DNA from: Rhodoferax sp. BLA1
GTDB lineage: Bacteria > Pseudomonadota > Gammaproteobacteria > Burkholderiales > Burkholderiaceae_C
Length of the DNA stretch: 64,000 nucleotides
Assembly (NCBI RefSeq): GCF_013416775.1
Contig: NZ_SZVI01000003.1
Span: 186,001-250,000, forward strand
Direction of reading: 5' to 3'
Shown here: positions 1-64,000 of the stretch, piece by piece
How the letters are laid out: each line of letters opens with the position of its first letter
Position numbering within the stretch: the stretch's first letter is position 1
The notes under the pieces: model-generated
What the model was told of the DNA's origin: nothing
Seen by the model: only the letters and a program-made list of their open reading frames with translations
Database searches by the model: none
Translations under genes and position numbers: made by a program

Positions 1-30
1 CCTCGGGCAGGGGTTTGGAAACTACTTGGT

Positions 31-942
31 TCATGATGTCAAACGTTGGTTGAACAGCGCTTTGCCAGCGCGTGAGTTGCTTGGGCGGCCCAGGTAATCG
101 CTGATGAACTGGCCCGCGTTGATGAGTTGGTCCAGGTCAATGCCGGTCTCGATGCCCATGCCGTGCAACAGGTAGACCACGTCTTCAGTCGCTACATTTC
201 CAGTAGCACCTTTGGCATACGGGCAGCCGCCCAGACCCGCCACCGAGGTATCAAACTGCCATACCCCCATCTGCAGGCAAATCAGGGTGTTGGCCAGCGC
301 CTGGCCGTAGGTGTCGTGGAAATGGCCCGAGACTTGGTTGATGTCAAAGTGCTTCAGGGTGGCCTCCATCGCGCGCTGCACTTTCAAGGGGGTGCCCACA
401 CCAATCGTGTCAGCCACACCCACATGCTGCACGCCAATGCCTTTCATGAGCCCGGCCAGATAGTCCACCCGCTCGGGCGCGATGTCGCCTTCGTAAGGGC
501 AGCCCACGGCGCAGCTCATGGCACCGCGCACAAAAATACCTGCGGCGCGGGCGGCAGCCACCACCGGCGCAAAACGCTCGATGCTCTCGGCGATGCTGCA
601 GTTGATGTTTTTCTGGCTGAAGGCCTCGCTGGCGGAGCCAAACACCACAATTTCATCGGGCTTGGACAACAGGGCCGCCTCAAAACCTTTCAGATTGGGC
701 GTCAGCACCGAGTAGCGCACACCCGGCTGGCGCGCGATGCCCGCCATGACCTCCGCGTTGTCGGCCATCTGAGGTACCCATTTGGGGCTGACAAAACTGG
801 TGACTTCGATCTCTTTCAGACCAGCGGCCTGCAGGCGGTGCACCAGCTCGATCTTGATCGCAGCGGGCACCAGCTGTTTTTCGTTCTGCAGGCCATCGCG
901 TGGGCCCACATCAACCAGTTTGACTTGAAGAGGATAGGACAT
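31..942 (-). CDS. liuE: Hydroxymethylglutaryl-CoA lyase
   Basis: Cleaves HMG-CoA to acetoacetate and acetyl-CoA, the last step of leucine/isovalerate breakdown. The N-terminus carries the family signature DVGPRDGLQNE and the C-terminal third has the catalytic-cysteine loop GLGGCPYAKGATGN followed by TEDVVYLL. Length (303 aa) is normal for the bacterial enzyme. I chose the ATG at 942 (MSYPLQ) over an upstream TTG at 975, which would add 11 unlike residues. The partner genes liuBCD lie about 3.5 kb downstream of the intervening azl/ghrA/GNAT genes, so the pathway is present but not contiguous. The start of the window lies just after its stop codon. Confidence 0.93.
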   Translation of the reverse strand: MSYPLQVKLVDVGPRDGLQNEKQLVPAAIKIELVHRLQAAGLKEIEVTSFVSPKWVPQMADNAEVMAGIARQPGVRYSVLTPNLKGFEAALLSKPDEIVVFGSASEAFSQKNINCSIAESIERFAPVVAAARAAGIFVRGAMSCAVGCPYEGDIAPERVDYLAGLMKGIGVQHVGVADTIGVGTPLKVQRAMEATLKHFDINQVSGHFHDTYGQALANTLICLQMGVWQFDTSVAGLGGCPYAKGATGNVATEDVVYLLHGMGIETGIDLDQLINAGQFISDYLGRPSNSRAGKALFNQRLTS

Positions 943-1051
943 AAACAAATGCTCAAGCAAAGACGGACACGACAACCCCGCCCAGTGACACCAACCGATG
1001 CAGTGTAGCCATGCGCCAACCGAGGTGCTGCCCGCAACAACCCTAGGCCCC

Positions 1052-1615
1052 CTAGGTGTAGTCCATCATCAGGATGGCGCGGGTATTGGGCTCCAGCGCC
1101 TCGTAAGAATGGGCCGTGTCTGCGGGGTAGGACGCATAGTCTCCTGGCAGCAGCTCAATGGTTTTGCCGTCAGGCCCGACGCTGGCTCGACCGCTCAGCA
1201 CAATGACATGCTCCACCGTTCCTGCCGCATGGGGGAGCGATATTTTGGAGATGCCGGGCTCGAAATCGATGCGGTAAATGTCCCGGCGAACCCGTGGTGG
1301 ACACGCCGAGAGCAGAACCGCCTCATATGCCGCATCTGTCGCACGCGTCGCCATCCCCTGCGACGCACGGATCACTTGCACCGGCACAACGGGCGGGTCA
1401 AGCAAGCGGCTGAACGGCAGGTTCAAACCCATCGCCAGCGCCCACAGGCTTTCCAGCGATGGGTTGCCAACACCCGCCTCCAGCTGGGAGAGGGTGGACT
1501 TGGCCACACCAGCCTTGCGGGCCAGCTCTGAAATCGACAACCCGGCCTGTTCCCGCTCACGTTTGAGCGCCGCCGCAATGGCGGGCAAAGGGCTTGTTTC
1601 GGATTCTTTTGACAT
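1052..1615 (-). CDS. XRE-family regulator with C-terminal cupin domain
   Basis: A 187-aa regulator with a helix-turn-helix at residues 15-70 (ISELARKAGVAKSTLSQLE) and a cupin-like beta-barrel at about 90-187. This architecture is widespread among local regulators of amino-acid or small-molecule export and catabolism. It is divergent from azlCD, with a 63-bp shared intergenic region that holds a dyad. Control of azlCD, with the cupin binding a small effector, is an inference from position. Confidence 0.85.
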   Translation of the reverse strand: MSKESETSPLPAIAAALKREREQAGLSISELARKAGVAKSTLSQLEAGVGNPSLESLWALAMGLNLPFSRLLDPPVVPVQVIRASQGMATRATDAAYEAVLLSACPPRVRRDIYRIDFEPGISKISLPHAAGTVEHVIVLSGRASVGPDGKTIELLPGDYASYPADTAHSYEALEPNTRAILMMDYT

Positions 1616-1642
1616 GTTTTTTATAAAAAACGATTGTTCTGT

Positions 1643-1678
1643 TTGACATTCAAATCCAATTCGTTCATTATATTGAAC
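1643..1678 (+). promoter_or_regulatory. azlC promoter and operator-like dyad
   Basis: TTGACA at 1643-1648 is followed after 17 bp by CATTAT (4/6 match to TATAAT). A dyad GTTCA-N6-TGAAC covers 1663-1678 and ends at the azlC ATG. If this -10 is right, the transcript would begin within a base or two of the start codon. The dyad is a plausible site for the divergent XRE-cupin regulator. Confidence 0.45.
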
Positions 1679-2377
1679 ATGCGATCTTTATTCAAAACAC
1701 TTGACCGCGCCACGTTGGGCGACATGGGTCTGGTCTGCCTGGCAGACGGCGTTGTGGGGATGTCATTTGGCGCCATCGCGGTCTCTGGCGGCTTGCCCCT
1801 GTGGTTTCCCGTGGCGCTGTCGATCCTGGTTTTTGCGGGTGGGGCGCAGTTTGCAACGGTAGGTGTGCTCTTGGCGGGCGGCGACCCTGTGACGGCTGCC
1901 ATGACAGGCCTGGCGCTCAACGGCCGCCTGCTGGCTTACGGCCTGACCGTGTCCGAGTTGCTTGGCCAAGGCTGGATGGCGCGCCTGCTGGGGGCCCATT
2001 TCATTCTGGACGAGTCGGTGGCCTTTGCGATGAAGCAAACCGACCCAGCGGCCAAACGCGCGGCGTTCTGGGTCTGCGGCATCCTGATTTTTGGGGTGTG
2101 GAACCTCGCGGTCCTGGCGGGAGCACTGGCAGGGCAAGCCATTGGCAGCGCCAGCAGCCTGGGTCTGGACGCGGCTTTCCCCGCCCTGTTATTTGCCCTG
2201 GTCTGGCCTGCACTGTCCAACGGGACAACCCGTCGTCGGGTGTTGGCAGGGGGCGCGTTGGCGCTGATCAGCGCTCCGTGGGTGGCACCCGGCTTACCGG
2301 TGTTGGTGGCGCTGTTGGCTGTCGTGCCGTCCGCGCTGCGAACAGGCCAGACCGCCACACCCCCAACGAAAGCGTGA
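1679..2377 (+). CDS. azlC: AzlC-family branched-chain amino acid exporter, large subunit
   Basis: A 232-aa inner-membrane protein of the AzlC/BrnF family, the large subunit of a two-component branched-chain amino acid exporter. It begins MRSLFKTLDRATLGDMG and shows the family's early hydrophobic block with the FGAIAVSGGLP and FAGGAQF motifs, then several more hydrophobic segments. The ATG at 1679 is preferred to a TTG at 1634, because the extra residues fall in the promoter region. The small subunit gene follows after 5 bp. A valine/leucine exporter next to leucine catabolic genes is a sensible pairing. Confidence 0.88.
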   Translation: MRSLFKTLDRATLGDMGLVCLADGVVGMSFGAIAVSGGLPLWFPVALSILVFAGGAQFATVGVLLAGGDPVTAAMTGLALNGRLLAYGLTVSELLGQGWMARLLGAHFILDESVAFAMKQTDPAAKRAAFWVCGILIFGVWNLAVLAGALAGQAIGSASSLGLDAAFPALLFALVWPALSNGTTRRRVLAGGALALISAPWVAPGLPVLVALLAVVPSALRTGQTATPPTKA

Positions 2378-2382
2378 ACCCA

Positions 2383-2688
2383 ATGCACCAAGCCCTCTGG
2401 ATTCTGGCCATCGGCACACTGTGTTGTCGCGTGGCAGGCCCTTTCTTTGCCGATCAACTCCGCTTGACAACGCGTTGGCAAGCCTTGCTCTCAGAGGCGG
2501 CCATCGTGCTGCTGTGCGCGCTGGCCGCGGTGTCCAGCCTCTGGGATGGCGACCACTTTGCGGGATGGGCACGGCCCATCGGCGTTCTGGTCGGCATGCT
2601 CTTGGCCATGAGGCAGGCCGCTTTTCCCGTGGTGGTGCTGGCCGCTGCCGGTGTCACGGCAGGCTTGCGCTACTGGGGTTGGGCCTGA
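2383..2688 (+). CDS. azlD: AzlD-family branched-chain amino acid exporter, small subunit
   Basis: A 101-aa membrane protein with three to four hydrophobic segments (MHQALWILAIGTLCCRVAG; SEAAIVLLCALAAVSSL; GVLVGMLLAM; VVVLAAAGVTAGLRYWGW). The size and the gene order after azlC fit AzlD/BrnE. It is presumably co-transcribed with azlC. It ends 9 bp before the convergent ghrA-like gene. Confidence 0.85.
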   Translation: MHQALWILAIGTLCCRVAGPFFADQLRLTTRWQALLSEAAIVLLCALAAVSSLWDGDHFAGWARPIGVLVGMLLAMRQAAFPVVVLAAAGVTAGLRYWGWA

Positions 2689-2697
2689 CGGATCCCG

Positions 2698-3627
2698 TCA
2701 ATACCCCCGCCCTGGATCCACCACGCCTGTCACAGGCTGGCCTTGGCGCAGAGCCAGCATCTTCTGCATGATCTGCGCAATGCTGTCCGTGACCAAGGTA
2801 CGCGCCGAGGTGTGTGGTGTGAGGGTGATGCTGGGTTCGCGCCAGAACGGGTGCTCGGTCGGCAGCGGCTCTGTGCGAAACACATCGAGCAGTGCGCCAG
2901 AGAGGTGACCGCTCTCGATGAGCGCGAGCAGGTCCTCGTCCACCAGATGGGCGCCACGCGCCACGTTGATGACATAGCCCCCGGCTTGCAGGCGGCTGAG
3001 CCGGTCGTGATTGAGGATGTTGAGCGTGTCGGGGGTGAGCGGCAGCAGGTTGACCAGCACACGGCTGCTGGCCAGAAAGTCGTTGAGCTGCGCCGCACCC
3101 GAAAAGCCGCGCACGCCAGGAATCGGCTTGGGTGAGCGGCTCCAGCCGTTGACCGGAAACTCAAAGTGGCACAGCGCCTGGGCCACCCGTTCGCCCAACA
3201 CACCCAGGCCCATCACACCCACCGGGAACTCGCTGCGCTGGCGCGGCTTGTAGTAGGTCCAGTGGCCGGCGCGGGCATCGTTGTCGTAGGCATTCAGGTC
3301 ACGAAAGTGCCGGATCACACCCTGGCAGACGTATTCGGCCATCTGCACCGCCATGCCCGCGTCTTCCAGCCGCACCACCACAGCCTGGGGTGGCAGGCGC
3401 AATTTGAGCAGCGCGTCCACCCCGGCACCGATGTTGAACACCGCCTGCAGCTGCGGCTGCTCGTCAAAAAACTGCTGTGGCGGCGCCCAGACCACCGCGT
3501 AGTCGGCAAGCGCGGCGCCGGGCTGCCAGACGGTGACCTCGGCCTGCGGAAAACTCGCACGCAAACCGGCCAGCCAGGGATCGGGCTCGGTGTTGGTACA
3601 GCAAAAAGTGATTTGAAAGGTCGACAT
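2698..3627 (-). CDS. ghrA: Glyoxylate/hydroxypyruvate reductase A-like 2-hydroxyacid dehydrogenase
   Basis: A 309-aa NAD(P)-dependent D-2-hydroxyacid dehydrogenase that would reduce glyoxylate or hydroxypyruvate. The Rossmann motif GVMGLGVLGERVAQAL sits at about 137-152. NVARGAHLVDEDLL and the late TEPLPTEHPFW stretch match the GhrA subgroup, with the catalytic Arg, Glu and His in their usual order. It is monocistronic and convergent with azlD. A dispersed-repeat copy begins 16 nt upstream of its start codon. Confidence 0.88.
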   Translation of the reverse strand: MSTFQITFCCTNTEPDPWLAGLRASFPQAEVTVWQPGAALADYAVVWAPPQQFFDEQPQLQAVFNIGAGVDALLKLRLPPQAVVVRLEDAGMAVQMAEYVCQGVIRHFRDLNAYDNDARAGHWTYYKPRQRSEFPVGVMGLGVLGERVAQALCHFEFPVNGWSRSPKPIPGVRGFSGAAQLNDFLASSRVLVNLLPLTPDTLNILNHDRLSRLQAGGYVINVARGAHLVDEDLLALIESGHLSGALLDVFRTEPLPTEHPFWREPSITLTPHTSARTLVTDSIAQIMQKMLALRQGQPVTGVVDPGRGY

Positions 3628-3642
3628 AAATACTTTAAATTT

Positions 3643-3677
3643 GATAGCTACTTACTGTTTATTGATAAGGGCTGCAC
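3643..3677 (+). repeat. Dispersed chromosomal repeat, copy 1
   Basis: Copy with GATAGCTACTTACTG at one end and AAGGGCTGCAC at the other, about 35 bp. It lies in the 5' region of the ghrA-like gene. See the repeat finding for the family. Confidence 0.7.
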
Positions 3678-3736
3678 CGCAAAAACTCACACAAACTCAA
3701 CTGCAGAGTGAAAATCAGACAAACTTTTAGCTGATT

Positions 3737-4327
3737 TCAACTTCTGCGCTGCTTGGACCAGTTACGACGGGACAACCGGTAAAGCATTTGTCGGCGCAAT
3801 GGGTTGCCCTCGGGCACCAACGGATGATCGAAGTCGTCAGCAGGCTCACTGGACATGCCCAGTTTCTCCATCACGCGACGCGAATTGTGGTTGGATGGCA
3901 CGGTATTGGCGACGATCTCCGTCAGCCCCAGATGCTCAGATCCGAATTGGAGCGCCGCCCCGGCAGCCTCTGGGGCGTAACCCTGGCCCCAGAAGCGGCG
4001 TGCCAGGCGCCAACCAACTTCCACAGCAGGTGTGAAATGTGCTTTGCAAGAGATACGCAGCAGACCAGCCGCCCCCATAAAGGCACCCGATTCTTTGGAC
4101 TCAATGGCCCAAAAACAAAAGCCGTTTTCTGCCAAATGCATTTGTTGACGATTGATCCAACCCGTGATGGCCTGCGGTGAGGCGAAGGGCAGAAGATGCG
4201 CCATAACTTCTGGATCCGTTGACATCGCAGAGAACGGGGCGTGATCCGAATCTTGCCAAGGACGCAAGATGAGGCGTGTTGTTGTCAGCACTTTTGGGCC
4301 TAGCCCAGTCATTGCGGGTTCTTGCAT
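3737..4327 (-). CDS. GNAT-family N-acetyltransferase (RimJ/RimL type)
   Basis: A 191-196-aa acetyltransferase of the RimJ/RimL branch (Acetyltransf_3). Visible landmarks are TTRLILRPWQDSD at the N-terminus, the WRLARRFWGQGYAPEA acetyl-CoA loop and NHNSRRVMEKLGM near the C-terminus. Either ATG 4327 or ATG 4312 could be the start, and neither has a clear Shine-Dalgarno. The substrate is unknown. It is a single gene between convergent or unrelated neighbours. Confidence 0.85.
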   Translation of the reverse strand: MQEPAMTGLGPKVLTTTRLILRPWQDSDHAPFSAMSTDPEVMAHLLPFASPQAITGWINRQQMHLAENGFCFWAIESKESGAFMGAAGLLRISCKAHFTPAVEVGWRLARRFWGQGYAPEAAGAALQFGSEHLGLTEIVANTVPSNHNSRRVMEKLGMSSEPADDFDHPLVPEGNPLRRQMLYRLSRRNWSKQRRS

Positions 4328-4454
4328 GGAACTATTGTCACGAGACTGGTCGATGTTAGACGAGGTAGATCAGCGCCGGTAGCGAAATAGATGCAGGAAC
4401 CACAGGCTCGCTTGCACCCCTTTCCCGCCACCCAAAACAACCTTGCGTTGTCAG

Positions 4455-6467
4455 TCACACCGCAGCCACACTCAGCCGGAGCAATTCCGCGCCTTCCGCC
4501 ACCTGATCACCAGGGGCGTAAAGCAGCTCGGCCACCACACCGTCCACCGGCGCGGTGATGGTGTGCTCCATTTTCATCGCATCCATCACCGCCAGCGCTT
4601 GGCCCTTGTTGACGGTGTCACCCGCCTGCACCGCAAACGACACCACTTTGCCAGGCATCGGTGCGGTCAGGCGGCCCACTTCGGCAGGCGCCTCACCGGC
4701 GTGCAGGAGCAAATCAATCGATATGATTTGTGTAGCACCCTGCGCAGTGAATATGTGAGCTACCTCGCCTTTTCTATACGCATTCACAAGTAGACGCTGG
4801 CCGCCAAACTTCAGATCAATGCCGTGTGGGGTGGTGGTGAAACTCAGCAGCCCCGCTGTCTCACCCACCTGCAAGGACAGCGCGCCGTCGTGTAAATAGG
4901 TCAGCCCGGCCGCCACCTGCTGGCCGCCAAACTCAAACACAAAGCGGCGTGTGAAGACCCCATGGCTGCGCCAGCCGTCGGTCCTGCTGAACGGGTCGGC
5001 CGTTTCGGTGGCGCGCTCGTCGATCAGGGTTTGCGCCACATCGGCGGCCGCGGCCAGGGCCAGGCCCACACGCTCCTGATGGAACAACACCGCCGCCTCG
5101 CGCGGGATCAGGCCGGTGTCGAGTTTGGCCTGGGCAAACGCGTCACACTGCAGCACATGCCGCAAGAACTGCACATTGGTGCTCAGGCCAACGATGTGGG
5201 TGTGCGCCAGTGCGGTATCGAGCTGGGCCAGCGCCTGTTCGCGGGTATCACCATGCACGATGAGTTTGGCCACCATCGAGTCGTAAAACGGGCTGATGGC
5301 ATCCCCCTGGCGCACGCCGTCATCAAAACGCACCGGGCTGATGGCGAAGCTGCTGTGCGCGGGCTTGTGGTAGACGTCCAGGCGGCCGGTCGCGGGCAAA
5401 AAATTGTTGTCGGGGGTTTCGGCGCAGATACGCGCCTCGATCGCGTGGCCGGTGATGCGCAGTTGCTCCTGGCACAGCGGCAGCGGCTCGCCAATGGCCA
5501 CACGCAGCTGCCACTCCACCAGATCCTGGCCGGTAATCGCTTCGGTGACCGGGTGCTCAACCTGCAGGCGGGTGTTCATTTCCATGAAATAGAACCGCAT
5601 GTCCTCGGGCCGCTCATAATCGCCGGGCTGCTCGACGATGAACTCCACCGTGCCCGCACCCACATAAGCCACCGCCCGCGCAGCGGCCACCGCCACCTCA
5701 CCCATGGCGCGGCGCAACTCGGGTGTCATACCGGGCGCCGGGGCTTCTTCAAGCACCTTCTGATGGCGGCGCTGCACCGAGCAGTCGCGCTCAAACAGGT
5801 AGACGTAGTTGCCAAACGTGTCACCAAACACCTGGATTTCGATGTGGCGCGGGTTCTGCACGTATTTTTCGATCAACACCGCGTCGCTGCCAAAACTGTT
5901 GAGGGCTTCGCGCTGACACGATTCGAGCGCAGCTTTGAAGTCCTCGGACTGGTCCACCACCCGCATACCCTTGCCACCACCACCCGCACTGGCCTTGATC
6001 AAGACGGGATAACCGATGTGATCGGCCTCATGCTGCAGCAGCGCCGCGCCTTGGCCAGCGCCGTGGTAGCCGGGCACCAGCGGCACACCGGCCTTCTCCA
6101 TCAGCTGTTTGGATTCAGCCTTCAAACCCATGGCCTGGATGGCCGATGCGGGCGGACCGATGAACACCAGCCCTGCCGCCGCGCAGGCCTTGGCAAAGTC
6201 CTCGTTCTCGCTCAGAAAACCGTAGCCCGGATGCACCGCCTGGGCGCCGGTGGCCAACGCAGCGTCAATGATGCGTTGCCAGCGCAGGTAACTGTCCTGG
6301 GGTGCGCTGCCACCGATGTGGACGGACTCGTCACATGCGGCCACATGTTTGGCGCTGGCATCGGCGTCGGAATACACCGCCACGGTTTTCACCCCCAGGC
6401 GACGCGCGGTGGCTGCCACCCGGCAGGCGATCTCGCCTCTGTTGGCGATCAGGATTTTTGTGAACAT
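4455..6467 (-). CDS. liuD: 3-methylcrotonyl-CoA carboxylase, biotin-carrying alpha subunit
   Basis: Carboxylates biotin and passes the CO2 to the beta subunit for 3-methylcrotonyl-CoA carboxylation in leucine degradation. At 670 aa it has the normal layout: biotin carboxylase domain from residue 1 (MFTKILIANRGEIACRV), ATP-grasp with the glycine-rich loop KASAGGGGKGM and FMEMNTRLQVEHPVTE, a BT linker, and a C-terminal biotinyl domain with the biotinyl-lysine motif AMKMEH near 637. A GGAG Shine-Dalgarno precedes the ATG. It is third in the operon liuB-liuC-liuD. A degenerate copy of the chromosomal repeat may lie in frame in the linker at 4730-4763. Confidence 0.93.
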   Translation of the reverse strand: MFTKILIANRGEIACRVAATARRLGVKTVAVYSDADASAKHVAACDESVHIGGSAPQDSYLRWQRIIDAALATGAQAVHPGYGFLSENEDFAKACAAAGLVFIGPPASAIQAMGLKAESKQLMEKAGVPLVPGYHGAGQGAALLQHEADHIGYPVLIKASAGGGGKGMRVVDQSEDFKAALESCQREALNSFGSDAVLIEKYVQNPRHIEIQVFGDTFGNYVYLFERDCSVQRRHQKVLEEAPAPGMTPELRRAMGEVAVAAARAVAYVGAGTVEFIVEQPGDYERPEDMRFYFMEMNTRLQVEHPVTEAITGQDLVEWQLRVAIGEPLPLCQEQLRITGHAIEARICAETPDNNFLPATGRLDVYHKPAHSSFAISPVRFDDGVRQGDAISPFYDSMVAKLIVHGDTREQALAQLDTALAHTHIVGLSTNVQFLRHVLQCDAFAQAKLDTGLIPREAAVLFHQERVGLALAAAADVAQTLIDERATETADPFSRTDGWRSHGVFTRRFVFEFGGQQVAAGLTYLHDGALSLQVGETAGLLSFTTTPHGIDLKFGGQRLLVNAYRKGEVAHIFTAQGATQIISIDLLLHAGEAPAEVGRLTAPMPGKVVSFAVQAGDTVNKGQALAVMDAMKMEHTITAPVDGVVAELLYAPGDQVAEGAELLRLSVAAV
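4730..4763 (-). repeat. Possible degenerate repeat copy inside liuD
   Basis: On the minus strand it reads GTAGCTCACATATTCACTG and then AGGGTGCTACAC. This resembles the chromosomal repeat, with one extra base in the GGGCT end. It is in frame in the linker before the biotinyl domain and is the weakest member of the set. Confidence 0.3.
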
Positions 6468-6522
6468 CTACGTCTCCTTGGCACCACCGCCAAATGGTCA
6501 AAAAAGTGGACAACTGCCCCGG

Positions 6523-7299
6523 CTAACCGAGCCAGAACGGCTTGCGTTTGGCCAGGAAAAACGACACCCCTTCCCGGCCCTCATCACTCGCGCGGATGTC
6601 GGCAATAGCGGCAACGGTGTGTTCAATCAAGGTGGCGTCAATGTCCTTGCCCGCCACCTCGTGCAACAAGGTTTTGCAGGCTTTGACGGCATTGGGGCTA
6701 GCCGTCACCAGCGCCTGGGTGATGTCCGCCACCTTGGCCTCGAGTTGCTCGGCGCTCACCACCGCGTGCACCAGGCCAATGCGCAGCGCCTCAGCCGCGT
6801 CAAAACGCTCGGCCGTCAAGAAGTAGCGGTGGGCGGCACGTGGACCCATGGCGCGGACCACATAGGGGCTGATGGTGGCGGGGATCAGGCCGAGTTTGAC
6901 CTCGCTGAGGCAAAAACCTGCGGTATCCACACTCACCGCCATGTCGCAGGCCGCCACCAGGCCCAGACCACCTGCGTAGACATCGCCTTGGATGCGTGCC
7001 ACCGTGGGTTTGGGGCAGGTATAGATCACCCGCAGCATCTCGGCCAGACAGGCTGCGTCGGCCAGGTTCTCGGCATGGCTGTAATCGGCCATACGACGCA
7101 TCCAGTTCAGGTCAGCGCCAGCACAAAACGCCGGGCCGTTGGCGGCCAGCACGATGGCACGCACCTGCGGGTCTTGGCCCAGTTGAGTGAAGGCTTGGGT
7201 GAGGTCGGCAATCACCTCCTCGTTGAAGGCGTTACGAACCTCGGGGCGGCTCAGGGTGACGGTGCTCACCACACCGGGTTCAATGTTCAATGTGCTCAT
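6523..7299 (-). CDS. liuC: Methylglutaconyl-CoA hydratase (enoyl-CoA hydratase family)
   Basis: A 258-aa crotonase-fold hydratase, assigned to 3-methylglutaconyl-CoA by its place between the two carboxylase subunit genes. Landmarks are LSRPEVRNAFNEEV near the N-terminus, the oxyanion-hole segment ANGPAFCAGADLNWM, and GDVYAGGLGLVAACD. I chose ATG 7299 (MSTLNIEPG). An ATG at 7326 overlapping the liuB stop would give a 9-residue longer form. It is co-transcribed with liuB and liuD. Confidence 0.88.
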   Translation of the reverse strand: MSTLNIEPGVVSTVTLSRPEVRNAFNEEVIADLTQAFTQLGQDPQVRAIVLAANGPAFCAGADLNWMRRMADYSHAENLADAACLAEMLRVIYTCPKPTVARIQGDVYAGGLGLVAACDMAVSVDTAGFCLSEVKLGLIPATISPYVVRAMGPRAAHRYFLTAERFDAAEALRIGLVHAVVSAEQLEAKVADITQALVTASPNAVKACKTLLHEVAGKDIDATLIEHTVAAIADIRASDEGREGVSFFLAKRKPFWLG

Positions 7300-7322
7300 G
7301 TTGGATTTCTTTGTGGCGCTGA

Positions 7323-8945
7323 TCACATCCGGAACAAACCAAATTTTGTGTCCTCAATCGGCGCATTGCGGCTGGCGCTCAGGCCCAGCGCCAGCACCCG
7401 GCGGGTGTCGGCCGGGTCGATGATGCCGTCGTCCCACAGGCGGGCGGTGGCGAAATAGGGGTGGCCTTGGTCTTCGTACTGGCGGCGGATCGGCGCTTTG
7501 AAGCTTTCTTCGTCCTCAACACTCCAGGCGCCGCCTTTGCCCTCGATGCCGTCCCGCCTGACGGTGGCCAGGACGCTGGCGGCTTGTTCACCGCCCATGA
7601 CGCTGATGCGCGCGTTGGGCCACATCCATAAAAAGCGTGGGCCAAACGCCCGGCCACACATGCCGTAGTTGCCCGCGCCAAAACTGCCGCCAATGATGAC
7701 GGTGAACTTGGGCACCGCGGCGGTGGCCACCGCGGTGACCATCTTGGCACCGTGGCGGGCGATGCCTTCGTTCTCAACCTTGCGCCCAACCATGAAACCG
7801 GTGATGTTCTGCAAAAACACCAGCGGGATCTTGCGCTGGCAACACAGCTCGATGAAGTGGGCGCCTTTGAGCGCCGACTCACCAAACAGGATGCCGTTGT
7901 TGGCGATGATGCCCACTGCCATACCTTCGATGCGGGCAAAACCGGTGACCAGGGTGGTGCCAAAACGCGCCTTGAACTCGTCGAAGTCCGAGCCATCCAC
8001 GATGCGAGCGATGATTTCGCGCACATCAAAGGGTTTGCGGGTGTCCACCGGGATCACACCGTACAACTCTTCTGCTGCGTATTTAGGAGCTACTAGCTCT
8101 TTATTAACAAGGGCTAGAGGCTTTTTTTGATACAAGTTCCTGACCGACTGCCGCGCCAGCGCCAGCGCATGGAGGTCGTTTTGCGCCAAGTGGTCAGCCA
8201 CACCCGAGAGGCGCGTGTGCACGTCACCACCACCGAGGTCTTCGGCGCTGACCACCTCGCCGGTGGCGGCTTTGACCAGCGGCGGGCCACCCAGAAAAAT
8301 CGTGCCCTGGTTCTTGACGATGATGGCCTCGTCACTCATGGCCGGCACATAGGCGCCGCCCGCGGTGCAGCTGCCCATCACCACCGCAATCTGTGCGATG
8401 CCTTGGGCACTCATCTGCGCCTGGTTGAAGAAGATGCGACCAAAGTGGTCGCGGTCGGGGAACACCTCGTCCTGATTCGGCAAATTGGCGCCACCTGAAT
8501 CGACCAAATAGATGCAGGGCAGCCGGTTTTGCTGAGCGATCTCCTGCGCACGCAGGTGTTTTTTGACCGTCATCGGGTAGTAGGTGCCGCCTTTGACGGT
8601 GGCGTCGTTGCAGACGATCATGCAGTCAACACCACTGACGCGGCCGATGCCAGCCACGATGCCTGCGCCCGGTGCGCTGTCGGTGCCGTCGCGGTCCGGG
8701 TACAAACCCAGAGCTGCCAGTGGCGCAATCTCCAGAAACGGTGCGCCGGGGTCCAGCAGCATCTGCACGCGGTCGCGCGGCAGTAACTTGCCACGCGCGG
8801 TGTGTTTGGCGCGAGCTGCCTCACCACCGCCGAGTTCCACCTGGGCGAGCTTGGTATTGAGGTCTGCCACCAGGGCGCACATGGCCGCCGCGTTGGCCAG
8901 AAAGTCAGCAGAGCGGGGATTAAGTTGGGTGTCCAGAACGGGCAT
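7323..8945 (-). CDS. liuB: 3-methylcrotonyl-CoA carboxylase, carboxyltransferase beta subunit
   Basis: A 540-aa acyl-CoA carboxyltransferase that moves CO2 from biotin onto 3-methylcrotonyl-CoA. Visible are [16 protein letters not shown] at the N-terminus, [23 protein letters not shown], and the C-terminal [16 protein letters not shown] with the [16 protein letters not shown] block. It is the first gene of the operon and is divergent from the AraC regulator. The stretch at about residues 276-287 ([12 protein letters not shown]) is encoded by a copy of the dispersed repeat and is inserted in frame in an otherwise conserved region. Confidence 0.93.
8087..8121 (+). repeat. Dispersed repeat copy inside liuB
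   Basis: GAGCTACTAGCTCTTTATT followed by AAGGGCTAGAGGC, an excellent match to the family. It lies within the liuB reading frame without breaking it. Confidence 0.75.
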
Positions 8946-9110
8946 GAGGTGCTTTCATATGGCGCAGCGCAAACAGCGGGTTTGTGCCGCAAGCATAGAA
9001 GCACAGCCGCACCCTCGGCAGCCAATCTGGTTGCAAATTGCGCCATACAAAGGCACACTGAAGGGCCATTCACCGCATCGTTCTCCACGGCCCGCCCATC
9101 CAACGACTCC

Positions 9111-10172
9111 ATGACACCCCGAACACAGATCGCCACCAGCCTCCCCAGCAAACAACGCTCTGGCCAGGCGCTGACGCCCATCGCCTTTGTGAAGGCCATT
9201 GTGCTGGCCTACGAGGCGCGGGGTATCAACCCGGCGCAGGCCTTGGTTTTGGCACAAATTGCGCCAGAACTTCTGAAAAATCCAGCAGCACGCATCACCG
9301 CCGAGCAGATGGAAACTATCTCGGGGCTGGCCATGCAGGAACTCAATGATGAAGGCCTGGGCTGGTTCAGCCGCCGCCTGCCCTGGGGCAGCTACGGCAT
9401 GCTGGCACGTGCCTCGATCAGCGCGCCCAACCTGGGGGTGGCTTTAAAACGCTGGTGCCGCCACCATGGGCTGTTGACCGACGACATCACACTGGCCCTG
9501 TCGGTCAGCGGCCACAGCGCCAGACTGAACATCACAGAGAACCGCGATCTGCAGGACTTGCGCGAGTTCTGCCTGGTGTCGGTGTTGCGCAATGTGCATG
9601 GGCTGGCCTGCTGGCTGATCGACTCACGCATCCCGCTCACCGGCGCGCAGTTTCCGTTTGAACCGCCTGCGCATCAGGACGTGTATTCAGTGCTTTTTTC
9701 GGCTCCAGCCCTTTTTACATCAGGGCTAGCAGCTATTGAATTTGATGCCATGTACCTGGCACAGCCGCTGCGCCGCGACGAGGCCGCTTTGCGCCAGATG
9801 CTCCAACGCGCGCTGCCGCTGACCGTGCTGCCCTACCGGCGCGACCGCCTGCTGGTGCAGCGGGTGCGCCAGGCACTGAGCAGCCAGCCAGCCGATACCC
9901 ATAACGCCGATGATCTGGCCGCGCTGCTGGCCCTGTCGGCACGCACCCTGCACCGCCAACTCAAGGAGGAAGGCGCATCCTTGCAGGCACTCAAAGACGA
10001 GGTACGCCAGGCCCGCGCTATCGAGCTGCTGCAACGCAGCCAGCGCCCGATCAAACAGGTGGCGCAAGCGGCCGGGTTTCAGAACGAAAAAAGTTTTATC
10101 CGCGCCTTCGAGGGCTGGACTGGCCAGCCGCCCGAGCAGTTCAGACGCCAGGGCCAGACCCCTGTGCAATAG
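9111..10172 (+). CDS. AraC-family transcriptional regulator (AraC_binding-like N-domain)
   Basis: A 353-aa regulator with an N-terminal ligand domain of the Arabinose_bd type (about 30-220) and a C-terminal double helix-turn-helix (LAALLALSARTLHRQLKEEG and IKQVAQAAGFQNEKSFIRAFEGWTG). I take ATG 9111 (MTPRTQIATS) as the start. Divergent placement from liuBCD makes it the likely regulator of that operon, but this is inference. A repeat copy is read in frame at about residues 198-210 (APALFTSGLAAIE) at the end of the ligand domain. Confidence 0.85.
   Translation: MTPRTQIATSLPSKQRSGQALTPIAFVKAIVLAYEARGINPAQALVLAQIAPELLKNPAARITAEQMETISGLAMQELNDEGLGWFSRRLPWGSYGMLARASISAPNLGVALKRWCRHHGLLTDDITLALSVSGHSARLNITENRDLQDLREFCLVSVLRNVHGLACWLIDSRIPLTGAQFPFEPPAHQDVYSVLFSAPALFTSGLAAIEFDAMYLAQPLRRDEAALRQMLQRALPLTVLPYRRDRLLVQRVRQALSSQPADTHNADDLAALLALSARTLHRQLKEEGASLQALKDEVRQARAIELLQRSQRPIKQVAQAAGFQNEKSFIRAFEGWTGQPPEQFRRQGQTPVQ
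9702..9738 (-). repeat. Dispersed repeat copy inside the AraC gene
   Basis: On the minus strand it reads AATAGCTGCTAGCCC and then AAAAAGGGCTGGAGCC, one of the best family members. It is in frame and does not disrupt the gene. Confidence 0.75.
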
Positions 10173-10185
10173 CCGCTTGCTTGCC

Positions 10186-11517
10186 TTATCGCATGGCAAA
10201 CAATTCTTGGTGGAAGTGGCTGGCGGGCATGCCGTGCGCGACCAAGTGGCTACGCATCATCTGGCCAAACCGGGCCGGGCCGCAAAACCACACCTCCGCG
10301 CTGCGCCAATCGGGCACAGCAGAACGCAGGCGTTCACCGCTCAGATAACCATCGCGTGCATCAATCAGCAGGTGCAGGCGCACGTCGGCGGCTTTGGCGT
10401 CGGCGGCCAAGCTCTGCAGGGCCGATTCATCCACATCCGTCGTGGTGTGAAACAGGTCAATCATCCGCCCGTCAGGGCGTGTTGCCAGCTCCTTCATACG
10501 CGCCACAAAAGGCGTGATACCGATACCGCCGCCGATCCAGATCTGGCGGCGGGTTGGGCTGTCAAAAGTAAAGCGGCCATAGGGTCCCTCAACCTTCACG
10601 ACGCCGCCCGGTTTTAATGACGACGCCAGCGTGCTGGTGTAATCGCCCAAAGCTTTGATCAAAAACAACAACTTGCCGTCGTTATGCCAAGCCGATGAGA
10701 TGGTGAAGGGGTGGCTACCTTCGTCTTGGTCAAAGGTGACAAACGCAAATTGCCCGGACTGGTGCCCAGACCAACGGTCTGTGAGTTGCACCGTGACGGC
10801 ATTCACATTGACCCCACTGAGGTATTCAACTTTATCAATCACACCGGTTGCAGTGCGTGTGCTCCCGATGCGCCGAAACAGGCTGAGCACCGCGCCAAAG
10901 CTCCCACCCAGCATCAACGCCGCCATCACGAGACCAAGCGGGGTGGCCCAGTCGGCAAAGCTCAGCAACACCACTGCGTGCAACACCAAAACCAAATACA
11001 CCACGGCCATCCAGCGGTGCGTCTTGAAAACAACCCGGTACGGAAAGCGCTTGATCAAGGCCAAGGCGAGCAGGGCCAGGAGAGCATAAAACGCCCACTC
11101 GCCAACTTGCTCGGCCAAACCGCGTTGACTTTGGAAAAAGCGAAAAATATCCAGCGTCTGCTCAGGCGCTGGACCACGCTGTGGACGGGTCAGCAGCCCG
11201 GCACCGACCATCCACTTGGGTGCTTGAGAGCACAGCCAGTGCAGTATCGCCAACACCAGACCAGTGATGCCCAGCCACTTGTGCAACCGGTACATCTTGT
11301 CGAGTCCATGCAAGCGGCTCTCCAAAGACGGTTGACGAATCGCGAGCATCATCGCCACGCTCATCACCCCCATACCCAGAACGCCAGAATACTGAACCAA
11401 CAGGTTGCGCCAGGGGAAAAAGCCACTGACCGTGGACAGGGCGCTGGCATTTGCCAGCAACCACAAGACGGTCAGGCCGAATAAAAGGGCAAGGAAGGTT
11501 CTTTGGATGGCTTTCAT
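10186..11517 (-). CDS. Ferric-reductase-like transmembrane flavoprotein
   Basis: A 443-aa membrane oxidoreductase. The N-terminal half has about six hydrophobic segments with histidines suited to haem ligation (RLHKWLGITGLVLAILHWL; HRWMAVVYLVLVLHAVVLL), as in the ferric reductase/NOX fold. The C-terminal half is a ferredoxin-reductase module with the FAD motif SHPFTISSAW and the nucleotide loop IWIGGGIGITPF. It probably passes electrons from NAD(P)H across the membrane, and the acceptor is unknown. The 240 bp upstream (11518-11757) shows no convincing gene. Confidence 0.85.
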   Translation of the reverse strand: MKAIQRTFLALLFGLTVLWLLANASALSTVSGFFPWRNLLVQYSGVLGMGVMSVAMMLAIRQPSLESRLHGLDKMYRLHKWLGITGLVLAILHWLCSQAPKWMVGAGLLTRPQRGPAPEQTLDIFRFFQSQRGLAEQVGEWAFYALLALLALALIKRFPYRVVFKTHRWMAVVYLVLVLHAVVLLSFADWATPLGLVMAALMLGGSFGAVLSLFRRIGSTRTATGVIDKVEYLSGVNVNAVTVQLTDRWSGHQSGQFAFVTFDQDEGSHPFTISSAWHNDGKLLFLIKALGDYTSTLASSLKPGGVVKVEGPYGRFTFDSPTRRQIWIGGGIGITPFVARMKELATRPDGRMIDLFHTTTDVDESALQSLAADAKAADVRLHLLIDARDGYLSGERLRSAVPDWRSAEVWFCGPARFGQMMRSHLVAHGMPASHFHQELFAMR

Positions 11518-11757
11518 GAGCGTGTCGGTTGGGGTTCGTTCAGGGGCAGTGCGTGCTGCTGCCCCATTGTGAAAAGGTCATGTGAACGATCCGTAAACCG
11601 CCCCCCAAGCGGAGGTAAAGCGGACCGGACAAATGAACCAACAAACGCAACCGCCACGAGCACCGACAACCGACATCAGACGCGTGTCGTTGCACTCACC
11701 CACAAAAAACTCTGCTGTCTTACCGCGTAGGCTTCAAGCCCAAACGGTTCGCGGGGT

Positions 11758-12690
11758 CTACAGGCCGTGTCTCTTGCAAAACGCCGCAAACTCATCTGCG
11801 CTTGCATAAGACTTTTGTGTTCCCGGCTTGGTGACCGCGTCTGCCGCATAAAGCGTCGCCTTCTTGAGGGACGACACCAAGTCGCCAGAGGCAACATAAA
11901 AATGCGCAAAACTGCCAATGTAGGCATCACCCGCACCGGTGGTGTCAAGCGCCTTGACGCGATCACAGCCGGGAATAAATTCCTCGTGGTCCTGGGTGAC
12001 CAGCATGGCGCCTTTTTTGCCCAGCGTCACCACCACCGTCTTGATACCCTTGGCAATCAAGCTGCGCGCTGCGGCAACAACCTGTGTGGTGGTGTCGGTC
12101 GGCATCTGGCTCAACGTGGCCAATTCGGTTTCATTGGGGAACAAAAAACTCGCCTTGAGGCATTGGCTCAGGTCCAGATCCAGGGCTGCCGGTGCCGGGT
12201 TCAGCAGCGTCTGGATGCCATGCCGGGCGCCGAATTCAATGGCGTGGTAAACCGTCTCCAGGGGAATCTCAAGCTGCAACACGATCAAATGGCATTGCTT
12301 CAGATCCTCGGCGGCCTTGTCCACGTCGCTGGGCAGCAACTGTTCGTTGGCACCTTTGATGATGAAGATGCAGTTCTCTGCGCTGGAGTCCACAAAAATC
12401 GGCGCCACGCCACTGCTGGCACCCGGCACGGTGTCAACATAACGCGCATCGATGCCGTTGTTGATGTAGTTCTGGCGTGTGTTGGGGCCAAACATGTCGT
12501 CACCCACCTTGGTCAGCATCATCACATCGGCACCCAGGCGCGCTGCGGCGACCGCCTGGTTCGATCCCTTGCCGCCAAACCCCATGGAAAACTCGGGCGC
12601 TTCGATGGTTTCACCTTTGCGCGGCATACGATCCGTGTAGGTGACGAGATCAACCATGTTGCTGCCAATGACTGCGATACGTCCTGTCAT
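11758..12690 (-). CDS. deoK: Deoxyribokinase (PfkB/ribokinase family)
   Basis: Phosphorylates 2-deoxy-D-ribose to the 5-phosphate that DeoC then splits. At 310 aa it has the PfkB signatures GGKGSNQAVAAARLGADV near residue 40 and DTTGAGDAYIGSF near 250. The N-terminal IGSNMVDLVTYTDRMP and the middle VLQLEIPLETVYHAIEFG resemble enteric DeoK more closely than RbsK, as I recall that sequence. It is the last gene of the ABC-transporter operon whose first gene is deoC, which supports deoxyribose over ribose. Confidence 0.8.
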   Translation of the reverse strand: MTGRIAVIGSNMVDLVTYTDRMPRKGETIEAPEFSMGFGGKGSNQAVAAARLGADVMMLTKVGDDMFGPNTRQNYINNGIDARYVDTVPGASSGVAPIFVDSSAENCIFIIKGANEQLLPSDVDKAAEDLKQCHLIVLQLEIPLETVYHAIEFGARHGIQTLLNPAPAALDLDLSQCLKASFLFPNETELATLSQMPTDTTTQVVAAARSLIAKGIKTVVVTLGKKGAMLVTQDHEEFIPGCDRVKALDTTGAGDAYIGSFAHFYVASGDLVSSLKKATLYAADAVTKPGTQKSYASADEFAAFCKRHGL

Positions 12691-12706
12691 AACAATCCCC
12701 TTTTGG

Positions 12707-13807
12707 TTAAGCGCTCGGCGCGTTCAGTTGGGTGATGATCTTTTGAACCTCATCAGCCCCTGTGGGGTCCAGATACCCAAGCCTGACTTTGAAATGCGCG
12801 GTCTCACCGCCAGCCAGGCTGCGCACATTGCCCTTGGCTTTCTCCGCCAGATAACCTTCGGGCTCGCAGCTTCCTGGCAACGCAAAGGCGCCCACCTCCT
12901 GGTCGGAATTGCACAGAATCCATCGGATCGTTTTGGGCATGTTTTTGGGTGCCCAGGACATGTAAAAAGCATCTTGCTCGGGCCGACGGACCATCATGTG
13001 CGTCAGACCATTTGGGTCTGACTTGAGGTGACGGATAAAAAAGACCTGCTCCGGGTTGTACTGCGCCACATCGTGCAACACCTCGGAGCGCTGCGGGTGT
13101 TTGGCCAGTTCGTCAATGAGGGCCTGGTACACCGGTGTCGGCTGAATGTGCCCGGGAATCGAGGTCCTGACACAGGTGTCGCTGGGGCTGAAGTCCGCCG
13201 CCTGAAGGATCTTGCCGTCCTTCACCAAACCGAAATTGACGTGGCTGATGTACATCAGATCCATCGGTGCGCCAGACAAGTTCTGAACCTTCATCTCAAG
13301 ATCAAAGAGGCTCTCGTTCGGGCGCAAAACAATCCGTGGTGTGGCCAGGTAATGGTTGCCAAAACCCATGGCGTATTCCCATTCACTGACCAGCGCCACA
13401 TAAAAACCGCCCTGGTCTTCACCACAGAGAATATGCGCCCGGTCCATCGGCGCACAAGGCATTTCGCCGTGCAACGCATGGGTGTCCTCGGGGGATGGGC
13501 AACCGTTGCGCAGCAGCCCGCTGTGGTAGGCGAAGCAGCCATAGGTCTGCAAAATGTCAGTGGCCGGGCGGGGCTGTTTGAACATGCTTTTCATGCCCAG
13601 GCTGACCCCGTCAAACACCGCCTCCCAGACCATCTGCCCCATGAACGGCAGCACGATCAGGTGGCCGCGCTTGTTCTTGAGGCGCAGGGCTTCGACACCA
13701 CTGTCGTACCGAAACAGACTGACCGACATGTCGCCTGCGGCAAAAACCTCCTGCTCGCTCGGCGTAAAAAACGATTTTTTCAGTTCAATGCTGATGTCAC
13801 GCATCAT
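12707..13807 (-). CDS. DUF4432-family aldose mutarotase-like protein
   Basis: A 366-aa protein of the DUF4432 family, related to galactose mutarotase (beta-sandwich sugar epimerases). YGCFAYHSGLLRNGCPS and HGEMPCAPMD are typical of the family. Its ATG overlaps the stop of the upstream permease as ATGA, so translation is coupled. In a deoxyribose operon it would plausibly interconvert the alpha and beta anomers before phosphorylation. That role is inferred from context. Confidence 0.75.
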   Translation of the reverse strand: MMRDISIELKKSFFTPSEQEVFAAGDMSVSLFRYDSGVEALRLKNKRGHLIVLPFMGQMVWEAVFDGVSLGMKSMFKQPRPATDILQTYGCFAYHSGLLRNGCPSPEDTHALHGEMPCAPMDRAHILCGEDQGGFYVALVSEWEYAMGFGNHYLATPRIVLRPNESLFDLEMKVQNLSGAPMDLMYISHVNFGLVKDGKILQAADFSPSDTCVRTSIPGHIQPTPVYQALIDELAKHPQRSEVLHDVAQYNPEQVFFIRHLKSDPNGLTHMMVRRPEQDAFYMSWAPKNMPKTIRWILCNSDQEVGAFALPGSCEPEGYLAEKAKGNVRSLAGGETAHFKVRLGYLDPTGADEVQKIITQLNAPSA

Positions 13808-14811
13808 GATTTCCCCCGCCGTTTTTCAAGAACCATGTTGAGAATGATGACGCCCACCAGGAACGCCCCGAAGATGAAGTCAATCAGATGGATGCTGAAA
13901 CGCATGATCTGGAAACCACTGGAGAGGAACATCAGCGCCAGCACCGCGATGCAAATGCCGAGAACCCGCCCTTTGCCGCCCGCTGGGTTGGTTCCCCCCA
14001 GGACCGCAATCAGCAGTGCCTGCAACAGATAGGACGTGCCGTAGTCGGACTTCGCCGCATTCACCCGCGCAGAGAGCAGTATCCCCGCCATGCTGGCGAG
14101 CACGCCGCTCATCATGTAACTCAGGAACACCATCTTGTCGCGTTTGAGCCCTGCGAACAATGCCGCCTTGGCATTGGTGCCAATCAACATCAGGTTGATG
14201 CCAAAAACCGTTCTGGACAGAAGGAACGCAACGATGGAGGCGATCACCACAAAAATCAGGAAAGGAATCGAGACGCCAAACACCGTTCCCCCGCCGATCT
14301 CTGCCCAATACTTCGGAAACCCGGTGATGGCTGGCCCGCCGGTGATGACCAAAGCAAACCCCGTGAACAGCTGGCCGGTCCCGATGGTGGCCAGGATCGG
14401 CGTGATGCGCATCCGTGTGATCAGGAAGCCATTCAAGGCACCTGCCAGTGTTCCGACCCCCAACGCCAAGACCACACCAACACCCACATGCATCAGTTGT
14501 TGGCTGTCGGACATCGAGGTGTCGCTGCCAATGGTTTTTGAAAAATAGACACCCGCCAGAATCGCGGACAAGTTGGCGATCCCGATGATCGACAAATCAA
14601 TGCCCCCGGTGAGCATGGCAATCATCATGGCGATCGACAACAGGCCGATTTCAGGAAACAGGAAAGAGATGGACTGGAAGTTGTAGTACCGCAGGAACTT
14701 GTCCGGCGACACGATGCTCATTGCCACGAAGATAAACACCGTGATCAGCACCAGCTGAGTCAGGTTGCTGTCGTGCTTCAAGAATCTGCGTGAATCAAAA
14801 TCTGTAGTCAT
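13804..14811 (-). CDS. Sugar ABC transporter permease (RbsC family), second
   Basis: A 335-aa inner-membrane permease of the BPD_transp_2/RbsC type with about nine hydrophobic segments. Landmarks are GGIDLSIIGIANLSAI near residue 70 and LLIAVLGGTNPAGGKGRVLG late in the protein, the usual coupling region. It is paired with a second permease of similar size just upstream, so the importer is a heterodimer. Confidence 0.88.
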   Translation of the reverse strand: MTTDFDSRRFLKHDSNLTQLVLITVFIFVAMSIVSPDKFLRYYNFQSISFLFPEIGLLSIAMMIAMLTGGIDLSIIGIANLSAILAGVYFSKTIGSDTSMSDSQQLMHVGVGVVLALGVGTLAGALNGFLITRMRITPILATIGTGQLFTGFALVITGGPAITGFPKYWAEIGGGTVFGVSIPFLIFVVIASIVAFLLSRTVFGINLMLIGTNAKAALFAGLKRDKMVFLSYMMSGVLASMAGILLSARVNAAKSDYGTSYLLQALLIAVLGGTNPAGGKGRVLGICIAVLALMFLSSGFQIMRFSIHLIDFIFGAFLVGVIILNMVLEKRRGKS

Positions 14812-14824
14812 TGGGGCACCTCAA

Positions 14825-15811
14825 TTACGTGCGACTCTTGCGGTCACGCTTGGCGGAGAAAGCTGTCGCCACGATCAGAATGGTCCCCAGGACAACCAAT
14901 TGCCAGGTGGTCTCGACCTTCATGAGGATCAGGCTGTTCTTGACCATGACCAGCATAAAAACACCCATCATGGTGCCGATCACGCTGCCACTGCCGCCAA
15001 AAATCGAGGCGCCTCCCAGCACCACCGCCGCAATCACCTGCATGTCCATGCCAACAAAGTCACGCGGGTTGCACAACCAGATCATGGACGAGTGCAGCAT
15101 CCCGGCGAAACCAGCCAGAGCGCCACAAGCGCAATACACAAAGAAAGTGGTTTTTTTCAGGCTGAAGCCCACCCGGCTGGCCGACTCGGCCGAGCCCCCC
15201 ATCGCATAGACACTGCGACCGAGCATGGTGTATTTCAGGATGATGTGAATCAGCAGCGCCACACCGAGGTAGATCAGCAACATGCTGGTCATGCCCGAGG
15301 TGGTTCCGTCGGGTTTGACCACCGTGTAGATGTCCGACTTGGTGAAATTGATCAGCACCTTGGGAAAGCGGTCAATGTTGATCATGCTGGTGCCGATGAC
15401 GCCCAGAATCAGCCCACGCACGATGCTGGCGGTGCCCAGCGTCACGATCAACGGGATCATCTTGAACCGGTACACCAGCAGCGCATTGAATGCCCCTAGC
15501 AGCACACCTATCAGGGTCGCGACGACAAACGGAAGCAATACTCCGTCGTATTGGGTCAGCAACATGCCATGGACCGTGAGGAACATGCCAGCTACCGCCA
15601 CGGCTGGGAATGAGACATCAATCCCCCCCGAGATCATGACCAGCAACACACCAAGTGCCATGATGCCAATAACGATGTTGCTCTGGAGCAGACTGAACAG
15701 GTTGTCAAGGTCCCAAAACGCCGGGTTGACAGCGCCAATCAAGAGCATGGCTGCGATGAGGATCACCCCAATGACAGCTTCGGAATTGCGGAAAAATTTC
15801 ATGCTGACCAC
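14825..15811 (-). CDS. Sugar ABC transporter permease (RbsC family), first
   Basis: A 328-aa RbsC-type permease. VMISGGIDVSFPAVAVAG near residue 60 and VIAAVVLGGASIFGGSGS near 240 are family landmarks. A GTG at 15811 or an ATG at 15802 (MKFFRN) could be the start. It lies 1 bp from the ATPase stop and 13 bp from the next permease, within the minus-strand deoxyribose operon. Confidence 0.88.
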   Translation of the reverse strand: MVSMKFFRNSEAVIGVILIAAMLLIGAVNPAFWDLDNLFSLLQSNIVIGIMALGVLLVMISGGIDVSFPAVAVAGMFLTVHGMLLTQYDGVLLPFVVATLIGVLLGAFNALLVYRFKMIPLIVTLGTASIVRGLILGVIGTSMINIDRFPKVLINFTKSDIYTVVKPDGTTSGMTSMLLIYLGVALLIHIILKYTMLGRSVYAMGGSAESASRVGFSLKKTTFFVYCACGALAGFAGMLHSSMIWLCNPRDFVGMDMQVIAAVVLGGASIFGGSGSVIGTMMGVFMLVMVKNSLILMKVETTWQLVVLGTILIVATAFSAKRDRKSRT

Positions 15812-15812
15812 C

Positions 15813-17315
15813 TCAACCGAAGGATTTCAATTTGGCGTTGATTTCGTCTTCCGAGGTCTGGCTTGCCACCAGTTCCTCCAGGAAGCGCCCTTTGTGCATC
15901 ATCACAATGCGGTTGCAGTTTTGAATCAACTCGGGAACGTCGTCTGAGATCATGATGACGCTCAAGCCGTTCTCCTGTTGGGTCAGGGCCCGGATGATCT
16001 TGTGAATCTCGGCTTTGGAGCCAACGTCCACACCAACCGTCGGACCGTTGAGGATCAGCACCTCTGCACCGGTCATGAGCCAGCGTCCAATAACCACCCG
16101 CTGGGCATTGCCCCCGGAGAGTTGGTTGACCGGTTTTTCGCCACTGGGCGTGGCGATCGTCAGTTTTTTGATCATCTCTGCCGCCAAGCTGGCCGCCTTC
16201 TCACGGTCGATGACCAGATAACGCGACAAGCGCTCGTACATGGTCGACAACAGGTTGCGGTTGATCGACTGGGTCGGAAAGATGCCTTCACTCAGGCGAT
16301 CTTCCGGCACGTAAGCGATCCTGTGGTTGATCGCGTCTTGCACCGAACCGATCTTGACCGGCTGGTCGTTGAGACGGATCTCACCGCTAAAACCCGTCAT
16401 CAGACCAAACAAGGACAGCGCAAACTCGGTCCGCCCAGAGCCAAGCAAGCTGGAAATGCCCACAATTTCGCCTGGAAAAATCTTGAAATTCAGATCTTCA
16501 TAACTGCCGGGCAGGCTCAGATGGCGCACTTCCAGTCGCGGCGCGACGGCGGTTGTTGCAGGCTTCCATTCAAAGTGATTGACTTCAATGTCGTGACCGG
16601 TCATGTGTTTGGTGATCAACGCTTCGGTGAAATCACGGGTCTGGCCGTCGGCAATCTTGCGCCCATTGCGAATCACCGTGATGCGTTCGCTGATGTCGAG
16701 CATCTCGCGCATCTTGTGGCTCACAAACAAGATGGCGATACCTCGGCGCTGGATATCGCGCACGATCTCAAACAGGGTCGTGATTTCTTTGCCGGTCAAG
16801 GCGGTTGTCGGCTCATCCATGATGATCAGACGCACGTCGTTCATCATCGAGCGGGCAATGGCAATCAGCTGTTTTTGCGCCGTTGGCAGGGTCTCGATCT
16901 TGGCGTCCAGATCAATGTCCACCCCGAGGCGCTGCAAAGCTTCCGACGCCAGTTGGCGCGACTTCTTCCAATTCACCCAGGTCCGCTTTTCGCGCAACTG
17001 GGTATTGATTGACAGGTTTTCCGCCACGGTCAGGTTGCCGAACAGCGAAAAGTCCTGATAGATCACCTGCACGCCGCATGCAATTGCGTCTACCGGTGAT
17101 TTGGCAAAAAATGGCTTCCCATCGATCAGCATCTCGCCTTCATCCGGCTGGTAAACACCGGAGATGACCTTGATGACGGTTGATTTCCCCGAACCATTCT
17201 CCCCTGCAAGACAATGAATTTCCCCCGGCATGATCCTGAGCGAAATCTGATCGAGTGCTTGCACCCCCGAGAATCTCTTGCTAACGTTTCTTAACTCGAG
17301 ATAGGCATCTGACAT
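15813..17315 (-). CDS. Sugar ABC transporter ATP-binding protein (RbsA/MglA type)
   Basis: A 500-aa tandem ABC ATPase. The first half has the Walker A loop GENGSGKSTVIKV, a divergent signature and Walker B LIIMDEPTTALT. The second half has a degenerate Walker A (SLLGSGRTEFAL), the signature LSGGNAQRVVIGRW and VLILNGPTVGVDVG. I chose ATG 17315 (MSDAYLEL), preceded by a GGGGG Shine-Dalgarno at good spacing. Upstream in-frame starts lack one. Confidence 0.92.
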   Translation of the reverse strand: MSDAYLELRNVSKRFSGVQALDQISLRIMPGEIHCLAGENGSGKSTVIKVISGVYQPDEGEMLIDGKPFFAKSPVDAIACGVQVIYQDFSLFGNLTVAENLSINTQLREKRTWVNWKKSRQLASEALQRLGVDIDLDAKIETLPTAQKQLIAIARSMMNDVRLIIMDEPTTALTGKEITTLFEIVRDIQRRGIAILFVSHKMREMLDISERITVIRNGRKIADGQTRDFTEALITKHMTGHDIEVNHFEWKPATTAVAPRLEVRHLSLPGSYEDLNFKIFPGEIVGISSLLGSGRTEFALSLFGLMTGFSGEIRLNDQPVKIGSVQDAINHRIAYVPEDRLSEGIFPTQSINRNLLSTMYERLSRYLVIDREKAASLAAEMIKKLTIATPSGEKPVNQLSGGNAQRVVIGRWLMTGAEVLILNGPTVGVDVGSKAEIHKIIRALTQQENGLSVIMISDDVPELIQNCNRIVMMHKGRFLEELVASQTSEDEINAKLKSFG

Positions 17316-17350
17316 TGACATCCCCCGGCTAACTGATCCAACAAGAACTG

Positions 17351-17378
17351 TGGGGCACTTCACAACCGAAGCGCCCCA
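17351..17378 (-). promoter_or_regulatory. Intercistronic stem-loop after the binding-protein gene
   Basis: TGGGGC at 17351-17356 pairs with GCCCCA at 17373-17378, and an inner TTC/GAA pairing extends the stem. It lies between the binding-protein stop and the ATPase start and has no T-run. It is better read as an mRNA-stabilising or partial-attenuation hairpin that raises binding-protein output over the membrane components. Confidence 0.5.
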
Positions 17379-17386
17379 GACACGGG

Positions 17387-18439
17387 TTAGAAGTTGTATT
17401 TGCCCATGTTTTCTTTGGTGACACCCACCCAGCCTTGTCCGTACAGCAGGTTCGGCTTTTTGGCATCCGGACTGATCAGATTGCCATACCCTTCCAGACC
17501 CAGGTTCAGACCGGCTTTGATCTGCGCCTTCTTGCCAGACAGCGTCATGACCGCCAACTCATTCATGGCATAACCCGCAACCGCCGGATCCCAGAACTGG
17601 ATGTACTGGATGTTGTTGTTTTTCAGATATTCACCAGCCACCGACACCAGACCGGTCCCGGCGAAGAAGATCTTCCCGTTCAGGCCACGCTCAGCGATCA
17701 AACGGCCAGCACCAGCCGAGGTGGGCATAGGTCCACCGAGCACACCCTTGAGCTTGGGATACGTGGTCAGTGTTTCCTTGAGCTTGGTGTAGTCGGTGTT
17801 GGCGTCGTCAGACGTTTCAAGGCGTTTGGTCACTTCCTGCATCTTGGGGAAGTTCTTCTTCTGGTAGGCCACGCCACCGTCAATCCACTCGTTCTGCGAC
17901 TTGGAGGTCAGGCTGCCGACGGTGGCAACATACTGGCCTTCACCACCCATCGACTTGGCCAGCACTTCCATCAACTTGGCGCCATAGGCCAGATTGTCAA
18001 AGGCTTCCAGCGTGAAGTCCGAGTTCTGAAGATTCGAGGCTTCATGTGCAATCACCACAATGCCACGATCACGTGCCTTCTTGAGCACAGGCTCAAGGGC
18101 TTCGACCGAGAAAGGCACAACACAAATAGCGTCCACACCCTGAGCAATCAGGTTTTCGATGATTTGCACCTGGGCAGCGGCATCGGCCTGTGAGGGGCCA
18201 ACCATCCAAGTGTCGTGACCGGTATCGGCCTTGAACTGGTTGACGCCGTTGCGCATGCGGTCAAACCAAGCGATGCCATCCACCTTGACAACCGTGGCGA
18301 TCGTGAATTTTTTCTTGGTGGCCGCCGCCGTGATGTCCTTGCTGACTTTGCTGACGTCGACAGGTCCATTGCCAGCCGCATAAACAGAACTCGCACCCAG
18401 CATGGTGATTGCTGTAACGATGGAAAACAACTTCTTCAT
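17387..18439 (-). CDS. Periplasmic sugar-binding protein (Peripla_BP_4)
   Basis: A 350-aa substrate-binding protein with a clear signal peptide (MKKLFSIVTAITMLGASSVYAAG). It has two Rossmann-like lobes with WFDRMRNGVNQFKADTGHD, VDAICVVPFSVEALEPVL and IVVIAHEAS typical of the RhaS/LsrB/RbsB cluster. It is the second gene of the deo operon after deoC. The ligand is probably free 2-deoxyribose or a deoxynucleoside, inferred from deoC and deoK. Confidence 0.88.
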   Translation of the reverse strand: MKKLFSIVTAITMLGASSVYAAGNGPVDVSKVSKDITAAATKKKFTIATVVKVDGIAWFDRMRNGVNQFKADTGHDTWMVGPSQADAAAQVQIIENLIAQGVDAICVVPFSVEALEPVLKKARDRGIVVIAHEASNLQNSDFTLEAFDNLAYGAKLMEVLAKSMGGEGQYVATVGSLTSKSQNEWIDGGVAYQKKNFPKMQEVTKRLETSDDANTDYTKLKETLTTYPKLKGVLGGPMPTSAGAGRLIAERGLNGKIFFAGTGLVSVAGEYLKNNNIQYIQFWDPAVAGYAMNELAVMTLSGKKAQIKAGLNLGLEGYGNLISPDAKKPNLLYGQGWVGVTKENMGKYNF

Positions 18440-18622
18440 GTGTACCCCTCTATAGTTTGTCGGACATAAAAACTCAACTCACACTCAGCAGGAATACATC
18501 CTGTCGTCTACGACGGATGTACACGTCCACCAGCGCAAAAACAAGCGCAGATGAAGTCGTGTTGAAGTGCCCCAACCCAGCACAGGATGGATGGCAGGAA
18601 TTTCACTTTGGACTCGCTCGGC

Positions 18623-19291
18623 TCAAGCGCCGATGATGGCCACGCTCAGACTGGCGCCAACCCTGGAGGCCCCCGCTTCAATCATGGCCAGTGCATCGGC
18701 CTGGGTGCGAACCCCACCAGAAGCCTTAACGCCAATCAGGGGGCCCACCGTTTGACGCATCAAGGCGATGTCTGCCACGGTGGCACCGGCCTTGCCAAAA
18801 CCCGTGGAGGTTTTGACAAAATCCGCCCCGGCTTCAACGCTGAGTCGGCAAGCGGTCTCTTTTTGGGCGTCTGTCAACAAGCAGGTTTCAATGATCACCT
18901 TGAGGGTTTTGCCAGCGCACGCTTTCTTCACCAAAGCGATGTCATCTCGCACCAGGTCAAGATCACCGTCCTTCAAAGCACCCAAATTGATGACCATGTC
19001 CACTTCGTCAGCACCATTCTGGATGCAGGCCTGGGTTTCCTGAGCCTTGCACGCACTGAGCGTGGCGCCCAGCGGGAACCCCACCACACAACAAGTCAGA
19101 ACACCGCTGCCTTTGAGCTTTGCAGCCACCAAGGGAACCCAATAGGGATTCACGCACACCGAAGCAAACTTGAAGCGAATCGCCTCATCACATAAACGCT
19201 CCACGTCCACCCGCTGAGCGTCGGGCTTCAGGATGGTGTGATCAATATAAGAGGCCAAGCTACGGTCTTTGACCATCACTGTGTTTGTCAT
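18623..19291 (-). CDS. deoC: Deoxyribose-phosphate aldolase
   Basis: Splits 2-deoxyribose 5-phosphate into glyceraldehyde 3-phosphate and acetaldehyde. At 222 aa it shows all family landmarks: [46 protein letters not shown] and the Schiff-base lysine segment [13 protein letters not shown] chose ATG 19291 (MTNTVMVKD). It is the first gene of the minus-strand operon that continues with the ABC importer and deoK, and is divergent from the DeoR-family regulator. Confidence 0.93.
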
Positions 19292-19632
19292 GTGCCACCT
19301 GTCAAATGTTGGGTTCAATGTATCTTTGTTGAGATAAATGATACATCTAATGTTTGGATCTTCACATTTTTTGTTGAATGTTATTCACATTGATCGTAAA
19401 GTGCAAGCCATGCTTATTTTTTGAGGAAAGGCCCCACGACCAGACGCGTCGTTAGTGGCTCAGAATTTGCATGCCATGGTCTGCTGAAGAGGGTCCATAT
19501 CAGAAGGAAAAATGATGAATAAAAATGGCCAGAAAGTTTGTGCCGAGGTCCTCCGCAGATGCAACGTCAGAGATACCCGCACGCCTGCTCTGTGCGTCGG
19601 CCTCTGTTTTTTTCAGATGAAGGATGTCTGCC
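19292..19632. promoter_or_regulatory. Divergent deo control region
   Basis: This 341-bp region has no convincing gene. It is AT-rich near deoC and holds two dyads: TGTATC at 19319-19324 with GATACA at 19340-19345, and TGAAT-GTT-ATTCA at 19375-19387. Either could be a site for the adjacent DeoR-family repressor. Nothing clear was seen in 19400-19620 apart from short spurious reading frames. Confidence 0.5.
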
Positions 19633-20412
19633 ATGTTTGAGAAAAGGCGACAACGCATTGACAAGATATTGGCCTTGCTGGAAGTCAATCAGTCACTCCA
19701 CATCCGCGATGTCGCTCAATTGCTTGACGTTTCTGAGATGACACTTCGGCGCGACATCGCGCATGGAGACAACCGCCTCCTTTATCTCGGTGGTTATCTG
19801 GTCAAGCCAGGAACGAACAAGGCCACCCAATACAGTCTGGACAGCGAAAAGGGCGTCGGGCTCAAGAACAAGCGTTGGGTCGGTCGCCTTGCCGCCGAAC
19901 AGATCCAGAATGGGGACTGCATCTTCATCGACTGCGGTACCACAACACCCCACATCGTCGCGGCCATGCCCAAAGACATCGAGTGCACGGTGATTTGTTA
20001 TGCCAAGAACATTGCCTACCCACTCTCCAGCTTTCCCAACGTGACCTTGGTGCTGCTGGGCGGTGTCTACTACCCGTCATCAGCCACCTTTTACTGCGAG
20101 GAAAGTGTGGGTTACCTGAACAAATTCGGCATCAACAAAGCCTTTCTGTCCGCAGGCGGGGTCAGCATCGAGCGAGGGCTCAGCTGCTCCCACCTGCACG
20201 AGGTCAAGGTCAAACAAGCCATCTTGGGTATTGCGATCAAAAAAATCCTGGTGGTTGACTCGGGAAAATTCGGCCAATTCCGCTCTGCGTTTTTTGCCGA
20301 CTTTGCACAGATCGACAGCATCATCACCGACGCCGGACTCGACGCGGAGACTGCGGCAAAGATCACCAGTCACCACACCGAACTGCTGATCGCACAAGCC
20401 CAACACAGTTGA
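19633..20412 (+). CDS. DeoR-family transcriptional repressor
   Basis: A 259-aa regulator with an N-terminal helix-turn-helix (IRDVAQLLDVSEMTLRRDI) and a C-terminal sugar-phosphate sensor domain (IFIDCGTTTPHIVAAM; FLSAGGVSIERGLSC). The ATG at 19633 (MFEKRRQ) has an AAGGA Shine-Dalgarno at 8 nt. An ATG at 19624 is less well spaced. It is divergent from deoC and most likely represses the deoxyribose operon until a phosphorylated sugar such as deoxyribose 5-phosphate is present. Confidence 0.9.
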   Translation: MFEKRRQRIDKILALLEVNQSLHIRDVAQLLDVSEMTLRRDIAHGDNRLLYLGGYLVKPGTNKATQYSLDSEKGVGLKNKRWVGRLAAEQIQNGDCIFIDCGTTTPHIVAAMPKDIECTVICYAKNIAYPLSSFPNVTLVLLGGVYYPSSATFYCEESVGYLNKFGINKAFLSAGGVSIERGLSCSHLHEVKVKQAILGIAIKKILVVDSGKFGQFRSAFFADFAQIDSIITDAGLDAETAAKITSHHTELLIAQAQHS

Positions 20413-20677
20413 CATCACCCCTCTTGCCCTGACACCCAAGCAAAGAGTCGGTCCAGTGGTCTTGGTCCCAGGCTGCTCCGCGTAGACCAGGCATGGAGCG
20501 GTGCTCAGCCATCCGAGCGCCTAACACAAGTTTTTTCCCGAGCAACTCACAGTTTGTGTGGATAACTTTGTGCACCAGTAACAGAACAACCCGGCAAAGC
20601 CTTGTCTGGTGCGGCCTGCAACGCGATGCCAAAAAAATAAGCAGCAGGGACAAGTGCCAAAAATTAATAAAAAAATA
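20413..20677. other. Intergenic stretch with a consensus DnaA box and an inverted repeat
   Basis: No gene is seen in these 265 bp. They contain TGTGGATAA, the exact complement of the consensus DnaA box TTATCCACA, at about 20567-20575. An 8-bp inverted repeat GGGACAAG (20647-20654) and CTTGTCCC (20682-20689) flanks an AT-rich loop and overlaps the 3' end of the HAD gene. Confidence 0.4.
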
Positions 20678-21337
20678 TCAGCTTGTCCCCAGCAAAACAG
20701 CCAGCTCAGTCATGTTAGGAAACAGCCGGTGTGCACCGGCCGCCAGCAAAGCAGGCCCCGCTTCCGGTAGTGGGCAGTAGGCCCAGACGGTGGCGCCCGC
20801 TGCCACGCCGGCGGTGATACCGACCGTGGTGTCTTCGATCACCAGGCAATGCTCGGCAGGCACATCAAGGTGCCGGGCCGCCGCCAGATACACGTCCGGT
20901 GCAGGTTTGGAGCGTGGCATCTCATGCCCGCTGAAAATACGCCCGGCGAAAAAGTCCAACAAGCCGACCTGGCCCAACATCATCTCGACCTTGAAGCGAT
21001 CCGCCCCGGAAGCACAGGCGATCTGGCCGCCAAAGCGCGTGTGGGCGGCCTGCACTGCGACATCGGCACCCTGGATGATGGTCAGCCGCGCGCTGAGCGC
21101 CTCGTTGCGGCGCTGGTAAAAACGCTGCATCCAGTCTTCGGTGAGCGGCTGGCCGGTGCGACGTTCGATCTCGGCGCGCTCCTCCCGCACCGCCTTACCA
21201 ATGAAGTGGCGCATACATTCGGCCAGCGTCATTGACCAGCCACTCTCATCGAGCAAGTCACGCAGCACACCGCAGGTGATGGCCTCGCTGTCCACCAACA
21301 CACCGTCACAGTCAAACAGAACCGCCTTAAAACTCAT
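20678..21337 (-). CDS. HAD-superfamily phosphatase (beta-phosphoglucomutase/GPH-like)
   Basis: A 219-aa HAD hydrolase. Motif I is FDCDGVLVDSEAI at the N-terminus, motif II is CASGADR, and motifs III/IV are KPAPDVYLAAARH and CLVIEDTTVGITAGVAAG. The helical cap lies between residues 20 and 80. The substrate is probably a small phosphorylated sugar, not resolved here. A dispersed-repeat copy begins within its start codon, so the repeat forms its 5' leader. Confidence 0.88.
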   Translation of the reverse strand: MSFKAVLFDCDGVLVDSEAITCGVLRDLLDESGWSMTLAECMRHFIGKAVREERAEIERRTGQPLTEDWMQRFYQRRNEALSARLTIIQGADVAVQAAHTRFGGQIACASGADRFKVEMMLGQVGLLDFFAGRIFSGHEMPRSKPAPDVYLAAARHLDVPAEHCLVIEDTTVGITAGVAAGATVWAYCPLPEAGPALLAAGAHRLFPNMTELAVLLGTS

Positions 21338-21372
21338 AGCTACAAACCCTTTAAATACATGGGCTACAGCCC
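21335..21372 (+). repeat. Dispersed repeat copy at the HAD gene start
   Basis: CATAGCTACAAACCC followed by ATGGGCTACAGCCC. Its first three bases are the complement of the HAD gene's start codon. Confidence 0.65.
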
Positions 21373-21385
21373 AAATTCTTACAAA

Positions 21386-22765
21386 TCACGGGACAACCGA
21401 TGTCGCCCCCAGATCCTTCAACAAGGACTGAAATTCCTTGGAACTGCGCAGCACCCGCCCGCCCGCAGCCACCAGCCGCGTGACATCGTCGTTGGGCAGT
21501 GAAAACGCGGTGGGAATCTGCAGCAACACCCGGCGCTCGGCCATCTCGGGCGCGTCGCTGAGGTTGACGTTGATGACATAAATCTTGGCATCTGGCGCAA
21601 ACGGGTCATCGGCACTGCGCTTGCGCAACTCCTGGCGCCAGGCTTGGACGGTGTCGCGCAGCAGCTCCAGCGTCTCCTGGGTGGCGCGCCCGCCGGTGCC
21701 AAACAGCAGCGCGTCCATCACCTGCAAGGTGGTGGGCACCTCGTCGTGCGAGTCGATGTTTTCCGAGGCAGCCCGCTCGGCATTCACCGCGATGATCACC
21801 AGCTTCTCGATCGGTGTATCCGTCATCGGGCCGACCGCGCTGCGCAGGCCACCGTCAGCTTGCGAGCGGTCCAACAAGCTGCGCAGGCCCAGGTTGTCGA
21901 CCAGGCCACCATCCACCAGATGGATGTAGGGACGGGTGGAGGCGTCCAGGTAGGAGCGCTGGCTGTCACGCAACAGGCGCACGCGGTAGGCGTCGGCCTC
22001 GGAACTGGCCAGCGTCACCGGTTGGTCGCAGGTGTCGCTGTAGTTTTTGAGTGTCATCGGGCTCAACGCAATCGGCACTGCGCTGGAGGCCGCCACCGCA
22101 AACGACAGTGGCACGCTGTTCAAATCGGAGCAGATCAGCGAAAACTGTCGCCAGCTGAACTCGAACCCCGAGCCCAGCGACAAGTCGGTGGCAGAGACCA
22201 GCAGCCCGGGATGGCCCGGGCGTTCGGTCAGGTCACCAAAGGTTTTGCCTTTGAACAGCTCGTCCAGGCGCCGCTCCAGCAGGTTGGAGCGGCCAAACCA
22301 GGGCGAGGTCAGGTCATACAAGTTGCGCACTTTGAGGGCGTAACTGACCAGGTTGTCCTGGAAGTTCTTGCGCAGGAACTGGTTCTCAAAAGCCGGAAAA
22401 GTCTCATTACCAAAGGCCGCGTAATACGCCGCCACGATGCTGCCGCCCGACACCCCACTGATCAGGTCCAGCTCGTCAATCAGGTTGATGCTGTTGCCCT
22501 GCCACGGCACCTGGGTCTGGCGCAAGGCATCGAGCACGCCATAACCAAAAGCAGCGGCACGTGCGCCACCGCCCGAAAGGCTCACCAGCATCAGCATCTT
22601 GCGGTCTTGCGTGGGGGCCGCGTCGCGCAGCGCCGCCTCGCGGTCACCATAGGGTTTCATCGGCTGGTTCTGCCAGGGGCGCAGGCTGGAGCAGCCGCTC
22701 AGCAGCAGCAACACCATCAGCGCCAACATCCAGCGCCGCAAGGGTTTGAAGATCACATCGGTCAT
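21386..22765 (-). CDS. Patatin-like phospholipase lipoprotein
   Basis: A 459-aa predicted lipoprotein (signal MLALMVLLLLSGCSS) with a patatin phospholipase domain. The oxyanion-hole glycine run is SLSGGGARAAAFGYG, the nucleophile elbow is ISGVSGGSIVAAY, and the catalytic aspartate is in VDGGLVDNLGLRS. Likely anchored at the outer membrane facing the periplasm and acting on lipids. I chose ATG 22765 (MTDVIFKPL), 11 bp after the MBL gene stop. Upstream residues belong to a shadow of that gene. Confidence 0.88.
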   Translation of the reverse strand: MTDVIFKPLRRWMLALMVLLLLSGCSSLRPWQNQPMKPYGDREAALRDAAPTQDRKMLMLVSLSGGGARAAAFGYGVLDALRQTQVPWQGNSINLIDELDLISGVSGGSIVAAYYAAFGNETFPAFENQFLRKNFQDNLVSYALKVRNLYDLTSPWFGRSNLLERRLDELFKGKTFGDLTERPGHPGLLVSATDLSLGSGFEFSWRQFSLICSDLNSVPLSFAVAASSAVPIALSPMTLKNYSDTCDQPVTLASSEADAYRVRLLRDSQRSYLDASTRPYIHLVDGGLVDNLGLRSLLDRSQADGGLRSAVGPMTDTPIEKLVIIAVNAERAASENIDSHDEVPTTLQVMDALLFGTGGRATQETLELLRDTVQAWRQELRKRSADDPFAPDAKIYVINVNLSDAPEMAERRVLLQIPTAFSLPNDDVTRLVAAGGRVLRSSKEFQSLLKDLGATSVVP

Positions 22766-22776
22766 CTGTGTCTGGG

Positions 22777-23703
22777 TCAGGTATTGAACAAATGGGAGCC
22801 TTGTTGCCTGGCCGCGCCGGACGCCACCAGCTCGGCCACCAGCAACGCCAGCGCCTGCGCCAAGGGCAACTCGGCAAATTGCTGGTGCACCAATCGGGCC
22901 AGGTACGGCGTGGCTTGCGCCCAGGCCAGCAGCTCGGATTGTTCCAAACATTGGGCTTCCAGCAGTTTGAACTTGAGCAAGACCTTGGTGGCATAACGCA
23001 GATGTTGCTGCGGGTCGGCCACAAAACGCGCCAGCCGCTGGCGCGCCACACCCAGCGCCTGCGCCACATCAGTGAACGGCGCGCCGTGGCCGGGCACCAC
23101 CCAGCGCGGCGCCAGCGCCTCAATCAGATCCAGCGTTGCGGCCACCTCGTCAAAGGCGCCGTCGCCATCCAGCTCCGGGAACACCACGCCAAAACCACGC
23201 TGCCACAGCGCGTCGGCCGACACCAGGGTGCGGCTCACCGGCTCAAACAAAATCACCGAGTGGGTGTCGTGCCCCGGCGCGGCATGCACCTGCCACACCG
23301 TGTCACCCAGGGACAACTCGGAGCCCGGCACCAGCACCGCGTCAAATCCAAAACGCGGGCAGCTCTGCCCGGTGGGGATGTAGCTCAGCGCCTGTGGGTT
23401 CCAGTCGCGCACATACGCGGCCAGCCCGGGCGGAATCAGGGTGCGCAGTTGCGGGTAGGCCGCTTGTAATGCCGCATTGCCGCCGCAGTGGTCACTGTGC
23501 AAATGGGTGTTGATCAGCACGTCCAGCGCCCGGCCCTGCAGGCTGGCAGCCAACAGCGCCAAGGTTTGCGGCGCGTGGCTGCAGTAGCCACTGTCGATCA
23601 ACGCGATGCCTGCCGCGCCCTGGATCACGATGTTGTTGGACGACAACCAGCCGCGCTCCAGCACGGTCAGCCCCGGGGGCAAGCCAGCGGTTGCGTCACT
23701 CAT
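22777..23703 (-). CDS. MBL-fold metallo-hydrolase
   Basis: A 308-aa metallo-beta-lactamase-fold hydrolase with the zinc motif NTHLHSDHCGG near residue 75, a later histidine in VHAAPGHDTHSVIL and another in WVVPGHGAPF. The C-terminal third is helical, as in LACTB2-like and quorum-quenching relatives. The substrate is not assignable. It is co-directional with the patatin gene 11 bp downstream and probably shares its transcript. Confidence 0.87.
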   Translation of the reverse strand: MSDATAGLPPGLTVLERGWLSSNNIVIQGAAGIALIDSGYCSHAPQTLALLAASLQGRALDVLINTHLHSDHCGGNAALQAAYPQLRTLIPPGLAAYVRDWNPQALSYIPTGQSCPRFGFDAVLVPGSELSLGDTVWQVHAAPGHDTHSVILFEPVSRTLVSADALWQRGFGVVFPELDGDGAFDEVAATLDLIEALAPRWVVPGHGAPFTDVAQALGVARQRLARFVADPQQHLRYATKVLLKFKLLEAQCLEQSELLAWAQATPYLARLVHQQFAELPLAQALALLVAELVASGAARQQGSHLFNT

Positions 23704-23713
23704 AGACAAAAAT

Positions 23714-23751
23714 GGCCTCCAGCCCTTATAAAACAAGCGCAGATAGCTATC
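23714..23751 (-). repeat. Dispersed repeat copy upstream of the MBL gene
   Basis: On the minus strand it reads GATAGCTATCTGCGCTTG and then ATAAGGGCTGGAGGCC. It starts 11 nt upstream of the MBL start codon. Confidence 0.75.
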
Positions 23752-23773
23752 ATTTGTTTAAAAACTGCAGAAC

Positions 23774-24391
23774 CTAGCGGGCCCGCAGCACCATTTGCTT
23801 CTGGCCCAGGCTGATATCGAATTTGGACAGGAAGGACTGCCCCAGCAGCGCCTGCTTGTCGTCCCCCAAGCTCAATCCCACGCCCACCTTGACGTTGCTC
23901 ACCCGCAGCGGGCCCAGCACCACCGTCACGCCGTCCACCACCCGGCCCGGGCGCTCGCCATTGGCGGTGTGGAAGGTGGTGGGTACACCGCCGTTCACAC
24001 CTGCGGCCTGGGCCAGCGGCTCACTGACACTCACCAGCGATGCGCCGGTGTCCACCAGAAACATCACCTCGCGCCCGTTGATGCTGCCAGGGCTGTAAAA
24101 GTGGCCGTCCTGCGCGCGCGGGATGACCAGGTCACCATTGGCCAGCACCTGCGACTGTTTGGGTTTGAGGTAAACCGTCATCAAGCCATACACCAGGCCC
24201 ATGACAGCAAACCAGAACAGCAGCATCGGGATCAGTCCGGTTTGGCGCGGGGAGGATGGCTCTGACGTCGCTTGAGAGCGCAGGTTGTTGTTGGAGAACG
24301 ATCTGAACTTGTGGCGGGTGTCATTGAGCTGACGTTGTTTGTCGCGCTCGCGCTGCGCGTCCCGAAACCAGTCGCGGTCTTCGACACCCAT
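23774..24391 (-). CDS. Retropepsin-like aspartic protease (TIGR02281 type), membrane-anchored
   Basis: A 205-aa protein with an N-terminal basic/charged tail, one membrane segment (IPMLLFWFAVMGLVYGLMTVYL at about 57-78) and a periplasmic retropepsin fold with FLVDTGASLVSVS and LLGQSFLSKFD. This matches the bacterial clan AA protease family. It presumably acts as a dimer in the periplasm. ATG 24391 (MGVEDRDW) is favoured over upstream starts. Confidence 0.82.
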   Translation of the reverse strand: MGVEDRDWFRDAQRERDKQRQLNDTRHKFRSFSNNNLRSQATSEPSSPRQTGLIPMLLFWFAVMGLVYGLMTVYLKPKQSQVLANGDLVIPRAQDGHFYSPGSINGREVMFLVDTGASLVSVSEPLAQAAGVNGGVPTTFHTANGERPGRVVDGVTVVLGPLRVSNVKVGVGLSLGDDKQALLGQSFLSKFDISLGQKQMVLRAR

Positions 24392-24579
24392 GCTCAGGCA
24401 GCGCCCCGGCCAGGTACCCACCCTGCGGGGGCCGTTGGTGCACACATTTCAGAGAAAAAAAACTGCGTCATCACCCGCCTTGTCATGTGGTTGGGAGCTG
24501 AGCATTCTAGAAGTGCCACGGTGACTGCACCCTGGCCCGGCGAAAGTCAGGGGCTTTGACCCAAGCGGCCAGGCCGATC

Positions 24580-25023
24580 TCAGCGGTACACCAGCACCGG
24601 GATGTTGGAGTGGGTCAGCACCATCTGGGTTTCGCTGCCCAGCAACAGGGCGCTGACACCACGGCGCCCATGGGACGCCATGAAAATCAGGTCACAGTCC
24701 TGGGTCTGCGCCGTCTGGATGATCAGTTTGTAGGGCTGGTCACCGACCCGCACCAGGGTGTCAAGCGGCACACCGGCTTGTTGGCCGATGACCTGGGCGG
24801 TACCCAGAATCTCTTGCGCCAGCCCGTCCAGGCGCTGCTGCAGATCTTGCGTCAGGTGGGCGCTGCTGAGCCCTCCCACACCGTCGTAGGCCACTGGCGG
24901 TGTGGGCTCGACATACAACACGGTGATGCGTGCGCCAGCGTCTTTGGCAAACGACACCGCGCGCGTCAGCGCGGCCACAGACAACAGGGAGCCGTCGGTC
25001 GGAACCAGAAGATGTTTGAACAT
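24580..25023 (-). CDS. Universal stress protein (UspA family)
   Basis: A 147-aa UspA-fold protein. It begins MFKHLLVPTDGSLLSVAAL and ends with the ATP-binding G-2x-G-9x-G(S/T) region (MASHGRRGVSALLLGSET). The gene lies 25 bp downstream of the EmrB-like gene and may be read from the same transcript. It probably binds ATP and helps stress tolerance. Confidence 0.9.
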   Translation of the reverse strand: MFKHLLVPTDGSLLSVAALTRAVSFAKDAGARITVLYVEPTPPVAYDGVGGLSSAHLTQDLQQRLDGLAQEILGTAQVIGQQAGVPLDTLVRVGDQPYKLIIQTAQTQDCDLIFMASHGRRGVSALLLGSETQMVLTHSNIPVLVYR

Positions 25024-25048
25024 GGTGTGCCTTCTTGGGGTTGGTTGA

Positions 25049-26605
25049 TCAATGGCCGCCCGCGCCAGGCTCCACCACCCGACTCGGTTTGGGTGCCAGC
25101 CAGATGAGGGTGGCCGCAGCGATGAAGATCAGCCCGATCACTGTCATGATCTGGTTGGTCGACAACATGATGCTTTGCGAGGTGACCAGGTAGTCCAGCG
25201 TCTGGTAAACCGCATCGGGCGTCATACCGGACTGGCCCAGCAGGCCACGCACACTCAAGTCGCGGTCCACCAGCCCCACCAGCTCGGCGTGGTCCCGCGT
25301 GGCCTGGTCGCTCCAGACGGTGGTGACCACCGAGGTGGCAAACGCACCCGAGAGCGTCCGCAGAAAATTCATCAGCCCGGCCGCCGAATCCATTTCAGAC
25401 TCGTCCACACTGGCCAAGGCCAGCCCGGTGGACGGGATGAAAAAGAAGGGCAAACCCAGCCCCATGGCCATCAAAGGCAGGGCAATGTCCCAGAAACCCA
25501 TGTCGGTGTTGGCCACAGTGCGCCACAAGGTGCTCAAACCCATCCAGACCACACCTACAAACACCAGCTTGCGCGGGTCGCTTTTGCTGTTGGCCACCCA
25601 GGGCGCCACAAACAAGGCGGTCACACCAGTCCAGGCCGTGACCAAGCCGGCATCGGTGGCGGTGTAGCCCATGAAGCTCTGCAGCCACAGCGGTGTCAGC
25701 ACATTGACACCAAAAAAGGCGGCAAACGCGAAGCTGATCGTCAACACGCTGACGCTGAAGCCGCGATGCCGGAACACACGCAGGTCAACAATCGGGTGGC
25801 GCTCATGTAACTCCCAGATCAGAAACGCGGCAAACGCGATAGCGGCCACCACCGACAGCACCGTGATCTGTGTCGAGGCGAACCAGTCCAGGTTCTTGCC
25901 CTCATCCAGCACCAGTTGCAGCGCGGCGACCCAGATGATCAGCAGGCCCATACCCACCATGTCAATCGGGCTGCGCCGGGCGTCTTCCTGGTACCGCTTG
26001 AGCAGCTTCCAGGCGTACAAGCCAAAACCAATGGCAATCGGGGAGTTGATCAAAAACACCCAGGACCAGCTGTACTCGTCACACAACCAGCCACCCAGAA
26101 TGGGGCCCACCACGGGCGCCACCAACGTGGTCATCGACCACAGGCCAATCGCGGCCGCCACCTTGTCCTTGGGAAAGATGCGCATCAGCAAGGTTTGCGA
26201 CAACGGCATCAGCGGCCCGCCACACAAGCCCTGAAACACCCGCGCCACCACCAGCACACCCAGCGAGCTGGACAAACCACAGACGATGGAAAACACACCA
26301 AACAGGATCATCGAGGTGGCAAACACCCGCACCGACCCAAAACGCGCCGCCAGCCAGCCGGTCAGCGGCACGGTGATCGCCTCCCCCACCGCGTAAGAGG
26401 TGATCACCCAGGTGCCTTGGCTGGTGGCAGCGCCCAGCGCCCCGGCAATATTGGGCACCGCTACGTTGGCAATCGTCATGTTGAGCACGGCGATGAAGTT
26501 GGCCGACGCCAGCATCAGCGCCGCCACCCAAAGCATGCCACCGGTCAACGGGGCATCGGGGCCGTCGCGCCCCCCGGCCGGCGCAGCAGTTACAGCTTGA
26601 CTCAT
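25049..26605 (-). CDS. emrB: DHA2-family drug:H+ antiporter (EmrB-like)
   Basis: A 518-aa MFS transporter with 14 predicted membrane helices, the DHA2 layout. Landmarks are TIANVAVPNIAGALGA near residue 50 and GWLAARFGSVRVF (motif A variant). It is the inner-membrane engine of a tripartite pump with the adjacent EmrA-like adaptor and NodT-type channel. The drugs exported are unknown. Confidence 0.92.
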   Translation of the reverse strand: MSQAVTAAPAGGRDGPDAPLTGGMLWVAALMLASANFIAVLNMTIANVAVPNIAGALGAATSQGTWVITSYAVGEAITVPLTGWLAARFGSVRVFATSMILFGVFSIVCGLSSSLGVLVVARVFQGLCGGPLMPLSQTLLMRIFPKDKVAAAIGLWSMTTLVAPVVGPILGGWLCDEYSWSWVFLINSPIAIGFGLYAWKLLKRYQEDARRSPIDMVGMGLLIIWVAALQLVLDEGKNLDWFASTQITVLSVVAAIAFAAFLIWELHERHPIVDLRVFRHRGFSVSVLTISFAFAAFFGVNVLTPLWLQSFMGYTATDAGLVTAWTGVTALFVAPWVANSKSDPRKLVFVGVVWMGLSTLWRTVANTDMGFWDIALPLMAMGLGLPFFFIPSTGLALASVDESEMDSAAGLMNFLRTLSGAFATSVVTTVWSDQATRDHAELVGLVDRDLSVRGLLGQSGMTPDAVYQTLDYLVTSQSIMLSTNQIMTVIGLIFIAAATLIWLAPKPSRVVEPGAGGH

Positions 26606-26616
26606 GGTGACCTGGC

Positions 26617-27744
26617 TCAGTCGGTCAGGCCGCTGGTGTCGATTTCAGCGTGCATCGACAAACCCACCTTGAGTGGCTTGGCCAACAGCTCGGCCGGGTC
26701 CAGCTTGACACGCACCGGCAGGCGTTGCACCACCTTGATCCAGTTGCCAGTGGCGTTCTGGGCCGGAATGGCAGAAAACGCCGAGCCCGAACCACCTGCA
26801 AAACCTTCCACCACACCGGTGTAGCTCACGTCCTTGCCATACAGGTCGGCGTGCAAGGTGACGGGCTGCCCAATGCGCACTTTGCTGAGTTGCACTTCCT
26901 TGAAGTTGGCATCCACATACATCTCGCTCACCGGTACCACCGCCATCAGCGGCATACCGGCCTGCACCCGCTGGCCCAGTTGCACCTGGCGCTTGGCCAC
27001 CACGCCGTCCAACGGCGCCCGGATCACGGTGCGCTCCAGATCGACCTTGGCTTGGTCCAGCCGGGCCCGGGCCGCCTGAACCTCGGGGTTGGTGTCGACG
27101 GTGGTGTCGTTGATCAGCGCGCCATTGGCTTCTTTGGCGGCCATCGCCGAGCGCAGGTTGGCGGCGGACTGTGCCACCGCCGACTTGGCTGCCGCCAGGT
27201 TGGCTTCGGCGCCAGCAAAAGCATTTTGTGCGCGGGTGAGTTCATCCCCCGACACCGAGCCGGAGGCCAGCAGCGCGTCACGGCGCGTCAGGTCGAGCTT
27301 GGCGCGCTCGAAATCGGCCTGGGCGGAGGCCAGTTGCGCACTCGCACGTTTTTCGTCGGCTTCGCGTGCGGTGATCTGGGCCGCCAGGTTGCTGTCATTG
27401 GCCACATAACTTCTGACGCGGCGCATGGCCCGGTCCAGCTCGGCGGCGGCTTGTGCAGCGGCCAGTCTGGCGTCGGTGGGGTCAATCACCACCAGGACAT
27501 CGCCTTTTTTGACGGCCTGGGTGTCCTTGACCTTGACATCTGCCACGATGCCGCCGTAGGACGGCGTGATCTGCGCCACTTCGACAGCGGTGTAGGCGTT
27601 GTCGGTAGAGACATAGTGCGAGGCGTACAGCGTCCAATAAGCGGCCACAGCCACACCTACTAGGCCAATACCACCGGCCAGCGCCAGCAGGCGTTGGTTG
27701 CGACGTTTTTTGAGGGCCAGATCGGCCATGTTGTTGTCAGTCAT
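26617..27744 (-). CDS. emrA: Membrane fusion protein (EmrA/HlyD family)
   Basis: A 375-aa periplasmic adaptor with an N-terminal membrane anchor (LLALAGGIGLVGVAVAAYW), a lipoyl half-motif pair around VDVKVKDTQAVKKGDVLVVIDP and DGVVAKRQVQLGQRV, a long helical hairpin (about 85-210) and a beta-barrel. It lies 11 bp upstream of emrB and connects it to the outer-membrane channel. Confidence 0.92.
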   Translation of the reverse strand: MTDNNMADLALKKRRNQRLLALAGGIGLVGVAVAAYWTLYASHYVSTDNAYTAVEVAQITPSYGGIVADVKVKDTQAVKKGDVLVVIDPTDARLAAAQAAAELDRAMRRVRSYVANDSNLAAQITAREADEKRASAQLASAQADFERAKLDLTRRDALLASGSVSGDELTRAQNAFAGAEANLAAAKSAVAQSAANLRSAMAAKEANGALINDTTVDTNPEVQAARARLDQAKVDLERTVIRAPLDGVVAKRQVQLGQRVQAGMPLMAVVPVSEMYVDANFKEVQLSKVRIGQPVTLHADLYGKDVSYTGVVEGFAGGSGSAFSAIPAQNATGNWIKVVQRLPVRVKLDPAELLAKPLKVGLSMHAEIDTSGLTD

Positions 27745-27771
27745 GAGAAATCCTTGAAACTTGGGTGTGGG

Positions 27772-29220
27772 TCACAGTTGGTAGCCGCCGCCCAGGGCGC
27801 GCTGCAGGTCGATGTCGAGCGAGAGTGACGCCGAGCGCAGATTGGTCTGCGCACTCAGGCTGTTGAGCAGCCCGTCTTCGGCGCTCAGCACCTCGAGGTA
27901 ATTGGCCAGGCCGCCGTCATAACGGTTGCGTGCCACGCGGTGTGACTCGCTCGCAGCCTCCACCGCTTCTTGCGCCTTTTGCAGACGCTGCCCCAGGGCT
28001 TTCTGGCTGACCGCGTTGTTGGCCACCTCTTGCAGGGCACGGGTCACAGTCGCGTTGTAGTTGGCCACTGTCTCGGCATAGCGGGCCTGGCTGCCGCGCA
28101 ACTCACCCTGCAGGCGGCCAGCGGTGAACAGCGGCAGAGAAATCGCCGGACCCAAGCTGCCGATGCTGGAGCCACTCTTGTCCAGGTTGTCCAGCCCCAA
28201 CGATTGCACGCCCACAAACGCCGACAGGTTGACGTTGGGATAGAACTCCGCCTTCTTCTGCGCGATCCGGCTGGCCTGGGCCTGCGCTTGCAGGCGGGCT
28301 GCCACCACATCGGGGCGACGGCCCAGCAAGTTGACCGCCAGCTCAGGGGGCAGGCCAAAACTGTGGTTCAGCTTGAGGGTGGGCGCGGTGATGGTCAAGC
28401 CCCGGTCTGGGCCTGCACCCAGCAGTGCGGCCAGGTGATTGCGCTGCAGTGCAATCTGCTCGTCCAGCGCCAGCAAAGCACCTTCAGCCACCGCCCGGCG
28501 GGCATCGGCCTCGCGCAGGCTGCCACGTGTTTCCAGACCATTGGCATAACGCCTTACAAACAATTCGGCCGTTTTTTGCCGGATGTCCACCGACTGCGCG
28601 GCGGTGTCGCGGTTGGCGTACAAGCGGCTCAGTTCGGCGTAGCTGGCCGCCACACCCGAGGCCAGCATCAACCGGGCCTGCGCCAGCTCGGCACGGCTGG
28701 CCTCCAGCTCCGAGGTGGCCGCGGCCAGGGCTGCACGGTTTTTGCCCCAGAAATCCAGTTCCCAACGGAAGTCCAGGCTGACACGGCCATAGTCGTTCCA
28801 GCCATGTGGCATCGTGGCTCTGGGCAAGAGGTTGTTGTAACTGAGCCGTTCTTCGCTGAGTGCGGCATTGGCGCTGAGCTGCGGCTTCAGGGCTGAGCCG
28901 GACACCTGCGTCATCGCCTGAGCACGCTGCAGGCGGGCTGTGGCCGCCGCCAAGTCGGGCGAGCCAAGCAGTGCCTCGTCGATCAAGGTGTTGAGCTGGG
29001 CATCACCATAAGCCGTCCACCATTGGTCCAGCGGCCAATCTGCTGCGGCCGCTTGTAACGACGTGCCGGATTGAAATGCCTCGGCGGATTTGGGTTGAGG
29101 TGCCTGCGCCAAGTCTGGCAACTGGGCACAGGCCTGCAAAAACAGCGCAGCGGCCAGCGCAGTGAGTGAACCAGCCCGCCGACGCGCCAGCTGCGCGGGC
29201 AAAAAATGACATCTGAGCAT
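27772..29220 (-). CDS. Outer-membrane efflux channel lipoprotein (NodT/OprM family)
   Basis: A 482-aa outer-membrane factor with a lipoprotein signal (LTALAAALFLQAC) and two OEP repeats. QWWTAYGDAQLNTLIDEAL near residue 70 and NLLGRRPDVVAARLQAQ near 300 are typical of the NodT family. It is the first gene of the pump operon. I chose ATG 29220 (MLRCHFL). The operators upstream suggest TetR repression. Confidence 0.9.
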   Translation of the reverse strand: MLRCHFLPAQLARRRAGSLTALAAALFLQACAQLPDLAQAPQPKSAEAFQSGTSLQAAAADWPLDQWWTAYGDAQLNTLIDEALLGSPDLAAATARLQRAQAMTQVSGSALKPQLSANAALSEERLSYNNLLPRATMPHGWNDYGRVSLDFRWELDFWGKNRAALAAATSELEASRAELAQARLMLASGVAASYAELSRLYANRDTAAQSVDIRQKTAELFVRRYANGLETRGSLREADARRAVAEGALLALDEQIALQRNHLAALLGAGPDRGLTITAPTLKLNHSFGLPPELAVNLLGRRPDVVAARLQAQAQASRIAQKKAEFYPNVNLSAFVGVQSLGLDNLDKSGSSIGSLGPAISLPLFTAGRLQGELRGSQARYAETVANYNATVTRALQEVANNAVSQKALGQRLQKAQEAVEAASESHRVARNRYDGGLANYLEVLSAEDGLLNSLSAQTNLRSASLSLDIDLQRALGGGYQL

Positions 29221-29238
29221 CCAACCTCCATACAAAAC

Positions 29239-29301
29239 TAAACCGTTTGGTTTAAATATGATTCTAGAACCGGCTCAGCTAAACTAAACCAACTGGTTTA
29301 G
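29239..29301. promoter_or_regulatory. Two palindromic operators between the pump operon and tetR
   Basis: TAAACC-GTTT-GGTTTA at 29239-29254 and CTAAACC-AACT-GGTTTAG at 29284-29301 are near-identical perfect palindromes 45 bp apart. One is close to the NodT-gene start and the other ends 5 bp before the TetR ATG. They fit auto- and cross-repression by the TetR-family protein. Confidence 0.75.
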
Positions 29302-29306
29302 AAAAA

Positions 29307-29936
29307 ATGGGGGTTGACATGCGGGCAAAAACCGAGACAAGACGGCAAGCCATCCTGGCAGCGGCTGAGCAGGTGTTTCAGGAAACGGGGTTTGCGGGGG
29401 CCTCGATGGCGCAGATCTGCCAACGGGTGGGTTACTCCAAAGCCACGCTCTACAGCTACTTCAGCTCCAAGGAAGAGCTGTTTTTTGAGGTGATTTCGAA
29501 GGCGACCGAGGCCGAGTTCCAGGCCACACACGATGCACTCGATGCCAGTCAACCAGACATGGCCCAGGCGCTGGAGACCTTTGGGCGCCGGTTTCTGAGC
29601 TTTCTTTATGCGCCCCAACTACAAACGGTGCGGCGTCTGGTGGTGTCAGAAGCCGGTCGCTCGGGCTTGGGGCAAAAGTGTTTTGAACTCGGCCCCCAAC
29701 GCAGCGAGGCAGAGGTTGTTGCCTTCCTGCAACATGGCATGGCCACGGGCAAACTGCGCCAGGCCAACACACGCATCGCCGCCCGGCAGTTCAAGAGCCT
29801 GCTGGAAGCCGAATGGATTGACCGTTTTATGTTTCAGATGCCGATGGATGCGAGTGAGGAAGCCATTGCTGAATCTGTTCACCAAGCCATCACCGTTTTT
29901 ATGCGCGCCTACGGGCCCGAGACCACAACCAGTTAA
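29307..29936 (+). CDS. TetR-family transcriptional repressor of the efflux operon
   Basis: A 209-aa regulator with an N-terminal helix-turn-helix (ASMAQICQRVGYSKATLYSYFSSKEEL) and a C-terminal ligand-binding domain. It begins at ATG 29307, or possibly ATG 29319. It is divergent from the nodT-emrA-emrB operon, with two palindromes in between. The effector is probably a pump substrate. Confidence 0.9.
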   Translation: MGVDMRAKTETRRQAILAAAEQVFQETGFAGASMAQICQRVGYSKATLYSYFSSKEELFFEVISKATEAEFQATHDALDASQPDMAQALETFGRRFLSFLYAPQLQTVRRLVVSEAGRSGLGQKCFELGPQRSEAEVVAFLQHGMATGKLRQANTRIAARQFKSLLEAEWIDRFMFQMPMDASEEAIAESVHQAITVFMRAYGPETTTS

Positions 29937-29948
29937 GGGCAACCGAGC

Positions 29949-31079
29949 TCAGGCCAGCGCACGCTGGATGATGATTTTTTGCACGTCACTCGTGCCCTCA
30001 TAAATCTGGCAGACGCGCACATCGCGGTAAATGCGCTCCACGGGGAAGTCGCTCACATACCCATAACCCCCCAGCGTCTGGATGGCGGCGCTGCACACCT
30101 TCTCAGCCATTTCACTGGCAAACAGCTTGGCCATCGCGGCCTCTTTGAGGCACGGACGACCGGCATCACGCAGACTGGCCGCATGCCAGATCAGTTGTCG
30201 GGCCGCTTCTAATTGTGTAGCGCACTCAGCAAGCCGAAAGCCGACTGCCTGGTGGTTAAAGATAGGGGTGCCAAAGCTGCTGCGCTCCTTGGCGTAGCTG
30301 ATGGCGACTTCGAGCGCACTTCTTGCCATGCCGACACTCTGTGCGGCAATGCCGATGCGGCCACCCTCCAGACCACCCAGCGCAATGCCGTAACCCTCAC
30401 CCTCCTGGCCAATCAGGTTCTCTGCAGGCACACGGCAGTTGTCGAAATTGATCTGCGCCGTGTCGCTGCTGTGCTGGCCCAGTTTGTCCTCTACCCTTGC
30501 CACCACATAACCCGGGGTGTTGGTAGGCACCAGGAACGCACTCATGCCCTTCTTGCCCGCGCCTTTGTCGGTCACCGCAATCACAATGGCCAGATCACCG
30601 TTTTTGCCACTGGTGATGAACTGTTTGACACCATTGATCACGTAACTGCCACCCTCCTTGACCGCCGTGGTGCGCAAGCCCGAGGCATCCGACCCGACAT
30701 GTGGCTCGGTCAGGCAGAAGGCGCCCAGCATCTGCCCCTGCGCCAGCGGCTCCAGCCATTGTTTCTTCTGGGCAGTATTGCCGTATTTCAACAGGATGGC
30801 ATTGACCGGGCAGTTGGTGACGCTGATCACGGTGCTGGTGCCGCCATCACCCGCAGCAATTTCTTCGAGCACCAGCGCCAGCGTCAGGTAGTCCATCCCG
30901 GCGCCACCCAACTCCTCGGGCACACAAATGCCATAACAACCCAGCGCGGCCAGCCCTTGGTGCGCGACTTTGGGAAAGGTGTGTTCCTTGTCCCAGCGGG
31001 CGGCGTGGGGCCAGAGTTCGGCCTGGGCAAAAGCGCGCACCGCGTCGCGCACCATTTCCTGGTCTTGGGTCAGCAGCAT
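29949..31079 (-). CDS. Acyl-CoA dehydrogenase (short/branched-chain type)
   Basis: A 376-aa FAD-dependent acyl-CoA dehydrogenase. Landmarks are CLTEPHVGSDASGLRTTA (FAD/substrate site), RIGIAAQSVGMARSALE and the catalytic glutamate in CQIYEGTSDVQKIII. Length and motifs fit butyryl/short-branched-chain enzymes. It is the third gene of a minus-strand group with the SDR and thiolase, consistent with a short fatty-acid or ketone route. Chain specificity cannot be read from sequence alone. Confidence 0.9.
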   Translation of the reverse strand: MLLTQDQEMVRDAVRAFAQAELWPHAARWDKEHTFPKVAHQGLAALGCYGICVPEELGGAGMDYLTLALVLEEIAAGDGGTSTVISVTNCPVNAILLKYGNTAQKKQWLEPLAQGQMLGAFCLTEPHVGSDASGLRTTAVKEGGSYVINGVKQFITSGKNGDLAIVIAVTDKGAGKKGMSAFLVPTNTPGYVVARVEDKLGQHSSDTAQINFDNCRVPAENLIGQEGEGYGIALGGLEGGRIGIAAQSVGMARSALEVAISYAKERSSFGTPIFNHQAVGFRLAECATQLEAARQLIWHAASLRDAGRPCLKEAAMAKLFASEMAEKVCSAAIQTLGGYGYVSDFPVERIYRDVRVCQIYEGTSDVQKIIIQRALA

Positions 31080-31109
31080 GGGGTCTCCGTTGCTCGTGTT
31101 GTGGGTGGT

Positions 31110-31793
31110 TTACCAACCCGCGAAGGGGCAGCCGTCCCATTGCAAGTAGGGAACGTCATCACAGCCGTGAATCGTCTTTCGGCTTTTGTGCGCGGCCAGT
31201 GTCTGGCGCAAGGCAGACACACTGTCTTGCACCGTCAGCGGCGCGGCAGATGTGCCCATGTCGGTCTGCACCCAGCCGGGGTGTACCAGCAGAAACTGGG
31301 CGCGCGGGTAGTCCGGCTGGGCGGCCACCACGGCCATGTTGAGCGCGGCTTTGCTCACCTTGTAGAGCCAGCCCCGGCTGCTGCGGCTGTCGCCGATGTG
31401 GCCCATGTCACTGGACAAAAAGGCAAACTGTCCACCCGCCTCCTCGACCCAGGGCGCGACCTGGGGCAAAGCCTGCATGACACCCAACACGTTGGTGTGC
31501 ATCATTGCATCAAAGTCCTGCTGCGTCGGCGGCGAGGTGGCGCCACCGGTCGAGAACACCCCGGCCACGTACAGCGCCAGGTCCAGCTTCTCACCATCGA
31601 GCAGCCAGCTCAGGCCGCTGACACTGGCCGGGTCGGCCACATCAAGCTTGAGGGCCTGTGCCCCCATATCCCTGAGCCGCGCCAGCCCGGCCTCGTCGCG
31701 CGCGGTGGCAATCACACGGTCGCCCGCGTCGAGGTACTGGCCCACCAGCTCCAGGCCAATACCGCGCGAGGCGCCTATCACCAAAACATTCAT
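31110..31793 (-). CDS. SDR-family oxidoreductase
   Basis: A 227-aa short-chain dehydrogenase. The cofactor loop is VIGASRGIGLELVGQYL at the N-terminus, LDVADP follows, and the catalytic Tyr-x-x-x-Lys is YKVSKAAL at about residue 142. A repeat copy starts directly upstream of its ATG. The substrate is unknown. Confidence 0.87.
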   Translation of the reverse strand: MNVLVIGASRGIGLELVGQYLDAGDRVIATARDEAGLARLRDMGAQALKLDVADPASVSGLSWLLDGEKLDLALYVAGVFSTGGATSPPTQQDFDAMMHTNVLGVMQALPQVAPWVEEAGGQFAFLSSDMGHIGDSRSSRGWLYKVSKAALNMAVVAAQPDYPRAQFLLVHPGWVQTDMGTSAAPLTVQDSVSALRQTLAAHKSRKTIHGCDDVPYLQWDGCPFAGW

Positions 31794-31830
31794 GCCTCAA
31801 GCCCTTATTCTGATTGGGTCAGTAACTATC
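31794..31830 (-). repeat. Dispersed repeat copy abutting the SDR start
   Basis: On the minus strand it reads GATAGTTACTGACCC and then AATAAGGGCTTGAGGC. The last base touches the SDR start codon. Confidence 0.7.
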
Positions 31831-31833
31831 AAT

Positions 31834-33015
31834 TTATAACAATTCAAGCGCCACGGCAGTCGCCTCGCCGCCACCAATACACAGGGTGGCCACGCCTTTT
31901 TTCAGGCCACGCGCCTGCAAGGCGTACAACAAGGTGACCATGATGCGCGCGCCGCTGGCGCCAATCGGGTGGCCCAGCGCGCAGGCGCCACCGTTGACAT
32001 TGACCACCTCGTGGCCCAGGTTCAGCTCCTGCATCAGCGCCATGGCGACCACCGCGAAGGCTTCGTTGACCTCCCACAGGTCGACGTCGGCCACGCTCCA
32101 ACCCGCCCGCGCCAGCACCTTGCGCACCGAGCCGACCGGCGCAGTGGCAAATTTGGCTGGCTCCTGCGCATGCACCGCGTGCGCCACCAGGCGCGCCAGC
32201 GGCTGGCAGCCGAACTTGGTAGCGGTGCTTTCGCGCATCAGCACCAGTGCGGCCGCGCCGTCGTTGATGCTGGAGCTGCTGGCGGCGGTGATGCTGCCGT
32301 CTTTTTTGAAGGCGGGTTTGAGCGTGGGGATCTTGTCGAGTTTGATGCGGCCCGGGCCTTCGTCGATGCTGACCAGGGTGTCTCCGTGGCGGCCTTTGAC
32401 CAACACCGGGGTGATCTCTGCGGCAAAAGCGCCCGATTGGATGGCGTGTTGTGCGCGGCTGACGCTGGTGATCGCATACGCGTCCTGCTGCGCGCGGGTA
32501 AAGCCGTATTGGGCGGCGCAGTCTTCCCCAAACGTGCCCATGGAGCGGCCGACCTCGTAAGCGTCTTCCAGGCCATCGAGCATCATGTGGTCAAAAATCC
32601 GGTCGTGGCCGATGCGGTAACCGGCGCGGCCTTTTTGCAGCAGATAGGGGGCATTGGTCATGCTCTCCATGCCACCGGTGACCAGCACATCGGCGCTGCC
32701 CGCCAGCAGCATGTCGTGGCCAAACATGCTGCTGCGCATGCCCGAGCCACAGATTTTGGACAGGGTCACCGCGCCCGCGCTGATCGGCAGATCGGCTTTG
32801 AGTGCGGCCTGGCGCGCCGGTGCCTGGCCCTGGCCAGCGGGCAACACATTGCCAAACAGCACCTCATCCACCAGCGCTGGTGCAATCGCGGCGCGCTCAA
32901 CCGCCGCGCGGATGGCTGCAGCGCCCAGGTCATGCGCGGCCAGCGTGGCAAAGTCCCCCTGAAAACTGCCCATCGGCGTGCGCGCAGCAGCCACAATCAC
33001 AATCGCATCCGTCAT
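31834..33015 (-). CDS. Acetyl-CoA acetyltransferase (thiolase)
   Basis: A 393-aa thiolase with the acyl-accepting cysteine in LSKICGSGMRS near residue 88, the NVNGGACALGHPIGASGAR histidine region and the C-terminal LCIGGGEATAVAL cysteine loop. It would condense or cleave acetoacetyl-CoA and link with the acetoacetate made from leucine. It is the first gene of the minus-strand group with the SDR and dehydrogenase. Confidence 0.92.
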   Translation of the reverse strand: MTDAIVIVAAARTPMGSFQGDFATLAAHDLGAAAIRAAVERAAIAPALVDEVLFGNVLPAGQGQAPARQAALKADLPISAGAVTLSKICGSGMRSSMFGHDMLLAGSADVLVTGGMESMTNAPYLLQKGRAGYRIGHDRIFDHMMLDGLEDAYEVGRSMGTFGEDCAAQYGFTRAQQDAYAITSVSRAQHAIQSGAFAAEITPVLVKGRHGDTLVSIDEGPGRIKLDKIPTLKPAFKKDGSITAASSSSINDGAAALVLMRESTATKFGCQPLARLVAHAVHAQEPAKFATAPVGSVRKVLARAGWSVADVDLWEVNEAFAVVAMALMQELNLGHEVVNVNGGACALGHPIGASGARIMVTLLYALQARGLKKGVATLCIGGGEATAVALELL

Positions 33016-33038
33016 AGGGTCTCCTTGGTATAAAAAGT

Positions 33039-33075
33039 GCCTCTAGCCCTTATTCAATAAGGATGAACAGCTATT
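33039..33075 (-). repeat. Dispersed repeat copy upstream of the thiolase gene
   Basis: On the minus strand it reads AATAGCTGTTCATCC and then AATAAGGGCTAGAGGC. It lies 23 nt upstream of the thiolase start codon. Confidence 0.75.
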
Positions 33076-33089
33076 AAAAACAAAGTGGC

Positions 33090-34940
33090 TCACATCGACT
33101 CCGGCAACTCCGACTGGCGCGGGCTGACCACAAAGCGTTTGCTCTGGTCATACGGGAACACGTCAAACATATGGCCTTGCTGGATGCGGTCCTTGTTTTT
33201 CTGCCAGAACGCCGGGTCCAGCAGGTTGGCATGGTGTTTCATGAACACCTCGCGCACCGCCGGGTTGCCCAGCAGGAACGGGCCAAAGGTCTCGGGAAAC
33301 ACATCGTGCGGGCCAACCGTGTACCAGACCTCACCCGACATCTCGTCTTCCTCACACCTCGGTTTGGGCACCTTGCGGAAGACGCAGTCGGTGATGTATT
33401 CGATCTCGTCGTAGTCGTAAAACACCACCTTGCCGTGGCGCGTGATGCCAAAGTTTTTCCACAACATGTCGCCCGGAAAGATGTTGGCGGCGATCAGGTC
33501 CTTGAGCGCGTTGCCGTATTCGATGACGCCGTGCTCCAGCTGGGCGCGGGCACTCAGGGCGGCGGGGCTGGTGTTGTTGGGGTCGGCACCACCGGCGTCA
33601 AAAGCGTCCTGCAAGTAGATGTTGAGCGGAATCATGCGCCGCTCGATGTAGACGTGTTTGAGGATGACTTCCAGCTGGCCATCCCCATCGCGGTCGCTGA
33701 TCTCCAGCTGGCTGGGCGCCAGCTTCTCAATCTCGGCGATCAGCTCGTCGGTGAAACGGTTGCGCGGAAAAGCCACACCGCTGTACTCCAGCGTGTCGGC
33801 CATGCGCCCCACACGGTCGTGTTGTTTGACCAGCAGGTACTTGCCCTTGATCTGCTCGCGGCTGGTGTCCTTGGGCGGCGGGTAAAAGTCCTTGATGACC
33901 TTGAACACATAGGGAAAGCTGGGCAAGTCAAACACCAGCATGACCATGCCCTTGATGCCCGGTGCGATGCGGAACAAATCGGTGGAGTGGCGCAGGTGGT
34001 ACAAGAAGTCGCGGTAAAACAGGGTCTTGCCCTGCTTGGCCAGGCCCAGCGCGTTGTACAACTCGTTGCGCGGTTTACGCGGCATCAGGCTGCGCAGAAA
34101 CTGCACGTAGGCACTCGGGATGTCCATGTCGACCATGAAGTAGGCCCGGGCAAAACCAAACAACACGTGCATGTCGTCATCGCCATGCAGCACCGCATCG
34201 ATGCGCAGCTGGGTCTCCGCCTGGTTGTACAAAATGGGCAGCGCAAACGGCTGCTCGGTAAACCCATTGATCAGCTTGCCAATGAGGTAGGCGCCTTTGT
34301 TGCGGTAGAACAGGCTGCTGAGCACCTGGATCTGCAAGTTGGCGTGCACCTTGACGCGATCCAACATCGGCCGGATCACGCCCATCACCAACGCGGCGTC
34401 GCGCGGCAGGTCTTCAAATTCGCGGCACAGGCCAAAGTCGAGCACCATCTGCTGCAACACCCCGGCCAGGTTGTCGAGCGTGGGGTAATACGCGCGGTAG
34501 GTGGGCTGTGCCTCGGGCGCATTGTTCTCGATGTACTCGGTGCTGACCACCGGGCGGAAAAAGATGAAGCTGTTCTGGAAATAACTGCGGTGCAGGATCT
34601 TGGTGGTGACCGAGTTGAAGAAGGTCTCGGCCAGCTCGGGCTGGAGGTGGTCTACCAGCAGGCCGATGTAATGCAGTTTGACCTGATGCCAGATGTCCAT
34701 CGGCTGCTCACCAGCCTTGAACTCGCGCTCCAGCCGCATGAAACACTCGCGCACGCGCAGGTCGTAGAACTCGATGCGTTCACGCTGGGCGCGCTGCTGA
34801 CCGGCCCAGTCGGCGGTCTCAAAACGTTGTTTGGCGCGGGCCGATTCGCTGCGAAACAGGTGGTAGTGGCGGTTGAAACCATCCATCATGGCCTTGGCAA
34901 TCTCGTAGGCCACAGGGGAGTCCAGTCGGGTCGGAAACAT
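33090..34940 (-). CDS. aceK: Isocitrate dehydrogenase kinase/phosphatase
   Basis: A 616-aa bifunctional kinase/phosphatase that controls isocitrate dehydrogenase and so the glyoxylate branch. The sequence is AceK-like throughout. Examples are the regulatory N-terminal half, [25 protein letters not shown] in the kinase lobe, [15 protein letters not shown], and the catalytic [15 protein letters not shown] region. It is the last host gene before the prophage, and its start lies about 200 bp from the first phage gene. The prophage did not break it. Confidence 0.95.
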
Positions 34941-34955
34941 GTCTGCTCTCTTCTG

Positions 34956-34990
34956 TATAGCTATCAGGGCTTGAGGGATAAGGGCTACAA
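34956..34990 (+). repeat. Dispersed repeat copy upstream of aceK
   Basis: TATAGCTATCAGGGCTTG followed by ATAAGGGCTACAA. It starts 15 nt upstream of the aceK start codon. It is the rightmost copy, and none was found inside the prophage. Confidence 0.7.
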
Positions 34991-35145
34991 CGTGAGGGGA
35001 GTTGAGATATTCAAAGGCATAGAGGCGCGATAAATCCGAAATTTAGTGGGACATATCGGTTTATTGTGGGTCAGGATTTGAAAAACTCTTTCCTGTCGCG
35101 AAACAGCTATCAAACACAGCCTCTATGCCGATTTGGCGGCCGATG
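34991..35145. other. Host/prophage boundary region with 11-bp inverted repeat
   Basis: No gene is seen in these 155 bp. The left prophage end must lie here, between aceK and the last codon of gpG. A perfect inverted repeat GGCATAGAGGC (35016-35026) and GCCTCTATGCC (35119-35129) brackets an AT-rich core. Two related strings, ATAAATCCGAAAT and the complement ATAAACCGATAT, could be transposase-binding sites. The exact terminal dinucleotide and any target duplication cannot be set from this side alone. Confidence 0.4.
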
Positions 35146-35691
35146 TTACACGGCGAGGTCGCCAAGCAGGTACTCATTGAGCTCGTCGATGATGTCGGCC
35201 TGGTCGGATGGGTACAAAGTGCCGTCCTTGTGAATCGGTAGGAATGGACGCTCCGGGATAGTCACCTTGCGGCCACGTCCAGCTTGGCCGCCAAACTGCT
35301 GGATGGCGGCATAAACCGGTGTGCTGGTCACTGTCAGCGTCATATCGCCGACCTGGATATAAAGCTGGCGCGACAAATCTCGGCTTTCACCGATCAGAGG
35401 CTTTTTGTTGGCCAGGGCCTGCTCACCGGCTGCATTCAGGCTGCCGTCCTTCTTTACCTTGCTCTTTTGCCCCGCCAGGTGGCCGCTGAAAAGTGCCAAC
35501 GTGACAACACTGTTTGGCTTCCATGGGGTGCCGTCTGGGCCTTTGCTTGTCTCGAAGCGGCGTTTGGTCCGCTCGACAATGCCTTCACCGATCGCGGTCA
35601 GGCCTGCTCGGGGGTTATCGACCCGCTCCGCGAAAGCTGACAACTTGGCCTGCACCTCGGCGTCGTCAACTGTGATGGTGAAATCGGCCAT
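35146..35691 (-). CDS. Phage virion morphogenesis protein (Mu gpG-like)
   Basis: A 181-aa protein of the Phage_tail_S/gpG family, needed for head-tail joining or tail completion in Mu-like phages. GPDGTPWKPNS and the C-terminal FGGQAGRGRKVTIPERPFLPI are family landmarks. It is the last gene of the leftward late operon and the closest phage gene to the left end. It lies 119 bp downstream of MuF, without an obvious gene in the gap. Confidence 0.87.
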   Translation of the reverse strand: MADFTITVDDAEVQAKLSAFAERVDNPRAGLTAIGEGIVERTKRRFETSKGPDGTPWKPNSVVTLALFSGHLAGQKSKVKKDGSLNAAGEQALANKKPLIGESRDLSRQLYIQVGDMTLTVTSTPVYAAIQQFGGQAGRGRKVTIPERPFLPIHKDGTLYPSDQADIIDELNEYLLGDLAV

Positions 35692-35810
35692 GGTGTCACC
35701 TGTTCAAAAAGGACGATGGTTTCTATAATTGAGCCTGCGCTGCGCTGTATCGGCTCCCGCGTTGAATTCGCGGATCGTTTCGGACGTCTTGGTCGGGGGT
35801 GCAGAGCAAC

Positions 35811-37013
35811 TCATTTTGGTGTCTTGATCACCATTGACAGCAAGGCCAGCGCCCGGTTTTTCTTGCCGGGCAGCACTTCAAACACAGCCCGGTAAGTCTC
35901 CCCACTGATCTTTTTGACCGCCACCACGGTGGCATTGCCGTTGCGGCTTTTGGCGCCTGCCTTGACCTGGTCAGCATCATTGAGCACAGACAGCACTTGT
36001 TCAAAGTCGGCGGGCATCGCGGCACGCTGACCTTTGCCGTCGTTGCCGTGGCTCACTTCAACGTGGCGCGGCGCATCACTTGGAATGGTGACAAAGTAGC
36101 CCTGCACTGGCGTTCCAGCAGCTGGTGAAACGGTGTCAACCGCGTCCACAAAACCCACAAACAAAGGCTCGGTCACACTCCGATCGGCCAGCACGCGGGC
36201 AGCAAACGATGCGGCCGCCTCGGTCGAGTTGACATAGCGGCCCACATCTGCCGCCAGCGCCTTGGAAATGGCTGGTGGGTAGGAGATCAGCTTGTCCTGG
36301 ACCATCTGGCGCAGCGCCACATCGACGCTGGCACCTGGCGCGTAGCCGAAGCCTTTGCCAACGCCCACAGGGTCACCGGTTTGGGGGGCAATCGCATTCC
36401 AACCTGCAGGTAGCTCGCCCAGCCCAGCCCGGACGCTGGCTTCTCCCTCGCGCTTGGTCACACTGATGATGCGGCACTGGCAGCCAAAGCCATTTGGCGC
36501 CCAATGTGTCCGCCAGAACGGGTGCGTAGACAGCGCCGTGAACCCATGCCAGGCCAGATGCTGCTGACGAGGGTGTAAAACGCCATCGGCATGGATGTAG
36601 CGCCAATATGGGTGGAACCGCAGCACCTCAGGATCCGACATCTGGGCCCAGCGGCCAGCGCTGTAGCTGGTGGACATGTTGGTCTGGTAAATGATGCGCG
36701 TGCGCCAGGCCTCGCCCTCGGTCGAGCCCTCACCAGTCCAGCCGGTCCAGCCATGTTTTGCGACGATCGCCTTGAAATCCTTGCGGAATGCCTGCAGGCC
36801 TGCGCCGTCAACGGCGCGTTCCACCACCGCCTGGTGCAGATCCGCCAGCAAATCAGCCTTGGCAACCCCGGCCACGATGAAGGCGCGATCGTGCGCGCTG
36901 CGCATGATGTCGTCCCAGCGGTCGGTGGGCAGGCGCAGCTTGTTGCGCAGATAGTCAATCTGCGCCTGAAAAGGCGTGCCAAATCCAAATGCCTGATCAG
37001 CGACTGTGCTCAT
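35811..37013 (-). CDS. MuF head morphogenesis protein with C-terminal nuclease-like domain
   Basis: A 400-aa protein. Residues 1-210 are a MuF (Mu gp30) domain, with PFQAQIDYLRNKLRLPTDRW, QTNMSTSYSAGRWAQM, HPFWRTHWAPNGFGCQCRI. A linker follows, and residues about 250-400 form a separate domain with HVEVSHGNDGKGQRAAMP, DFEQVLSVLNDADQV and YRAVFEVLPGKK. This pattern looks like the PBECR phage nuclease/toxin domain often carried by MuF proteins, a recognition from memory. The ATG overlaps the upstream stop (ATGA). No immunity gene is evident downstream. Confidence 0.82.
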   Translation of the reverse strand: MSTVADQAFGFGTPFQAQIDYLRNKLRLPTDRWDDIMRSAHDRAFIVAGVAKADLLADLHQAVVERAVDGAGLQAFRKDFKAIVAKHGWTGWTGEGSTEGEAWRTRIIYQTNMSTSYSAGRWAQMSDPEVLRFHPYWRYIHADGVLHPRQQHLAWHGFTALSTHPFWRTHWAPNGFGCQCRIISVTKREGEASVRAGLGELPAGWNAIAPQTGDPVGVGKGFGYAPGASVDVALRQMVQDKLISYPPAISKALAADVGRYVNSTEAAASFAARVLADRSVTEPLFVGFVDAVDTVSPAAGTPVQGYFVTIPSDAPRHVEVSHGNDGKGQRAAMPADFEQVLSVLNDADQVKAGAKSRNGNATVVAVKKISGETYRAVFEVLPGKKNRALALLSMVIKTPK

Positions 37014-37207
37014 GACGTGGTTGACTTCCCGGCCACCGCTTTCTGGACCACATTTGAGGTGAGATACCCGGTCAGCAATGCAAAAACGATGTCACGCCAG
37101 ATCATGACCGGAATGACAGAGAACACAAGCAACAGGGTCGCAATGACCAGGACGGTCATTGCCAGGATGAACTTGCGCGAGGCGAAAGGGGCCGTGTTTG
37201 TAATCAT
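37010..37207 (-). CDS. Small phage membrane protein A
   Basis: A 65-aa protein with one strong and one weaker membrane segment (FILAMTVLVIATLLLVFSVIPVM; DIVFALLTGYLTSNVV). A GGGAGG Shine-Dalgarno precedes ATG 37207, and ATGA overlaps link it to both neighbours. The N-terminus TNTAPFASRKFI is shared with the gene just upstream, so the two are paralogues. Function is unknown, and a holin-like or head-fibre-associated role is possible. Confidence 0.65.
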   Translation of the reverse strand: MITNTAPFASRKFILAMTVLVIATLLLVFSVIPVMIWRDIVFALLTGYLTSNVVQKAVAGKSTTS

Positions 37208-37335
37208 GAAATCCTCCCAAGCGCCCACATAATTTCTCTGATGTAAATGACGCCGTAGGCCATAGCAACGCAAACGACTATAAAAATTGCCGCCCTGATG
37301 AACTTGCGTGAGGCGAAAGGGTTTGTTGTGCTCAT
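37204..37335 (-). CDS. Small phage membrane protein B
   Basis: A 43-aa protein, MSTTNPFASRKFIRAAIFIV at the start, with one membrane segment. It shares PFASRKFI with the next gene downstream. Start and stop both overlap the neighbouring genes as ATGA, which supports real translation despite the short length. Function is unknown. Confidence 0.55.
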   Translation of the reverse strand: MSTTNPFASRKFIRAAIFIVVCVAMAYGVIYIREIMWALGRIS

Positions 37336-37664
37336 TTGGTGATGTCCTGAGTAAAAACATAGGGGTCCAGCTCCAGCGTGGAGACCACACCCGCTGAGTC
37401 GGTCATCTGGATGTCGAAGTAAACCGTCCCGACACGATTTGCCTGTTCAGCGGTGGGCGTGAAGTTCACCCGTCCGACTGCTGCATCAACAATTTGCCCC
37501 ACCACCTGGTAAAGCCTTGTGGCGTCGCCCACTGGATTTCGCTTTTGATCCAGCGTCATGAGAAATGTGCACCCATCAATGTTGACCGGCTGGCCGGTTA
37601 CCTTGTCAAACACCGTGCACTCGTCGGGTCGGGTATCACCCCTAAATCTGTGGATAGTGGTCAT
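37332..37664 (-). CDS. Phage beta-domain protein (BppU-like), hypothetical
   Basis: A 110-aa all-beta-looking protein, MTTIHRFRGDTRPDECTVFD at the start, with TFLMTLDQKRNP and VGTVYFDIQMTDSAG. The pattern recalls the N-terminal domain of baseplate upper protein BppU and related adaptor domains that hold receptor-binding proteins. It lies in a cassette of fibre-like genes. The assignment is by pattern only. Confidence 0.55.
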   Translation of the reverse strand: MTTIHRFRGDTRPDECTVFDKVTGQPVNIDGCTFLMTLDQKRNPVGDATRLYQVVGQIVDAAVGRVNFTPTAEQANRVGTVYFDIQMTDSAGVVSTLELDPYVFTQDITK

Positions 37665-37677
37665 GGTGGTCCGATTG

Positions 37678-38595
37678 TTAAAAGCGAGAAGTCACCCTGC
37701 AGCCGATGCGGGGCCCCGAGGTCACCACCGACACCCGCTGACCACTGACTCGGGCACCCAGCCCGGGCCTTATGGAGACACCCAGTCGCATACCGGTGAA
37801 GTCTTGCCCCGCAGCATGCCCAAGGGTGACCCACGACGATGGAGCCGCTTTACCGGCGGCGGCGAGCAGAAGCTGCGTGGTCAGATGAGCAGCAGACAGC
37901 GTCTGGGCTGCTGACTCGCAGGCCAATAGTGACTGAGTTGATAGAGCAGATGCTGACGACGGTTGCGCTGCCACACTGCTGGACAACCTGATCACCGTCA
38001 GCAGATTCGCCGTTTGATTTGCAGCTGCACTGTTGGCCGACGCCAGCGCGATGGCTGTAGACAGATTCGCCGAGCTGACCGGCACTGCGTTGCCAGCGGC
38101 TGACCAGGCTTGGCCTGGGGTGTTCAATGTGGCCGTCGACGTCGGGTTGGCATTTGCCTGAGATGAAAGTGTGATCGCTGTGAACAGGGCCGCACTACTG
38201 GAAGGCGATGCACTGCCCGATGCCGACCAGGCTTGACCTAGTGCGCTCAAAGTCGCTGTTGATGTCGGTCTGGCGCTAGCTTGAGATGTCAGCTTGATGG
38301 AGGTTGTCAGCGCCGATACGCTTGAAGGAGATGCGGTAGACGTTGCAGCAAGGCACACTGATGTGCTCAATGCCGCTGTGTTGCCCGTTGTGGCCACTGA
38401 ACTTGCCGCCAGGGAAATGGACGTCGACAAAGATGCAGAGCTACTGGGCCGGGCTGCTGCATCTGATGCCAGCGTCATCGCACCACCGCCGCCAACGGTC
38501 GTTACGTCCAGCCAATACGGCCCGCCAGGTATCTGCGCTTGCAGGGTACTGGTCCCGATAACATACGGCCCGCCTGGAATTTGGTACTGAGCCAT
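37678..38595 (-). CDS. Ser/Ala-rich tandem-repeat phage fibre-like protein
   Basis: A 305-aa protein. The head (1-40) has two IPGGPY units, and residues about 42-260 contain ten to eleven repeats of 20-21 residues with the pattern A-x-A-x-P-S-S-x-A-x-L-S-T-x-I-x-L-A. The C-terminus (GMRLGVSIRPGLGARVSGQ) is basic and glycine-rich. Regular hydrophobic spacing suggests a beta-solenoid or trimeric fibre shaft. The neighbours are a tailspike-like protein and a BppU-like adaptor, so a receptor-binding or capsid-decoration role is likely. I do not recognise the family. Confidence 0.65.
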   Translation of the reverse strand: MAQYQIPGGPYVIGTSTLQAQIPGGPYWLDVTTVGGGGAMTLASDAAARPSSSASLSTSISLAASSVATTGNTAALSTSVCLAATSTASPSSVSALTTSIKLTSQASARPTSTATLSALGQAWSASGSASPSSSAALFTAITLSSQANANPTSTATLNTPGQAWSAAGNAVPVSSANLSTAIALASANSAAANQTANLLTVIRLSSSVAAQPSSASALSTQSLLACESAAQTLSAAHLTTQLLLAAAGKAAPSSWVTLGHAAGQDFTGMRLGVSIRPGLGARVSGQRVSVVTSGPRIGCRVTSRF

Positions 38596-38596
38596 A

Positions 38597-39895
38597 TCAG
38601 ATCAGGGTCAGTTTGGGGCAGACATAGACAGTGGTGTCCGCTCTGGCCAGCTTGATGATTGCACTCACAAAGCCCTTCTCTTTGGGCGTGAAGGTGAGAG
38701 TGACCTTCTGCTTGATCGGCGTGGTGATCCCTGTCGTGGTCCAGGCTGCAGCACTCGATGCCAACGCCACCCCGGAACTCAGAATTGACGGCTCGGTGGT
38801 CATTCGGACCCCGAGCGGCCTGCCAGACATTCCAAGGTAAACGCACTGCGCCCACAGATCAGAATCTTTTAGCGTGACACCGTTCGTCAATATTTCCAGG
38901 GTCAGCGTGACTGGGCTACCCACCACTTCATTCCAAACCACAATTTCAGGCGTCTGAACGCCCGCAAAGACCCTACGAGCATTTCCGCTGGACAGCATTC
39001 GCCAAGATAGGGGCGTGGATCCATCTGAAGCCCCGTCAGCGCGCACCACAGTGGTTTCACTGAATACCTGCCCACCGCGCTGGTGCGACCACAGCCTGTA
39101 GTTGGTATCAGCGCTGTCGCAGTTTTGCAGCCGCGAATATGCATAGGGATGCGATCCTGCCCACCCGAAGCTGGACAACGAGCCTGTCCAGCCATCTGGC
39201 ATCTTGCAATTCTTGAGTAACAAGGTTCCTGCCGACTGGTTGTAAAACTCTGTCTGAATGTTCTGATCATTCTTCAGCGCCGACAGGTCGCAGGTGTCGA
39301 TAACGCAGTTGCAGTTTGACCAGGTCACCAACAAGGTGTAGGCCACATTTCCGGGATTGATAAGGCCACCGCCGCGTATGAACGTTTGCGGTGCTTTTGC
39401 GTAGATCAGCGTTGGGAGAGCGGTCTCCGATCCGTAGTAGCAGTCCAGCAGCTCAATGAATTGCCCCTGAAAATTGAGCGTGCCACCTGAAGACAGGAAC
39501 TTGCAGCGTCGGGCTTCTGCCAAGCTGCCAGAGTAGTTCCCAAAAGAAACACCGGCCGCCCCCTTGAACACGACGCCATGCACAAGTGAATAGTCTGCGT
39601 TGTAAGTGATTGACCCAGTCGCGATGATTTGAGCCGTGTCTGCCAGTGATGTTGGGGTGGCGGGGTCGCCGGTGTCATCGACACACAGCACCAATTTGAT
39701 CGAAGAAAAGGCGGCTCCCGAAAGCGTATATGTGACGCTTCCGGTAATGCTCTCAACATGGTCCTTGCTGATGTAAATAGTGTCACCGGACGCATCGATG
39801 GCATCGGCGCCCGCGAGAGTTGCCTTTGCGGTGGCCCAGCTCAGGCCATCATTGCTGTCACTGCCGGTGGTGCTGCGAACAAAGATATTTGCCAT
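38597..39895 (-). CDS. Tailspike-like beta-helix protein
   Basis: A 432-aa protein beginning MANIFVRSTTGSDSNDGLSW, a head common to pectate-lyase-fold phage spikes. The middle shows the short aliphatic/Asn ladder of a right-handed beta-helix (LVHGVVFKGAAG; CVIDTCDLSALKN; TLLLKNCKMPDG), followed by a beta-sandwich C-terminal domain. It probably binds or degrades a surface glycan. Its start overlaps the stop of the preceding gene. Confidence 0.7.
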   Translation of the reverse strand: MANIFVRSTTGSDSNDGLSWATAKATLAGADAIDASGDTIYISKDHVESITGSVTYTLSGAAFSSIKLVLCVDDTGDPATPTSLADTAQIIATGSITYNADYSLVHGVVFKGAAGVSFGNYSGSLAEARRCKFLSSGGTLNFQGQFIELLDCYYGSETALPTLIYAKAPQTFIRGGGLINPGNVAYTLLVTWSNCNCVIDTCDLSALKNDQNIQTEFYNQSAGTLLLKNCKMPDGWTGSLSSFGWAGSHPYAYSRLQNCDSADTNYRLWSHQRGGQVFSETTVVRADGASDGSTPLSWRMLSSGNARRVFAGVQTPEIVVWNEVVGSPVTLTLEILTNGVTLKDSDLWAQCVYLGMSGRPLGVRMTTEPSILSSGVALASSAAAWTTTGITTPIKQKVTLTFTPKEKGFVSAIIKLARADTTVYVCPKLTLI

Positions 39896-40368
39896 TACGC
39901 CAAAATCTCCGCTGCGCGCCCGACACCGATCACTCCAAAAGACTCATAGAGCGTAACCAGGAAGATGGTACTGGGGTCACTTTTGCTGATGTAATCAGCC
40001 AGCACGTATTCACGCAGCCCGCGCTTGATCCTGATTTTTTGCTCTGCCGTCAGCGTGTCCAGACTCTCAAAAGTGTCATTGAACACCTGAGCTGCCGCCC
40101 ACTCAGCATCCGTAAAGAGCCGCTCCCATTTGAGTTTGGTCAGAGGCAGCGAGGTGCCTGCCACCAGTGCGTCGGCAGCGCGCTGGGCCGAAATCTGCAC
40201 AGTAAGCGCGGACGCACGGCCAGCCAGGACCAGAGCTACGTCCTGAGACCCCAGCCACTCAAACTCATAGGTTTTGCCTGTGTCATCGGTGTGCACTTCT
40301 TTGACATAGCGGCGCCCATCAGCCTGGGCTGGGCCTTCCGTGTAAGTGCTGTCGGTGATCATGGACAC
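39895..40368 (-). CDS. Hypothetical phage protein, fibre cassette
   Basis: A 157-aa soluble protein. The N-terminal third looks beta (YVKEVHTDDTGKTYEFEWLG), then helices with LTAEQKIRIKRGLREYVLADYI. No family is recognised. It lies between two fibre-like genes and overlaps the downstream one, so it may be a chaperone or structural part of the same appendage. Confidence 0.6.
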   Translation of the reverse strand: MSMITDSTYTEGPAQADGRRYVKEVHTDDTGKTYEFEWLGSQDVALVLAGRASALTVQISAQRAADALVAGTSLPLTKLKWERLFTDAEWAAAQVFNDTFESLDTLTAEQKIRIKRGLREYVLADYISKSDPSTIFLVTLYESFGVIGVGRAAEILA

Positions 40369-40369
40369 C

Positions 40370-41017
40370 TCAGCTATCCAGCGTAAACGACAACGTCGCA
40401 GCGGGGAAGCTCGGCGCAGGGTCCCCGGCGTTGATCGTCTTCACATCCGTCAGCGGGTGCACCATCAACATGTTGCCGCCGCTGACCGCATCAAAATGCG
40501 CCGTCGCCCAGACGTACGCTGTGGGCCCAGCTGGTGCGGTGCCGATGGTGATGACGCCGTTGTTTGATGTCCTGGGCACGCCAGTGCCGCTTGACACAGT
40601 GGTGGAACCAGCGCCTTGCGTGCCCGCCCAATTGGCAAGGGACGCCGGGGTGTTCGCCCGCGCATAGCCGCTGTAGCTGGCCTCGGTAGCCAGGCTACCT
40701 CGCACAGCAGCCGTTTGCTCCGTGAAAACAGCCGTGCCATCGGTGATGACCTCACCTTCTGCCCCGGGGTAGAGCGTGCCTTGGGCCGCTGCGGTGCTGC
40801 CCGGCGTAGTGCACTTGTAAAGGTGCGTCTTGCCGTCCGATGCCTTCACGCTGAACGTGTTGTTGAGTGCATACGTGGCGCTGTTGTTGCGCGGGCCATG
40901 GGTGCTGACCAATAGCCCAACGGACAAGCCTGCACCCGGTGGCGTGAACGCCTGGGAGCGGACAAACCAGTCCATCAATTTGTTTGCCAAATAAGAAGTG
41001 AAGAGCATGGTAGGCAT
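40370..41017 (-). CDS. Putative phage structural protein, fibre cassette
   Basis: A 215-aa protein starting MPTMLFTSYLANKLMDWFV (MLFTSYL could be the true start), with LSVGLLVSTHGPRNNSATYALNNTF and a beta-rich Gly/Thr/Ser middle. The layout is common to small structural proteins near Mu-type fibre genes, but no name is certain. It lies 47 bp downstream of the portal gene stop. Confidence 0.6.
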   Translation of the reverse strand: MPTMLFTSYLANKLMDWFVRSQAFTPPGAGLSVGLLVSTHGPRNNSATYALNNTFSVKASDGKTHLYKCTTPGSTAAAQGTLYPGAEGEVITDGTAVFTEQTAAVRGSLATEASYSGYARANTPASLANWAGTQGAGSTTVSSGTGVPRTSNNGVITIGTAPAGPTAYVWATAHFDAVSGGNMLMVHPLTDVKTINAGDPAPSFPAATLSFTLDS

Positions 41018-41064
41018 CCTTTAAAAGCGGGTTAAAAAGCTGTTGTTGTCTGGGGAAGTGCGCA

Positions 41065-42528
41065 TCAGGTGGTTCCTGTTGAAGGTGGGTTGTCCTGGTC
41101 GGCTTTGGCACTGTCCATGCCCTTGAGCTCGGCCAATGCCAGCGCAGCGGCCATCACCTTGACCATGGCGCGGTTGTCCAGGTCACCGTAGGCCTGCACC
41201 AGCTTGCGCTGCAGATCTGCGGTGCTGGTGGCGTTGTCCACCAGCTGCTGCAGCTGTTCGACCATGCTGTCGACCTCAGGTTTTGCGGCGCTGGCCAGCT
41301 GATCGACTTCGGCCTGCAGGGGGTCTGAGGATGTAACTGGTTCGGCAAACGCAACTGCAGGCTTGGCTTGTGGCGTACCCTCAGGCTGTAAATCACCGTC
41401 CTGGTAACCATAGGCACGCTGCCAATACTGGTTTGTGAAGCGGGCCCCAGCTTCATAGTTGCTCTTGTCACGGTCCGCCTGCAGGACATCCTGCTCGGCT
41501 TGATCCCAAAAGCTGAAAACCGGTGCTGCAACGTCTCCAAAATTGAGCTCACACACCCACTTGATCAACTGATTGATCGCCGTGGCAATGATGCGGGCAT
41601 CAGCATCGCGCAGATCCTTGGTCACCTCCAGCCCGGCCGTCGCACTGGCCTTGTTCGCGCTGGCCTGTGTCGTCTGGTTCTGACCAAGCAGAGCAATGGC
41701 GATCTCGGCATTACATTCGGCCACCAACTGGGCATACAGGTCACCACTGGCACTTTTTCCTGCCAGCTCGATGAGCTCAACGCTGCCGTCATCAGGTATT
41801 ACAGCCACACCGTTCTGAATCAGGTCCTCCAGGCTTTCGAGCAACTTGTCGCGCTCAGGGTCCGAGGAGTTGCGCGGCAGTTTTCCGATGCTGAACGCAC
41901 TACCAAATTTCTCGACAAATGCCAGCCAGAATTTGAGCCCACCCTTCTTGAACTTCAGCGGCCAATAACACATGCTCAGTGATGCCAGCCCATAGGGATT
42001 CTGATAGGTCGGGCTCTGTCGCGGAAGCAGATACTTTTTGCCGGGATCTTCTTCGCCAAACATGGGGTGTTCACGCGACTTGAACCGAAGCATGTTCGAC
42101 GAGTCGAAACAGAACCACTCTGGCGGCTTGGCGATCACATCACCTGGCACGATCAACCCGCCAGACTGTTCCCACACCACCTCCATCGGTTGGTAGCCGT
42201 ACAACACACAGTCCTGCATCTGCTCAATGATCGTGCTCAGTGGCAGATCGTCCAGCACGGCCTGGACGCCCTTGGCTGCCCGGCTGCTGGCCTTGCCACG
42301 GTCCAGACCGTAGTCCAGGGCTTGGACACTGGATTTACGCCTGGCAATGCAGCTGCCAATCAGCCCATCGGTGGCCATGGCGCGGTAAGTCGATATGTCC
42401 TTGCCTTGTGCCTTGAGGATCGGGTCGGGATTGGGCAACAACAAGCCCATGCCGCTGTAGTCAAGACTTCGATTTCGGGTAGCCAGGTGAGAAGTAAGGA
42501 TGTTTCGTGTTGCCATGTCAGAAGCCAT
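41065..42528 (-). CDS. Portal protein (DUF935, Mu gp29-like)
   Basis: A 487-aa portal of the DUF935 family. DGLIGSCIARRKSSVQALDYGL, CVLYGYQPMEVVWEQ and IAIALLGQNQTTQASANKASATAGLEV are characteristic. The portal is the ring through which DNA enters the head. It overlaps the large terminase stop. In Mu the next gene is MuF, but here six extra genes come between them. Confidence 0.9.
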   Translation of the reverse strand: MASDMATRNILTSHLATRNRSLDYSGMGLLLPNPDPILKAQGKDISTYRAMATDGLIGSCIARRKSSVQALDYGLDRGKASSRAAKGVQAVLDDLPLSTIIEQMQDCVLYGYQPMEVVWEQSGGLIVPGDVIAKPPEWFCFDSSNMLRFKSREHPMFGEEDPGKKYLLPRQSPTYQNPYGLASLSMCYWPLKFKKGGLKFWLAFVEKFGSAFSIGKLPRNSSDPERDKLLESLEDLIQNGVAVIPDDGSVELIELAGKSASGDLYAQLVAECNAEIAIALLGQNQTTQASANKASATAGLEVTKDLRDADARIIATAINQLIKWVCELNFGDVAAPVFSFWDQAEQDVLQADRDKSNYEAGARFTNQYWQRAYGYQDGDLQPEGTPQAKPAVAFAEPVTSSDPLQAEVDQLASAAKPEVDSMVEQLQQLVDNATSTADLQRKLVQAYGDLDNRAMVKVMAAALALAELKGMDSAKADQDNPPSTGTT

Positions 42529-44137
42529 TCATGTTGATGCTGCCGATGCGCTGGTCCGAGCGCCGCTTGCGCGACTTCGCCACCACAGGACCAAGATTGA
42601 TTTCACGGCTGGCAAAGTAAGCCAGAGCGACAGCCACAGCGGCATCACCGTGGCGCTTGCCTTTGTCTTCACCGGTGCTGCGGGCGTCAGGAATGCGCGG
42701 CACGCCCTTGATCACCTGCACCGCCCGCAAGTCAGCCAAGGTGTCTGCGTCTTTGGGTAAATCGTCCAGCGTGCCATCTTCCAGTGCGGCCTTCACCGGC
42801 GGCATGTGCTCGCGGTACCAGCTCTCAGACAGCATCACCTGCTGGATCCGACTGGCGCCGTAGCGCTGCATGGCTACTTCAGCCAAAAACTGACCATTGC
42901 CACGCGCATCAAAGGCCCCGCCCATAAAGCGTGGCAGTCGGTCAAGCAAGTAAAACGCGATCTGTTCCTGCTGGCGAAAAGGCACATTGCGCAGCTCCAC
43001 CGTGAACGGCACCCGACGCACCAGGTTCTGGTGCTGCAGCAGTGGCACGTGGACGGATAAGTCACCAGACCGCCCAAAGTCTTCACCATCAAAACTGATC
43101 ACATCGGTGGGCAGCGCTTCCAGCAGAGGCAGCATGACCGCCTCCAGCCAATCACGACATTCGGCGTGGCGGATTTGATCTGCCAGCACCTCAAAACCCG
43201 GTTTGCACTCCCAGCGCAGCACCGGCGTGTTGGCTGACATGCGCAGCTCAATCAGCGCCCGGCTCAGCCAGGCACCGCCGCCATGCCTGGGGACACAGCC
43301 ATATTCCTCATCAGCACACTCGACGTTTGGCGCGTTCTTGTACAAATCGTCGCGCCACTTCTTCTCGGCCTCTGGTGACCAGGTCTGGCCCGTCACATAG
43401 CAAATGCGCTTGTACAGACCGTCGGCAATGGCATCGTCCAGCGTGATGCGGTGCACGCTGTAATTCTTGCGCCCCTCACGAGCCTCCTGGATGTACTGGG
43501 CAAAGGGGTTGTCAACCCCGTTGTGCGTGCTGATCAGACGCACCTTGTTGCCCCACATAGTCAGAGCCAAAGCGGCCTTAAGCAACTCTTCCAGCTCCCC
43601 GTGGAATGCCGCCTCATCAATCACCACATCGCCCTGCAGACCCCGCAAATTTGACGGTCTGCTGGACAACGCCTGGATCTTGAACCCAGACTTCGGGAAG
43701 CGGATCATGTAGGTCAAGATTTCCTCGTTCTTGCCCTCATCCCAAAAGCTCTGCTCATACACATCGGCCTGGGCCAACTCGTTAAAAGCCTTAGCAAACA
43801 GCGCACAGGCGGCGATGTATTCCAGCGCCATTTCCTTCTTGCTGCCCACGTAAAATGTATTGCAGCCCTGGCGGCGGCGCGGTTTGGCTGCCTTGACCAC
43901 ATTGCGCCCAGCCTCGGCCCAGGTCAGGCCCGTGCGGCGCGATTTCTCCCCGAACATGATCTGGGACTCATCATCAAACCAGCGTTGCTGATAGGGCAAA
44001 AAGACAGGCTCATGCGCCGGAATGGCGTCAACCACATCTTGTGGCACCACAACCCCGGCCAGCGCCATCTCCTCGCCAAGATTGATCTTGCGCGGGGTGC
44101 CAATGGGCTTGAGCGGTGCGGGCGGTTTTGTGGCCAT
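42518..44137 (-). CDS. Large terminase subunit (Mu gp28-like)
   Basis: A 539-aa packaging motor. The Walker A-like segment is MFGEKSRRTGLTWAEA near residue 65 and Walker B is DVVIDEAAFH near 175. The nuclease domain begins with DVISFDGEDFGRSGDLS near residue 350. An AAGGAG Shine-Dalgarno precedes ATG 44137. It lies 4 bp after the small terminase gene and overlaps the portal gene. Confidence 0.92.
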   Translation of the reverse strand: MATKPPAPLKPIGTPRKINLGEEMALAGVVVPQDVVDAIPAHEPVFLPYQQRWFDDESQIMFGEKSRRTGLTWAEAGRNVVKAAKPRRRQGCNTFYVGSKKEMALEYIAACALFAKAFNELAQADVYEQSFWDEGKNEEILTYMIRFPKSGFKIQALSSRPSNLRGLQGDVVIDEAAFHGELEELLKAALALTMWGNKVRLISTHNGVDNPFAQYIQEAREGRKNYSVHRITLDDAIADGLYKRICYVTGQTWSPEAEKKWRDDLYKNAPNVECADEEYGCVPRHGGGAWLSRALIELRMSANTPVLRWECKPGFEVLADQIRHAECRDWLEAVMLPLLEALPTDVISFDGEDFGRSGDLSVHVPLLQHQNLVRRVPFTVELRNVPFRQQEQIAFYLLDRLPRFMGGAFDARGNGQFLAEVAMQRYGASRIQQVMLSESWYREHMPPVKAALEDGTLDDLPKDADTLADLRAVQVIKGVPRIPDARSTGEDKGKRHGDAAVAVALAYFASREINLGPVVAKSRKRRSDQRIGSINMNGF

Positions 44138-44141
44138 GGAG

Positions 44142-44714
44142 CTACTCCTTGCCCAGCAAAATGCGGCGAATGCGGGCTTCCATCTGCTCGCTCATACCGT
44201 CAGAGCCGCGCATTTCCTGAAGCTTGACTTCCTGTTGCTCCAGCAACTTGCGCCGTGCCTCGTCAGCCACACTGCGCCGCTCTTTCAGGTTCAGGCTGCG
44301 CGCCTCTTGAGCCACCTTGGCCGCACGGGCCAAGTCAAGCACATCGCTGATGTCCATCACCGTGCCGTTGCTGGTGGCTTCAATCGCCTGAAAAGCTCGC
44401 TTGTTTGCCAGCGTCGTCACGGCCTGGGCCAACAGGGCGCCGCTTTTGGCGTCAAAGTCCTCTCCAAGCTCTCCCACCAGGGCTTCTGCCGCTGCAGCCA
44501 TTTCGCGCTCGTTTGCCACGATCTCACGCACACCCTGGCTGTATCTCTGCACCGCACTCACGCTGGGCAGCACGCCCGCCGCACACAGGTCCGGGAACTC
44601 CTTTTGTAGATCGGCAATAAGCTCCACCAGCGTCAGCCGGTTCTCGCGCAAGTGCTTCTGCACCCGGGCACGTACCTCGCTTGGCAGCTTATCGATGCTC
44701 GATTTGCGCCCCAT
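44142..44714 (-). CDS. Small terminase subunit (DUF3486, Mu gp27-like)
   Basis: A 190-aa helical protein beginning MGRKSSIDKLPSEVRARVQK, the DUF3486 signature, with LIADLQKEFP and a long charged helix at the C-terminus. It recognises phage DNA and recruits the large terminase. Gene order matches Mu genes 27-28-29 read leftward. Confidence 0.9.
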   Translation of the reverse strand: MGRKSSIDKLPSEVRARVQKHLRENRLTLVELIADLQKEFPDLCAAGVLPSVSAVQRYSQGVREIVANEREMAAAAEALVGELGEDFDAKSGALLAQAVTTLANKRAFQAIEATSNGTVMDISDVLDLARAAKVAQEARSLNLKERRSVADEARRKLLEQQEVKLQEMRGSDGMSEQMEARIRRILLGKE

Positions 44715-44717
44715 GGA

Positions 44718-45017
44718 TTAAGCCCTCGGCCGCGCAATACCGTCGACGCGTGCACGTCCTTCGGCCACGTCCTGGCCGCGCTCATCCAGCGTGGCAACCA
44801 GCACCGACCCGGCTTCTTCTACCGCCAGCAGGCCCTGCTCAGCCAGCCAACGCAGCTCGGTCTTGACCTGGTCGCGCGTCATGGTGTGACCCAGCTTTTC
44901 CATGAGTCCGACCAGCACCGAGCTGTTGGCTCGGTATGACGGCATCTCAGACAAGATGCGCAGCAGCACCAGGCGCTGGTCTTGTCGCAGGTGCTGAGAA
45001 AAGTCTTTGATAGTCAT
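44718..45017 (-). CDS. Winged-helix phage protein (VpaChn25_0724-like)
   Basis: A 99-aa protein with an ArsR-like winged helix, QRLVLLRILSEMPSYRANSSV then TRDQVKTELRWLAEQGLL. Such proteins regularly sit between DUF2730 and DUF3486 in Mu-like phages. The role is unknown. It is tightly packed with the small terminase gene. Confidence 0.8.
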   Translation of the reverse strand: MTIKDFSQHLRQDQRLVLLRILSEMPSYRANSSVLVGLMEKLGHTMTRDQVKTELRWLAEQGLLAVEEAGSVLVATLDERGQDVAEGRARVDGIARPRA

Positions 45018-45027
45018 GGGGCAAATC

Positions 45028-45363
45028 TCACTTTGGCTGGATCAAAAAGTCTTCGATACGGTTCACGCTGTTGCGGATAGGAGCAATCTCAGCGCTGATC
45101 GCTTCGCGCAGGATCTGCGCCTCGCGCATGTAGTCGTCGCGGCGCAAGTAAGTTCGGGGTATTTCTGACTGGAACTTCAGGAAATCGCGCTCCAGATCCA
45201 AAGTGGTCTTCTGGGCGTTTTCGATGGTGGTTGAAAGAGTCTTGAATCGTGAGTCAAGCGACTTCTCGTACTGGAAAACAATGACCTTCACCAGTGCCCA
45301 AAAGGCAACTACAAGACCGCTCAGGACAAAAATCAAGTTGGCCAGGTTGAATTCAACAATCAT
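45028..45363 (-). CDS. DUF2730-family phage membrane/coiled-coil protein
   Basis: A 111-aa protein (ATG 45363, MIVEFNLANL) with one N-terminal membrane segment (LIFVLSGLVVAFWALVKVIVF) and a long coiled-coil. This is the usual layout of DUF2730 (Mu gp25/26 region). The start overlaps the Rz stop as ATGA. A lysis-accessory role is possible. Confidence 0.8.
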   Translation of the reverse strand: MIVEFNLANLIFVLSGLVVAFWALVKVIVFQYEKSLDSRFKTLSTTIENAQKTTLDLERDFLKFQSEIPRTYLRRDDYMREAQILREAISAEIAPIRNSVNRIEDFLIQPK

Positions 45364-45881
45364 GGTGCACCGTGCCAATCAATCAGTTTGTCGAGCCGGA
45401 TTCGGCAGATTTCGTACTGGGCACCGGCGTCGATGGCCCAGTCTGCGATTTGGGTGTCTGTGGCGAACTCGTCGCCACTGCTGGCCTGGGTGCCCGCGTC
45501 GTCTGCAGAGGCGGCAGCGGGCCCATACGCTGCAGCAGTGCTGCCGGTGGTCGTGAGCTGGGTGCGCAGACCGGGGGCGCTGTTGAGCACCCGCAAAGCG
45601 CCGCCGCCAAGGCAAGCCCGGCCAGTTGTTTCGTTCTTAATGCCACGGTGGGCCTCCTGGGAGAGTTGATCAATTTGGGACTGAGAGGTCAGCAGTGCGG
45701 TGGTCAGGGCGTCGCCCCGGTCACGCTCGGCGCCCAGCTGAACGGTGGCGGCCTGCAGCTGGTCGTTCTGCTTTTTGATCCATGCGGCGTTGCGGTAGCG
45801 GTCGCCCAGGTAGAAGCTGCAGCTGGCCCACACCAGCAAAATCATTGGGATCCAGAACAGGGGGCGCATAAAGGACTTCAT
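45360..45881 (-). CDS. Rz-like inner-membrane spanin
   Basis: A 173-aa protein (ATG 45881, MKSFMRPLFW) with a membrane segment (LFWIPMILLVWASCSFYLG) and a periplasmic coiled-coil (KKQNDQLQAATVQLGAERDRG). It overlaps the lysozyme stop as ATGA, the usual endolysin-Rz order. It would join with the embedded Rz1 lipoprotein to disrupt the outer membrane at lysis. Confidence 0.8.
   Translation of the reverse strand: MKSFMRPLFWIPMILLVWASCSFYLGDRYRNAAWIKKQNDQLQAATVQLGAERDRGDALTTALLTSQSQIDQLSQEAHRGIKNETTGRACLGGGALRVLNSAPGLRTQLTTTGSTAAAYGPAAASADDAGTQASSGDEFATDTQIADWAIDAGAQYEICRIRLDKLIDWHGAP
45383..45646 (-). CDS. Rz1-like outer-membrane spanin lipoprotein, embedded in Rz
   Basis: An 87-aa reading frame entirely within Rz, in another frame. 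It starts at GTG 45646 preceded by AGGAGG at ideal spacing. The product starts MALRTKQLAGLALAAALCGC, a textbook lipoprotein signal with the acylated Cys at 20, and continues as a Pro/Ser-rich chain. That is the hallmark of embedded Rz1 genes. Confidence 0.75.
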   Translation of the reverse strand: MALRTKQLAGLALAAALCGCSTAPPVCAPSSRPPAALLQRMGPLPPLQTTRAPRPAVATSSPQTPKSQTGPSTPVPSTKSAESGSTN

Positions 45882-46414
45882 GGTTTTGACTCCCCAAGAC
45901 ACATGGCCCGCAGCTTCTGGCGGTCTTTCCAGACACCGGCGCAGGTGCGGTTTTCTGGGTGGCTGCAGCGGTCTTGCGGCTTGTTCACCGGCCCGGCGCG
46001 GTCGTAAAGCAAGATGGCATCACATGCCCCCCTGTAATCAAAAACCTGTAATCGGCGCACGATGGTGCTTGGGCCGGTGCGGTCGATGTTCTTGCACACC
46101 GCAGTCACGCCCGTGTTGTAGGCCAGGGCCACGTAGGCATCCCATTCATGCTGGAACATCGGGGCGCTGAAGCAGCGCTTGAGCGCCCGCTCGGCATCAC
46201 TGGCATCAGTGCGCAGCCGGACCAACGCCCGCACAGGTGTGGTGGTGTCGCCCATCTTCACGCCTTCGGTCGACCCATACCCGATGGTGGCCACACGTGT
46301 GCCATGCACAGGGTCAGGGTAGGCGCGCTCGCTGTAGTCCTCGCGCTGGGCGATGTAAACCAGTCCTGTGGCTGACAGGACCAAGGCGGCAACGGCGGTG
46401 CGGGTGATTTCCAT
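45878..46414 (-). CDS. Lysozyme (GH24 endolysin) with signal-anchor N-terminus
   Basis: A 178-aa endolysin. ATG 46414 starts MEITRTAVAALVLSATGLVY, a weakly hydrophobic signal-anchor-release type segment. The catalytic triad Glu/Asp/Thr is seen in QREDYSERAYPDP and ATIGYGST, and MFQHEWDAYVALAYNTG is conserved in the family. It is the first gene of the leftward late operon. A 21-bp element shared with the other late operon ends 27 nt upstream. Confidence 0.88.
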   Translation of the reverse strand: MEITRTAVAALVLSATGLVYIAQREDYSERAYPDPVHGTRVATIGYGSTEGVKMGDTTTPVRALVRLRTDASDAERALKRCFSAPMFQHEWDAYVALAYNTGVTAVCKNIDRTGPSTIVRRLQVFDYRGACDAILLYDRAGPVNKPQDRCSHPENRTCAGVWKDRQKLRAMCLGESKP

Positions 46415-46441
46415 GCCGCCACTGTCGCGCGTGCGCGCGTC

Positions 46442-46462
46442 TATGTAATTGGAACCAGGGCA
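46442..46462 (-). promoter_or_regulatory. Late-operon promoter element, left (Plys equivalent)
   Basis: On the minus strand it reads TGCCCT, then G, then GTTCCAATTACATA. The same 21 bp with a single change lies 28 nt before the protease start at 62986, and here it ends 27 nt before the lysozyme start. In Mu, the activator-dependent promoters Plys and PI precede exactly these two genes. The region lacks a good sigma-70 -35, fitting an activator-dependent promoter. Confidence 0.75.
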
Positions 46463-46520
46463 CATTACGTGGCCAGCGCAGCCACTGAAACTGGACGCCT
46501 CCAATCACTTCGAGGCAACC

Positions 46521-47018
46521 ATGACAGACCAAACTATTGAGGCCGAGATCCAAGCCAAGGGGCTGACCGCTCCCCGCGTCACGCCAGCGCAGATTGAGGA
46601 TCTGGTGATGCACGTTGTCTTCGTCTACGCATCCCACGGAACCAGCACCTTTTGCCATGCCTTTCTGGACGGCAACTTCTACCTGGCAAGCGGTCACTCA
46701 GCTTGTGTTTCGGCGGAAAACTTCAATGCAGAGCTGGGGCAGAAGATCGCCCTGGAAAACGTGCAAAAGCCCATGCGTGACAAGTTGTGGGAGCTGGAGG
46801 GCTACGCGCTGCGCAGCAAGCTGATGCGCCGCTCACCGATTGATCGGGCAGTGAGCCGGTTTTTGGGGTGGAAGTTGCCTGACGACTTTTGCCCTGATTG
46901 CTTTGTTGGCTTCGACCCGTTCATGGCCAAGGAAAACAGATCCTGGCCCACTGGAACGAACCTGTTCTCGGCCGACCAGGTGCGGCAGATGCTTGAGTAC
47001 GTTCTTGCTGACCAATAA
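46521..47018 (+). CDS. Gp49-family phage protein with C-terminal extension
   Basis: A 165-aa protein. Residues 1-100 match the N4 gp49/Sf6 gp66 family (VTPAQIEDLVMHVVFVY; VSAENFNAELGQKIALENVQ). The last 60 residues (FLGWKLPDDFCPDCFVGFDP and PTGTNLFSADQVRQMLEYVL) are usually seen as another small phage protein, so this may be a fusion. ATG 46521 follows GAGG. It is transcribed away from the lysozyme and towards the lysogeny operon. Function is unknown. Confidence 0.8.
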   Translation: MTDQTIEAEIQAKGLTAPRVTPAQIEDLVMHVVFVYASHGTSTFCHAFLDGNFYLASGHSACVSAENFNAELGQKIALENVQKPMRDKLWELEGYALRSKLMRRSPIDRAVSRFLGWKLPDDFCPDCFVGFDPFMAKENRSWPTGTNLFSADQVRQMLEYVLADQ

Positions 47019-47032
47019 AGCGAGGCTCCAAC

Positions 47033-47347
47033 ATGCGCAAAACATCAATCATCGGTCTCGGATCTGCAGCTGCCGCCATGGCCATGCTGGCCGCAAGCGT
47101 TGGTGGCGTCGTAATGGTGGGCGATGGAGGCACCAGCGCCACCTTTGCCAAAGCCAGGGCCAGCGATCCAGCTGCCCGAAACAAAGCGCCCACTCAGCCC
47201 AAAGCGGCCGCCCCTTGGAACAGTGGTACTTACTTTCGTGGGACCAAACGCCGCCGCGCTGGGTATGGCTGGACCAATGCCCACGCCCGCCGGGTGTACC
47301 GCAAGGCCCGAAACATCAAGCGGCATCGGGAATCTGCCAAGGGCTGA
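47033..47347 (+). CDS. Hypothetical secreted or membrane-anchored basic protein
   Basis: A 104-aa protein with a signal-like N-terminus (SIIGLGSAAAAMAMLAASVGGVVM) and a strongly basic C-terminus (RGTKRRRAGYGW; RKARNIKRHRES). GAGG precedes ATG 47033. It follows the Gp49 gene after 14 bp on the same strand. No family is recognised. The basic tail could bind nucleic acid or envelope polymers. Confidence 0.55.
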   Translation: MRKTSIIGLGSAAAAMAMLAASVGGVVMVGDGGTSATFAKARASDPAARNKAPTQPKAAAPWNSGTYFRGTKRRRAGYGWTNAHARRVYRKARNIKRHRESAKG

Positions 47348-47442
47348 ACATGACACGCGGGACCTATACCCCGTGGCAGCCAATGCATCAGGCCAATGGC
47401 GGACAGCGTGCGCCACCGGCTGCATGCATCTGTCGAGAATGT

Positions 47443-47910
47443 CTACCCGTCCTTGTCGGCAGACTCACTGGCTCGCTCAAAAAGGTTCATCAGAACCTCT
47501 CCGATCCTTGCCAAGGATGCAGCGGTGTAAGAAGCGGTGAAAACGATAACGAACGAAAAAAATTGAGGTACACCCGAAGCTTCATCCAATAAGAAGAACG
47601 CCAGCACGCAAACGCAAGTGAGAAAGAGGCAGCTATATATGGCTCTGTTTAAATACCTAAACAAGTCAGGAAGGTAGCCTTTCTTCCTCATCCAAAGGCC
47701 CGTTGGCGTACTGGAAAAAGGCAACAGGATTGAAATAGCAGTAGCCAAGAACCCAGCCGCGATAGCCCCTGCAGACAACAAGCCAGCCAACAACTCCTTT
47801 GCAAAAAAAATCTTAATTTGCCCATCAAGACACCACCAGGCGGTCGTTGAAAGAACCCCAAACAGCATGGGGCCCCATCTTTCAATCTGCAGCCTTGTGG
47901 GCATGGTCAT
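47443..47910 (-). CDS. Four-TM inner-membrane protein, RexB/KwaA-like partner
   Basis: A 155-aa protein from ATG 47910 (MTMPTRLQIE), one base after the upstream gene's stop. An upstream in-frame start at 48003 would overlap that gene by 92 bp. Four membrane segments are visible: WGPMLFGVLSTTAWWCL, LAGLLSAGAIAAGFLATAISI, IYSCLFLTCVCVLAFFLL and FFSFVIVFTASYTAASLA. The tail is acidic. It is the last gene of the repressor operon. Size and topology resemble lambda RexB (144 aa, four TM) and Kiwa KwaA. Identity with either is not shown. Confidence 0.7.
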   Translation of the reverse strand: MTMPTRLQIERWGPMLFGVLSTTAWWCLDGQIKIFFAKELLAGLLSAGAIAAGFLATAISILLPFSSTPTGLWMRKKGYLPDLFRYLNRAIYSCLFLTCVCVLAFFLLDEASGVPQFFSFVIVFTASYTAASLARIGEVLMNLFERASESADKDG

Positions 47911-47911
47911 C

Positions 47912-48784
47912 CTAAAGAGTGTTGCGCCACCCATGATAGGAGCGCTCAAGTAGTCCAAGCCTAGATTTGCGGGTATAGCGGTGTTCAACGACGTCGAGTT
48001 CATCTGCCGAGAATTTTCTCTTCACTTTGTGATGCAGCAAGTCAATCACTAAATCTTTTCCATCTGCCTCTGGACTCTCGCCGCTGACTTGAAGCTTGGT
48101 GACATCTTCCCCGTGTCGCAACATCCCGTCAATGAATTTTTTAATACGCACGTTTTCCAGAAAACTACCCCTCTTTCTGGATTCATTCGCCATCAACTGC
48201 AGGCTGATACGCTTTGGCTTTGCAACCCGGGTAGCTCTGGCAATATCCATGCCGCTGTCTGCATCAGCGTCTTGAAAAGCGTCCATCGTGGCGGTAACGT
48301 CTATCGAGCTAATACCCGTCATGCCTTTAAGCCTTTTCATTACAGCGGGATCAAGCTTTGGGTTGGCAGCATAGTTGAAATGCCTATCCGCGTTGCCTGG
48401 ATCAAGGGCATTGCAATATGCCATCATCCGACTCGGACCAACACCTGCAACGTTATGCAACACGAGAAGCCATTTCTTGTGCGGAACATAGATGGCTGCG
48501 GTTTCTTCGCCAAAGTCCTCATCCATCGCCATTTGAATGGCTTTGATTGGAGAGCCACTTGCTAGTCGGCCAGGGCCAATATCGCGGCGTTTTACAAAGT
48601 CCAATTTGTATAGTCTTGTACCGTCAAACTCTCCTACCTCAATATGCTCTAAGCGAACGTCGTCACGCCAGCGTTTTTCAAGTGGGAGCAATTTGAACTC
48701 ATCCAAGGTGTCGCTAAGCTTTTGTACTGTTGTACGTTCATCCCACTCGACGTCGAAAATGTTGACGGTTACCTGTTTTGCCAT
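47912..48784 (-). CDS. DUF6731-like cytosolic protein, RexA/KwaB-like candidate sensor
   Basis: A 290-aa soluble protein. I believe it fits DUF6731, a family without assigned function. A central stretch reads MDEDFGEETAAIYVPHKKWL, then LHNVAGVGPSRM. The layout of acidic pair, small turn, hydrophobic strand and Gly-Pro recalls the corresponding part of lambda RexA (279 aa). The C-terminal half is helical and basic (VKRKFSADELDVVEHRYTRK). It precedes a four-TM gene by one base and lies in the repressor transcript, like rexA-rexB. GC content looks lower than in neighbouring phage genes. Role as a phage-exclusion sensor is inferred. Confidence 0.65.
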   Translation of the reverse strand: MAKQVTVNIFDVEWDERTTVQKLSDTLDEFKLLPLEKRWRDDVRLEHIEVGEFDGTRLYKLDFVKRRDIGPGRLASGSPIKAIQMAMDEDFGEETAAIYVPHKKWLLVLHNVAGVGPSRMMAYCNALDPGNADRHFNYAANPKLDPAVMKRLKGMTGISSIDVTATMDAFQDADADSGMDIARATRVAKPKRISLQLMANESRKRGSFLENVRIKKFIDGMLRHGEDVTKLQVSGESPEADGKDLVIDLLHHKVKRKFSADELDVVEHRYTRKSRLGLLERSYHGWRNTL

Positions 48785-48808
48785 CTCACTCGCTCCCTAG
48801 TTAAGAAA

Positions 48809-49117
48809 TCATCTTTGCAGCCTGCACTCCATCACATCCCGCTTGGTCTTTTGCCGGTGGGCTTGGATGGTGAGCCACTGCATGTTTTGAGGTGTGTCTG
48901 GGCCCCCGGCGCACAGGGGCACAACGTGATCCACTTCCCAGCCTGGGCACGATCCACGTGTGGCACCGGTCGCTGGGCATGGGTTGGACCGTTTGAAGTC
49001 GTTGACGGCTGTGGTAGATCGGGGGATGCGGGAAAAGGCTGGGGCGCTGGCCAGGGCCAGACAGAGCGCGAGTAGCTGTACGCTTGAGGGTGAGCGGAGG
49101 CGGGTTAGGTGACTCAC
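48809..49117 (-). CDS. Secreted HNH endonuclease
   Basis: A 102-aa protein with a signal peptide (VQLLALCLALASAPAFS) and a mature HNH domain. The core is WEVDHVVPLCAGGPDTPQNM, followed by the basic AHRQKTKRDVM. Four cysteines in the mature part suit a disulfide-bonded periplasmic nuclease. The start overlaps the preceding gene by 4 bp, so it belongs to the lysogeny operon. A periplasmic nuclease could cut incoming phage DNA. Confidence 0.75.
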   Translation of the reverse strand: MSHLTRLRSPSSVQLLALCLALASAPAFSRIPRSTTAVNDFKRSNPCPATGATRGSCPGWEVDHVVPLCAGGPDTPQNMQWLTIQAHRQKTKRDVMECRLQR

Positions 49118-49527
49118 GGCTCTTTTGCGGTTGGCGAGAGATCACCTTGAATCTTCTTATATCTGATCAAAAGTTCTTTTAAAACCTTCTTGGGATGGCG
49201 CATAGACCCATTTGCATCTTTTATCTTGGCGCTCCTTGTCATGCTGCTGTTTACCGATTTGTCGTCAACAAAGTACTCCTTGCGTTTTCGGCGAGGCAAG
49301 TCATCTAACAGCCATTGGAGTTCCGCAATGGCTTCTTCTACTTTCCCAGCAGCCAGCAGATATCGTGCGTATTTGCACCAAGTTTCAATCGGATAGGAAA
49401 CAGGAGACGCCAGCATAGTCTGCTTGGCTTGAGAAAGGCATGCCAAGGCCGCTCCAATATCGCCTGCATCCTTTAATCGTGTGGACTCGCGCAACAGGTG
49501 TGCGGTGACCTCGTCATTCGAAAACAT
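49114..49527 (-). CDS. Small helical-repeat (TPR-like) protein
   Basis: A 137-aa soluble protein with two to three helical hairpins of TPR character (ALACLSQAKQTMLASP; WCKYARYLLAAGKVEEAIAEL) and a basic C-terminal half (RRKRKEYF; KVLKELLIRYKKI). It may scaffold the neighbouring operon products. Family is not recognised. It lies 24 bp after the two-TM gene and overlaps the HNH start. Confidence 0.6.
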   Translation of the reverse strand: MFSNDEVTAHLLRESTRLKDAGDIGAALACLSQAKQTMLASPVSYPIETWCKYARYLLAAGKVEEAIAELQWLLDDLPRRKRKEYFVDDKSVNSSMTRSAKIKDANGSMRHPKKVLKELLIRYKKIQGDLSPTAKEP

Positions 49528-49551
49528 AGTGAACTCGCGCGGTAATTGGAT

Positions 49552-50031
49552 TTATCTTCGACACCGAAGCACGACCTCGATGACATCAATTTCCGCTTGC
49601 GCTTGTGCCGCAACTCTGCCTTCGATCCGGCGTACTGTTTGAAGCCAGTACATAAGTGGTAGAGCCACCCCTCCAATCAATATCAAAAACAACCATGGCG
49701 ATAGAGTTGGTGTCAAAGCTGAATGCTGAAAAGCTGGACCAACGGGTAACTGTTTCCATACCCATGTGATGAGACCCATCATGTACAGCGACAGCAAAAA
49801 TAGTGGCGTATTGAACCAATAACGCCGCCAAGCACGCCATCGTTCAGATCGCGCTGCCCGCAAGCGTTGTGTGAGTGCATCTGTAGGCAAGTCCCACCAG
49901 GTCAATTCTCGTTCTTGTTGGTGATGTTCGACGATAGTGATATTGCCCGCTGCAACATGTCCGTATACCGGGGCATGGATGTTTTGGATAACTGTTTTGT
50001 CCAACGTTTTTGCTCCCCACGTGAATTGCAC
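49552..50031 (-). CDS. Two-TM membrane protein with repressor-shared N-terminal motif
   Basis: A 159-aa protein starting at GTG 50031, which overlaps the repressor stop by one base (TAGTG). Residues 13-31, TVIQNIHAPVYGHVAAGNI, match residues 114-132 of the repressor at 12/19 positions. Then come a basic helix (LRAARSERWRAWRRYW), two membrane segments (LFLLSLYMMGLITWVW; WLFLILIGGVALPLMYWL) and a helical tail. The layout is motif, linker, membrane module. I do not recognise the family. A signalling or pore-forming partner of the repressor is an inference. Confidence 0.7.
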   Translation of the reverse strand: MQFTWGAKTLDKTVIQNIHAPVYGHVAAGNITIVEHHQQERELTWWDLPTDALTQRLRAARSERWRAWRRYWFNTPLFLLSLYMMGLITWVWKQLPVGPAFQHSALTPTLSPWLFLILIGGVALPLMYWLQTVRRIEGRVAAQAQAEIDVIEVVLRCRR

Positions 50032-50438
50032 TACTTTTTATGAATATTGCCGCCTGCTACGCCGCCCCAAACGGGTGCAGAAATAGTCTGAGTGATAGTG
50101 CTTGGCATTGCATTGCCTATAGCCGGAAGACCAGCGGACAGCAGAGCCCCCAGTGCCGCTTTGCGCACTTGCGGTGAAGCCTGGCGAAAGTAGTCAAGCA
50201 TCACCCGCTCTTCGGCTGTCAGCACCTCGGGCGCTGGCCCCTCACGTTCGCCCGTAAGGACGTAGCCAACATTGACACCAGCCACAGCCAGGGCGGCAAG
50301 TTGAAAGCCGTCTGGCGCAGTCTTTCCACTTTCCCAAGAAAAAAGAGTTTGTTTCGTGGTTCCTGCAATCGCAGCGAACTTTGGCTGACTCAAGCCCAAG
50401 CTCTCGCGCTCTGTCCGAAGCCTGTCACCAATAGACAT
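50031..50438 (-). CDS. XRE-family prophage repressor with C-terminal VAGGNI motif
   Basis: A 135-aa regulator with a lambda-type helix-turn-helix (LSQPKFAAIAGTTKQTLFSWE at about 17-37), a short helical domain (LTAEERVMLDYFRQASPQVRKAAL) and a C-terminal motif TITQTISAPVWGGVAGGNI. There is no S24 peptidase domain, so classical RecA-driven self-cleavage is not expected. Divergent from ner across a 104-bp region with a palindromic operator. It is the first gene of a six-gene operon. I chose ATG 50438 (MSIGDRLR). Confidence 0.85.
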   Translation of the reverse strand: MSIGDRLRTERESLGLSQPKFAAIAGTTKQTLFSWESGKTAPDGFQLAALAVAGVNVGYVLTGEREGPAPEVLTAEERVMLDYFRQASPQVRKAALGALLSAGLPAIGNAMPSTITQTISAPVWGGVAGGNIHKK

Positions 50439-50459
50439 AAAAACTTTCTCAAAAAGTAT

Positions 50460-50489
50460 TTGCAATAGGAAAGTTTTCTTTCCTATAAT
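50460..50489 (+). promoter_or_regulatory. Rightward early promoter with embedded palindromic operator
   Basis: TTGCAA (50460-50465) and a perfect TATAAT (50484-50489) are 18 bp apart. A perfect dyad, ATAGGAAAG and CTTTCCTAT around TTTT, spans 50465-50486 and fills the spacer. A protein bound here would block RNA polymerase, so this is the likely site for the XRE repressor and/or the Ner-like protein controlling the transposition operon. Confidence 0.8.
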
Positions 50490-50542
50490 TCACACAGCAA
50501 ATTTTCAAACGCAACAAAAACACCCCACCCAAGGCCATCAAC

Positions 50543-50773
50543 ATGCACCCAGAACTTATCAAGGCGCAGATCCGCATGAAGGGCACAACGCCCACCAATG
50601 TGGCCCGCAGCTTGGACGTTACCCATACCTGCGTGGCGCACGTCATTGCCGGTCGTGGCACCAGTGAGCGGGTTGCCAAACGCATCAGCGAGGTCACCGG
50701 CATTGCCGTGGCCACCCTGTGGCCTGGCAAATACCCGAACGTCGATCAGTTGCCGACTAGTTCACATACGTGA
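50543..50773 (+). CDS. ner: Ner-like DNA-binding protein
   Basis: A 76-aa protein beginning MHPELIKAQIRMKGTTPTNV with the helix-turn-helix PTNVARSLDVTHTCVAHVIAG and the end LWPGKYP, typical of the Ner/Nlp family. In Mu, Ner is the first rightward gene and damps both the early and repressor promoters. It starts 54 bp after the early -10 box. Confidence 0.85.
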   Translation: MHPELIKAQIRMKGTTPTNVARSLDVTHTCVAHVIAGRGTSERVAKRISEVTGIAVATLWPGKYPNVDQLPTSSHT

Positions 50774-50792
50774 ATGCCACTTTAACCCAGCC

Positions 50793-51053
50793 ATGAGTTC
50801 AATTTCTATGACGCCGCGCAACATGACGCCAGATGAGGCCCGCGCTATCAACATAGCAGTGGCCCAGGTGCTTGAACTACCAGTTGTTGATGAGCAGGGC
50901 TTTGGCCTTGATCCAGTCGTGATTGGCGAGCCTCGTCCAGCAGATCAGCCAGCTGCTGCAGCACCTTTGTTGTGCTGCGATGAGCCGCACTTGGGCCTCC
51001 AAACGGCGCAGCTGCCCGCAGCCATGCTGCAGACACCCGGGGGCCATCAATGA
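50793..51053 (+). CDS. Hypothetical early phage protein (overlaps antisense gene)
   Basis: An 86-aa frame; the N-terminal part (MTPDEARAINIAVAQVLELP) looks like a real protein, whereas the rest runs antisense to the better-supported minus-strand gene at 50848-51150. It has no strong Shine-Dalgarno. It may be real or only its beginning may be, before drift. Low confidence. Confidence 0.35.
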   Translation: MSSISMTPRNMTPDEARAINIAVAQVLELPVVDEQGFGLDPVVIGEPRPADQPAAAAPLLCCDEPHLGLQTAQLPAAMLQTPGGHQ

Positions 51054-51150
51054 GCCCCTTCATTTCAAGCTCAGCCGTAAGCCGCAGCAGCGCTTGCCCA
51101 ATGCCGTTGATCCGGCCGGTCAAGTCGTCAGAGTCTGCAGTAGTCGCCAT
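50848..51150 (-). CDS. Small antisense-oriented phage gene in the early region
   Basis: A 100-aa protein starting MATTADSDDLTGRINGIG, then LLRLTAELEMKGLIDGPRVSA and LQQLADLLDEARQSRL. A good AGGAG Shine-Dalgarno lies 7 nt before the ATG, and composition is protein-like. It is on the minus strand among plus-strand early genes, so its transcript would oppose the early mRNA. Function is unknown. Confidence 0.55.
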   Translation of the reverse strand: MATTADSDDLTGRINGIGQALLRLTAELEMKGLIDGPRVSAAWLRAAAPFGGPSAAHRSTTKVLQQLADLLDEARQSRLDQGQSPAHQQLVVQAPGPLLC

Positions 51151-51258
51151 GGTTTGCTCCTGGTTGGTGGTGATGGCTGAACTTTGCGCTCAGCCTGCCA
51201 ACCGCACCAGTACCAGCCGGAGCATTTGTTTGGACACCGTCATTTGTGGGGTCTTCCA

Positions 51259-51729
51259 ATGAGCACGCGGAATTGGAAACGGTACCAGCCCAACACGCTG
51301 CGCGACGCCCTGCAGGGCTGCAAGCAGCATGCGCTGGAGCGCCACAACCTCAGCGTCGAGCGCATTGCCGAGCGCATGGGGCTGGAAGATCACTGGGCGC
51401 TTTACAAGTGGATCGCCAATGGCCGTATGCCCACGGTGCTGGTGCCTGCCTATCAACATGCCTGCGGCATTGACCTGGTCACCCGCTGGCTGGCCGCCAG
51501 TGACCACAAGCTGCTGGTGGAGATGCCCACCGGCCGCCGGGCCGTGCAGACCGACATGGTGGAGCTGAACACCGGCTTTGCCAAAGCCCTGCAGCTGCTT
51601 ACCAACTTCTACACCACCACGGGCGCAAACACCGCTGAGACCCTTGATGCCCTGCGCCTGCACCTGGAACAAGTCGCTTACCACCAGGCCAACGTGTCGA
51701 AGTTCGCCACCCCCGAATTGGAGTTTTAA
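51259..51729 (+). CDS. Putative early phage DNA-binding regulator
   Basis: A 156-aa protein (ATG 51259, MSTRNWKRYQPNTLRDAL) with a probable helix-turn-helix (LSVERIAERMGLEDHWALYKWIANG) and a helical C-terminal half. Similar proteins occur after ner in BcepMu-like phages, from memory. It may modulate the early or lysogeny promoters. Confidence 0.65.
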   Translation: MSTRNWKRYQPNTLRDALQGCKQHALERHNLSVERIAERMGLEDHWALYKWIANGRMPTVLVPAYQHACGIDLVTRWLAASDHKLLVEMPTGRRAVQTDMVELNTGFAKALQLLTNFYTTTGANTAETLDALRLHLEQVAYHQANVSKFATPELEF

Positions 51730-51731
51730 CC

Positions 51732-51956
51732 ATGTTGAATGAACAAGACATCAGCCACGCGCTGGATAAACAGGTGCCAGACATGAAGGTCCATGGCTTC
51801 ATCATCGGCACCCGCTATGGTGCACTGGGGATCCCATCCGGCCGCCTGGCTGACATGGTTGCCGACCATCTGACCCGCATCTTGCAGGCCGAGCTGCTGC
51901 GCCTGGTGCGCGCTGCCCAGCAAGCCAAACGCCAGGAGGCTGGTCATGTCCTCTGA
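51732..51956 (+). CDS. Hypothetical small early phage protein
   Basis: A 74-aa protein beginning MLNEQDISHALDKQVPDMKV, ending in a long charged helix (ADMVADHLTRILQAELLRLV). It is 2 bp after the previous gene and overlaps the next by 11 bp. No family is recognised. Confidence 0.6.
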   Translation: MLNEQDISHALDKQVPDMKVHGFIIGTRYGALGIPSGRLADMVADHLTRILQAELLRLVRAAQQAKRQEAGHVL

Positions 51957-52269
51957 TACCCCCAAGCCAACATCTCTGCCAAGCCACACCCTCAAAACCC
52001 TGGCGCTGTTTCGCCTGCTGGCCGGTCATGAGTTGCTGGGCCTGGCCCCTGGCGAGATTGCCAAGGCGCTGGATGTGGGCGCCCCATGGGTCAGCGTCAA
52101 CCTGCCCGCCATCGCCGACGCAACCGGCTTTGTGGAGCGTGTCGACGGCACCAATCGCTGGCGCCTGGGCGTGCCCTTTGTCCGCATCGCGATGTCTGTC
52201 ACCACCCAGCTCAGCAATGCCAAACGCAAGCTCGACGAGGTCAGCACCCGCTACCACGTACCCCTTTGA
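51946..52269 (+). CDS. Winged-helix (IclR-like HTH) early phage protein
   Basis: A 107-aa protein resembling the DNA-binding half of IclR regulators, TLKTLALFRLLAGHELLGLA then GEIAKALDVGAPWVSVNLPAI and VDGTNRWRLG. No effector domain follows. It is translationally linked with the gene before it. It could be a third regulator of the early operon. Confidence 0.7.
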   Translation: MSSDTPKPTSLPSHTLKTLALFRLLAGHELLGLAPGEIAKALDVGAPWVSVNLPAIADATGFVERVDGTNRWRLGVPFVRIAMSVTTQLSNAKRKLDEVSTRYHVPL

Positions 52270-52295
52270 AACCCAACTATTGAAAGACCGCCACC

Positions 52296-53213
52296 ATGGC
52301 TAAAAAACCTACCCCGGCCGCAGAGGTCATTGACGTGCCCATGAATGAGACGCTCCTGGCGCAAGACAAGCAGGCCCTGAACAGCCTGGCCCTGGCCACG
52401 GCCCAACAAGACAGCGCCGTGCGTGCCGCCGCCCTGCAGCTGGGCTACCAGCTGCCCGCCGACTGCACCGACCCCGATCTGATCCAGCGCGACATCAGCG
52501 CCAACATGCGCCGTAGCGTCGAGGCCTGCCTGGAAGTTGGCAAGGGCTTGCGTGTGCTGAAGGAAGCTTGCGCCCATGGAAGCTTTATGGCCCGGCTGGA
52601 TGTGCTTGGTATAGATCCGCACGTGGCTGCGCGCTTCATGCAATCGGCCACCAAGTTCTCAAAGTTGCCGACGTCGGCAACTTTGAAGGCGATCGGCAAT
52701 CAGTCCAAGCTGTTTGAAATGATCGTCCTAGATGACGAGCAGCTCGAAGAACTCGAACTCACCGGCCAAACCGGCGAATTGGCACTGGACGATGTGGCCA
52801 CCATGTCGGTCAAAGAACTCCGCAAGGCCGTGCGTGAAGCCAAGCTGGAGAAAGAAGCCACCGACAGGCTTCTCGAAACTAAAAACAAGCAGCTCGACAA
52901 ACTCAGCCGCCATGTGGCCAAGGCCACACCTGACCAGGTGCTGATTGAGCTGCAAAAGGAAGCCACCGCCTTCATGAGCGACGCCATGGGCTGCATCCAG
53001 GGCCAGCTGCGCCAAGTCTTCCTCAAGATCAAGGACCACACCGAGGCCGACCAGGGCCTGTTCATGGCTGGCCTGGTGGGCCCCATCCAGGCTCAGCTGG
53101 CCGCGCTGCGCGACGAGTTCAACCTGCCCGACATCAGCAACGCCCGCGACCAAGAGCTGGCCGCCGAGGTAGCGCAGTGGGCCGCACCCGCAACCGCTGC
53201 AACAGGTCAATAA
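52296..53213 (+). CDS. Early phage coiled-coil protein, hypothetical
   Basis: A 305-aa soluble protein. The first third carries DISANMRRSVEACLEVGKGLR and FMARLDVLGIDPHVAARFMQSA, as in small DUF3102-like/KilA-associated phage proteins. The middle is a coiled-coil (ELRKAVREAKLEKEATDRLL). It directly precedes transposase gene A, so a role in transposition or replication is possible but unproven. Confidence 0.6.
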   Translation: MAKKPTPAAEVIDVPMNETLLAQDKQALNSLALATAQQDSAVRAAALQLGYQLPADCTDPDLIQRDISANMRRSVEACLEVGKGLRVLKEACAHGSFMARLDVLGIDPHVAARFMQSATKFSKLPTSATLKAIGNQSKLFEMIVLDDEQLEELELTGQTGELALDDVATMSVKELRKAVREAKLEKEATDRLLETKNKQLDKLSRHVAKATPDQVLIELQKEATAFMSDAMGCIQGQLRQVFLKIKDHTEADQGLFMAGLVGPIQAQLAALRDEFNLPDISNARDQELAAEVAQWAAPATAATGQ

Positions 53214-53223
53214 GGCCACTGTC

Positions 53224-55008
53224 ATGGCCATCAACCCTGCCATCGTGCCGCGCCTGGTGCAGCTGGCGCAAGCCGTTGCCAGCGTGCCACGCGGGCAAAA
53301 GACGCCGCTCTACCAAGCCGCTGCCAGTGAGCTTGGTATCAGCCTGCCCACCGTCCACCGTTACCTGGAACAAGTTACCGTGAAACCCACCCGCAAACAA
53401 CGCAGCGACGCAGGCGACGTGCAACTCAGCCGCGACGACGCCTGCACCATCAGCGCGCTGCTGATGACCAGCGCCCGCAAAACCGGCAAACGACTGATGA
53501 GCATTGGCCAGGCGGTCGACATCTTGCTGGCCAATGGCGAGATCAAGCCATTTGCCCTGGATGTCGAGACTGCCGAGCTCACCCGGCTGAGCGACAGCGC
53601 CATAGCCCGAGCGCTGCGCAGCTATGGCGTGCACCCCGACCAACTCAACCGCCCCACGCCAGCTGTTGAGCTCAAGAGCCTGCACCCCAACCACGTCTGG
53701 CAGATCGACGCCAGCATCTGCGTTTTGTATTACCTGAACGCCAAGACCGCCAAAGAAACCGGCTTGCAGGTCATGGAGCGCACCCAGTTCTACAAGAACA
53801 AGCCCGCCAACCTCAAACGTATCGAGTCTGATCGGGTCTGGAGCTATGAGACGACCGACCACTACAGCGGCGCCTTGGCTGTCAACTATGTGAACGGTGC
53901 AGAGAGTGGCGCCAACCTTGCTGAGAGCTTCATCAAAGCCATTCAAAAGCGCGCGAATGATCCGCTGCACGGCGTGCCATTCAATCTGATGATGGACATG
54001 GGCAGCGCCAACACCAGCGGCCTGTTTGGCAACCTAGCACGGCGACTGCAGGTCAAGCTGCATGCCCACAGCCCAGGCAATGCCCGCGCCACCGGCCAGG
54101 TGGAAAAGGCCCGCGACTTGATTGAGCGCAGTTTTGAGAGCAGCCTGCGCCTGCAGCCGGTGGGTGACCTGGATGAACTGAACGCCGCTGCCCAGCGCTG
54201 GGCTTGCTGGTTTAACGGCAACAATATCCACACCCGCCATGGCCGCACCCGCTACGACATGTGGTTGACCATTGCGCCCGAGCAGCTGCGCATTGCCCCA
54301 CCGGCTGAAACGTGTTTTGAGCTGCTAAGCGAAAAGGTCGAAACACGCAAGGTCAACGACAACCTGACTGTGTCGTTCCGTGCCGGCACGTACTGTGTGC
54401 GCGCAGTGCCAGGCGTGATGATTGGCGAGAAGCTGCAGGTCACCATCAACCCCTATGTGCCCGACGCTGCCCAAGTGTTGCTCAAAGACGCAGACGGCCA
54501 TGAAACGCTGATCAGCATCCCGCTGCTGGCCAAAGATGAAGCCGGGTTCCTGGAGCGTGCCAACGTCATCGGTGAAGACTTTGCCCGCCCGGCCGACACG
54601 CTGCTGGACACCAACCGCAAAGAAGTCCAGCGCCTGGCCTACGACGCAACCACCGACGAGGAAGCCGAGGCCAAGCGCAAGGCGGGTGTGGTTCCTCTGG
54701 GTAGCCGCATCGACCCATACAAGGTCATTGATGCCGCCCCGGTGCGTACCTACATGCCAAAGCTTGGCTCGGACATGGTGCCAGCGGTCACCACCACCAG
54801 CACCCCGGTGCCGGTGCCGGTGCGCACTCTCAGCCAGTTCGAGGCCGCCCAGGCACTGCGGTCCATGGGCATGACGCTCAATGCCGAGCTGGTGTCCACC
54901 CTCAAAACCCAGTATCCAGATGGTGTGCCAGAAGACCAGATTGATGCACTGCATGCCCGCCTGACTGTGCGTGGCGGCCTGCGCGTTGTGAATGGAGGTT
55001 CCCTGTGA
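53224..55008 (+). CDS. Transposase A (MuA-type DDE recombinase)
   Basis: A 594-aa DDE transposase. The N-terminal region holds DNA-binding helix-turn-helix elements (ASELGISLPTVHRYLEQV). The RNase H-like catalytic core has D162 (VWQIDAS), D258 (NLMMDMGSAN) and E294 (TGQVEKARD), with D-x35-E spacing. A beta-barrel domain (SFRAGTYCVRAVPG) follows and the C-terminus is helical. It joins phage ends to target DNA for integration and replicative transposition. It overlaps gene B by 4 bp. Confidence 0.93.
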   Translation: MAINPAIVPRLVQLAQAVASVPRGQKTPLYQAAASELGISLPTVHRYLEQVTVKPTRKQRSDAGDVQLSRDDACTISALLMTSARKTGKRLMSIGQAVDILLANGEIKPFALDVETAELTRLSDSAIARALRSYGVHPDQLNRPTPAVELKSLHPNHVWQIDASICVLYYLNAKTAKETGLQVMERTQFYKNKPANLKRIESDRVWSYETTDHYSGALAVNYVNGAESGANLAESFIKAIQKRANDPLHGVPFNLMMDMGSANTSGLFGNLARRLQVKLHAHSPGNARATGQVEKARDLIERSFESSLRLQPVGDLDELNAAAQRWACWFNGNNIHTRHGRTRYDMWLTIAPEQLRIAPPAETCFELLSEKVETRKVNDNLTVSFRAGTYCVRAVPGVMIGEKLQVTINPYVPDAAQVLLKDADGHETLISIPLLAKDEAGFLERANVIGEDFARPADTLLDTNRKEVQRLAYDATTDEEAEAKRKAGVVPLGSRIDPYKVIDAAPVRTYMPKLGSDMVPAVTTTSTPVPVPVRTLSQFEAAQALRSMGMTLNAELVSTLKTQYPDGVPEDQIDALHARLTVRGGLRVVNGGSL

Positions 55009-56318
55009 GCGCCCAAAACCCCGGCACGATCGCCCGCAAAGTCACCCCGGAACTGATTCGGGCCTTGTATCAGATGACGCTGGAGCGGCGCATCAAAGCA
55101 GAGATATCGGCTGCGCTCCACATCAGCACCGCGCTGGTCAAGCAACTCCGCGCTGGCACGTATGCATCCATGGACGCCGACTCCCAGGCGGCGTGGGATC
55201 AGACCTTCGGCCTCGCGAATGCCGGTTCAAGCCCTATTAGCCCGGCCAATAGCGCTCAACCAGAGGGGGCCGCCCCTACCGTGCCTGTAGCGCTGCCCAA
55301 GCGGCCGTCGCGCTGGCATGACTACACCCCAAAAAACAAGTTGGCCCCGTCAAGTTCGAACCTTGACGAGGCCGCCCCCGAAGTCCCGAAACCAACCGAA
55401 ACCACAGGAGTAGACCCGATGTTACTAGTGAATGCAGGCCTCAACCCCACCACACGTCAGCACTTCAAGCTGACAGCAAACCCCTTTGTTGACGATGTGC
55501 AGAGCCCCGATGACGTTTTCCAGACACCCAGCGTGCGTTACGTGCGCGCAGCGCTGACCGATTGCGCCCAGCACCACGGCTTCGTCGCTGTCGTGGGCGA
55601 GTCGGGTTCTGGCAAAAGTACCCTGGCCGAGGACCTCCAGGAGCGCCTCCGTAAGGACGGCCGCGACATCGTCCTGGTCAAGCCCTACGTCCTGGCGATG
55701 GAGGGGACTGACCTCCGTGGCAAAACGCTCAAAAGCACGGCCATCGCCGAGTCGATCGCCACCGCACTGGATCCACACGTGCGGCTGCGTCAGAGCGCAG
55801 AGGCCCGTTTCCGCCAGTTGCACACCTTGCTGTCGGCCAGCTGCCGCAGTGGCCATCGGCACCTGCTGGTCATTGAAGAGGCGCACTGCCTGCCGGTGGC
55901 CACCCTCAAGCATTTGAAACGCTTTGCCGAGCTCAAGGACGGCATGAAGCGCCTGCTGGGCGTGGCGCTGATCGGTCAGCCCGAGCTGCGCGATCGCCTC
56001 AGCGGCCAAAACGCCGAAGTGCGTGAAGTTGCCCAGCGTTGCGAAATCATCGAACTGGAGCCACTGGACAGCGAGCTGGAGGCCTATCTGCAGCACAAGT
56101 TTGCCCGCTTCAACCTCAAGCTGGCTGACGTGTTTTCGCCCGATGCGTTTGATGCCATCCGTGCCCGCCTGATCTACCGCCCGCGTGGTAGTCGCCCTGG
56201 AGATGTGCGCAGCCTGTGTTACCCGCTCGTGGTCAATAACCTGGTGTGCCGCGCCATGAACGCCGCAGCGGCCAACCACTGGCCACAGGTGGACGCCCAA
56301 GTGATCGCCGGGTGCTAA
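55005..56318 (+). CDS. AAA ATPase, transposition protein B (MuB/ExeA-like) with N-terminal HTH
   Basis: A 437-aa protein from GTG 55005. Residues 1-60 are helical with a likely helix-turn-helix (KAEISAALHISTALVKQLR), and a Pro-rich linker follows. From residue 139 (MLLVNAGLNPTTRQHFKLTA) it is a standard AAA ATPase with Walker A VVGESGSGKSTLA and Walker B HLLVIEEAHCLP. It selects targets and activates the transposase. An internal ATG at 55419 with AGGAG at 55406-55410 could yield an ATPase-only form. Confidence 0.88.
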   Translation: MSAQNPGTIARKVTPELIRALYQMTLERRIKAEISAALHISTALVKQLRAGTYASMDADSQAAWDQTFGLANAGSSPISPANSAQPEGAAPTVPVALPKRPSRWHDYTPKNKLAPSSSNLDEAAPEVPKPTETTGVDPMLLVNAGLNPTTRQHFKLTANPFVDDVQSPDDVFQTPSVRYVRAALTDCAQHHGFVAVVGESGSGKSTLAEDLQERLRKDGRDIVLVKPYVLAMEGTDLRGKTLKSTAIAESIATALDPHVRLRQSAEARFRQLHTLLSASCRSGHRHLLVIEEAHCLPVATLKHLKRFAELKDGMKRLLGVALIGQPELRDRLSGQNAEVREVAQRCEIIELEPLDSELEAYLQHKFARFNLKLADVFSPDAFDAIRARLIYRPRGSRPGDVRSLCYPLVVNNLVCRAMNAAAANHWPQVDAQVIAGC

Positions 56319-56321
56319 GCC

Positions 56322-56468
56322 ATGCGCAACTACACCATGACCATTACCCAGGCAGACGGTGTGCAGCTGCGCTACCTGTGCATCTACTCCGATGGTTTTT
56401 CCGCCGCCATCGACGCCTTGGAAACCTTCCCCAACGCCAAGCGCATCAGCGCCAGGAGACTGCCATGA
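56322..56468 (+). CDS. Hypothetical 48-aa early phage protein
   Basis: A 48-aa frame starting MRNYTMTITQADGVQLRYLC, 3 bp after gene B. Its stop overlaps the next start as ATGA. The tight coupling supports it. No domain is recognised. Confidence 0.5.
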   Translation: MRNYTMTITQADGVQLRYLCIYSDGFSAAIDALETFPNAKRISARRLP

Positions 56469-56773
56469 ATATCAAAAACAGCCGTTGCCAAGAACTTGGC
56501 GTTTGCCAGGGTCTGGGCCCCAATGACTGCCCAGATTGCGACAGCTTTGAGTGCGAGGTTGTCGTTCCTGGCCTGCAGCCGGTGGCTGATCGCCGCCAGG
56601 TGGACCGCCGGTACACCTTCGCACCTGGTGTGATCGAAGGCGCCCAGCCCACTCAGGCCTTTGTGGATGTGGACGAGTGGTTCCCGCTCAGCCTGGCTGA
56701 GACACTCAAGCTGGCGTGTGTGCTGGCAGTGCTGGGCCTGGCGGCAGGTTATCTGGTGGAGCGCTTCGCATGA
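56465..56773 (+). CDS. Cys-rich early phage protein with C-terminal membrane helix
   Basis: A 102-aa protein. The first 30 residues hold five cysteines (CQELGVCQ; NDCPDCDSFEC), which may bind zinc. The C-terminus is one membrane segment (LKLACVLAVLGLAAGYLV). It overlaps neighbours by ATGA at both ends. Function is unknown. Confidence 0.6.
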   Translation: MNIKNSRCQELGVCQGLGPNDCPDCDSFECEVVVPGLQPVADRRQVDRRYTFAPGVIEGAQPTQAFVDVDEWFPLSLAETLKLACVLAVLGLAAGYLVERFA

Positions 56774-57390
56774 CAGACCTCAGTTGCCCCGTGTGTGGTA
56801 CCGAGCTGGGGTTGGACCATCTGTTCGTTGATGCTGACAACCGCGCTGCAGTGGCCCGCCTGATCGCCGTGGGCCTGCCGATCGGCGCCCGGCTGCTGCA
56901 GTACGTGCGCCTGTTCACCCCGCCCAAGACCACGCTCACCCAGCGCAAGCAGGTGCGCATCATCCTGCAGCTGCTGCCCGACCTGGAGCGCCAGGCCATC
57001 ACCCACCGTGGCCGCGAATGGCGGGTACCGCTGGCCACATGGGCCCAGGGCATCGACCAGATGCTGCTGTCCCGTGATGCGGGAAAGCTGGATCTGCCGA
57101 TGAAAAACCACGCATACCTCTACACCATCCTGGTCAGCCTGGCTGACAAGGTGGAGGCCACTGCCGAGCAGCAGCGTGAGGCTGAGCGCCGCACGCCAGT
57201 GCGCCAAGACACCGTCACTGTGCGCGGCCAGGCCATGAGCATCGGCCAAGGCCTGGCCCAGGTGTATGGCGACCGTGACCCCAAATTGGTCGCCAAAGAC
57301 GCCCACGACCGCCAGGCCACACCCATGCCCGCTGATTTGCGGGAACGTACTGCCCAGCTCAAACGCTCAACCATAGGAGCCAAACCATGA
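56770..57390 (+). CDS. Zinc-ribbon early phage protein
   Basis: A 206-aa protein that begins MTDLSCPVCGTELGLDHLFV, half of a zinc ribbon. The middle resembles a small DNA-binding helical domain (TLTQRKQVRIILQLLPDLE; WRVPLATWAQGIDQML). It sits in the B-to-DUF3164 interval. Specific function is unknown. Confidence 0.6.
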   Translation: MTDLSCPVCGTELGLDHLFVDADNRAAVARLIAVGLPIGARLLQYVRLFTPPKTTLTQRKQVRIILQLLPDLERQAITHRGREWRVPLATWAQGIDQMLLSRDAGKLDLPMKNHAYLYTILVSLADKVEATAEQQREAERRTPVRQDTVTVRGQAMSIGQGLAQVYGDRDPKLVAKDAHDRQATPMPADLRERTAQLKRSTIGAKP

Positions 57391-57836
57391 TCCCCAAGGT
57401 CCGCAACCAGTCTGACATCAACCTGGCTGTTCTGAACTACGTGGAAGAACGCGGCCGCGCCGACTATGCCGAGCTGTTCAAAAAGTTCAAAGATGGCGGT
57501 GACAACGAGGACACCTGCCGCGCCCGCTTCAACAAAAAGCTTGAATACCTGGTATCCACAGAGCAGCTCATTTCCTGGGGTCGTGGCTGCGAACGGACGT
57601 TTGGCATCGGCCCCTATGCGGGAAACCCAGCGGCCAGCGCTGCCGGTGTGGCGCGGGCCCAGAAGGCAGTCAAAAGCAAAAAGCCAGACACCCGAGCCAG
57701 TGCCACACCCGCGCCGCTGCCTTTCTTCATCAACCTGAGCCGCCTGCCCGCCAGCGTGCTGCCCAGTCGCACACCGCCGTTGCGCCCTGGTGCCCTCGAT
57801 TTTCTGAGCCGCCCAAGCCGTGGCTTCGCCTGCTGA
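57387..57836 (+). CDS. Winged-helix early phage protein
   Basis: A 149-aa protein with an N-terminal winged helix (INLAVLNYVEERGRADYAEL; ARFNKKLEYLVSTEQLISWG) and a Pro/Ser-rich C-terminal tail. It overlaps the previous gene as ATGA. Likely DNA-binding. Confidence 0.6.
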   Translation: MIPKVRNQSDINLAVLNYVEERGRADYAELFKKFKDGGDNEDTCRARFNKKLEYLVSTEQLISWGRGCERTFGIGPYAGNPAASAAGVARAQKAVKSKKPDTRASATPAPLPFFINLSRLPASVLPSRTPPLRPGALDFLSRPSRGFAC

Positions 57837-57862
57837 CTTACCCACCCGAAAAGGACTTTCCC

Positions 57863-58501
57863 ATGACTGAAACCACCACCCAAGCCAGCAGCCAGAGCAC
57901 CACACCTGGCTACTGGCAGGACCCCAAAGGCAACCTGGTGCCGGTGTCGCGCATCAAGCAGATTGACCAGCTGCGCGACCAGCTCGTGTATGAGCTGTGC
58001 GCCAAGGCCGAGGCCGAATCGCGCTCCCTGGGCACCTTCAAGCTCAACGCCATGGCCGATGTAGCTGCCTACGTCTCCACCAGCGCCGAAAACTATGGTG
58101 TCAAAACAGGTGGCACCAAGGGCAATGTGTCGCTGACCAGCTACGACGGCAAATACAAGATCGTGCGCCAGATGCAGGACAAGATCGTGTTTGGTGAGCA
58201 GATCCTGTCGGCCAAGCAGCTGATCGACGAGTGTGTCCATGTCTGGGCCACGGGTGCCAATGACAACATCAAGGTCCTGGTCAACCACGCCTTTCAGACC
58301 GACAAAGAAGGCAAGATCAACATCGACCGGGTGCTGGGGCTGCGCGCCCTGGACATCAAGGACCCGAAGTGGCTGCAGGCCATGCAGGCCATTGCCGACA
58401 GCATGCAAACCGCCTCCACAAAGCCTTACATCCGCTTCTACAAGCGCGATGACACCACCCAGGAATACCTGCCCATCAACCTTGACGTTGCGAGCGCCTG
58501 A
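57863..58501 (+). CDS. DUF3164-family phage protein
   Basis: A 212-aa protein with the DUF3164 landmarks GYWQDPKGNLVPVSRIKQID, GNVSLTSYDGKYKIVRQMQD and LGLRALDIKDPKWLQAM. It is regularly found in the early regions of Mu-like phages. Molecular function is unknown. Confidence 0.87.
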   Translation: MTETTTQASSQSTTPGYWQDPKGNLVPVSRIKQIDQLRDQLVYELCAKAEAESRSLGTFKLNAMADVAAYVSTSAENYGVKTGGTKGNVSLTSYDGKYKIVRQMQDKIVFGEQILSAKQLIDECVHVWATGANDNIKVLVNHAFQTDKEGKINIDRVLGLRALDIKDPKWLQAMQAIADSMQTASTKPYIRFYKRDDTTQEYLPINLDVASA

Positions 58502-58503
58502 TC

Positions 58504-59409
58504 ATGTTTACCAATGCAGTCATTTATCGGATCACCGTCGAGAACTTCTTCACACCTGGCACGTGGCTTGACGACGCCATCGCCAGCCAGGCCTTTGTGC
58601 CGACCGGTCCCACACAAGAGCGGTCATTCGGCTTTGTGCCGCCTCGCGGCCACGCCCATGACGCGATGGTGGAGTCCATCGGCGGCCAGCTGATCCTCAA
58701 GCACATGACCGAGTCACGCTCGGTACCCGCCAGGGCGATCGCCAACCATGTGGACGAAATGGTCCAGAAGATCCTGGAAGCCACCGGCCGCAATCCTGGC
58801 AAAAAGGAGATCCGCGACCTCAAGGACGAATCCCGCCTGACGCTGCTGCCCAGTGCGTTCCCAAAACAGGAGGCTGTATTCATCTGGATTGACCCGGTGG
58901 CAGCGCGCCTGGTCATTGGTGCATCCAGCCAGGCCAAGGCTGACAAAGTGGTCAATAGCTTGGTGCAGGCCATCAAAGGCCTGGCAGTCACCTTGGTCAA
59001 CACCCAGGTGTCACCAGTTGCGGCTATGGCCGAATGGCTGCTCAGTGGTGATGCGCCTGCTGGCTTCACGGTGGACCGCGATTGCGAACTCAAGTCGGCT
59101 GATGAGTCCAAGGCCGTGGTGCGCTACGCCCGGCACCGTCTGGACACCGACGAGGTCCGCGACCATATCCGCGCTGGCCTGATGCCTACGCGCCTGGCGC
59201 TCACCTGGAGCGATCGCGTGTCCTTCGTGCTGACAGATGGCCTGCAGATCCGCAAGATCAGCTTCCTGGATGTTGTATTCGCAGACACACTCGACCGCGC
59301 CGACGATGAGGCCCACGCTTTCGACACCGATGCAGCCATTGCAACTGGCGAGCTGCTGAAGCTGATCCCAGATCTGCTGTCAGCGCTCAGCGGCGAGTTG
59401 GAGGCCTGA
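58504..59409 (+). CDS. rdgC: RdgC-like recombination-associated protein
   Basis: A 301-aa RdgC-family protein. It shows AFVPTGPTQERSFGFVPPRG near the N-terminus, then RNPGKKEIRDLKDE, VFIWIDPVAARLVIGASSQA, GFTVDRDCELKSADESKAVV and TRLALTWSDRVSFVLTD, all in RdgC order. RdgC forms a ring around DNA and limits RecA action. Carriage by a Mu-like phage next to DUF3164 suggests a role in protecting phage ends or controlling host recombination. Confidence 0.88.
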   Translation: MFTNAVIYRITVENFFTPGTWLDDAIASQAFVPTGPTQERSFGFVPPRGHAHDAMVESIGGQLILKHMTESRSVPARAIANHVDEMVQKILEATGRNPGKKEIRDLKDESRLTLLPSAFPKQEAVFIWIDPVAARLVIGASSQAKADKVVNSLVQAIKGLAVTLVNTQVSPVAAMAEWLLSGDAPAGFTVDRDCELKSADESKAVVRYARHRLDTDEVRDHIRAGLMPTRLALTWSDRVSFVLTDGLQIRKISFLDVVFADTLDRADDEAHAFDTDAAIATGELLKLIPDLLSALSGELEA

Positions 59410-59411
59410 TC

Positions 59412-59795
59412 ATGCCCGCCGTTAACTTTTACCCCCGCTTTGCTGACCAGGTCGAAAGCGGTCAGAAGCGCCAGACCATCCGCCTGCGGCAGTTCCACCC
59501 AGGTGCGACTTTGCATCTGCTGACCGGCCAGCGCACCGCCTGGTGCCAGCGCCTGGGTGTGGGCACCGTGACCCGCTGCCGCCCGGTGGTGGTCGACTTC
59601 TACAACTATGTCCCAAGGATCGTGATTGACGACGTGGCGCTGTCAGTGAAGCAAATGGAAGCCTTCGCCCGTGCAGACGGCTTCCCGGACCTGGACTCGT
59701 TCATGGACTTTTTCAGCGACCACTACGAGCTGCCGCTGGCGGCCTGGGTGACTGAGTGGGATCTGGCTGAGCAGACTGAGGAGACAGCGGCATGA
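59412..59795 (+). CDS. ASCH-like domain phage protein
   Basis: A 127-aa protein with an ASCH-type beta-barrel start (FYPRFADQVESGQKRQTIRL, then HPGATLHLLTGQRT). ASCH proteins bind RNA or modified nucleotides. It lies 2 bp after rdgC. The specific role is unknown. Confidence 0.7.
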   Translation: MPAVNFYPRFADQVESGQKRQTIRLRQFHPGATLHLLTGQRTAWCQRLGVGTVTRCRPVVVDFYNYVPRIVIDDVALSVKQMEAFARADGFPDLDSFMDFFSDHYELPLAAWVTEWDLAEQTEETAA

Positions 59796-60187
59796 GCATG
59801 ACCCAAGAACACCTGGACCTCGCCATGAAGGCGGTGGGCCATGTCATCCAACGCATTCAGGCAGACCCACGCCTGGCCTACCTGATGGGCCCTGGCACAG
59901 AAGCGTTTGACTTGCTCATCGCAGCCGCTGCCGCCCCATCTGGTCTTGATGAGGACTTTTTAGGTGAGCAGATCACGGGGACGCTTGTGTATCAGCCGGT
60001 TGTAGCCATCGGTGCAACAGCGGCCGAGGTCGACCAGGAGCTGCTGGCCCGAATCGCGCTGTATGACGACGGTGTCCACGACCGCGACGACCAAGACGAT
60101 CTGAACATGCTGGTCAATCACTTTGTCAGGCGCGGCCTGGAAGTGGCCGAGGCCGCGCGCGACACACGGACCAAGGAGTTGTTCTGA
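59792..60187 (+). CDS. Hypothetical early phage protein
   Basis: A 131-aa acidic protein (MSMTQEHLDLAMKAVGHVIQ) without a recognised family. It is linked by ATGA-type overlaps to the ASCH gene and the following DUF2786 gene. Confidence 0.6.
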   Translation: MSMTQEHLDLAMKAVGHVIQRIQADPRLAYLMGPGTEAFDLLIAAAAAPSGLDEDFLGEQITGTLVYQPVVAIGATAAEVDQELLARIALYDDGVHDRDDQDDLNMLVNHFVRRGLEVAEAARDTRTKELF

Positions 60188-60888
60188 TGACACGCGACGA
60201 AGCTCTCAAAAAGATCAAGAAGTGCCTGGCGCTGGCCAAAAGCCAGAACCCGCACGAAGCCGCTGCAGCAATGCGCCAGGCGCAAAAGCTGATGGCTGAG
60301 CACAACCTGGATGAACAGGCCGTTTCCATGGCCGATGTGTCGGAGTCGAAAGTCTCAGCAGTCAGCCAAGCACACGTCAAGTGGGAGTCTGCACTGTTTG
60401 CAATCGTTGCAGAGGCATTTGGATGTCAGCGTTACATTGAAATTGGGAGCCGCATGCTGCCCAACGGGCGCTGGGTGAAACACCGCCGCATTGTGTTCAT
60501 TGGTGTAGGCGCTGCCGCCGAGGTGGCCAGCTATGCGTATGAGGTGCTGTCGCGCCAATGTTCCAAAGCACGCACCGATCACATCAGCAAACAGCCAGGC
60601 AGTTCTAAACGCATCACCAAGACAGCGCGTGGTGACCAGTTCGCGCTGGGCTGGGCCTATGGTGTGCGCGGGCTGCTGGACAAGTTTGCCAATGGTGATG
60701 CCAATGACAAACTGCTGGAGTCTTACATGGAGACAAAGCACCCGGACATGACCACGGTGAAGCCCGTGGACCGAAGCGTTGGCCGCAACGTGCGCGATAA
60801 CGATCTTGAGAACGGGTTCGCGTCGGGCAAACAGGCCCAGCTGCAGCGCGGTGTGGGTGGTATGGCTCAGCAGGGGTTGCTGTCGTGA
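60187..60888 (+). CDS. DUF2786-family phage protein
   Basis: A 233-aa protein. The N-terminal 40 residues are a DUF2786 domain (DEALKKIKKCLALAKSQNPH; MRQAQKLMAEHNL). The rest resembles the companion DUF7168-type domain (GCQRYIEIGSRM; VEVASYAYEV-like region). Common in transposable phages, function unknown. Confidence 0.82.
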   Translation: MTRDEALKKIKKCLALAKSQNPHEAAAAMRQAQKLMAEHNLDEQAVSMADVSESKVSAVSQAHVKWESALFAIVAEAFGCQRYIEIGSRMLPNGRWVKHRRIVFIGVGAAAEVASYAYEVLSRQCSKARTDHISKQPGSSKRITKTARGDQFALGWAYGVRGLLDKFANGDANDKLLESYMETKHPDMTTVKPVDRSVGRNVRDNDLENGFASGKQAQLQRGVGGMAQQGLLS

Positions 60889-61118
60889 GCGCCGTACTAA
60901 ATGGGTCAGAAACGCCATCGACTCGGTATGTCGGTCCAAAGCGCCGGACCACGATTGATGGCCCTGAAAAATTCTGCACCTCCTGCAATGAATGGTGGCC
61001 AGCCGATCTTGAGTTTTTCTTCGCCTCGAAAAAAAACTCTGATGGCCTCTGGTACTGCTGCAAAGCCTGTTACCACGAAAACGACAAGCGTCCAGGTCGC
61101 AAAGGAGCACTTTCATGA
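60885..61118 (+). CDS. Small zinc-finger phage protein
   Basis: A 77-aa protein with two CxxC-type pairs (KFCTSCNEWWPADLEFF; WYCCKACYHEND), the pattern of small zinc-finger proteins that regulate phage middle functions. It overlaps genes at both ends. Confidence 0.65.
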   Translation: MSAVLNGSETPSTRYVGPKRRTTIDGPEKFCTSCNEWWPADLEFFFASKKNSDGLWYCCKACYHENDKRPGRKGALS

Positions 61119-61588
61119 ACACCTCACAACTCAAGCTGCAGATGAACCTCAAAGGCGCCTGGCGCGACGTGGTCAGTTTTGCCCCCGCCATGGAGGCATC
61201 AATCAAGACAGGCGCCGAGCAGGTGTTTGGGCACGATCAGCACGTTACGCTGCGCATCATTTCCCCGGCCGACTCCGGCCCACCGCTGGCATGCTGGTCT
61301 GCCGCCACAGGCTGGCGCACCTGGGGTGAGCGCAGTCTCGCCCGCGATCCCGCGCCCACTCCTGCGGGCCCCGATCCCTTGCTCCAGGCCCGCAAAGACA
61401 TCACCTTGCTGCGCACGGCGCTGACCAACATGGTCGGAGCCCGCACCTCGGACGAGCTGCGCAATATGGAGGCGTTTTTGCGCATGCTGCCACTGCAGAA
61501 CGATCAAGACAAAATGATCAGCATCAACGCCATCCAGGCACTCCTGGCCACCATGCCGCAAGGTGCAAGCCATGCCGATCAAGCCTGA
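61115..61588 (+). CDS. Hypothetical phage protein upstream of gemA
   Basis: A 157-aa protein (MNTSQLKLQMNLKGAWRDVV) with an alpha/beta N-terminal part and a helical C-terminal part (LLRTALTNMVGARTSDELRN). No family is recognised. It overlaps gemA by 17 bp. Confidence 0.6.
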   Translation: MNTSQLKLQMNLKGAWRDVVSFAPAMEASIKTGAEQVFGHDQHVTLRIISPADSGPPLACWSAATGWRTWGERSLARDPAPTPAGPDPLLQARKDITLLRTALTNMVGARTSDELRNMEAFLRMLPLQNDQDKMISINAIQALLATMPQGASHADQA

Positions 61589-62051
61589 CACCCGCCAGGC
61601 CCACCTGGCCGCCATCCACATGGCCCAGAAGGCCCTGGGCCTGTCTGCAGACGATGCCGTGTCGGTCAAACTGGCTGTCACCGGCAAAGCCAGTGCAGCC
61701 GATATGACCACGCTGCAGCGCAAGCAGTACCTGGCGCACCTGGCAGGCCTGCAAGCCCAGGCCGGTCTGATTGCCCCGCGCCCAGGCAAACGCCCCCATG
61801 TGCAGCGCAGCCTGGACGATGCCGACGACGAACGTTGGCAAAAGGCCCGCGCCCTGTGGCACGCCCTGGCCAAGGCCGATGTGGTGCGGGTGGACACAGA
61901 TGCGGCGTTGACGGCGTATGTCAAACGCCAGACCAAGGTGGACGCCTGGCGTTTCCTCAACAGCTACCAGGTCAACACCGTGATCGAGGCGCTCAAAAAG
62001 TGGTGCGTGCGCTCTGGCGTGCCCACTGAGCCCGTTGAAAGTAGGAGCTGA
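61572..62051 (+). CDS. gemA: GemA-like protein (DUF1018, Mu gp16)
   Basis: A 159-aa protein, ATG 61572 (MPIKPDTRQAHLAAIHMAQK). RKQYLAHLAGLQAQAGL and the C-terminal WRFLNSYQVNTVIEALKKWC fit the DUF1018/GemA family. In Mu, GemA affects host DNA supercoiling and gene expression and lies just before mor, as here. Confidence 0.87.
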   Translation: MPIKPDTRQAHLAAIHMAQKALGLSADDAVSVKLAVTGKASAADMTTLQRKQYLAHLAGLQAQAGLIAPRPGKRPHVQRSLDDADDERWQKARALWHALAKADVVRVDTDAALTAYVKRQTKVDAWRFLNSYQVNTVIEALKKWCVRSGVPTEPVESRS

Positions 62052-62056
62052 CAACC

Positions 62057-62437
62057 ATGGCACTCAACGACCCAAACGACGGCCGCATGGCTCAAAGGCG
62101 GCACGAACTCTATGCCGACATGATGGACCTGGTGCAGCGGCGCTTGGGTGAGTACTGCGTGGGCACGAACGAAGCCGCTCTGATCAGCTGCGACCTGGCC
62201 GACCTGCTGGCAGACCAATGGGGTGGCCAGAACCTGACGTTCCCCAAGGAATACCGCCGCAAACTCAGCCACCTGGAGATGGAAATCTTTGACGCCTTCA
62301 CAGGTGACAATCTGTCTGAAGTGGCGCAAAAATACAAGCTCGGCGAACGTGGCCTGCGCAAGCTGATTACACGGGTGACCAGGCGCATTCGCGATGGCGC
62401 CCAGCACGGGCTGTTTGACAAGCCAGACCCGGCCTAA
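62057..62437 (+). CDS. mor: Mor-family middle transcription activator
   Basis: A 126-aa activator. LADLLADQWGGQNLTFPKEY begins the dimerisation region and the C-terminus has a helix-turn-helix (NLSEVAQKYKLGERGLRKLI). Mor activates Mu middle transcription. No separate C gene is evident nearby, so this protein may drive both late operons, whose starts share a 21-bp element. Confidence 0.9.
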   Translation: MALNDPNDGRMAQRRHELYADMMDLVQRRLGEYCVGTNEAALISCDLADLLADQWGGQNLTFPKEYRRKLSHLEMEIFDAFTGDNLSEVAQKYKLGERGLRKLITRVTRRIRDGAQHGLFDKPDPA

Positions 62438-62453
62438 TTTTGGAGTGAGCAAA

Positions 62454-62681
62454 ATGATGGTTCTGCTGCACGGCCATCCAGGTCAAGGTGACAAGGTGCT
62501 GCCTTACGATGTACCCGTTTTTCAGGAGGTGATCAGGGTGCCTTTCTGGATGATGCCAAGCCCGGAGGTGGTGTCTAGGGGCTACGTCAAAGGCCCCACC
62601 GAGCACTTTGTTCAGTGTCGATTCACCCACCATGACGGGGTAAATTGCCACTACCAGGCATCAAGCACACCAGACGTATGA
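62454..62681 (+). CDS. Hypothetical small phage protein after mor
   Basis: A 75-aa protein beginning MMVLLHGHPGQGDKVLPYDV, with a GGAG Shine-Dalgarno. It ends in an ATGA overlap with the next gene. No domain is recognised. Its position fits a middle gene. Confidence 0.5.
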   Translation: MMVLLHGHPGQGDKVLPYDVPVFQEVIRVPFWMMPSPEVVSRGYVKGPTEHFVQCRFTHHDGVNCHYQASSTPDV

Positions 62682-62896
62682 ATCCACTCAAGATGCATCT
62701 GCAATCGGCGCCAAATAGTATGGTCGGGCTGTCTCGTGAAGAAGTGACCGCCATGCATGTGGATGTGCGTCATGAGCTTTTGAAAGACTATGTCAAGGGC
62801 GTCCAGTGGCGCCTGACAGGCCCGGCGCCAACGCCTGTGTTTATGCCCGAGCTTGCCCTGTTGCTCCTCCCGTCGCAGCCGCCAAAAACGGCTTAG
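62678..62896 (+). CDS. Hypothetical small phage protein
   Basis: A 72-aa protein beginning MNPLKMHLQSAPNSMVGLSR, with VTAMHVDVRHELLKDYVKGV. It is coupled to the previous gene by ATGA. A hairpin CCGGCG-CAA-CGCCGG follows its stop, near 62913-62927, and may end middle transcription. No T-run follows the hairpin. Confidence 0.5.
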   Translation: MNPLKMHLQSAPNSMVGLSREEVTAMHVDVRHELLKDYVKGVQWRLTGPAPTPVFMPELALLLLPSQPPKTA

Positions 62897-62936
62897 CTCC
62901 TTGCCGCAGATCCCGGCGCAACGCCGGTGAAAGTTC

Positions 62937-62957
62937 TGCCCTCGTTCCAATTACATA
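62937..62957 (+). promoter_or_regulatory. Late-operon promoter element, right (PI equivalent)
   Basis: TGCCCT, C, GTTCCAATTACATA: 20 of 21 bases match the element before the lysozyme gene at 46442-46462, in the same orientation relative to the gene and with 28 nt to the ATG. Good evidence for shared activation of both late operons. Confidence 0.75.
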
Positions 62958-62985
62958 AGGTGAGCACCCCGGCACAGTACCGGGT

Positions 62986-64000
62986 ATGCCTCAAGCAACC
63001 CCCCAAACCTCCGGCGCAGCAACCAAGCTGCTGCATATCTTCAAGCCTGGCAAATGGACCACCATGTCAGGTGAGGTCATTGAGTTCAGCGCTGCGGATC
63101 TGGAGGCCACAGCCAAGGCCTACGACCCCAAGATCGCCAAGGCGCCCATCGTCATTGGCCACCCAAAAACGGACGATCCGGCGCAAGGTTGGGTCGCGTC
63201 ACTCGTTAAAACCGCTCGCGGTCTCTTTTCTGTTCCTGAGAAGGTTGACCCAGCTTTTGCAGAGGATGCCCGTGCCGGCAAGTGGGGCACCATTTCTGCG
63301 AAGTTCTATCGCCCTACGGACATCAACAACCCTGTGCCAGGTGTTTGGTACTTGCGTCATGTTGGCGTGCTGGGTGCAGCCGCACCTGGCGTAAAGGGCC
63401 TGGACCCACCCGAATTCAATGAAGCCGAAGACGGTGTCTGCTTCCAGGAGGCCATTGCGTTCTCTGAATGGGACGACATGACCAATGCTGGCCTCTGGCG
63501 CAACCTGCGCGAATGGTTCCTCGTGAAGTTCGGTGCTGATGAAGCCGACCGCGTGCTACCCCCGTGGGACATCCGCACGCTTGAAAAGGGTGCACAAGAC
63601 GAGATCAGAGAGGCGGCGCAGGAGCAAGCCGCCGACATCACGAAGGCGCCACCAGAAGCTGCCATTCCCCAATTTGCCGAACCACCACCAAAGGAGAAGA
63701 CAGTGACCCCTGAAGAAAAAGCAGCCATAGAGGACGAAAACAGGCGTCTGAAGGCGCAACTGGAGGCACACCAGGCTGCCCAGGTGCATGCTGAGAACGT
63801 TGCGTTCTGTGAAGGCCAGCCTGGCGTTTTGCCAGCCTGGCGTGATGTTGCTGTTGCAACGCTGGACCATCTGGCAGCTCAGAGCGAGCCGGTTCAGTTT
63901 GGCGAAGGTGAAGTAAAGAAACCCCTCATTGACCAAGTGAAGGCAATGTTGGCGGCTTTGCCACCGGCGGTCCAGTTTGGCGAAGCGGCCACAGCCGCTC
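62986..64000 (+). CDS. Phage head protease (Mu gpI-like), C-terminus outside the window
   Basis: At least 338 residues, open to the window edge. ATG 62986 starts MPQATPQTSGAATKLLHIFK. SAADLEATAKAYDPKIAKAP, IVIGHPKTDDPAQGWVASL and WGTISAKFYRPTD match the Mu-like protease family that matures the prohead. The C-terminal part from residue 240 (TPEEKAAIEDENRRLKAQLE) is a coiled-coil scaffold with its own start signal. The major capsid gene should follow. Confidence 0.87.
   Translation, partial: MPQATPQTSGAATKLLHIFKPGKWTTMSGEVIEFSAADLEATAKAYDPKIAKAPIVIGHPKTDDPAQGWVASLVKTARGLFSVPEKVDPAFAEDARAGKWGTISAKFYRPTDINNPVPGVWYLRHVGVLGAAAPGVKGLDPPEFNEAEDGVCFQEAIAFSEWDDMTNAGLWRNLREWFLVKFGADEADRVLPPWDIRTLEKGAQDEIREAAQEQAADITKAPPEAAIPQFAEPPPKEKTVTPEEKAAIEDENRRLKAQLEAHQAAQVHAENVAFCEGQPGVLPAWRDVAVATLDHLAAQSEPVQFGEGEVKKPLIDQVKAMLAALPPAVQFGEAATAA
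63703..64000 (+). CDS. Nested scaffold protein within the protease gene, partial
   Basis: An internal in-frame GTG at 63703 (protease residue 240) has AAGGAG at 63691-63696, 6 nt upstream. The product would be the C-terminal helical domain alone. In Mu the scaffold (gene Z) is made the same way from gene I. The window ends inside it. Confidence 0.65.
   Translation, partial: MTPEEKAAIEDENRRLKAQLEAHQAAQVHAENVAFCEGQPGVLPAWRDVAVATLDHLAAQSEPVQFGEGEVKKPLIDQVKAMLAALPPAVQFGEAATAA

Follow-up and report, generated by a model that had tools for sequence, protein, structure and literature searches.

The activation of lambda Rex by T4 rII mutants has been an open question for ~70 years, and only five Rex-like systems have been described, according to the most recent paper on Rex (PMC12894663). 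Lambda RexA is reported to bind DNA non-specifically and to bias the lambda switch without needing RexB (PMC11077077). A second system, RexABpp (PP_5643-PP_5644) of Pseudomonas putida, is located behind a CI-like repressor and requires both of its genes for defence. As described by its authors, RexApp binds DNA non-specifically, and overproduction of RexApp causes RexBpp to arrest growth and damage membranes with no measurable depolarisation; their two-hybrid tests detected no RexA-RexB contact (PMC12894663). The membrane partner is given as the effector in the three systems that the same authors liken to lambda (PMC12894663). In phage Butters, by contrast, the RexA-like gp30 is reported to be the effector, with the four-pass gp31 modulating it (PMC7542560; PMC12894663). 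A DUF4747 domain has been reported, from weak HHpred matches, in RexA, CarolAnn gp44, Sbash gp30 and Butters gp30 (PMC6426606, PMC6426596, PMC7542560), and “DUF4747/CarolAnn” is treated as an immune operon in a 2026 paper (PMC13373217). Kiwa, a system of another kind, is described as a membrane protein paired with a soluble DNA-binding protein (PMC12904381).

The window, meaning the whole 64,000-nucleotide stretch of DNA that was analysed, contains a Mu-like prophage, recognised by matches to Mu Gp27 and phage lysozyme. The Gp27-like gene (44142..44714, minus strand; Pfam Phage_Mu_Gp27, 83.4 bits) marks the element as Mu-like; the gene in the terminase position (42518-44137) has no Pfam match. 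A leftward run of minus-strand genes is headed by an HTH phage repressor (50031..50438; Pfam HTH_3, PHROG phrog_8) and continues with a 159-aa protein that adjoins the repressor and has hydrophobic stretches (49552..50031; no family above its cut-off in Pfam or PHROG), a 137-aa TPR-like protein (49114..49527; phrog_38637, with TPR matches that are weak and below cut-off), a 102-aa HNH-motif protein (48809..49117; Pfam HNH at 21.7 bits, cut-off 21.4), and then directly the pair of interest: a soluble 290-aa DUF6731 protein (47912..48784) and a 155-aa RexB-like membrane protein (47443..47910). Gaps and overlaps between genes of the run are ~25 bases at most. A single base separates the stop codon of the 290-aa gene from the ATG of the 155-aa gene, which has a possible alternative start two codons further on. 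A Ner/Cro-like HTH gene diverges from the run (50543..50773, plus strand; Pfam HTH_35). An earlier note on this DNA had given the coordinates, lengths and one-base spacing of the pair correctly, and its placing of the pair at the end of the run begun by the repressor is borne out as same-strand anatomy. Since promoter and terminator scans of the run gave nothing above chance, an operon from repressor to pair is meant here as anatomy only. The lower GC content noted for the pair also holds (0.487 vs. 0.595 for the window), though it is shared by the genes for the 137-aa and 159-aa proteins (0.48–0.50), two of the three that lie between repressor and pair. The HNH gene differs from these low-GC neighbours (0.625), and its product has, by eye, a signal-peptide-like start.

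The predicted fold, gene pairing, helix plan, remote RexB similarity and cassette exchange support reading the pair as cargo behind the repressor of the Mu-like prophage, in the form of a Rex-type module for abortive infection (phage exclusion); we consider this reading quite probable. The soluble protein, called “DUF6731-like” in the earlier note, belongs to that family outright, scoring 42.3 bits against a curated cut-off of 27 for Pfam PF20505. Its AlphaFold2 model (pLDDT 90.4) has a split globular domain (residues ~1–155 and ~255–290) and a dimerisation-like middle domain (~156–250). RexA is the top structural match of this model in the PDB, among the 50 matches listed. Over the whole chain, Foldseek gives a TM-score of 0.29 against RexA, a low value that a different domain angle in the model could explain. 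The predicted structure has the RexA/RdgC fold that characterises the soluble component of Rex-type systems.

The resemblance to RexA is in this predicted fold. A short RexA-like pattern that the earlier note had seen in the soluble protein was not recovered by BLASTP or by profile comparison (hhalign) with lambda RexA. Likewise, the protein has no match to Pfam RexA (PF15969) at E<=1, with a profile probability of 0.3, and profile comparison of DUF6731 with the RexA-like proteins of CarolAnn, Sbash and Sejanus detects no sequence similarity. This sequence test is weak, because profile comparison also fails to link the small set of lambda RexA proteins with that of CarolAnn, Sbash and Sejanus. 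A PDB sequence search with the 290-aa protein returned a single chance match (E 0.91), and tblastn against 50,697 phage records, from which records near the window were possibly excluded, returned none at E 0.01. One search found 86 further DUF6731 sequence clusters; an alignment of diverse DUF6731 sequences, used as query against proteins, gave 25 matches, in which no pseudomonad was named.

The fold does not fix the function of the DUF6731 protein, because RdgC and kinetochore proteins also have it. The 290-aa protein has no RdgC family match, and we know of no pairing of RdgC with a membrane protein. Nevertheless, the soluble protein may mainly bias the lysis-lysogeny switch, or act on the transposition or recombination of its own phage in an RdgC-like way, with exclusion secondary or absent. 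The fold shared with RdgC and the Mu-like nature of the element would suit such a role, as would the non-specific DNA binding and RexB-independent bias reported for RexA (PMC11077077). What argues against it is that a membrane gene follows DUF6731 at every locus fetched, and that at some loci carrying the pair no repressor was found, a type IIG restriction gene being the neighbour at one of these; we regard this role as quite improbable.

How constant is the pairing? A membrane profile (A2) built from 14 close partners was tested on 33 loci. In 28 it matches the frame immediately behind DUF6731 at E 1e-12 or better; in three more (L027, L030 and L033) the match is weak, at E 0.001–0.011, and in L029 and L032 a hydrophobic frame sits in that place. 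A wider profile, itself partly built from partners of these first 33 loci, finds an adjacent same-strand membrane frame in 53 of 53 DUF6731 loci, which hold 37 non-identical DUF6731 proteins. Nine new loci lie outside the building set of the wider profile, and eight of these match it at E 2e-20 or better (L091, 0.024). Counted over non-identical loci, a membrane gene stands behind DUF6731 in 37 of 37, with weak kinship in six. On conserved pairing, a check proposed in the earlier note, these counts support the Rex part of its reading. The same note had counted against its own reading a structure unrelated to RexA or KwaB, or homologues that usually lack the membrane partner and lie outside prophages; what was found is a RexA-related predicted fold and a membrane gene at every locus fetched, but also many relatives outside recognisable prophage neighbourhoods.

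PF20505 occurs in five of 399 genomes of the host’s family. It is rare elsewhere, with two of 399 genomes of the order and five of 299 of the phylum, the window’s genome being included in both counts. Reciprocally, the membrane profile A5 matches six of 398 genomes of the family, and the five that have an adjacent PF20505 gene are the same five. At 10 of 27 representative loci (of 37), several of which end at contig edges, a same-strand repressor-like gene lies within 5.5 kb upstream. No repressor-like gene was found within that distance upstream at eight loci on genome contigs (L002, L003 and L007–L012), and several of these sit, by eye, among chromosomal genes; hence, the pair probably also occurs outside prophages. 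At one of them (L002:5001-9943), the pair is followed directly by a type IIG (MmeI-like) restriction-methyltransferase gene, an arrangement reminiscent of a defence island, and at L003 a NERD-domain gene adjoins the pair. The DUF6731 proteins of a Bacteroidetes-labelled MAG contig (L013) and of a viral contig (L021) share 95% identity; no claim is drawn from L013 because it may be misbinned. Genome G309 has a RexB-like membrane gene with no PF20505 match (L100:1357-1915, plus strand), near endolysin-like genes by eye.

The model of the 155-aa protein (pLDDT 76.8) has four long helices (residues 6–28, 34–65, 79–107 and 116–148) and a short one (69–76), in keeping with the four-TM protein that the earlier note predicted. 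Its basic central loop contains five lysine or arginine residues, equal to lambda RexB. The protein has no match to Pfam RexB (PF15968) at E<=1. Comparison by hhalign of the wide partner family with four lambda-type RexB proteins gives a probability of 69 over 122 columns, with a score of 35.5 and an E of 4.4e-5 that applies to that one comparison. Against the partner family, 300 column-shuffled RexB alignments score at most 23.8, and 127 unrelated membrane windows (52 host-genome stretches) gave one score of 28.6 and a next-highest of 22.3. Single RexB sequences score 26.8–29.2, a range within which this unrelated maximum of 28.6 falls. The score drops from 35.5 to 28.4 (probability 20) when the partners of CarolAnn and Sbash are added to the RexB set. 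The A5 membrane profile against lambda RexB alone gives a probability of 35 over 71 columns; in a smaller control made earlier with this one sequence, one of 100 shuffles scored higher than lambda RexB itself (24.6 vs. 23.9). For comparison, the CarolAnn protein that is accepted as RexB-like shows no signal of this kind against lambda RexB (0.1). By these profile comparisons, it is likely but not certain that the partner family is remotely homologous to RexB. Fold searches with the membrane model returned no match at E 0.001 in a viral library and, in the PDB, mostly helix bundles with no clear match and with RexB absent from the matches listed. A search for PF15968 in 299 genomes gave 0 matches, and nothing follows from this, since the positive control was silent too.

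The RexB likeness bears on which protein is the effector. In an arrangement of the Butters type, the antiviral or toxic activity would belong to the soluble protein, which the membrane partner would keep inactive. The anatomy of such a pair would look identical, and Butters, with a RexA-like effector gp30 and a four-pass modulator gp31, provides a precedent. Two points make this arrangement unlikely here: the membrane family is remotely similar in sequence to lambda RexB, and the membrane partner is the reported effector in the three lambda-likened systems (PMC12894663).

A Rex-type module, the reading we prefer, shares several features with lambda RexA-RexB. First, the DUF6731 protein has the RexA fold and domain order in its predicted structure. 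Second, the partner is a predicted four-helix membrane protein with the same number of basic residues in its central loop, and it has remote profile similarity to RexB. Third, the soluble gene comes first and is proximal to the repressor. The differences are that RexA sequence similarity is absent by the comparisons above, that the pair falls outside Pfam RexA and RexB, that the phage is Mu-like rather than lambdoid, and that three genes intervene between repressor and pair. RexABpp, compared by its published description, is alike in having a model closest to RexA (8TWQ), a four-pass partner, and a place behind a CI-like repressor from which other genes separate it. Seven residues reported for RexBpp served as a fingerprint, which matched no frame at six of seven in the loci scanned; a later scan reached at most four of seven, in unrelated-looking frames.

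The earlier note had set Rex and Kiwa side by side as models. The Rex part of its reading is supported by the top fold match to RexA, the kept partner, the remote RexB similarity and the slot exchange, and the Kiwa part falls away. A relative of Kiwa would use the membrane protein as a sensor that brings the DNA-binding protein to injected phage DNA, and Kiwa does have a two-gene plan of this sort, with one product in the membrane and the other soluble and DNA-binding (PMC12904381). However, KwaA precedes KwaB in five of five Kiwa loci, the reverse of the order here; the KwaB family (PF16162) has no match in the 290-aa protein and 0 matches in its own genome; and hhalign against five KwaB and five KwaA proteins gives probabilities of 0.1 and 0.2, respectively. 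KwaB is in the PDB yet absent among the 50 structural matches listed for the 290-aa model, an absence that excludes nothing. On family, profile and gene order, a Kiwa identity is rejected, and even a more distant relationship seems extremely unlikely.

How might a Rex-type pair work in this prophage? Lambda Rex and, most of all, RexABpp of P. putida suggest a division of labour in which the DUF6731 protein would sense as a DNA clamp and the membrane protein would act as effector. Both would be transcribed with the repressor, and the DUF6731 protein would form a RexA-like dimer in the cytosol, closing around the DNA, or around protein-DNA intermediates, of a phage that enters the cell. Triggered in this way, it would act on its four-pass partner, perhaps via the basic central loop of the latter. 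The partner would then open the membrane, as a channel or pore, or damage it, such that growth stops before phage production and the incoming phage is excluded.

The pair appears to be undescribed, as the earlier note had supposed, though it is of a known kind, given that no paper on DUF6731 or PF20505 was found among 5.39 million open full texts and that no model of PADLOC 2.0.0 matches either protein at E 10. Tying the uncharacterised DUF6731 family to Rex would provide many natural variants for mapping the contact between sensor and effector.

The region behind the repressor also varies among related prophages. With the terminase-position gene as query, 52 loci with >=7 kb upstream were taken from the best 80 of 137 related loci, and 43 of these 52 have a same-strand repressor-like gene upstream. 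The DUF6731 pair is present in two of the 52, the window’s own prophage (L138) and L166. A blind scan for a soluble frame of 255–400 aa followed within 70 bases by a frame of 125–240 aa with three to five hydrophobic stretches found a pair in this slot in seven of the 52 loci and none elsewhere; family matches add L166 and L186, which the scan missed, for nine of the 52. A DUF4747 pair occupies the slot in L182 and L206 (E 9e-63 and 1e-72). The PADLOC candidate PDC-M18A/B is found in L144 (E 3e-139 and 1e-71) and, assigned by similarity to L144, in L151 and L154, while the candidate PDC-M53A/B is found in L186 (E 2e-40 and 1e-51). The slot of L158 holds one unnamed soluble-plus-4TM pair.

DUF6731 and DUF4747 pairs, both of which swap at this one slot, also show some likeness at the profile level. 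The 290-aa protein has no Pfam match to DUF4747 (PF15931), but the DUF6731 profile matches that of the DUF4747 pair with a score of 46.1 (probability 86, 205 columns); the highest scores among 150 shuffles and among 150 unrelated proteins were 21.7 and 21.3, respectively. Most of the signal comes from L206 (45.8 alone; L182 alone, 27.9). The DUF4747/CarolAnn class as published (CarolAnn gp44-gp43, Sbash gp30-gp31 and Butters gp30-gp31) has the same plan of a soluble protein with a four-pass partner. The proteins of CarolAnn, Sbash and Sejanus are unlike those in the slot in having no profile match to DUF6731; a Pfam search of these proteins found no match, DUF4747 included, and pooling them removes the DUF6731-DUF4747 signal (probability 0.9). 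DUF4747 as a bridge to RexA was considered and set aside: DUF4747 proteins of the slot give nothing against RexA and the actinophage proteins, and the published link by weak HHpred matches was not reproduced.

It is conceivable, with slightly less than an even chance in our estimation, that the slot is an exchange site at which Rex-type sensor-plus-4TM pairs of at least five families (DUF6731, DUF4747, PDC-M18, PDC-M53 and the unnamed one) swap as whole cassettes, and that RexA, RdgC, DUF6731, DUF4747 and perhaps the PADLOC candidates belong to one large superfamily of sensors that clamp DNA, with lambda Rex as a small branch of it. L166 and L182 align at 85%–90% identity over ~15 kb, interrupted by a short gap and by the slot, where the DUF6731 pair (L166, 5690-7108) is cleanly swapped for the DUF4747 pair (L182, 5518-7087). 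Differing mainly in the pair over the length compared, these sibling prophages offer a ready-made comparison of two Rex-type specificities. L145 and L158, which are 95%–97.5% identical, likewise differ at the slot.
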